Shown here: piece by piece, positions 1-20,863 of the stretch
Numbering within the stretch: position 1 is the stretch's first letter
How the letters are laid out: the number at the start of each line of letters is the position of its first letter
DNA from: a virus
Length of the DNA: 20,863 nucleotides
IMG/VR virus record: IMGVR_UViG_3300017917_002363
Span: 1 to 20,863 of that record
Direction: 5' to 3' (one strand)
The notes under the pieces: model-generated
The model's input: the letters and a program-made list of their open reading frames with translations, nothing else
The model's database searches: none
Told to the model about the DNA's origin: nothing
Position numbers and translations under genes: made by a program

Positions 1-1
1 A

Positions 2-97
2 ACCTTTGAAACTGATGCCATGTGGTATGTAAAAGATATTATTGAATTGTATGAAAGAAAGAATCCAAAAATTACTTGGGCTGAAGGATATGAATAA
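2..97 (+). CDS. C-terminal end of an unidentified protein (partial)
   Basis: An open frame enters from the left edge and gives 31 residues ending in AEGYE before TAA at 95-97. The stop overlaps the ATG of the next gene by one base (TAATG), the junction style used throughout this window, which supports it being coding. The fragment (containing DAMWYVKDIIELYE) is too short to name; it has no membrane segment or metal motif. Confidence 0.6.
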   Translation, partial: TFETDAMWYVKDIIELYERKNPKITWAEGYE

Positions 98-498
98 TGG
101 GAATATCGGCATATAAAGAAGTAACCGAATGGTCAGAATCAGAATTCGTGGTGCCTAATCATACATACTTATTTGATGGCAAGTCCAATATTCTGGCCTA
201 TGCTCGTGAGAGTGATGGTCAGGTGATGGTATTCAAGAAACCATTGCCTATGGATACTCGTAGGCGTAAGTTTATCAAGGTCAAACATAAAGAATTAGAC
301 AGAATAGGCGCAACGGTGGTGCTTGATGAACCAAAGGCATTGAATGTGCCTCATTGGCAGGTCAAGAGTGATTCCGGCAAGACCTATACAGTCACCTTAG
401 AATCTGGTAAGTACCAATGTAATTGTGTTGGTTATTCGTATCGTGGTAAATGTAAACATAGTGAGCAAATAAAAAATGAAACTAGCATTAGCAAGTGA
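97..498 (+). CDS. Small protein with a SWIM-like zinc finger
   Basis: The gene encodes 133 residues. The C-terminus has a CxC...CxH arrangement (C108, C110, C119, H121), the pattern of SWIM zinc fingers, which usually bind DNA or partner proteins. The rest is a charged, mostly beta-like region without a motif I recognise. The start is favoured by AAGGA at 84-88 and by the one-base overlap with the preceding stop. The last 23 bases overlap the phosphoesterase gene in another frame, so the two are probably translationally coupled. SWIM assignment rests on residue spacing only, and no function is proposed beyond zinc binding. Confidence 0.7.
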   Translation: MGISAYKEVTEWSESEFVVPNHTYLFDGKSNILAYARESDGQVMVFKKPLPMDTRRRKFIKVKHKELDRIGATVVLDEPKALNVPHWQVKSDSGKTYTVTLESGKYQCNCVGYSYRGKCKHSEQIKNETSISK

Positions 499-1366
499 TA
501 TCCATTTAGAATTTGGTGATTTAGACTTCACCAATGATGAGAACGCAGAGGTTTTAATCCTCAGCGGGGATATTTGCACGGCTAAAATGTTTGAAACCAG
601 TTTGGCCGATGCTGTGAAAAACTTCTTTGCTCGTTGTGCTGATAGATTCCCTCATGTTGTGTATGTGATGGGTAACCATGAGCATTACAATTATGATTTC
701 AAATACACTGCCAAGGATATCAAGAAGCACCTAAAGGTTTGGCCTAACATTCAGTTGTTAGACAATAAACCATGGACGCTTCATGATGAGGTTACATTCA
801 TTGGTGGTACATTGTGGACCGATATGAATAAGGAAGATTCTACTACAATGTGGCATGTAGGCAGGTGTATGAATGATTTTCAAATCATTAAGAATAGTAA
901 GCGTATGATTCACCGTAAGAACAATGTATACAAGAAAGATGCCAATGGTAATTTAATATTTGATGAAAAAGGTAATATGGTTGTTGAACGGGTCGATTCA
1001 TACGAAAGGCCTTCAACACTACAACCAGAAGATGTGGTACCTGAGTTCAAAGCCATGATAAAGTTGATTGATAAGACGGTGAAGGACAAATACGACCATA
1101 AGTTTGTGGTGGTTGGGCACCATGCACCAAGTAAACTATCAACCAAACCATGGTATGAGCATGATGTGTTGATGAATGGTGCATATAGTTCTGATTTGAA
1201 CCAATTCATTTTGGAACGGCCACAAATCAAATTGTGGACTCATGGACATACACATGATGATTTTGATTATATGATTGGCACAACCAGAGTGGTGTGTAAT
1301 CCTCGTGGTTACATTCATCATGAGCCTCGTGCTGATAATTTTAAGTTGAAGTATTTGGAGGTATAA
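476..1366 (+). CDS. Calcineurin-like metallophosphoesterase
   Basis: The 296-residue product carries the ordered motifs of the calcineurin-like phosphoesterase fold: DIH (D8, H10), GD (D32), GNHE (66-69), GHH (214-216) and GHTH (257-260). These residues bind two metal ions and cleave phosphomonoesters or phosphodiesters. Substrate cannot be told from sequence; family members in phages act on nucleotides, nucleic acid ends or protein phosphates. The length is normal for a stand-alone domain, with no signal peptide, so it should be cytoplasmic. The start at 476 puts the first beta strand (KLALASDIH) right at the N-terminus, as is usual in this family, and overlaps the upstream gene by 23 bases. 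A hairpin follows 1 base after the stop. Confidence 0.9.
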   Translation: MKLALASDIHLEFGDLDFTNDENAEVLILSGDICTAKMFETSLADAVKNFFARCADRFPHVVYVMGNHEHYNYDFKYTAKDIKKHLKVWPNIQLLDNKPWTLHDEVTFIGGTLWTDMNKEDSTTMWHVGRCMNDFQIIKNSKRMIHRKNNVYKKDANGNLIFDEKGNMVVERVDSYERPSTLQPEDVVPEFKAMIKLIDKTVKDKYDHKFVVVGHHAPSKLSTKPWYEHDVLMNGAYSSDLNQFILERPQIKLWTHGHTHDDFDYMIGTTRVVCNPRGYIHHEPRADNFKLKYLEV

Positions 1367-1395
1367 CCAGCTGTTGTATTGAAACAACAGTCTGG
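1367..1395 (+). terminator. Strong hairpin after the phosphoesterase gene
   Basis: CCAGCTGTTG (1367-1376) pairs with CAACAG plus CTGG (1385-1390 and 1392-1395), giving a 10-bp stem with one bulged T and an 8-base loop. Only a short TT follows before the next promoter, so it may be a weak intrinsic terminator or an RNA end-protecting hairpin. It separates the upstream genes from the tRNA promoter. Confidence 0.55.
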
Positions 1396-1423
1396 TTGAC
1401 ATAGTATGTGGTTCTGTTATAAT
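1396..1423 (+). promoter_or_regulatory. Near-consensus sigma70 promoter for tRNA-Glu and downstream genes
   Basis: A perfect -35 (TTGACA, 1396-1401) and a perfect -10 (TATAAT, 1418-1423) are separated by 16 bases. Predicted transcription start is about 1430, a few bases before the tRNA 5' end at 1439. Such host-like promoters are used early by T4-type phages. It probably reads through the tRNA into the ATPase gene at 1550, because no terminator is seen between them. Confidence 0.8.
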
Positions 1424-1438
1424 GGTAGTTGAAATTGA

Positions 1439-1513
1439 GCACCTATCGTCTATCGGTTAGGACATCGCCCTTTCACGGCGGGAAGAGGAGTTCGATTCTC
1501 CTTAGGTGTACCA
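1439..1513 (+). tRNA. tRNA-Glu (anticodon TTC)
   Basis: A full cloverleaf can be drawn: acceptor stem GCACCTA (1439-1445) with TAGGTGT (1503-1509), a D arm with GTC/GAC, anticodon stem TCGCC/GGCGG around loop CTTTCAC with anticodon TTC at 1472-1474, and a T arm AGGAG-TTCGATT-CTCCT. The discriminator is A1510 and CCA is encoded (1511-1513). The anticodon region closely matches bacterial tRNA-Glu. It has its own strong promoter. The 3' flank after CCA (GAAGTATT) resembles the flank after the tmRNA acceptor CCA at 19407. Confidence 0.95.
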
Positions 1514-1549
1514 GAAGTATTAAATAATGTTTATTGTGAAAGGTGTAAA

Positions 1550-2710
1550 ATGAAACTAAACAAAAACGGCATCGCTTTCGTAGAAGCGGCAGAAAAATTA
1601 TACGGCCTCGGTGCAATATTGACACGAGATAATATTGCTCATGTGGTTAGTGAAGCAGATGTGCCATATCCTTATTGGTTTGTCACCAAAGCAGAATATC
1701 GTGGCGCCAATCGTGGTGAATATATTTTGCCTAACATTGGCACCAAGAAACAAAAAGCTCCAGTTGCTGAAGAAGAATTGGAAGTTGCCTATGCACAACC
1801 TGCTCAAGTATTAGAATTCCGCCAACCAAAATTGTTGGATGAATCTGATTCTGCCGTGCCAACCAAATTTGAAGGTTATGTGCCATTTGGTTTCTATAAA
1901 GATTTGTTTGGCATTGTCAAATCTAAAATGTTTTATCCTGTATTCATCACCGGTTTATCAGGCAACGGCAAAACCTTAATGGTTGAGCAAGTGTGTGCTG
2001 AATTAAACCGTGAATGTATCCGTGTGAATATCTCCATTGAAACTGATGAAACTGATTTGCTTGGTGGCCCTACATTGATTAACGGTAATGTGGTTAATCG
2101 TGATGGTCCTGTATTGCAGGCGATGAAGAAAGGTGCCGTGTTGTTGATTGACGAAGTAGACCGTGGTTCTAATAAACTAATGTGTTTGCAAGGCATTCTC
2201 GAAGGTAAACCATATTACAATAAGAAAACTGGTGAGGTTGTAAAACCTACCAATGGTTTCACCGTGATTGCCACCGCCAACACCAAAGGTCGTGGTTCAG
2301 AAGAAGGTCGTTATCTTTCACAAGTGCTTGATGATGCTTTCTTAGAACGCTTTCCAATCACAGTAGAACAGGAATATCCTGATGCCAAGACTGAGAAAAA
2401 GATTCTCAAGCCATTGATTGAGGATCAGGAGTTTGTTGAGAATTTATGCCAATGGGCAGATGTGGTACGCCAATCATTTGACCAAGGTGCTACTGATGAG
2501 ATTATTTCCACTCGCCGTTTGGTGCATATTGCCAAAGCATATGGAATTTTTAAAGATAGAATGAAAGCCATTGAGCTTTGTGTATCACGATTTGATGCCG
2601 AAACTAAAATGGCATTTCTGGACTTGTATTCGAAGGTAGATAATACCGTAGAATCACCTGCGAATACCAGTACCATTTCTACCACAACCGAGGTTGCCAA
2701 CCAACCATAA
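1550..2710 (+). CDS. CobS/MoxR-like AAA+ ATPase
   Basis: The 386-residue product contains Walker A GLSGNGKT (135-142), Walker B VLLIDE (197-202), sensor-1-like ATAN (241-244) and a DDAFLERF segment (261-268) typical of the MoxR/CobS group. These ring ATPases remodel protein partners, often together with a VWA-domain protein, which is not in this window. Marine T4-like phages commonly carry this gene, often labelled cobS after the cobaltochelatase subunit, although a role in cobalamin synthesis is unproven there. An N-terminal region of about 100 residues containing YPYWFVT precedes the ATPase domain, and a Ser/Thr-rich tail ends the protein. AAAGGTG just upstream supports the start. A sigma70-like promoter overlaps the end of the gene. 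Confidence 0.88.
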   Translation: MKLNKNGIAFVEAAEKLYGLGAILTRDNIAHVVSEADVPYPYWFVTKAEYRGANRGEYILPNIGTKKQKAPVAEEELEVAYAQPAQVLEFRQPKLLDESDSAVPTKFEGYVPFGFYKDLFGIVKSKMFYPVFITGLSGNGKTLMVEQVCAELNRECIRVNISIETDETDLLGGPTLINGNVVNRDGPVLQAMKKGAVLLIDEVDRGSNKLMCLQGILEGKPYYNKKTGEVVKPTNGFTVIATANTKGRGSEEGRYLSQVLDDAFLERFPITVEQEYPDAKTEKKILKPLIEDQEFVENLCQWADVVRQSFDQGATDEIISTRRLVHIAKAYGIFKDRMKAIELCVSRFDAETKMAFLDLYSKVDNTVESPANTSTISTTTEVANQP

Positions 2711-2722
2711 GTGTGATAAAAT
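2694..2722 (+). promoter_or_regulatory. Candidate sigma70 promoter at the end of the ATPase gene
   Basis: TTGCCA (2694-2699, 5 of 6 to consensus) and TAAAAT (2717-2722, 5 of 6) are 17 bases apart. The predicted start near 2729 would give a leader of about 50 bases for the gene at 2778. It overlaps coding sequence, so it is a pattern match that needs mapping. Confidence 0.5.
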
Positions 2723-2777
2723 GGTTCATGTAGTTGTTAGTTTATATTATGTTTATTTTGATTGAAGGAGTATTATA

Positions 2778-3113
2778 ATGGCTTTAACTGTTCGTAAAGG
2801 TAAGATTAATCGTCACGAGAAAATTACCCAAGTGTTGTTGTCTGGTAAACCTGTGAGTCCTGATGAAATTCAAGCAGTATTCAAAGGCACCGACCAAGAG
2901 AGTGTGCTGTATCGCCTCTCGACCAACATCTATAACATTCGTAAAGATGGTGGTATCGTGAAAGTAATCAAGAATGGTCGCAAGGTTCAAGCGTATCAGT
3001 TGGTTAACTTCACCGAGTTCGATAGCAATGGCCGTTACAAAGGCAAAGTATCAGCACCCGCTGTGCAACCTGCTTCTGTAAAACCTGTTGCTGCCCAACC
3101 TGTTGCAGCTTAA
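2778..3113 (+). CDS. Small winged-helix-like phage protein
   Basis: The product has 111 residues. The first 80 look like a winged helix-turn-helix: helices around residues 11-23 and 28-36, then a helix with LYRLSTNIYNIRKDGG and a beta wing ending in AYQLVN. This suggests DNA binding, possibly regulatory. The last 20 or so residues are a low-complexity Ala/Pro/Val tail with repeated QPA and KPVA units. A strong Shine-Dalgarno AAGGAG (2765-2770) lies 7 bases before the ATG. Similar small proteins next to the CobS-like ATPase are familiar from marine T4-like phages. Two overlapping hairpins lie directly downstream. The HTH call is from sequence pattern alone. Confidence 0.7.
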   Translation: MALTVRKGKINRHEKITQVLLSGKPVSPDEIQAVFKGTDQESVLYRLSTNIYNIRKDGGIVKVIKNGRKVQAYQLVNFTEFDSNGRYKGKVSAPAVQPASVKPVAAQPVAA

Positions 3114-3120
3114 GAAGTAG

Positions 3121-3181
3121 AATATGGCCCCTCGTGAGAGGCTGCCATATTGAAGTATATTCATCGAGTGTGCTTCAATAT
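3121..3181 (+). promoter_or_regulatory. Two mutually exclusive RNA hairpins upstream of the DUF262-HNH gene
   Basis: Hairpin 1 pairs AATATGGC (3121-3128) with GCCATATT (3144-3151) and inside it CCTC with GAGG around a GTGA tetraloop (GNRA type). Hairpin 2 pairs ATATTGAAG (3147-3155) with CTTCAATAT (3173-3181). They share ATATT (3147-3151), so only one can be fully formed. No clear T-run follows. This could be a terminator/antiterminator or RNA processing signal between the two genes. Confidence 0.5.
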
Positions 3182-3220
3182 AGCAATATTAATTAAATTA
3201 TTTTATATTATGAGGACAAA

Positions 3221-4630
3221 ATGGCAAAATTAAGTAACAGGAATTTATCAAAAAATTCTCCCACTTTTCATTTTACTGATTTTGAAACAAAAAGGTTTTT
3301 TCTAAACAGGACCGAATTCACACATGATTTTTTAAATGGTGTGGCGCTGGATCTTTCTTTTCAACGGCACGCATGCTGGCCGTTATCACAAATGACGGAT
3401 TACTGCACATCGGTACTTTTGGGTAATGCGCCGAGTCCTATTGTTGTAGTTAATATTGAAAAATCTTTGCAAAAAGCAATTAAACCTAGTAGCGATTATG
3501 ATTATTTTAAATCATGGCAAGCTTTGGGATACAAATGGATTTCTATTGACGGAAATAATCGAACCACCGCTTTGAGAAAGTTTTACAATAATGAAGTTCC
3601 AATCAGCCATGGAAAATACCTAAGAAGTGTTGTCATTAATATTGATGGCTCAAATGATACTTTTGCAAAAATTCCTGAAGAAATTAAACAAAAGGCCTAT
3701 GAAGATTCTCAAATTACTGTAGTTGAATATCATGTAGCCAGCCGGCAAGATTGTTCAGATTTATTTCTCAATATTAATAGTGGAAAAACTTTAAATCCAC
3801 AAGAAAAAAGAAATGCTAAATTGACACCTATTGCAAAAGAGATACGAGAACTGGCTAATAATAGTATTCAAGCATTAAGATATATCACAGATTACAAAAA
3901 TGGTAATGAGGGATATCCAATTGATGAAATGATTGCTAGAATGGCTTGCGTTCATGCTTTTGGTACAAACCACAGTTCAAGCAAAAAAGATTTAAATGAA
4001 GCATACGAAGAAAATTCCAATGTTTGGCCACAATTTATTTCTCATGGTGGAAAAGAATGTGTTCAAAAAACAATTAACCTAGTTGGTAAGTATGCCACAG
4101 AAAAATTTAAAAACAAAGCTACATTGTTAAATTTGTTTATTACTGTAAGTACCTTATACAAACAAAATAAGAGAATTATTAATGATGAAAAATTCTTTGA
4201 ATGGTTTATTAAAACTGAAACAGGCCGACTACACAAAGTTGCGTGGAAATCACCTCAAGGTGAAGTTTGGTTATACGAAACATGTGGTCGTAATAACACT
4301 AAGCCCAATTTAAATGGTCGTTATAAGCTTATTCTTGAAGATATTGAATCTGCACCAAAGCATATTATTTCAGATCCTTTGGATGATAAAAGAATTTTCA
4401 CGAAAAAAGAAAAGCATCAGGCTTGGCTGAATCAAAACGGCATTTGCCCTGTAACAGGAAAAGAAATTCCTGAAGATGAAATTTATGATTCGGAGTTGTG
4501 GCAAGCGCATCATTGCAAAATACCTCATTCATTTGGCGGAACAACAACGCAAGATAATTGCCAATTGATTGATGCAAAAGCTAACAAACAATTGGGTAAT
4601 AGTTACACACCTGAATTAGAGGCTGCCTAA
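3221..4630 (+). CDS. DUF262-like and HNH nuclease-like protein
   Basis: The 469-residue product has an N-terminal DUF262/ParB-like region with DGNNRTTA (110-117), matching the DGQQR-type motif of that superfamily. The C-terminus carries an HNH-like finger (C409, HH 430-431, H436, N446, N455). The combination recalls GmrSD-type modification-dependent restriction proteins, in which DUF262 uses nucleotides and HNH cuts DNA. Here it could degrade host DNA, exclude other phages or act as a homing-type nuclease; none of these is proven. The gene looks more AT-rich and A-heavy than its neighbours and stands alone between a structured leader and tiny genes, which suggests recent acquisition. The start is supported by GAGGA (3212-3216). 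Confidence 0.78.
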   Translation: MAKLSNRNLSKNSPTFHFTDFETKRFFLNRTEFTHDFLNGVALDLSFQRHACWPLSQMTDYCTSVLLGNAPSPIVVVNIEKSLQKAIKPSSDYDYFKSWQALGYKWISIDGNNRTTALRKFYNNEVPISHGKYLRSVVINIDGSNDTFAKIPEEIKQKAYEDSQITVVEYHVASRQDCSDLFLNINSGKTLNPQEKRNAKLTPIAKEIRELANNSIQALRYITDYKNGNEGYPIDEMIARMACVHAFGTNHSSSKKDLNEAYEENSNVWPQFISHGGKECVQKTINLVGKYATEKFKNKATLLNLFITVSTLYKQNKRIINDEKFFEWFIKTETGRLHKVAWKSPQGEVWLYETCGRNNTKPNLNGRYKLILEDIESAPKHIISDPLDDKRIFTKKEKHQAWLNQNGICPVTGKEIPEDEIYDSELWQAHHCKIPHSFGGTTTQDNCQLIDAKANKQLGNSYTPELEAA

Positions 4631-4643
4631 TTAAAGGAACATT

Positions 4644-4826
4644 ATGAGAAGTATTTGGCACTATAAAGATTATAGTTATTGGTACAGCGTTGAGGAAGAG
4701 GAAGATAATGTTAAAATTTATCATTACGCCTACAATGTGCCTTATGGTTCAAAACTATTGAATTATAGCCCCTATGAAAAAATGACCGAAGAAGCATTTC
4801 GTAAAATTGTGGATGAACTTGTTTAA
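4644..4826 (+). CDS. Small hypothetical protein, aromatic and acidic
   Basis: This gene encodes 60 residues with many Tyr and Trp in the first half and an EEEED cluster at residues 17-21. No motif is recognised. AAAGGAAC shortly before the ATG is a good ribosome binding site, and the stop overlaps the next start (TAATG), so it is likely translated. Confidence 0.6.
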   Translation: MRSIWHYKDYSYWYSVEEEEDNVKIYHYAYNVPYGSKLLNYSPYEKMTEEAFRKIVDELV

Positions 4827-5005
4827 TGCCGTTAATTCTTTTGATTGTTTGTATCGCCTGTGCGTTTGCAGCAGGCATGGAGTATTCGTGTAAAAATACA
4901 CTAAATTACTCACCAGGAATGTTTGGAGGCCTACTGGTGTGTTCGGTGGTACTAGGCCTTATACTGATTGGCGTTCTCTCACCAGAGGCGCTCCTAATTG
5001 ACTGA
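4826..5005 (+). CDS. Tiny two-helix membrane protein
   Basis: An ATG overlapping the previous stop by one base opens a 59-codon frame ending in TGA at 5003-5005. The product has two hydrophobic stretches (about residues 3-17 and 32-51) separated by a polar loop, typical of a small inner-membrane protein. It fills what would otherwise be a 190-base gap in a tightly packed genome. Function unknown; small phage membrane proteins can affect lysis or superinfection, but nothing here shows that. Confidence 0.6.
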   Translation: MPLILLIVCIACAFAAGMEYSCKNTLNYSPGMFGGLLVCSVVLGLILIGVLSPEALLID

Positions 5006-5018
5006 TGGAGATTATATT

Positions 5019-5186
5019 ATGAGTATTGATAAAAGTGAAATGTTTGAATATCTGGATACTTTGCGTGAAAGTGGAGTGACCAATATGTTTGGAGCCGGCC
5101 CATATCTTGAGCAGGCATTTGATATTGACCGCAGAGAAGCCAAAACCATTCTGTTAGAGTGGATGCATCAATATTCACCACAATGA
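5019..5186 (+). CDS. Small conserved phage protein
   Basis: The 55-residue product starts at the ATG at 5019, chosen over a TTG at 4998 because GGAG (5007-5010) lies 8 bases upstream of it. It appears to be all helical: MSIDKSEMFEYL, a Gly-rich turn FGAGPYL, then a helix ending in ILLEWMHQY. It resembles small conserved proteins of marine T4-like phages that I cannot assign a function. Its TGA overlaps the next ATG (ATGA). Confidence 0.65.
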   Translation: MSIDKSEMFEYLDTLRESGVTNMFGAGPYLEQAFDIDRREAKTILLEWMHQYSPQ

Positions 5187-5407
5187 GTTGGGTTCTTTTG
5201 TTCTGGTTGAATACATCAACCGGCTATCAATATCATATTCATTCAGAATATTCCTCAATAGAAGAATGCCGAGTGAAGGCCGAATATTATGATAAAATAT
5301 TCAAACAGGTTGGTTCTAATTTAATTGGTGCTTGTAGAAAAGAACAGTTTACAAAACATTTGAATGAGAAAAACAAATTGGTTTATAGAAAAGAGGTGAT
5401 TCGATGA
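5183..5407 (+). CDS. Small protein with hydrophobic N-terminus and two cysteines
   Basis: The start is placed at the ATG at 5183, which shares ATGA with the previous stop, rather than at 5159. The product has 74 residues: a short hydrophobic start (SWVLLFWL), then a polar part with C29 and C51. This could be an exported small domain with a disulfide, but the hydrophobic segment is too short to be sure of a signal peptide. AGAGGTG near its end serves as ribosome binding site for the next gene. Function unknown. Confidence 0.55.
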   Translation: MSWVLLFWLNTSTGYQYHIHSEYSSIEECRVKAEYYDKIFKQVGSNLIGACRKEQFTKHLNEKNKLVYRKEVIR

Positions 5408-5694
5408 GTGATAGATTTGATTTTGAACAACAGATATTGAAATGTTGGAATATTGTGGATGACCTCAAAGACCTTGATGAAGGTCTTTTTGAAGAATGGT
5501 TGAATTTTGATAAAGATAGTGTGTCAAATCACATTCTTGGTATTGCAAATAGTTATGATGTAAAATTTAATAAACTGTGGAATCAATTTGAAACCGTTGT
5601 AATGGATTTGGTTCGTGAGAATAAAATGCTCAACGAAGAATGTGAAGCTTTACGAAAACAGTTAGAGAAAGCAGAAAAGAAATATGCAAAATGA
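5404..5694 (+). CDS. Small acidic protein with C-terminal coiled coil
   Basis: The product has 96 residues. The first 60 are acidic and aromatic (FEQQILKCWNIVDDL), and the last 30 form a heptad-like helix rich in Glu, Lys and Leu, probably a coiled coil. The FEQQIL...CW type of small protein is familiar from marine T4-like phages but has no known role. The start overlaps the previous gene by 4 bases and the end overlaps the next by 11. Confidence 0.68.
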   Translation: MSDRFDFEQQILKCWNIVDDLKDLDEGLFEEWLNFDKDSVSNHILGIANSYDVKFNKLWNQFETVVMDLVRENKMLNEECEALRKQLEKAEKKYAK

Positions 5695-5863
5695 TAAACC
5701 AAGAGCAAGAATGATTCAAATTGCTCGTGCCGATATTCCTAAGTTTCTCTCAATGTTGGAAGAAACACAATATGAATTGATTGAGGCAGCCGTAGCGAGC
5801 CGAGAGAAACAAGGATTTCCCGAAGCCACTATGGTTATCAAACACATCATGGAGAAAAGGTGA
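5684..5863 (+). CDS. Small basic/helical hypothetical protein
   Basis: An ATG at 5684, inside the end of the previous gene, opens a 59-codon frame ending in TGA at 5861-5863, which overlaps the next ATG by one base. The product begins MQNDKPRARM and is probably helical, with no membrane segment or metal motif. The double overlap with neighbours and the lack of any other frame filling this interval support it. Confidence 0.6.
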   Translation: MQNDKPRARMIQIARADIPKFLSMLEETQYELIEAAVASREKQGFPEATMVIKHIMEKR

Positions 5864-6093
5864 TGGATTTTGAGAATGATGAAATGTTGGACCAGTTAGC
5901 ACTTGATATTGATACCGAGTTGCTGAAATGGATTCATACATTTGAAATACCAGCCTTGGCACTAAGCGCTGTGATATTGGCTCGATTGGTCTGGTTGGCC
6001 AAACTTGGTAACTATGAGAAAGATTTGGTTCAGTTGTTGGAACATCCTAGGACCATGTTGGACAAAGAAGAAACTACCAAAGTGGTTCATTAA
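5863..6093 (+). CDS. Small conserved phage protein with a hydrophobic helix
   Basis: The 76-residue product starts at the ATG at 5863 (a GTG lies one codon upstream). After an acidic N-terminus there is a hydrophobic helix around residues 28-47 (PALALSAVILARLVWLAKL) that contains Arg and Lys. It could be a buried amphipathic helix or a weak membrane segment. Proteins with an ARLxWLAK-type helix are familiar from marine T4-like phages, function unknown. A 106-base noncoding stretch follows. Confidence 0.62.
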   Translation: MDFENDEMLDQLALDIDTELLKWIHTFEIPALALSAVILARLVWLAKLGNYEKDLVQLLEHPRTMLDKEETTKVVH

Positions 6094-6125
6094 GAAAATC
6101 GATTAAGACCATCAAAAAATATCAT

Positions 6126-6165
6126 TAGACAAAACTACTTAATAGTGTTAAACTATGTATAAGTA
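6126..6165 (+). promoter_or_regulatory. Candidate promoter(s) before the rubrerythrin gene
   Basis: TAGACA (6126-6131, 5 of 6 to a -35) and TAAACT (6149-6154, 4 of 6 to a -10) are 17 bases apart. Just after them TATAAGTA (6158-6165) matches the T4 late octamer at 7 of 8 positions. The same TATAAGTA variant occurs at 19091 before another transcription unit. An early/late promoter pair is possible. The interval 6094-6199 holds no gene. Confidence 0.35.
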
Positions 6166-6199
6166 ATATTGTTAGTTTTTAACTATTAAAGGAGATGTT

Positions 6200-6649
6200 A
6201 TGAGTATTACCATTAGAAACCTTGAAAGTGCATTGGCAGGCGAAAGTCAGGCACATATTAAGTATCGTTATTTCGCCAAGATTGCTCGTGAGGAAGGCTT
6301 TGAAGAAGTGGCAAAACACTTTGAACATACTGCCAACCAAGAGTTACTACACGCATGGGGTCACCTAGAATTGTTGATTGGTAAACCATCGACAAAAGAA
6401 TGTTTAGAAAAAGCCATTGAAGGTGAAACATATGAGTTCACACAAATGTATCCTGCATTTGAAGCCCAAGCTCAATTAGATGGTGATGAGGCTGCTGTAG
6501 AAGAAGCACAGCACCAAATTGCTGAATCAAAAGAGCACGCTGAACAATTTATTCAAGTATTGCGTAAGGCAGAAAAACGTTTTGCAGCTTTAAAGAAAGT
6601 TGAAGAGCGTCATGCAAACGCTTACAAAAAAGTATTGGAGACCGTATAA
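6200..6649 (+). CDS. Rubrerythrin-type diiron protein (no rubredoxin domain)
   Basis: The 149-residue product is a ferritin-like four-helix protein of the rubrerythrin group. Likely iron ligands are E15 (AGES), E48 and H51 (NQELLHA), E76 (EGETYEF) and E135/H138 (VEERHANAY). Rubrerythrins reduce hydrogen peroxide with electrons from a rubredoxin centre. Residues about 100-131 look like an extra helical insertion before the last ligand helix. The usual C-terminal rubredoxin domain is absent here but is encoded by the next, overlapping gene. AAAGGAG gives a strong ribosome binding site. In infection it may detoxify peroxide in a host with few defences; this is inference. Confidence 0.85.
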   Translation: MSITIRNLESALAGESQAHIKYRYFAKIAREEGFEEVAKHFEHTANQELLHAWGHLELLIGKPSTKECLEKAIEGETYEFTQMYPAFEAQAQLDGDEAAVEEAQHQIAESKEHAEQFIQVLRKAEKRFAALKKVEERHANAYKKVLETV

Positions 6650-6777
6650 TGGAATACTATCGTTGCGTGGTCTGCGGCCACATTTTATCAGTAGAAGATT
6701 ATAATGCATTACCAGATGATGTTACTTGTCCTGAGTGTGGTGTAAGTAAATCTGATTATGAATTGATAAAAGAATAA
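6649..6777 (+). CDS. Rubredoxin-like two-knuckle iron protein
   Basis: This 42-residue protein starts one base inside the stop of the rubrerythrin gene (TAATG). It has both rubredoxin knuckles, C6-x-x-C9-G and C27-x-x-C30-G, with LPDD before the second and a KSDYELI end, as in rubredoxin. Four cysteines should bind one iron and pass electrons, most likely to the diiron protein next door. It matches the C-terminal domain of ordinary rubrerythrins in length and motif, so the pair looks like one enzyme split into two genes. Confidence 0.85.
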   Translation: MEYYRCVVCGHILSVEDYNALPDDVTCPECGVSKSDYELIKE

Positions 6778-6804
6778 TCTAAAAAACCAAACTATATATT
6801 TGTT

Positions 6805-7656
6805 ATGAAGAAAGTGTTGATTACAGGCAGTTCTGGTTATATTGGCCAACACCTCGTAAAGCTCCTCAAGAGTGATTACGAGGTTTTTGGCATTGATAAA
6901 AAACCTTGTTTTAATGATTATTTTAAATACAAAAACTTTTGCCAACACGATATCACAAACGATTGGCCAAGGTGGTTCTCAACACTCAATGATTGGCCGG
7001 ACAAGTTTGATGCTGTTGTGCATTTGGCAGCCAAAGTTCGTGTTAATGAATCAGTAAAATTTCCCTATGAATACTACCATACCAATATCAATGGTACGGT
7101 AAATGTATTACAAGATTTTGATTTTGATAATTTTGTATTTGCATCAACTGGCACAGCAGCCAATCCTATCAATCCATATGCTCTTTCAAAGCGGTGTGCA
7201 GAAGATTTAGTGAAAGAATTCTGTGTCGCCTCAAAAGTATCATACACATCATTTCGTTTTTACAATGTAGTTGGTACTGATGGTGTTGCACCAACCAATA
7301 CCGATGGCCTGATGGCCAATCTAATCAAGGCCAAAGAAACTGGTGTATTCAATTTGTATGGCGTTGATTACAATACACCTGACCGTACCGCCGTTCGTGA
7401 TTATGTTCATGTAAATGAAATCTGTGAATCAATACGAATGGCAATCGAGAAACCGGCAAACAACCTAGAGAATCTAGGTCATGGTAAAGGTCATTCGGTA
7501 TTAGAAATGGCTACCACATTTAGATTGGTAAATGAATGTAATTTTCAAATTAACTATTGCCAAAGGCGTGAAGGTGATTTAGAATATAGTGTGTTGGACA
7601 ATCCGTCCTCTTATTTGGTACCAAAGTATAAACTAAGTGAACTATTGAAAGTATAA
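6805..7656 (+). CDS. NAD-dependent epimerase/dehydratase (GalE-like SDR)
   Basis: The 283-residue product is an extended short-chain dehydrogenase acting on nucleotide sugars. It has the NAD-binding GSSGYIG (G8, G11, G14), an HLAAKVRVNES segment (73-83), FAST (112-115), catalytic Y125-x-x-x-K129 (YALSK) and FRFYNVVG (150-157), which match UDP-glucose 4-epimerase relatives. It is shorter than GalE (about 330-340 residues), the loss being in the C-terminal substrate domain, so specificity is open. Phages use such enzymes for glycosylation of DNA or virions or to alter host surface sugars. No clear Shine-Dalgarno sequence is seen upstream, and no glycosyltransferase is visible nearby. Confidence 0.85.
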   Translation: MKKVLITGSSGYIGQHLVKLLKSDYEVFGIDKKPCFNDYFKYKNFCQHDITNDWPRWFSTLNDWPDKFDAVVHLAAKVRVNESVKFPYEYYHTNINGTVNVLQDFDFDNFVFASTGTAANPINPYALSKRCAEDLVKEFCVASKVSYTSFRFYNVVGTDGVAPTNTDGLMANLIKAKETGVFNLYGVDYNTPDRTAVRDYVHVNEICESIRMAIEKPANNLENLGHGKGHSVLEMATTFRLVNECNFQINYCQRREGDLEYSVLDNPSSYLVPKYKLSELLKV

Positions 7657-7657
7657 A

Positions 7658-8287
7658 ATGAAAGTATATTTAAGTGGTTATCGTAGTCATTGGATTTCTC
7701 CATACAGAATTATGGAGAAGATTATCTTTTGGCGTGAGATTGATTACGAAGAGCCATTCATTGAGAAATGCAATAAGGTATTGACACCATTCTGTAACGC
7801 ATGGATGAAACTTTTGGACTTTATTCACCCAAAGATTGAGTATGTGAAGATTGACCGTTATGATACATGGGCAATGGACCATACTTTGGCTCACATCATT
7901 CTGCCAATGTTGAAACAGTTGCGTGATGAATCACATGGTTCACCATGGGTTGATGATGAAGATGTGCCGGCTGAATTGCAAAGTTGCAAGAAAACAAAAA
8001 GCAAAATTAAAGTTACACCTGAAATGCAATCATTGAGTGATGATGAAATGATTCACAAGCGTTGGAAGTGGATACTCGATGAAATGATTTGGGCATTTGA
8101 ACAGAAGATGTTGGATGATGCAGAGAGCCAATTCTTTGATTACTCTGGCACCGATGGTAAAAAAATGCCATGGCATGAGGACTATGTTGCACCTAAAGTT
8201 GATTGGGACGGCCTCAATGCACACAATGAAAGAAAGCGTAATGCTTTCCGTTTGTTTGGTAAGTATTATGAGAACCTGTGGGACTAA
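7658..8287 (+). CDS. Conserved marine phage protein of unknown function
   Basis: This 209-residue protein begins MKVYLSGYRSHWISPY, has an FIHPKIEYVKIDRYDTWAMD segment around residues 55-74 and a YDTWAMDHTLA/ILPMLKQL core. The pattern is familiar to me from T4-like phages of marine bacteria, where it is left unnamed. No catalytic motif, signal peptide or membrane segment is visible. It starts one base after the epimerase stop codon and ends immediately before the next ATG, so it is in the same transcription unit. Confidence 0.75.
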   Translation: MKVYLSGYRSHWISPYRIMEKIIFWREIDYEEPFIEKCNKVLTPFCNAWMKLLDFIHPKIEYVKIDRYDTWAMDHTLAHIILPMLKQLRDESHGSPWVDDEDVPAELQSCKKTKSKIKVTPEMQSLSDDEMIHKRWKWILDEMIWAFEQKMLDDAESQFFDYSGTDGKKMPWHEDYVAPKVDWDGLNAHNERKRNAFRLFGKYYENLWD

Positions 8288-8524
8288 ATGTTAGCGTATT
8301 ATTATTACTGGCAGGCTAAAAAGCGTTTAGAATCGTCTGCCGAAACACTTGAAATGATGGGACCTGTAATACCACCTATGTTACAAGCACAGCATGAAAT
8401 GATTCGGTTAGAAATGGAATATTACCGAGAAGCTTCTTGGTTCTTTACCAAAGGCCTCTTGACATTTGTCGTGGCATTTGTTATAATGTATGTATTATAT
8501 GTGAATGGAGTTTTTAATGTTTAA
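8288..8524 (+). CDS. Small protein with C-terminal membrane helix
   Basis: The 78-residue product has a polar, helical N-terminal part (Tyr-rich at 4-7) and one strong membrane helix at about residues 53-72. That gives a probable tail-anchored topology with the N-terminal part in the cytoplasm. The ATG directly follows the previous TAA. Function unknown. Confidence 0.62.
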   Translation: MLAYYYYWQAKKRLESSAETLEMMGPVIPPMLQAQHEMIRLEMEYYREASWFFTKGLLTFVVAFVIMYVLYVNGVFNV

Positions 8525-8792
8525 TAAATTGTATACATGGGTTGGTAAACACGCCATTGGTTTGTTTACATTTGCATTGATTGGTACCTGCCTTGCCTCG
8601 TTATATTCATTGGTCGATGTGGTTCGTAAACCACCTGTGATTGCTGTAGTTGAAGGCAGTATTCAACATCATTTAGTTTGGTCTATCAAAGGTGAATGTT
8701 TCTTTGTTCGGCCCTATTCAGATGAAACTGTATATTTGATTCGTGTAAAAGATTGTGATAGATCCGATACGACCATTAAGGCAATTAAATGA
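8517..8792 (+). CDS. Small membrane-anchored protein
   Basis: The start is placed at the ATG at 8517, with GGAG (8507-8510) at good spacing, rather than at 8505. The 91-residue product has an N-terminal membrane helix (about residues 13-33) and a soluble part of about 55 residues with C61 and C80. The soluble part would be periplasmic if the N-terminus stays inside. It overlaps the preceding membrane protein gene by 8 bases, so the two may act together. Function unknown. Confidence 0.62.
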   Translation: MFNKLYTWVGKHAIGLFTFALIGTCLASLYSLVDVVRKPPVIAVVEGSIQHHLVWSIKGECFFVRPYSDETVYLIRVKDCDRSDTTIKAIK

Positions 8793-8956
8793 GACCAAAC
8801 AAAGATTTTAAATTAAGTAAATCAGCAAAACGAGTATTGGCTACCATGGCGCCAGATAAACGAAATCTATGGAAGAAATCATACATTGAAGCAGAGTTAT
8901 CAGAAAAATACGCCAAGTTGGCAAAGATTCGTGAACCTAAAGGAGAAGAAGCATGA
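8789..8956 (+). CDS. Small basic hypothetical protein
   Basis: The ATG at 8789 overlaps the previous TGA (ATGA) and opens a 55-codon frame ending in TGA at 8954-8956, which again overlaps the next ATG. The product is Lys/Arg-rich (MRPNKDFKLSKSAKRVL), probably helical, without cysteines. Overlaps at both ends support translation; function is unknown. Confidence 0.62.
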   Translation: MRPNKDFKLSKSAKRVLATMAPDKRNLWKKSYIEAELSEKYAKLAKIREPKGEEA

Positions 8957-9222
8957 CCATGTTTGTTGAAGTGAATTCGGTAGATAAAAAGTGTCCAGTG
9001 ATTGTAAATCTGGAACACATTATTGAAATTGCACCACTTGTTCAAGGTGGTTGTGCATTGTTTTTGGCAGATGGCCATGGTGGTCAGGTTGATATGAAAG
9101 TATCCAATGATTACAATGAGTTTAAGCAATTTGTATTGCAAACTGTATCAGCAGCGGACATCGAGAAACGCTTTGGTAAAACTAAGGTAAAAGACCTATC
9201 AATTGATATTCCAAAACTATGA
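8953..9222 (+). CDS. Small conserved phage protein
   Basis: The 89-residue product begins MTMFVEVNSVDKKCPVIVNL and continues HIIEIAPL, forming what looks like a small beta-rich domain with a C-terminal helix. AAAGGAG lies upstream (8939-8945). It is of a type seen in marine T4-like phages, function unknown. It overlaps its neighbours by 4 bases on each side. Confidence 0.65.
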   Translation: MTMFVEVNSVDKKCPVIVNLEHIIEIAPLVQGGCALFLADGHGGQVDMKVSNDYNEFKQFVLQTVSAADIEKRFGKTKVKDLSIDIPKL

Positions 9223-9482
9223 GTAAATTTACATTTATTTGTCAAGAAGAACCATGTCCTTTTGGTGAATCAATCACAACCAAAAGAACGGTTGAGTTTA
9301 ATGCAGTTCACCTAGATGGTATCGTTGGTGAATTTGAAACATTTCTGCGTGGTTGTGGTTTTAACTTAAAGGGACATTTGGAGATTGCAGAAACATATGC
9401 AAAAGAAACTTTTTCTCTAAATCACAAAGACGAAGAAGATGATTTAGATTTATACGCAGAAAGTTTATTTGGTAAAAAGTGA
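9219..9482 (+). CDS. Small conserved phage protein with acidic tail
   Basis: The 87-residue product begins MSKFTFICQEEPCPFGES, followed by TKRTVEF and a helix FETFLRGCGFNL, and ends in an acidic stretch (KDEEDDLDLY). This N-terminal pattern is familiar from marine T4-like phages without known function. Three cysteines are present, but not in a recognisable metal-binding pattern. Confidence 0.68.
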   Translation: MSKFTFICQEEPCPFGESITTKRTVEFNAVHLDGIVGEFETFLRGCGFNLKGHLEIAETYAKETFSLNHKDEEDDLDLYAESLFGKK

Positions 9483-9763
9483 ACGATTTATTTTATAATC
9501 TATTTGATTGGATTCGTGATGATTGGAAATCTGGTAAATTCCGCTTTGTCGTGGAGTTATTGGCGTGGGCAATTTCTATTGGATGCTCTATTGTCATGGC
9601 TCTCACCGTTCCTAACCCACCGTTACTCATTCTATATCCTATTTGGATTATTGGTTGTGCTATGTATGGTTGGGCTGCTTGGACTCGTAAATCTTTTGGG
9701 ATGGTCGCTAATTACGTTTTACTTACTACTATTGATACAGTCGGCTTAATTAGAATGCTATGA
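9479..9763 (+). CDS. Three-helix membrane protein (GTG start)
   Basis: The frame starts with GTG at 9479, overlapping the previous TGA by 4 bases. The 94-residue product has membrane helices at about 23-42, 48-67 and 74-92, with PNPPLL between the first two and WAAWTRKSFGM between the second and third. A segment reading SFGMVANYVLLTTID is very conserved-looking and familiar from marine phage proteins of unknown function. Another long frame inside it (9504-9749) is taken as a shadow. Confidence 0.68.
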   Translation: MNDLFYNLFDWIRDDWKSGKFRFVVELLAWAISIGCSIVMALTVPNPPLLILYPIWIIGCAMYGWAAWTRKSFGMVANYVLLTTIDTVGLIRML

Positions 9764-10389
9764 ACTATACACAAAATGTAATACTGTTTGGAGCCGTGCC
9801 GGCATTTTGTAAAATTATACCACAGATAGAAAACAATGTTATCGAATATATAAAAAATGTTGAATATGAGGATTTTGTGTCAAAAACTGGTTATGTCAGT
9901 TGCAATAAAAAACTTTTAGAAAATGAAAATTTAAAAGATTTGAAAAAAATTATTGAAGAAAATTTGTTATTTTATACAAATAATATTCTTGGTATAAAAA
10001 ATACTTTAAAATTTAAAATGACAAATTCTTGGGCCAATAAACACAAACAAAATGACCATATTCCTGAGCATTCACACAGCAATTGTTTAATTAGTGGTGT
10101 TTTATATTTACAAACAAATTCTGAATCTGGAGATTTCTTAATAAAAAACTTAAATTCGTTTTCAAATTTAATTGTTCCTGAATTTGAAAACACAACAATT
10201 TTTAATATGTCGCATTTTAGAATTAAACCAGAAAACAATATGATAATATTTTTTCCTTCTCACTTAATTCATATGGCAGAACAAAATAAATCATCCATGG
10301 AAAGATATTCTCTGGCTTTTGATTTTTTTCCTTATGGAAAAGTAAATAATCAATTTGGTCAAATTGAATACTTAGAGCCTAATATATAA
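9760..10389 (+). CDS. Putative 2OG-Fe(II) oxygenase-like protein
   Basis: This 209-residue protein matches the phage 2OG-Fe(II) oxygenase family typified by H-x-H followed by SGVYY. Visible are W91, H104-S-H106, SGVLYL (112-117), a distal histidine in FPSHLIH (H171) and the basic R182 with S184 in RYSLAF, expected to hold 2-oxoglutarate. Such enzymes hydroxylate or otherwise oxidise proteins, nucleic acids or small molecules in the cytoplasm. The gene is visibly more AT-rich than its neighbours. Related proteins are at 11560, 16214 and 16744. The substrate is unknown; it could belong to the modification cluster that starts at 11560, but it is separated from it by four genes. Confidence 0.75.
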   Translation: MNYTQNVILFGAVPAFCKIIPQIENNVIEYIKNVEYEDFVSKTGYVSCNKKLLENENLKDLKKIIEENLLFYTNNILGIKNTLKFKMTNSWANKHKQNDHIPEHSHSNCLISGVLYLQTNSESGDFLIKNLNSFSNLIVPEFENTTIFNMSHFRIKPENNMIIFFPSHLIHMAEQNKSSMERYSLAFDFFPYGKVNNQFGQIEYLEPNI

Positions 10390-10391
10390 TT

Positions 10392-10991
10392 ATGAATATC
10401 TTTTATCTTGACCACTGCCCACAGAAATGTGCTGAGTACCATGTAGATAAGCACGTTGTCAAAATGATTCTAGAATACTGCCAGTTGCTTTCAACCGCAC
10501 ACCGTATTCTTGATGGCAAAGAAACGATTGCAGAATCAAAAACAGGTCGTAAAGTGAAACGCTGGATTTTACCTGATGAGAGAGAAACAGTTTTGTATTC
10601 TGCCACTCATGTAAACCATCCATCGGCCGTATGGTGCCGTGAAACTGCTGGTAACTATCATTGGCTCTATAAGTTACTCACCTCATTGTGTGCCGAATAC
10701 ACCTATCGTTATGGTAAGGTGCATAAGTGCCAAGAAACTGGTTTGGTTGACGCCTTACAATTTGCACCACATAAAATAGATTCACAAGACCCATTTAGTG
10801 GTCCTACACCAGCGATGCCTGATGCCTGTAAAGTACCAGGTGATTCACTAAAGTCATACCGCAATTACTATATCATGGAAAAGCAAAGAATGTGGTCATG
10901 GAAAGGTAAGATAAATAAGAGAGAGGTACCACCTTTTATGAAGGACTGGTTCCACAAGATGAATGAATCCCTTTCACATGAGTATATGTAA
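10392..10991 (+). CDS. Conserved phage protein rich in His and Cys at the N-terminus
   Basis: The 199-residue product begins MNIFYLDHCPQKCAEYHVDKH, with H17, D19, H21, C30 and H37 clustered, followed by ATHVNHPSAVWCRET (71-85) and DPFSGPTPAMPD (132-143). The clustered His residues could bind metal or form a nuclease-type active site, but I do not recognise a catalytic family. The pattern is familiar from marine T4-like phages, where it is unnamed. The stop TAA shares its last base with the ATG of the next gene. Confidence 0.7.
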   Translation: MNIFYLDHCPQKCAEYHVDKHVVKMILEYCQLLSTAHRILDGKETIAESKTGRKVKRWILPDERETVLYSATHVNHPSAVWCRETAGNYHWLYKLLTSLCAEYTYRYGKVHKCQETGLVDALQFAPHKIDSQDPFSGPTPAMPDACKVPGDSLKSYRNYYIMEKQRMWSWKGKINKREVPPFMKDWFHKMNESLSHEYM

Positions 10992-11272
10992 TGCCGACCT
11001 ATGATTTTTTGAATAAACAAACCAATCAAGTTGAAGAACACCGTATGTCATACACGGTGCTCGATGAATTTCTACAATCTAATCCTCATTTAGAACGATA
11101 TCACTCAGCCGAAAATCTACCTATTTTTGGTGATATTGGTCGCATGAATGTACCTGGCACCAAGACTGCTGATAAAGCCTTTGAACAAGGTGTGATTCAG
11201 CGTATCAAAGAAACTGTACCAGGAAATACCTTACACAAATCACACAAGACAAAGTTGCCTAGAGAATGGTAA
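10991..11272 (+). CDS. Small conserved phage protein (FmdB-like start, no zinc ribbon)
   Basis: The 93-residue product begins MPTYDFLNKQTNQVEEH, like FmdB-family proteins (MPxYxY/F), but lacks the zinc-binding cysteines of that family. It continues with a helix ending in NPHLERYHSA and FGDIGRMNVPGT. A C-terminal part reading ETVPGNTLHKSHKTKLPREW is basic. In other phages such proteins are sometimes labelled FmdB-like; I would not infer that function. It overlaps the next frame by 7 bases. Confidence 0.65.
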   Translation: MPTYDFLNKQTNQVEEHRMSYTVLDEFLQSNPHLERYHSAENLPIFGDIGRMNVPGTKTADKAFEQGVIQRIKETVPGNTLHKSHKTKLPREW

Positions 11273-11475
11273 TCGTGAATACCCAAGTTCCTATTCTATT
11301 AACTAAACGGCGAGGTGTCAATGATAAAATTGCCCCCATAGTAAAAGCTCAGCGTATCCGCAAGTATAATAAAAACCAAAGGAGAACGGATGAGCAAGAA
11401 GCGAATGATGTCAAAGCAACAGCGGCTATACTACGAATCAGCGAACAAGGAAAAAGTAAGGCAAGAGTTGGCTGA
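11266..11475 (+). CDS. Small very basic protein, overlapping the next gene
   Basis: The ATG at 11266 overlaps the previous stop and opens 69 codons; a GTG at 11275 is an alternative start. The product is basic (VPILLTKRRG, AQRIRKYNKNQRR). It is the only frame that fills 11273-11389, in a genome with almost no gaps. Its last 86 bases overlap, in another frame, the gene at 11390, which has a good ribosome binding site. Either both are translated or one is a shadow past 11390. Confidence 0.45.
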   Translation: MVIVNTQVPILLTKRRGVNDKIAPIVKAQRIRKYNKNQRRTDEQEANDVKATAAILRISEQGKSKARVG

Positions 11476-11557
11476 GTTTGTTAAACAAGAAAAACAAATC
11501 GATAAAGCGGACATATACAAACCATATAACCCACACGAAAGCTCCTATTTTACATAG
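11390..11557 (+). CDS. Small basic helical protein
   Basis: AAAGGAGAA ends a few bases before the ATG at 11390, giving a strong ribosome binding site for a 55-codon frame ending in TAG at 11555-11557. The product (MSKKRMMSKQQRLYYESANK at the start, YNPHESSYFT at the end) is charged and mostly helical. It ends 2 bases before the next ATG. Function unknown. Confidence 0.6.
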   Translation: MSKKRMMSKQQRLYYESANKEKVRQELAEFVKQEKQIDKADIYKPYNPHESSYFT

Positions 11558-11559
11558 TT

Positions 11560-12153
11560 ATGAATTTGAATGATGTGAAGAAGTTTAAATGTAATGATAA
11601 ACAATTATATGAAAACACAACACTAACATCAAGTATCAATCTTTTACTAGATTTGCCTGATGTTGTATGTAGAAACCAAGGCACAAAATACGATTCTGCC
11701 TACGGTGAAGTTCTCACATCTGTTGGTAACGAATATTCTGATGTGACCACACTACCAGGTGCCGAGAAATTGGTACAATGGATCACCTCAAAAATTCAAG
11801 AAACAGTACCTAAAGGTAAAACATTTGAATATATTAAATCATGGGCTAATAAAATGTTCTATGGTAGCCAAGGTTTAGTTCATGCACATATACATCCAGA
11901 TTTTAAAAATTACAAATCAGATTTTGTAGCCATATTTTATGTTCATATTCCTAAAGATGGTGGTCAATTAGTGTTTGTTGATGGTGGTGAGTTTAATAAA
12001 AGATATACTGAATACGATGAATCGAAAATACATATTATGCAATGTGAAACAGGTGACCTAGTTATACACCCACCCACAATACCTCATGCAGTTACATTAC
12101 ACAATAGCCACACACCTCGTTTATGTTTAGTGTTTGAGGGTCGATATGTCTAA
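11560..12153 (+). CDS. 2OG-Fe(II) oxygenase
   Basis: The 197-residue product has the HxD...H...R signature of Fe(II)/2-oxoglutarate oxygenases on a double-stranded beta helix: H112-P-D114 inside the His-rich HAHIHPD, then IFYVHIPKDGGQLVFVDG, H176 in IPHAVTL and R187 to bind 2-oxoglutarate. It would oxidise C-H bonds (hydroxylation or related) using O2 and 2-oxoglutarate, in the cytoplasm. It is the first gene of a run of redox modification enzymes around a Cys-rich protein and overlaps the radical SAM gene by 8 bases, so a role in peptide or protein modification is likely but inferred. A cupin-like non-catalytic role is the main alternative. Confidence 0.8.
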   Translation: MNLNDVKKFKCNDKQLYENTTLTSSINLLLDLPDVVCRNQGTKYDSAYGEVLTSVGNEYSDVTTLPGAEKLVQWITSKIQETVPKGKTFEYIKSWANKMFYGSQGLVHAHIHPDFKNYKSDFVAIFYVHIPKDGGQLVFVDGGEFNKRYTEYDESKIHIMQCETGDLVIHPPTIPHAVTLHNSHTPRLCLVFEGRYV

Positions 12154-13666
12154 TTGTATTATATTATCTGGTGGGACTTGGAGTCCTACACAACAACCAA
12201 AAATAAAAAGACCCCTTGGTCCATATCGTCTGTGTTCCGAGTTAGAAGAACATGGTTACACAACTTTTGTTTTAGAATTTATAGAAGAATTTTCAACAGA
12301 AGAAATAATAAAAGTTTTATCAAATCATGTAGGAAAAGATACTCTTTGGTTTGGGTTTTCTTCTACTTTTTATTGGCCAGAAAAAAATATAAAAGACATG
12401 ACGGGAAGAACGGAAAAAGATGATTTGGCTGAAATGTATTATACTGAGGATTATCAAAAGGTAGAAGATATTATCAATTTTGTTAAAAAAAACAGTAACG
12501 CTAAAATCTTATATGGAGGAGCAAAAAGTCCATATTTTTCATATAAAGAAACAGATAAAAACATAGATTATTATGTTACAGGAAATGCTGACAATTCAAT
12601 TATTGATTTGACAAATTTTTTAGCAAATAAAACGGAAAAAATAAAATATATTAAAGATAAAATAATAGATTCATTTGGTTATCCTGAACCAGATATAAAA
12701 AATATTTCTACTCATTGGTGGAAACCACATTATAATATCTTAGAAAGAGAAGGTTTACCAATTGAGTTGGCTAGAGGCTGCATTTTTAAATGTAAATTCT
12801 GTGATTTCCCTTTAACAGGAAAAAAGAAAGGAACTTATCTTAGAGATCCTTTACAAATTAAAGATGAAATGATTAAGATATGGGAAACAAACAAAACAGA
12901 TTCTTATTTATTTACAGATGATACATTTAATGATGATAATGATAAACTGGAAGCTCTACACAAAGTATTTACTGAGTTACCATTTAAATTAAAATTTGCA
13001 ACATACCTTAGAGTTGATTTAATTAATAAATTTACTCACCAAGCCGATTTACTAACTGAAATGGGTATGATTGGAACTTTTTTTGGTTTAGAAACTTTGC
13101 AACCAGAATCAGCTCGTGCAATTGGTAAAGGATTACATCCAAATAAAGTAAAAGATAGACTGTATTGGCTGGCAGAAAAATGGAAAAATAAAGTCAATAT
13201 TGAAAGTGGTTTTATAATTGGGTTACCTTATGACAATTTTTCTTACTTTAATGAATTGTTGGTTTGGACTCTTGAAGAAGATAATCCAATTCAATCTATT
13301 AGTTTTTATCCTTTGATGTTGTTTAACCATGACAAAAATAGTGGTCTGGAAAGATACAATTCGGAATTTAGTATAAATCCAGAGATATATGGTTATGAAT
13401 TTAAAGATAATATTGTTATGTGGAATTTACCTAGTCAAAAATTAAACTATAAAACTTGTTTAGATTTGGCCAATAAATTTTCAGACCTAAGGAATCCTCT
13501 AAACAAAATTGCTGGTTTTCATATGATAACCTCGATGAACACTGGTGTTGAATTGAAAGACATTTATCATTTAACCCAACAGCAAATTGAAGAAAAATAT
13601 GACATTCCAGGCATGAACCGAAACAAAATCAATGAGTATAAACGGTTATTGGACTTATATAAATAG
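12146..13666 (+). CDS. Radical SAM enzyme with B12-binding-domain-like N-terminus
   Basis: The start is set at the ATG at 12146 with GAGGG at 12136-12140. The 506-residue product has the 4Fe-4S radical SAM motif C212-x3-C216-x2-C219 (CIFKCKFC), preceded by LPIELARG, and later FGLETLQPES (313-322) and GFIIGLPYDN (355-364), as in the cobalamin-dependent class B layout (B12 domain, then radical SAM). The N-terminal 160 residues resemble a Rossmann-type B12 domain, but no DxHxxG cobalamin motif is visible, so B12 use is uncertain. Class B enzymes methylate unactivated carbons or rearrange substrates in peptide natural products. The gene is very AT-rich. Its stop codon touches a T4-type late promoter serving the Cys-rich gene that follows. 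Confidence 0.88.
   Translation: MSNCIILSGGTWSPTQQPKIKRPLGPYRLCSELEEHGYTTFVLEFIEEFSTEEIIKVLSNHVGKDTLWFGFSSTFYWPEKNIKDMTGRTEKDDLAEMYYTEDYQKVEDIINFVKKNSNAKILYGGAKSPYFSYKETDKNIDYYVTGNADNSIIDLTNFLANKTEKIKYIKDKIIDSFGYPEPDIKNISTHWWKPHYNILEREGLPIELARGCIFKCKFCDFPLTGKKKGTYLRDPLQIKDEMIKIWETNKTDSYLFTDDTFNDDNDKLEALHKVFTELPFKLKFATYLRVDLINKFTHQADLLTEMGMIGTFFGLETLQPESARAIGKGLHPNKVKDRLYWLAEKWKNKVNIESGFIIGLPYDNFSYFNELLVWTLEEDNPIQSISFYPLMLFNHDKNSGLERYNSEFSINPEIYGYEFKDNIVMWNLPSQKLNYKTCLDLANKFSDLRNPLNKIAGFHMITSMNTGVELKDIYHLTQQQIEEKYDIPGMNRNKINEYKRLLDLYK
13658..13665 (+). promoter_or_regulatory. T4-type late promoter for the Cys-rich gene
   Basis: The exact octamer TATAAATA, recognised in T4-like phages by the gp55 sigma factor with gp33 and the sliding clamp, overlaps the end of the radical SAM gene. 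The expected start is about 13671, giving a leader of about 25 bases before the ATG at 13696. It indicates late expression of the Cys-rich protein and possibly of the downstream enzymes. Confidence 0.75.
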
Positions 13667-13695
13667 TCAATATATTTGAAAAAAAAGAGATTAAA

Positions 13696-14094
13696 ATGAC
13701 ACTACCTTCTTCCGGACAAATAACAATCGAAGATGTAAATACTGAAACTGGTCGTGGATCCGGTACACAAACGGGTATTGATTGGATTCGAGATAACACA
13801 AAAGATAATGCCACAGCACTAAATCAACTATATGACCGTGCCTACTATCAAAGAAATGTAGACGGTAATTGTAATAACGGAAACTGTACCAGCAACTGTA
13901 ACTGCGGTAACATTCAATGTAATAACTGTGTAATTTCTGGTGCTATAAATTGCACCAACTGTGATTCACAATCTTGGTTACAAGGTAACTGTAACTGCGC
14001 CTGTACCTATAATTGCACAACATCAGAAACCTCATACAATTGTAACTGTGCTTGTGCTTGTGCCTGTTTTGTTTGTGCTTGTGCCTGCTGGTAA
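13696..14094 (+). CDS. Cys-rich protein, candidate substrate of the modification enzymes
   Basis: This 132-residue protein has two parts. Residues 1-57 carry no Cys and begin MTLPSSGQITIEDVNTETGR, like the LPSSG-x-I...VN starts I know from marine phage structural (tail-like) proteins. Residues 59-131 hold 20 cysteines, mainly as C-x-C and C-x-x-C with Asn, Ala or Gly between: NGNC, NCNC, QCNNC, CNCAC, then alternating Cys-Ala pairs. The protein ends in Trp (W132); W30 and W94 are the others. It is flanked by a B12-like radical SAM, a SPASM radical SAM, three oxygenase-like genes and a halogenase-like gene, as expected of a RiPP-like precursor with leader and core. Alternatives are a metal-binding protein or an unmodified disulfide-rich virion tip. 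A late promoter precedes it. Confidence 0.8.
   Translation: MTLPSSGQITIEDVNTETGRGSGTQTGIDWIRDNTKDNATALNQLYDRAYYQRNVDGNCNNGNCTSNCNCGNIQCNNCVISGAINCTNCDSQSWLQGNCNCACTYNCTTSETSYNCNCACACACFVCACACW
14047..14085 (+). repeat. TGTGCY hexamer repeats coding Cys-Ala
   Basis: Within the Cys-rich gene, TGTGCT TGTGCT TGTGCC (14047-14064) and TGTGCT TGTGCC (14074-14085) are in-frame direct repeats encoding Cys-Ala pairs, separated by TGT TTT GTT. Slippage here would change the number of Cys-Ala units without breaking the frame. Confidence 0.7.
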
Positions 14095-14118
14095 TTATTT
14101 TATAATTTAAGGATTAAT

Positions 14119-15561
14119 ATGATATTTGAGATTTTAGCTGAAAAAATTGGTGGTGGTAAAGCCACTTTTTATTATGATAATGAATTTAACATTCTTAAAG
14201 ATTCTAATGAAAATGTATTTGAATATCCAGAAGAAAAGAGAATGAAACAGGACAAACAACCTGTAGTGCCGTTTGATAAAAACAGCCCACTAAAAAAATC
14301 ACCACAAATCAAACTGTTGAAAATACAGTTGGGTCTTTCGTGTAACTATTCTTGTGATTACTGTTCTCAGAAATTTGTTGAACGAGCACCAGAAACATCT
14401 AAAAAAGATATTGATGCCTTTTTGGCCAAATTAGACAATCTAGAGTTTTCTGAGGAAAAAGGTTTGAAGATTGAGTTTTGGGGTGGTGAACCATTTGTAT
14501 ATTGGAAAACATTGAAACCATTGGCAGAAGCATTGCGTGAACGATTCAGCCATTGGCAAAAAGAACCTGTATTCTCCGTGATTACCAACGGTTCTATTCT
14601 CACCAAAGAAATATGTGCATGGTTATATTACATGGGCTTTCAAGTGGCTATTTCACATGATGGTCCAGGCCAATCAGTTCGTGGTCCTGATCCTTTTGAT
14701 GATCCAGACCAAAAGAAAATTATTCTTGACTTCTACAAAATTATGAACAAACAAAAAAGAATTAGTTTTAATTCTATGATGAATAATAAAAATAGAAGTC
14801 GTAAAGAAGTTCATGATTGGTTTATAAAACTTACTGGTGATCCAAATGTTCCTTTAGGTGAAGGAACAATTGTTGATGCCTATGATGAAGATGGCTTAGG
14901 TAATTCATTAGATTCTTATCAGGATCATTTTGAGTATCGTAAATTAGCTTTTAATGATATTCATTCGAATAATGGAAACATTGGCTTTGGTATGATTATA
15001 TCTAAGATTGATGAATTCACCACCAATGTATTATCACATACTGAATCGAAGTATCTCGGTCAGAAGTGTGGTATGGATGATGTTGATGTCATGGCTGTTG
15101 ATTTACGAGGTAATGTAATGACCTGCCAGAACGTAAGTCCCTTAGAAATTGCCAAAAACGGTGAGAGCCATTTCGGTGGTACACTAGATGATATTGAAAA
15201 CATTACATTGAAATCAGCCACACACTGGATGAATCGTGCTGGTTGTGCAAGTTGTCCTGTTCTACATATCTGTAAAGGCTCTTGCATGTTCTTAGACGAT
15301 AAGTATTGGGAAGTATCATGTAATAATGCTTATTCTGATGCTATTGCTTTATTTGCTTTATCATTTCAAAAAATGACAGGTTATGTGCCTGTATTGATTA
15401 AGAATGACAAGTTACCAAAGGATCGCCAAGATATTTGGGGTACCATGTTGCAACACGAAGAAAAAACAAAAAAGAAAATCATTCCCATCAAAGTAGTTTC
15501 TGAAGTGATTGGTAAGATTGATGATGTTGAGGTTTATGGGAAATCTAAAGTAGAGGCCTAA
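14119..15561 (+). CDS. SPASM-type radical SAM peptide maturase
   Basis: The 480-residue product has the radical SAM cluster motif C75-x3-C79-x2-C82 (CNYSCDYC) and FWGGEP (120-125), then a C-terminal set of cysteines C317, C336, C376, C379, C385, C389 and C401 in the order expected of a SPASM domain binding extra 4Fe-4S clusters. Enzymes of this group (anaerobic sulfatase maturases, sactipeptide and ranthipeptide synthases) install thioether or C-C bonds in peptides or oxidise a Cys/Ser side chain. The first 65 residues could hold a peptide-recognition part. The gene starts 24 bases after the Cys-rich gene with AAGGA as ribosome binding site and a TATAAT just upstream. That makes the Cys-rich protein its best candidate substrate. 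Confidence 0.9.
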   Translation: MIFEILAEKIGGGKATFYYDNEFNILKDSNENVFEYPEEKRMKQDKQPVVPFDKNSPLKKSPQIKLLKIQLGLSCNYSCDYCSQKFVERAPETSKKDIDAFLAKLDNLEFSEEKGLKIEFWGGEPFVYWKTLKPLAEALRERFSHWQKEPVFSVITNGSILTKEICAWLYYMGFQVAISHDGPGQSVRGPDPFDDPDQKKIILDFYKIMNKQKRISFNSMMNNKNRSRKEVHDWFIKLTGDPNVPLGEGTIVDAYDEDGLGNSLDSYQDHFEYRKLAFNDIHSNNGNIGFGMIISKIDEFTTNVLSHTESKYLGQKCGMDDVDVMAVDLRGNVMTCQNVSPLEIAKNGESHFGGTLDDIENITLKSATHWMNRAGCASCPVLHICKGSCMFLDDKYWEVSCNNAYSDAIALFALSFQKMTGYVPVLIKNDKLPKDRQDIWGTMLQHEEKTKKKIIPIKVVSEVIGKIDDVEVYGKSKVEA

Positions 15562-16224
15562 ATGTCACCACAGTTACAAAAAGCATTAGAGATAGCCACT
15601 TCAATTAAAGAAGTTATTTCTGTTCAAGCAATTGAGCCACCACAAAATATATTAGACCAAATTCAAAATAAGAATAGTGTGTATTTGGATTTTGTGATAC
15701 AAACCAAATCAGGTGAAATGCCTTTTGCAATTGTTGTGCCTAAAACATTAGTTGATAGTGTGGACGATTCTTTAAATATACCAATCAAAGAACTATTATC
15801 ATGTGGCTGCACACAGGTTGAAGATGGTGTTGGTCATATGTGTGGTTACAGTATATTTGACAACATTGGTAAAATGACCTATTATGTCCGTGAATCTGAC
15901 CAATACTTGGTCAAATTAATTGATGCTGAAGCACCTCCCGTTTTTGAACAAACAGAAAATCTAAAAAAACTGGTAACAAAACTTGAAGCGGTGACTGGTG
16001 TAAAAAGAATTGTAATTGAAGAAATTGTTGATGAAAGTTTAAAACAAAGCTTAGAAGCAGAACGACCAATAATTGTTAAAGCATATATCGATGTTAATGC
16101 TGATAAAATTATTGACCATTTTATTTCTTTTGCTGTAACAGAATTAGTTTATGATATTGAAACTAGTCATGAGTGGGCTGTGAATAATCTTATGGATATG
16201 ATTGAAAAGAACAATGCACAATGA
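15562..16224 (+). CDS. Unknown protein in the modification cluster
   Basis: The ATG immediately follows the stop of the SPASM gene. The 220-residue product appears to be mixed alpha/beta, with PFAIVVPKTLV (54-64), a cysteine motif C81-G-C83 and C94 (GHMCGYS), and an Asp/Glu-rich second half. I recognise no family, signal peptide or membrane segment. Its place between the maturase and the oxygenases, with an 11-base overlap into the next gene, suggests it works in the same pathway, perhaps as a substrate-binding or scaffold protein; that is inference from context only. Confidence 0.7.
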   Translation: MSPQLQKALEIATSIKEVISVQAIEPPQNILDQIQNKNSVYLDFVIQTKSGEMPFAIVVPKTLVDSVDDSLNIPIKELLSCGCTQVEDGVGHMCGYSIFDNIGKMTYYVRESDQYLVKLIDAEAPPVFEQTENLKKLVTKLEAVTGVKRIVIEEIVDESLKQSLEAERPIIVKAYIDVNADKIIDHFISFAVTELVYDIETSHEWAVNNLMDMIEKNNAQ

Positions 16225-16747
16225 AAAAATAATATTTGGTACACCGATTTGGATTCATCAATTAGATATATCAAACAGTAAACTGGAAGAAGAAGGTCGA
16301 CCATATAAATCTGGTAATTATTTTGACCTCAACACACCAGAAATCAACAAATTAAAATATACAGTAAAAGATTACTGTGACCAAATAGCTGAACAATATC
16401 GGTGGAATAAAAAAGCCACTTACATTGTTGGTCGGCAAAATCCAATATTTCCAGGAGAAAACGACACACCACATGGTCATCACCATGCTATGATGGTTGC
16501 TGTGTATTATTTGCATGTGCCAGAAAAATCAGGCGACATCATATTAAATGATCCTCGTGGCATGGTATTTTGGGTTGACCCTCAGGTAGTCAATGATGGT
16601 CCACATAAAAGTTGTAGGTCGTATCATCGCATTACACCTAAACCTGGAATGTTACTGATGTTTCCAAACTATCTAATACACTCAGTTGAAACCAATTTGA
16701 GTAATAAAATGAGGTTATCAATTATGATGGAGATTTATAATCTATGA
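16214..16747 (+). CDS. 2OG-Fe(II) oxygenase-like protein, copy A
   Basis: The start is placed at the ATG at 16214, not at a TTG 4 codons upstream. The 177-residue product belongs to the putative 2OG-Fe(II) oxygenase family with RQNP (74-77), H87-G-H89-H90-H91, VYYLHVPEKSGDI (97-109), NDPRG (112-116), the distal H156 in PNYLIHSVETN and R167. It is clearly paralogous to the following gene (shared RQNP, DPRG, SVETNLS, MRLSI). The histidine cluster differs: where copy B has HPD, copy A has HHH. This may alter iron binding or chemistry. It probably modifies a peptide or protein in this cluster. Confidence 0.8.
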   Translation: MHNEKIIFGTPIWIHQLDISNSKLEEEGRPYKSGNYFDLNTPEINKLKYTVKDYCDQIAEQYRWNKKATYIVGRQNPIFPGENDTPHGHHHAMMVAVYYLHVPEKSGDIILNDPRGMVFWVDPQVVNDGPHKSCRSYHRITPKPGMLLMFPNYLIHSVETNLSNKMRLSIMMEIYNL

Positions 16748-17271
16748 ATAAAGTGAGTTTGTTTGCAACACCGGTTTGGACTACCATGCTGGATAATTAT
16801 GAAGAATTAAATCAATACTTATTATCGGTTGCACCTCAATATCAAATGGGCACGGATTATTTTGAGATTGCTCCAATGTTAAAAACAAAAGTGTTGCCAT
16901 ATATTGAAGCCGTTGCTGAAGAATGTAATTTATCAAAAGAATTTACGGTATCTGCTCGGCAAAACCCAATGATGCCTGGTAAAAATAACTCACCACATCA
17001 CCATCCAGATTGTATGTTAGCGGTCGTTTATTACGTTAAGATACCACAGAATTCAGGTGATATACTATTACATGATCCACGAGGTTCAATTCTGTGGCAA
17101 GATCCACAAGCCAGAACCGATGTGAATTGGCAATCATATCGACCATACCATAAAATCACACCAATTCCAGGAATGCTTTTAATCGTTCCTGGTTATGTGG
17201 TACATTCCGTTGAAACTAATTTAAGTCAGGAGATGAGATTGTCAATAGCAATCTCTACACATTTTAAATGA
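16744..17271 (+). CDS. 2OG-Fe(II) oxygenase-like protein, copy B
   Basis: The 175-residue product is a tandem paralog of the preceding gene. Motifs are ARQNP (71-75), H85-H86-H87-P-D89, VVYYVKIPQNSGDI (94-107), HDPRG (110-114), H154 in VHSVETN and R165 in MRLSI. It retains HxD (H87, D89) in the metal region, whereas copy A does not. The 4-base overlaps at both ends indicate tight translational coupling with copy A and with the halogenase-like gene. Two diverged copies suggest two sites or two steps on a common substrate. Confidence 0.82.
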   Translation: MNKVSLFATPVWTTMLDNYEELNQYLLSVAPQYQMGTDYFEIAPMLKTKVLPYIEAVAEECNLSKEFTVSARQNPMMPGKNNSPHHHPDCMLAVVYYVKIPQNSGDILLHDPRGSILWQDPQARTDVNWQSYRPYHKITPIPGMLLIVPGYVVHSVETNLSQEMRLSIAISTHFK

Positions 17272-18422
17272 AATTTGTTATCGTAGGCGGTGGCACCGCA
17301 GGTTGGTTAACAGCCTTATACATTAACAAACACTTTCCAAATGATAGTGTAAATGTAGTGGCAAGTTCAGAGATTGGTATTCTTGGTGCAGGTGAAGGTA
17401 CCACACCACCCTTTGTGGATTTTCTAAAAGAGGTTGCCATTGATGAAAAAGAATTGTATAATAACTGTAAATCTACAATAAAAACTGGTATTAAGTTTAC
17501 AAATTGGAATGGCACAGGTGATGAATACTATCATAATTTCTCATCAGGCCTTCACGCATTACATTTTGATGCCAGTTTGTTGGCCAAATATTTTCAAAGT
17601 GTAGCAACATCACGGGGTGTTAATTTAATTGATGATGAAGTAATTGGTGTTCAATTTGAAGAAAACCAAGATATAGAAAGTTTATCGTTAAAATCAGGTA
17701 AACAAATTGAGGTCGATTTTCTATTTGATTGTTCTGGATTTAGAAGAATGTTTATTGGTGGCTATTACGATTCTAAATGGACAGAATATTCGATGCCATG
17801 TAAGAGAGCTATACCATTCTTTTTACCAAATGATGGTGTGAATCTACCTGAATATACCGAATCGATTGCAATGAAGTATGGTTGGATTTGGAAGATTCCT
17901 GTGCAAGGTCGATATGGTTGTGGTTATGTGTTTGATTCAAGCATGACAACTGATGAAGAAGCTGCAAATGAAATAAGAGAATATCTTGGCCATGATTTTA
18001 AATCACCAAAGACATTTAACTTTAGTGCAGGTGCATATGATAAATGTTGGATAAACAACTGTATGGCGGTTGGATTATCTTCTGGATTTATTGAACCGTT
18101 AGAAGCCACTTCTATTTGGGTTCAAATATTGGCACTAAGAATATTTGTTCAATCATTCAATATGCCAAATGGTAGAGAAAAGGTGAATAATGATGTTAAA
18201 GAGATTAATGAAGATGTTCTGTCCTTTTTGTATTATCATTACATGAGTAAAAGAGAAGATACGGATTTTTGGAAAAAGTTTACAACCAACAATGTAATGC
18301 CGAATAAATTAAAGAATGTTTTAAAATCAAAAGATATTATTGATAATTTGAAACAATACAATTTTAATATGTTTAATGAAAATAGCTGGCAAGCCATTAA
18401 AAATGGAATAAATTATGTTTAA
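17268..18422 (+). CDS. Flavin-dependent tryptophan-halogenase-like protein
   Basis: The 384-residue product has the FAD-binding GGGTAGW (7-13), a lysine in STIKTGIKFTNW (K72) at the position of the catalytic lysine of flavin halogenases, the WxWxIP signature (W206-I-W208-K-I210-P211) and SSGFIEPLEATS (271-282). Family members use FADH2, O2 and halide to chlorinate or brominate tryptophan or related rings. It is shorter than typical tryptophan halogenases (about 500 or more residues), mostly at the C-terminus, so substrate and regioselectivity cannot be predicted. It is translationally coupled to the two oxygenase-like genes. The Cys-rich protein upstream ends in a free C-terminal Trp, an attractive but unproven target. 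A flavin reductase is not seen here and would have to come from the host. Confidence 0.87.
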   Translation: MKFVIVGGGTAGWLTALYINKHFPNDSVNVVASSEIGILGAGEGTTPPFVDFLKEVAIDEKELYNNCKSTIKTGIKFTNWNGTGDEYYHNFSSGLHALHFDASLLAKYFQSVATSRGVNLIDDEVIGVQFEENQDIESLSLKSGKQIEVDFLFDCSGFRRMFIGGYYDSKWTEYSMPCKRAIPFFLPNDGVNLPEYTESIAMKYGWIWKIPVQGRYGCGYVFDSSMTTDEEAANEIREYLGHDFKSPKTFNFSAGAYDKCWINNCMAVGLSSGFIEPLEATSIWVQILALRIFVQSFNMPNGREKVNNDVKEINEDVLSFLYYHYMSKREDTDFWKKFTTNNVMPNKLKNVLKSKDIIDNLKQYNFNMFNENSWQAIKNGINYV

Positions 18423-19074
18423 TTACTGCCCACCAAAACAATTACAAGACCTACAATCAGAAACATTTCCTGATGGCCGTAGATTCTATAAACTGCCTGA
18501 TGGTACAAAATTGCCATCAGTGACCACAGTAATTGGCGCTCAAAAGAAACATATATTTCAAGCATGGCGTAATAAAGTTGGTGATGATGTTGCCAATGCC
18601 ATTACAAAGAAAGCAACCTCTCGTGGCACCAATGTGCATACACTATGTGAGAAATATTTAAACAATGAAGAATTAGGTAATATAATGCCTGATGCACATG
18701 AGATGTTTTTATCAATCAAACCACACCTCAATCGTATTAACAATATTCATTACCAAGAGCAGGCACTATGGTCAACACAATTAAATATGGCCGGCCGTGT
18801 AGACTGTATTGCCGAATTTGATGGTGTGCTTTCGATAATTGATTTTAAAACATCCAAAAAGGTAAAGAGCCACGAAGATATTGAAGATTACTTCTGGCAA
18901 ACAACCGCCTATGCGTTGATGTATGAGGAGTTGATAGGTGAACCTATCCATGACCTAGTAATCGTCATGGCCGTTGAGGACAACCATCCAATCGTGTTCA
19001 AACAAAAGACGGAAGACCATATTACAGGACTAGTGAATGCCATTTCATATTACGAAAAAAGTGGTAAACATTAA
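18415..19074 (+). CDS. PD-(D/E)XK nuclease (RecB/MGME1-like)
   Basis: The 219-residue product shows the PD-(D/E)XK nuclease core of RecB-like exonucleases: RGTNVH (70-75, the GxxxH motif), GRVD (127-130), IDFKTSKK (142-149, giving D143-x-K145) and Q162-T-T-A-Y. Such enzymes degrade DNA ends and, in phages, take part in recombination or host DNA breakdown. The N-terminal part contains a PSVTTVI segment common in phage members. The start at 18415 overlaps the halogenase-like gene by 8 bases, but its product belongs to DNA metabolism, so this overlap need not mean a shared pathway. Confidence 0.85.
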   Translation: MFNYCPPKQLQDLQSETFPDGRRFYKLPDGTKLPSVTTVIGAQKKHIFQAWRNKVGDDVANAITKKATSRGTNVHTLCEKYLNNEELGNIMPDAHEMFLSIKPHLNRINNIHYQEQALWSTQLNMAGRVDCIAEFDGVLSIIDFKTSKKVKSHEDIEDYFWQTTAYALMYEELIGEPIHDLVIVMAVEDNHPIVFKQKTEDHITGLVNAISYYEKSGKH

Positions 19075-19075
19075 G

Positions 19076-19115
19076 TATAGGGCTTGCCTATATAAGTATA
19101 AACACTTATAATAGG
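19076..19115 (+). promoter_or_regulatory. Promoter embedded in competing hairpins that can hide a ribosome binding site
   Basis: Hairpin A is TATAGG (19076-19081)/CCTATA (19087-19092). Hairpin B is CCTATATAAGT (19087-19097)/ACTTATAATAGG (19104-19115, one extra A), whose 3' arm contains the AGG of the Shine-Dalgarno for the ATG at 19121. The two compete for CCTATA. Embedded are TTGCCT (19084-19089), 17 bases, TATAAT (19107-19112), a good sigma70 promoter, and TATAAGTA (19091-19098), 7 of 8 to the late octamer. A late start near 19104 would delete the 5' arm and expose the ribosome binding site. Confidence 0.6.
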
Positions 19116-19120
19116 ACACT

Positions 19121-19246
19121 ATGAACAAATATTGGAAAAAACTCTGCACTCCCGAGCAGAACGAAAGACAAATGGGAGCATTAAAAATATTGGCTGGTGG
19201 TTTAACATTACTTTTTGTAATTTGGTTCTTAGGGAGTTACCTATAA
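19121..19246 (+). CDS. Tiny single-helix membrane protein
   Basis: The ATG at 19121 follows AGGA (19113-19116) and opens 41 codons. Residues 1-19 are polar (MNKYWKKLCTPEQNERQMG), and residues 20-41 form one membrane helix. The stop TAATG overlaps the next start. A longer frame in another phase through this interval is judged spurious. Function unknown. Confidence 0.55.
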   Translation: MNKYWKKLCTPEQNERQMGALKILAGGLTLLFVIWFLGSYL

Positions 19247-19353
19247 TGCCAGATAAGAATTGTGTTAATGAACACCGTGTTAAAAGGATGAACATATACT
19301 TTACCATTGTTGCGGTATCATTTTTAGCAATATTGGTATTTCTAAATTCGTAG
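19246..19353 (+). CDS. Tiny single-helix membrane protein
   Basis: The ATG overlaps the previous TAA and gives 35 residues: a polar start with C6 and MPDKNCVNEHRVKR, then one membrane helix at about 15-33. GGGAG (19232-19236) lies upstream. It ends just before the tmRNA acceptor piece. The pair of one-helix proteins could form a complex; function unknown. Confidence 0.5.
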   Translation: MPDKNCVNEHRVKRMNIYFTIVAVSFLAILVFLNS

Positions 19354-19354
19354 A

Positions 19355-19406
19355 AGTTGTTAAAAAGTTGTTGTGGACGCCGGTGCAAATCCGGCCACCT
19401 CCACCA
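19355..19406 (+). ncRNA. ssrA: Two-piece tmRNA: acceptor piece (3' half, encoded first)
   Basis: This segment encodes the 3' end of tmRNA. It has a T arm GCCGG-TGCAAAT-CCGGC (19379-19395), 3' acceptor strand CACCTCC (19396-19402), A19403 and CCA (19404-19406). The acceptor strand pairs over 7 bp with GGGGGTG at 19466-19472, the 5' end of the coding piece, and includes a G3-U70 wobble, the alanylation signal. TTGTTA (19357-19362) can pair with TAACAA (19499-19504) as part of P2. Because the 3' half lies upstream of the 5' half, the gene is circularly permuted. The 5' boundary is approximate. Confidence 0.88.
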
Positions 19407-19465
19407 GAAGTATGTCTGACGAACCGTTCTGGTAGCAAACTCGTAAGAGGCAGAATACTTCTGAT
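19407..19465 (+). other. Intervening segment removed from the tmRNA precursor
   Basis: Between the acceptor CCA and the 5' end of the coding piece, CAGAAGTAT (19405-19413) and ATACTTCTG (19455-19463) form a 9-bp perfect stem, extended inward by CTG/CAG (19416-19418 and 19451-19453). The stem brings the two mature ends together, as expected for the excised linker of permuted tmRNA precursors. Confidence 0.75.
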
Positions 19466-19622
19466 GGGGGTGTTACAGATTCGACATGGCAATTAGTATA
19501 ACAATGGAGAATCGTCAATGCGAAAGACGATAGGGTTGAGGATACTCGGCCGAAGAAGCAAACTATTAAATGCAAACGAAAGCGTTTATAAAATTGCTGC
19601 CTAAACGGTAAGCGGAGTTTCG
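19466..19622 (+). ncRNA. ssrA: Two-piece tmRNA: coding piece with tag ANESVYKIAA
   Basis: The piece begins GGGGGTG (acceptor 5' strand), followed by TTACAGATTCGACATGGC, which matches the conserved D-loop region of tmRNA (GATTCGAC). A hairpin ATCGTC/GACGAT lies at 19511-19531. The resume codon GCA (19572) starts the tag reading Ala-Asn-Glu-Ser-Val-Tyr-Lys-Ile-Ala-Ala and ends at TAA (19602-19604); an Ala-Ala end is typical of degradation tags. With alanyl charging and SmpB it would rescue stalled ribosomes and mark proteins for proteolysis. The 3' end is not defined and may include the following hairpin. Confidence 0.9.
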
Positions 19623-19659
19623 CCAGGTGAACTTAGCAACAGAATCACCTGGTTGTTTT
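19623..19659 (+). terminator. Hairpin with T-rich tail after the tmRNA
   Basis: CCAGGTGA (19623-19630) and TCACCTGG (19645-19652) form an 8-bp stem with a 14-base loop, followed by TTGTTTTA. This fits an intrinsic terminator for the tmRNA unit; it could also be the 3'-terminal helix of the coding piece. Confidence 0.65.
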
Positions 19660-19666
19660 ATAAATA
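19659..19666 (+). promoter_or_regulatory. T4-type late promoter
   Basis: An exact TATAAATA follows directly on the T-rich tail of the tmRNA terminator. A start is expected near 19672, giving a leader of about 59 bases for the gene at 19731. The leader holds an (AC)-rich stretch (about 19701-19718) and little structure. The downstream genes, including the lysin, would be late genes. Confidence 0.75.
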
Positions 19667-19730
19667 GTAATACTAGGCAACACACATTAATGCTTAGTAA
19701 CACACAAACACACACAAAAGGAGAAGTAAA

Positions 19731-20009
19731 ATGAGTATGACACCATATGAGATACGGCTAGAACTCTTAAAAATGGCCAAAGATATGCTAACTGATGATT
19801 ATCACACAAAACGTGATGCTCTACAACAGCAATGGCATACACAGGTAGATGCAGCAAAAATTGCTGGCACAACATCACCTGACTATCCTGCCTTACCGGC
19901 ATTTCCCACAGAAGATGAAATTGTAAAGAAAGCGGAAGCTCTCAATCAATTTGTTTCTCAAACCACTCCACAACCTGAAGTAAAAATAAAATCGAAATCG
20001 AATTCGTAA
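19731..20009 (+). CDS. Small conserved phage protein
   Basis: The 92-residue product begins MSMTPYEIRLELLKMAKDML, a charged helix, followed by a Pro-rich PDYPALPAFPTEDEI and a second helix, with a basic tail. The PYEIRLELLKMAKDML pattern is familiar from T4-like phages of marine bacteria, function unknown. AAGGAG (19718-19723) supports the first ATG rather than the one two codons later. It is the first gene after a late promoter. Confidence 0.7.
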   Translation: MSMTPYEIRLELLKMAKDMLTDDYHTKRDALQQQWHTQVDAAKIAGTTSPDYPALPAFPTEDEIVKKAEALNQFVSQTTPQPEVKIKSKSNS

Positions 20010-20020
20010 TTGGAGACCAA

Positions 20021-20042
20021 GGCGGCCAGAAGTTTGGCTGCC
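20021..20042 (+). terminator. Hairpin before the lysin gene
   Basis: GGCGGCCA (20021-20028) and TGGCTGCC (20035-20042) form an 8-bp stem (one G-T pair) with loop GAAGTT, 10 bases before the Shine-Dalgarno AAGGAAG (20052-20058) of the lysin gene. There is no T-run, so it may be a processing or stability element rather than a terminator. Confidence 0.4.
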
Positions 20043-20062
20043 GTAATCAATAAGGAAGAAAA

Positions 20063-20605
20063 ATGTATTTCAACCGTAAAGTAACTAATCAACTGTTAAT
20101 TGCACTCTCTGTATTTCTCATTGCAATTAACCTCCTCATTCCTGTTGCCAAGGCACAAGTGATTAACTTCACTAAGAATAGTGTTGGCAACCATTTCAGT
20201 AACGAGGTACAATGCCTTGCTGAAAACATTTACTATGAATCTGCCAGTGAATCATTTGAAGGTAAACTAGCCGTAGCACAAGTCACACTCAATCGTGTAA
20301 ACTCTGGCAAATTTCCAAGTACCGTTTGCGGTGTAGTCAAACAAAAAGATATTATCAATGGCGTGATGGTATGCCAATTCTCATGGTTCTGTAGCCAAGC
20401 ATATAACATGGCTCGCAACAAATATCAATGGGAAGAATCGGTATTAGTAGCAAAGAAAGCCTTGACATCTGAGGTTGCTCATGATACACTACACAGAGAG
20501 AAGGCAATGTATTATCATGCCAACTATGTAAAACCAAATTGGAATCTACCAAAGATTACACAGATTGGCGCCCATATTTTTTATAAAGAACGAAACAGAC
20601 TATAA
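20063..20605 (+). CDS. SleB-type cell wall hydrolase with signal peptide (likely endolysin)
   Basis: The 180-residue product has a positively charged start, a hydrophobic segment (about residues 10-28) and an Ala-x-Ala site (A29-K-A31), so it is probably exported by Sec or held as a signal-anchor. The rest matches the SleB/CwlJ hydrolase family (Hydrolase_2): CLAENIYYESASE (51-63) with the presumed catalytic E59, LAVAQVTLNRV (69-79), VCQFSW (103-108), and cysteines C51, C89, C104 and C110 that may form disulfides in the periplasm. These enzymes cut peptidoglycan glycan strands. Its place in a late gene unit fits a lysis role; a virion-associated hydrolase is the alternative. No holin is obvious beside it, though an exported lysin may not strictly need one. 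Confidence 0.88.
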   Translation: MYFNRKVTNQLLIALSVFLIAINLLIPVAKAQVINFTKNSVGNHFSNEVQCLAENIYYESASESFEGKLAVAQVTLNRVNSGKFPSTVCGVVKQKDIINGVMVCQFSWFCSQAYNMARNKYQWEESVLVAKKALTSEVAHDTLHREKAMYYHANYVKPNWNLPKITQIGAHIFYKERNRL

Positions 20606-20606
20606 T

Positions 20607-20828
20607 ATGCCAACCAAAGGTGAGATTAAAGAATTTAGTTTAATGATAGAAGAACTGGCAACCAAACTTAAATGTAATCGTATGGATGCCATTCTTCACC
20701 ATTGTAAAGAAACAGGATTAGAAATTGAAGTGGCTTCTACTTTGATTTCTTCCGCACTCAAAGCAAAGATTAAAGAAGAAGCACAAGAATTAAATTTGAT
20801 TAAGAAAAGTTCCAAACTACCTTTATAA
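20607..20828 (+). CDS. gp33-like late transcription coactivator
   Basis: The ATG at 20607 lies one base past the lysin stop and gives 73 residues. The sequence (MPTKGEIKEFSLMIEELATK at the start, LKAKIKEEAQEL near the end, KLPL at the C-terminus) resembles the short gp33-type proteins of T4-like marine phages. In T4, gp33 bridges RNA polymerase to the DNA sliding clamp and allows activated late transcription at TATAAATA promoters; the hydrophobic C-terminus is the clamp contact. The two exact late promoters in this window fit this role. Identification is from pattern memory, not a search. Confidence 0.7.
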   Translation: MPTKGEIKEFSLMIEELATKLKCNRMDAILHHCKETGLEIEVASTLISSALKAKIKEEAQELNLIKKSSKLPL

Positions 20829-20863
20829 TGATTGAAAATTCAGGTTTTGCCGCTTTCGCAATG
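20828..20863 (+). CDS. Start of an unidentified gene (partial)
   Basis: The ATG overlaps the previous TAA (TAATG) and 12 codons (MIENSGFAAFAM) run off the right edge. Too short to identify; the overlap is the usual junction in this genome. Confidence 0.55.
   Translation, partial: MIENSGFAAFAM

Follow-up and report, generated by a model that had tools for sequence, protein, structure and literature searches.

A phage cassette pairing a SPASM radical SAM enzyme with a Cys-X-Cys-repeat protein and its likely role in maturing a tail-fibre-associated tip

We describe a phage gene cassette whose core is a pair, a SPASM radical SAM enzyme and a protein with Cys-X-Cys (CxC) repeats, to which an oxygenase, a second radical SAM enzyme and a halogenase are optional additions. 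Because the CxC tails of relatives occur in fibre, S74 or Hint contexts and a terminal Trp correlates with the halogenase, a virion adhesin is the most likely substrate. We consider the cassette's likely function to be maturation of an adhesin-type virion protein associated with tail fibres, with the SPASM enzyme acting on the CxC tail and a halogenase module acting on its last Trp. Such cassettes probably allow phages to alter the chemistry of their host-contacting tip.

The stretch of DNA analysed (the window; 20,863 nucleotides, IMG/VR record IMGVR_UViG_3300017917_002363) comes from a freshwater phage. Eight genes lie on one strand between positions 11560 and 18422 (Table 1), in the unbroken run with overlaps of 4–11 nt that a sequence-only reading had described. 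The overlaps are 8 nt between oxyA and the second radical SAM gene (ATG at 12146), 11 nt between the ORF at 15562 and oxyB (ATG at 16214), and 4 nt both between oxyB and oxyC and between oxyC and the halogenase gene, which itself overlaps the next downstream gene by 8 nt. Pfam searches confirmed the three oxygenase-like proteins, the two radical SAM enzymes (Radical_SAM, E = 2e-13 and 1e-7) and the halogenase-like flavoenzyme of that reading, and its Cys-rich protein does contain exactly 20 Cys.

Table 1. Cassette genes and subregions of the Cys-rich protein in the window
Feature	Coordinates	Strand	Details
oxyA, 2OG-Fe(II) oxygenase family (PF13759)	11560..12153	+	Pfam 1.2e-9; HPD at 112-114
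Second radical SAM enzyme, 506 aa	12146..13666	+	CxxxCxxC at 212; in 20/99 distinct contigs
Cys-rich protein (putative substrate)	13696..14094	+	132 aa, 20 Cys
N-terminal region of Cys-rich protein, aa 1-55	13696..13860	+	MTLPSSGxIxxxDVNxE...; adhesin/tail-fibre-associated type N-terminus, weak matches
C-terminal CxC tail of Cys-rich protein, CNCACACACFVCACACW	14041..14091	+	last residue Trp, codon 14089-14091
SPASM radical SAM maturase, 480 aa	14119..15561	+	PHROG_1802, TIGR04085, complete motifs
Unknown protein (15562 ORF), two alpha-beta repeats	15562..16224	+	AlphaFold pLDDT 80
oxyB, 2OG-Fe(II) oxygenase family	16214..16747	+	Pfam 1.6e-18
oxyC, 2OG-Fe(II) oxygenase family paralogue	16744..17271	+	Pfam 1.2e-17; HPD at 87-89
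Short flavin-dependent Trp-halogenase-family enzyme, 384 aa	17268..18422	+	Pfam Trp_halogenase PF04820, 6.3e-99, 332 bits

The frame encoding the Cys-rich protein (143 amino acids from stop to stop) is 14% Cys, compared with 9.5% for the next richest frame in the window. Between this gene and its counterpart in a related locus, L001, 41 codons differ synonymously and 13 change the amino acid, and all 20 Cys are retained, six of them via a synonymous codon. Since synonymous changes prevail and every Cys is kept, we regard the ORF as a real gene. An AlphaFold monomer model has a pLDDT of about 80 in the N-terminal region and below 50 across most of the Cys-rich part, and we dropped structural interpretation of the latter because confidence was very low. 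The N-terminus weakly matches the starts of small proteins encoded right after tail-fibre genes (E = 0.6 to 10) and resembles the start of HTVC008M gp065; since the matches in named phages miss the usual E-value limits, this likeness serves as a lead only.

The SPASM enzyme matches PHROG_1802 in profile searches (7.6e-60, 204 bits) and the NCBIfam SPASM model TIGR04085 (32.8 bits, cut-off 27). Its radical SAM CxxxCxxC motif at residues 75–82 (C75-C79-C82) is invariant in seven sequences, and the seven-Cys SPASM motif, sought as Cx9-15Gx4C...Cx2Cx5Cx3C...C, is complete (C317-x13-G-x4-C336, C376-x2-C379-x5-C385-x3-C389, C401). Among its best NCBIfam relatives are the PapB/ranthipeptide and CcpM-type maturases of Cys-rich peptides, whose substrates are likewise encoded nearby. 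However, the scores fall below the cut-offs for the PapB family NF047865 (80.9 versus 340 bits) and the CcpM-type family (67.0 versus 500 bits), and the phage cassette differs from those systems in that it has no small precursor and that Pfam and NCBIfam searches reveal neither an exporter nor a leader peptidase.

Conservation was assessed in about 100 distinct viral contigs (counts are over 99) and 80 bacterial loci. The Cys gene was scored by a density test; counting a strict C.C.C.C motif missed true members. Viral loci selected for the SPASM enzyme nearly always carry the Cys gene (76/79), those selected for the Cys gene nearly always carry the SPASM enzyme (72/73), and 97 of the 99 distinct contigs contain the Cys gene, so that the enzyme is found beside its presumed substrate as in RiPP loci. 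In bacterial genomes, 52 of 80 SPASM loci have, close by, a protein that bears a CxC motif or tail, a count that includes a few Hint-form cases such as L098, versus 0 of 652 ORFs further away. The residue between the Cys is N, A or D in 535 of 549 instances (97%). The sequence-only reading had proposed the search for co-occurrence in viral metagenomes and had named lack of conservation of the enzyme set as grounds for abandoning its view that enzymes and Cys protein belong together. The SPASM–Cys pair withstood this test through its reciprocal linkage, as did the module of halogenase, oxyA and terminal Trp described below. The further claim of a complete RiPP pathway found no support: beyond the core pair, an oxygenase occurs in 60, a second radical SAM enzyme in 20 and a halogenase in 19 of the 99 contigs. 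It is conceivable that the cassette consists of unrelated auxiliary metabolic genes that are neighbours by chance, since many cyanophages and pelagiphages carry 2OG oxygenases and Trp halogenases with no SPASM enzyme alongside. Nevertheless, the reciprocal linkage and the oxyA/halogenase/terminal-Trp module, both seen across about 100 contigs, make this highly improbable. For the SPASM and Cys genes, though not for the second radical SAM enzyme, oxyB or oxyC, we reject chance on the basis of the reciprocal linkage.

Among relatives, the CxC stretch forms the C-terminal tail of tail fibres, is encoded next to tail-fibre genes or directly adjoins a domain of the self-cleaving S74 or Hint type. 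In L023, the S74 chaperone begins exactly after ...CNCACFW (Ser129/Lys134), while in L208 the Hint domain begins exactly at the Cys that follows the CxC tail (Cys157), as it does in the isolated Achromobacter phage JWF. In L013, L184, L195 and L208, the Cys gene or its cassette is flanked by tail-fibre genes, and four of five CxC proteins scanned from bacterial SPASM loci match PHROG "tail fiber protein" families. Tail-fibre domains or placement are thus found in L013, L023, L184, L195, L208 and prophages; neither is seen in the window, where no tail-fibre gene adjoins the Cys gene. In JWF, PJWF_00030 (PHROG_1802 radical SAM) is 43.8% identical to the window SPASM enzyme and a CxC-bearing tail fibre, PJWF_00028, is encoded two genes upstream. 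This fibre is of the Hint type, unlike the window protein, and none of the other cassette enzymes matched the portion of JWF that was searched. The type of N-terminus, a glycine-rich insert in L066 and L238, the S74 domains and the fibre neighbours also recall phage fibre-tip adhesins and caps (gp38-type glycine-rich adhesins, S74 intramolecular chaperones); in the literature found, no CxC tail with dedicated maturases is described for these.

These contexts also bear on whether host or phage proteases might cut the Cys-rich precursor into a small peptide, making the cassette a true RiPP locus for a toxin, lysis aid or superinfection factor. A short Cys-rich ORF adjoining a SPASM radical SAM enzyme, oxygenases and a halogenase would fit, but Pfam and NCBIfam profiles detected no leader peptide, RRE, leader peptidase or exporter among the cassette genes, and relatives have the CxC tail joined to fibres or to S74 or Hint domains. 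We therefore consider such a peptide very unlikely and reject an exported antibiotic; the preference of the sequence-only reading for a virion protein over an antibiotic gains from the S74, Hint and tail-fibre contexts.

What of the terminal Trp? Trp is the predicted last residue of the mature protein in 19 of 19 loci with a cassette halogenase and in 1 of 64 others; the table of termini was read by hand, and the single exception is a cut contig. The Cys protein of L050, for example, ends in CACACW. Seven of nine large records without a terminal Trp have no halogenase relative at all, and the remaining two encode a canonical-length, 534-amino-acid enzyme elsewhere. On the SPASM tree the halogenase requires four changes, and because two of these stem from cut contigs, the Trp link corresponds to roughly two evolutionary events. 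oxyA, found in 18 of the 99 contigs, travels with the cassette halogenase in relatives, and a gene in the position of the 15562 ORF follows the SPASM gene in the halogenase loci examined. The product of this ORF, whose AlphaFold model has no credible fold match in PDB or BFVD (TM about 0.2), is possibly an adaptor.

PDB alignments equate K72 and E279 of the halogenase-family enzyme with PrnA K79 and E346, and it carries GGGTAGW as its GxGxxG-type site and WIWKIP (WxWxIP); these residues and motifs are invariant across six loci. PrnA, RebH, phage VirX1 and HTVC008M gp079 share the family, the catalytic Lys and Glu and WxWxIP. However, this group has about 500 to 550 amino acids, whereas the cassette enzymes span 373 to 407 and the window enzyme lacks a segment at about PrnA 104–156. 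The cassette enzyme also differs from all four in its linkage to a SPASM cassette and its presumed protein-bound Trp substrate.

A similar enzyme pair matures quinohemoprotein amine dehydrogenase, where the SPASM radical SAM enzyme QhpD and the flavoenzyme QhpG act on the cross-linked Cys/Trp polypeptide QhpC (PMC7876137). Both systems combine a SPASM enzyme, a flavoenzyme related to FAD halogenases and one Cys-containing polypeptide with Trp, and in both the product belongs to a larger protein rather than an exported peptide. QhpG (NF049967) is also the top NCBIfam match of the phage flavoenzyme. By analogy, the flavoenzyme could oxygenate the terminal Trp, which would join a Cys to give a cysteine-tryptophylquinone-type redox cofactor on the phage tip. 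We think this improbable, as the flavoenzyme retains the halogenase residues, no partner dehydrogenase subunits were seen, and the scores for QhpG (36.6 bits, cut-off 240) and QhpD (TIGR03906; 67.9 bits, cut-off 453) lie so far below threshold that we rejected membership in this maturation system. The putative phage-borne substrate, a tail-type protein with CxC repeats, differs as well.

Alternatively, the CxC tail could be a metal-binding tip, in which Cys lining the axis of a trimeric fibre bind Fe, Zn or FeS and the enzymes tune the site or act elsewhere. In the needle of T4 gp37, His-x-His binds metal along the trimer axis. The strict Cys-X-Cys alternation with small X and the position of CxC at fibre ends, beside trimerising S74 domains, are consistent with metal binding, but the presence of a SPASM maturase in nearly every locus and the link between terminal Trp and halogenase would be left unexplained, and we judge this unlikely.

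If the cassette instead matures a tail-fibre-associated protein, as we favour, the SPASM enzyme would abstract hydrogen atoms in the CxC tail and Cys sulphurs would be joined to backbone or side-chain carbons, most likely as thioether cross-links, yielding a rigid, oxidation-resistant tip. In the window variant, the module of oxyA, the 15562 ORF and the short halogenase would also act on the C-terminal Trp; retention of the catalytic Lys and Glu makes halogenation the most likely modification. As S74 and Hint start exactly where the CxC tail ends, their cleavage in relatives would leave the modified tail as a free tip.

We give about even chances to the broader proposal that the phages and prophages of many freshwater and marine bacteria share a dedicated maturation of fibre or adhesin C-termini into radical-SAM cross-linked, sometimes halogen-Trp-capped tips, which would be the first case of RiPP-type enzymes maturing part of a virion. 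In the open-access journal literature searched we found no description of such a phage system, in line with the sequence-only reading, which knew of none. If the proposal is correct, phages would have a chemical route to receptor-binding tips that go further than the 20 amino acids: specialised enzymes could cross-link and halogenate them, with consequences for fibre stability and host recognition. Radical SAM/SPASM chemistry would enter virion assembly, a natural halogenase of protein-bound Trp would have a predicted substrate, and the large uncharacterised family PHROG_1802 would gain a testable function, which could first be examined in the isolated phage JWF.

The remaining enzymes, oxyB, oxyC and the second radical SAM enzyme, may add hydroxyl, methyl or other marks. 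The last of these had been read as B12-type, but it has neither a DxHxxG motif nor a match to the Pfam B12-binding domain (PF02310). Its nearest NCBIfam families are B12-binding/radical SAM families, all far below cut-off (TIGR04072, 70.6 bits versus 360), and "B12-like" therefore denotes mere family resemblance. Some known cobalamin-dependent radical SAM enzymes also lack DxHxxG. All three oxygenases exceed the 27-bit cut-off of 2OG-FeII_Oxy_5 (PF13759), with 38.8 bits for oxyA, 67.4 for oxyB and 64.6 for oxyC, and oxyB has no HxD/E motif where oxyA and oxyC have HPD. The window encodes one more member of this oxygenase family, at 9760–10389, making four in all.

In searches of IMG/VR made separately with an alignment of the SPASM enzyme and one of the Cys protein, the pairing of the two genes across viral metagenomes, which the sequence-only reading had proposed as a check, held in both directions: loci picked out by the SPASM alignment contain the Cys gene in 76 of 79 cases, and those picked out by the Cys-protein alignment contain the SPASM gene in 72 of 73, where the sole exception (L187) holds only ~200 bases past the Cys match. 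The two sets overlap and, once near-copies are removed, comprise 99 distinct viral contigs. Of these, 97 have the Cys gene and 60 have an oxyB/C-type oxygenase; the second radical SAM enzyme is encoded in 20, the cassette halogenase in 19 and the oxygenase oxyA in 18. Bacterial genomes show the same pairing: 52/80 SPASM loci encode, within 4.5 kb, a protein bearing a CxC motif or a CxC tail (C-terminal Cys-X-Cys repeats), while no such motif or tail occurs among 652 ORFs lying farther away, and a good part of the loci lacking a nearby CxC protein are contig ends. Because of these counts in viral and bacterial loci, the core of the system is the SPASM enzyme and the CxC protein, with the other enzymes as options. 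In Roseobacter-type genomes (L130, L132, L135, L136, L139-L142, L146, L150), genes for small proteins that end in NCNCNCRC or NCNCACRC lie upstream of the SPASM gene, at a distance of ~1 kb.

In the window, a virus record 20,863 bases long, all eight genes named from the sequence were found, closely packed on one strand. Codon comparison with relatives indicates that the Cys protein is under purifying selection, its cysteines being retained through synonymous codons. The SPASM enzyme, a PHROG_1802 match, has the CxxxCxxC site and the entire seven-cysteine SPASM motif. The DxHxxG motif was not found in the second radical SAM enzyme, and the label "B12-type" is therefore not established. The flavoenzyme retains GGGTAGW and WIWKIP, and its K72 and E279 align with Lys79 and Glu346 of PrnA; both motifs and both residues are invariant in six loci. 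Compared with solved Trp halogenases it is ~110 to 170 residues shorter, and a segment at approximately PrnA 104-156 is missing.

Coordinates of features in the window and in Achromobacter phage JWF
Feature	Position	Strand	Details
Cys protein	13696-14094	+	132 residues, 20 Cys
Circularly permuted tmRNA gene	19346-19604	+	Rfam RF04321, 110.7 bits; ARAGORN 19314-19695
tRNA-Glu (TTC) gene	1439-1513
Rubrerythrin/ferritin-like ORF (putative)	6200-6649		by eye
Fourth 2OG-Fe oxygenase, same family as the cassette's, outside the cassette	9760-10389		PF13759, 4.5e-17
Pyrimidine-dimer-glycosylase-like gene	10392-10991		adjoins fourth 2OG-Fe oxygenase
JWF (L009) CxC-Hint tail fibre	9793-11244		SPASM gene two genes downstream
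JWF (L009) SPASM gene	11950-13314

Where does the CxC tail reside? In bacterial loci it makes up the C-terminal end, 10 to 20 residues long, of larger proteins; five of these proteins were scanned, and four match PHROG tail-fibre families. Viral Cys proteins take four forms. In the first, the chain stops after the tail. In the second, a self-cleaving Hint domain follows, with its first cysteine (Cys157 in L208, profile position 1) abutting the tail. In the third, the tail is followed by an S74 intramolecular chaperone; such domains have a Ser/Lys dyad five residues apart and cleave at the serine (PMC3742440), and in L023 the Ser129/Lys134 dyad abuts ...CNCACFW. In the fourth, a C-terminal SKIxC... 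domain follows, which may likewise serve in processing or anchoring; in Synechococcus phage SynMITS9220M01, the gene for its relative comes immediately after a fibre gene. This domain, which by eye contains a likely membrane helix, comes after either a CxC tail or a glycine-rich adhesin part (L049:6490-6979, L242:4669-6516), and that of L049 matched no Pfam or PHROG family. Two loci (L066, L238) contain a glycine-rich insert resembling that of fibre-tip adhesins.

L184, L195 and L208 have tail-fibre genes immediately before the Cys gene, and in L013 such genes flank the cassette on both sides. The N terminus of the Cys protein weakly resembles small proteins of Vibrio and Alteromonas phages whose genes immediately follow those for tail fibres, as well as gp065 of Pelagibacter phage HTVC008M, whose gene comes immediately after the baseplate wedge initiator. 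Since no fibre gene adjoins the Cys gene in the window, we infer a virion role for its product from these relatives. The SPASM gene is also present in the isolated Achromobacter phages JWF and 2-1, and in the JWF fibre NCNCDCNCNCSC immediately precedes the Hint domain. JWF, being isolated and cultivable, is the best experimental entry point.

We infer all chemistry of the cassette. By analogy with SPASM maturases, the SPASM enzyme would most likely introduce thioether links into the CxC tail, and the halogenase, because its catalytic residues are conserved, would probably halogenate the terminal Trp. The main rival is that the CxC repeats form a metal-binding needle. Of 549 CxC units, 535 have Asn, Ala or Asp in the middle; such a restricted set is what one would expect if the repeats were an enzyme substrate or packed tightly in a structure. 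The chain end gives the clearest signal of enzyme action on the Cys protein. With S74 cleavage taken into account, the chain ends in Trp in 19/19 loci with the cassette halogenase (L050, ending CACACW, was counted by reading the sequence) versus 1/64 without it; the latter, L051, is a 6.3-kb contig that stops before the expected place of the halogenase. Fisher's test gave 5e-16 on a table of related loci that scored L050 as non-Trp (18/19). On the SPASM tree the halogenase requires four changes, two of which come from cut contigs (L051, L022), and thus about two events support the link. Within the halogenase groups, neighboring residues differ (CACACW, CNCW, CLW, CDCW, FNCW, CFW), with Trp always last. 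Of nine large records without terminal Trp, seven lack any halogenase relative and two encode a different, 534-aa halogenase elsewhere. Those two phage records (L247-L250) have an SKIxC-type Cys protein, and their Trp halogenase, of canonical length, is distant from the cassette. OxyA and a gene at the position of the 15562 ORF accompany the cassette halogenase.

Among isolated phages, HTVC008M has the closest relative of the short halogenase (39.6%), and tblastn found no SPASM relative in this phage; the substrate of its halogenase may be a virion protein too. There, a 2OG oxygenase gene and then the halogenase gene, together at 8418-10377 of L245, are inserted between the two terminase genes.

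The closest working parallel to the cassette is maturation of quinohemoprotein amine dehydrogenase. There, QhpC receives its cross-links from a SPASM enzyme, and its Trp is dihydroxylated by a flavoenzyme related to FAD halogenases, in one ternary complex (PMC7876137). Membership in that system and in the PapB ranthipeptides was rejected, as scores fell below curated cut-offs. The enzyme families are already known. In the literature searched, we found neither the pairing of SPASM enzymes with CxC-tailed tail proteins, nor self-cleaving domains at the CxC tail, nor the link between terminal Trp and halogenase. We view the system as a form of SPASM-type protein maturation whose target, the Cys protein, is most likely a virion adhesin.

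Other features of the window are included in the table; the predicted tag of the phage tmRNA is ANESVYKIAA.
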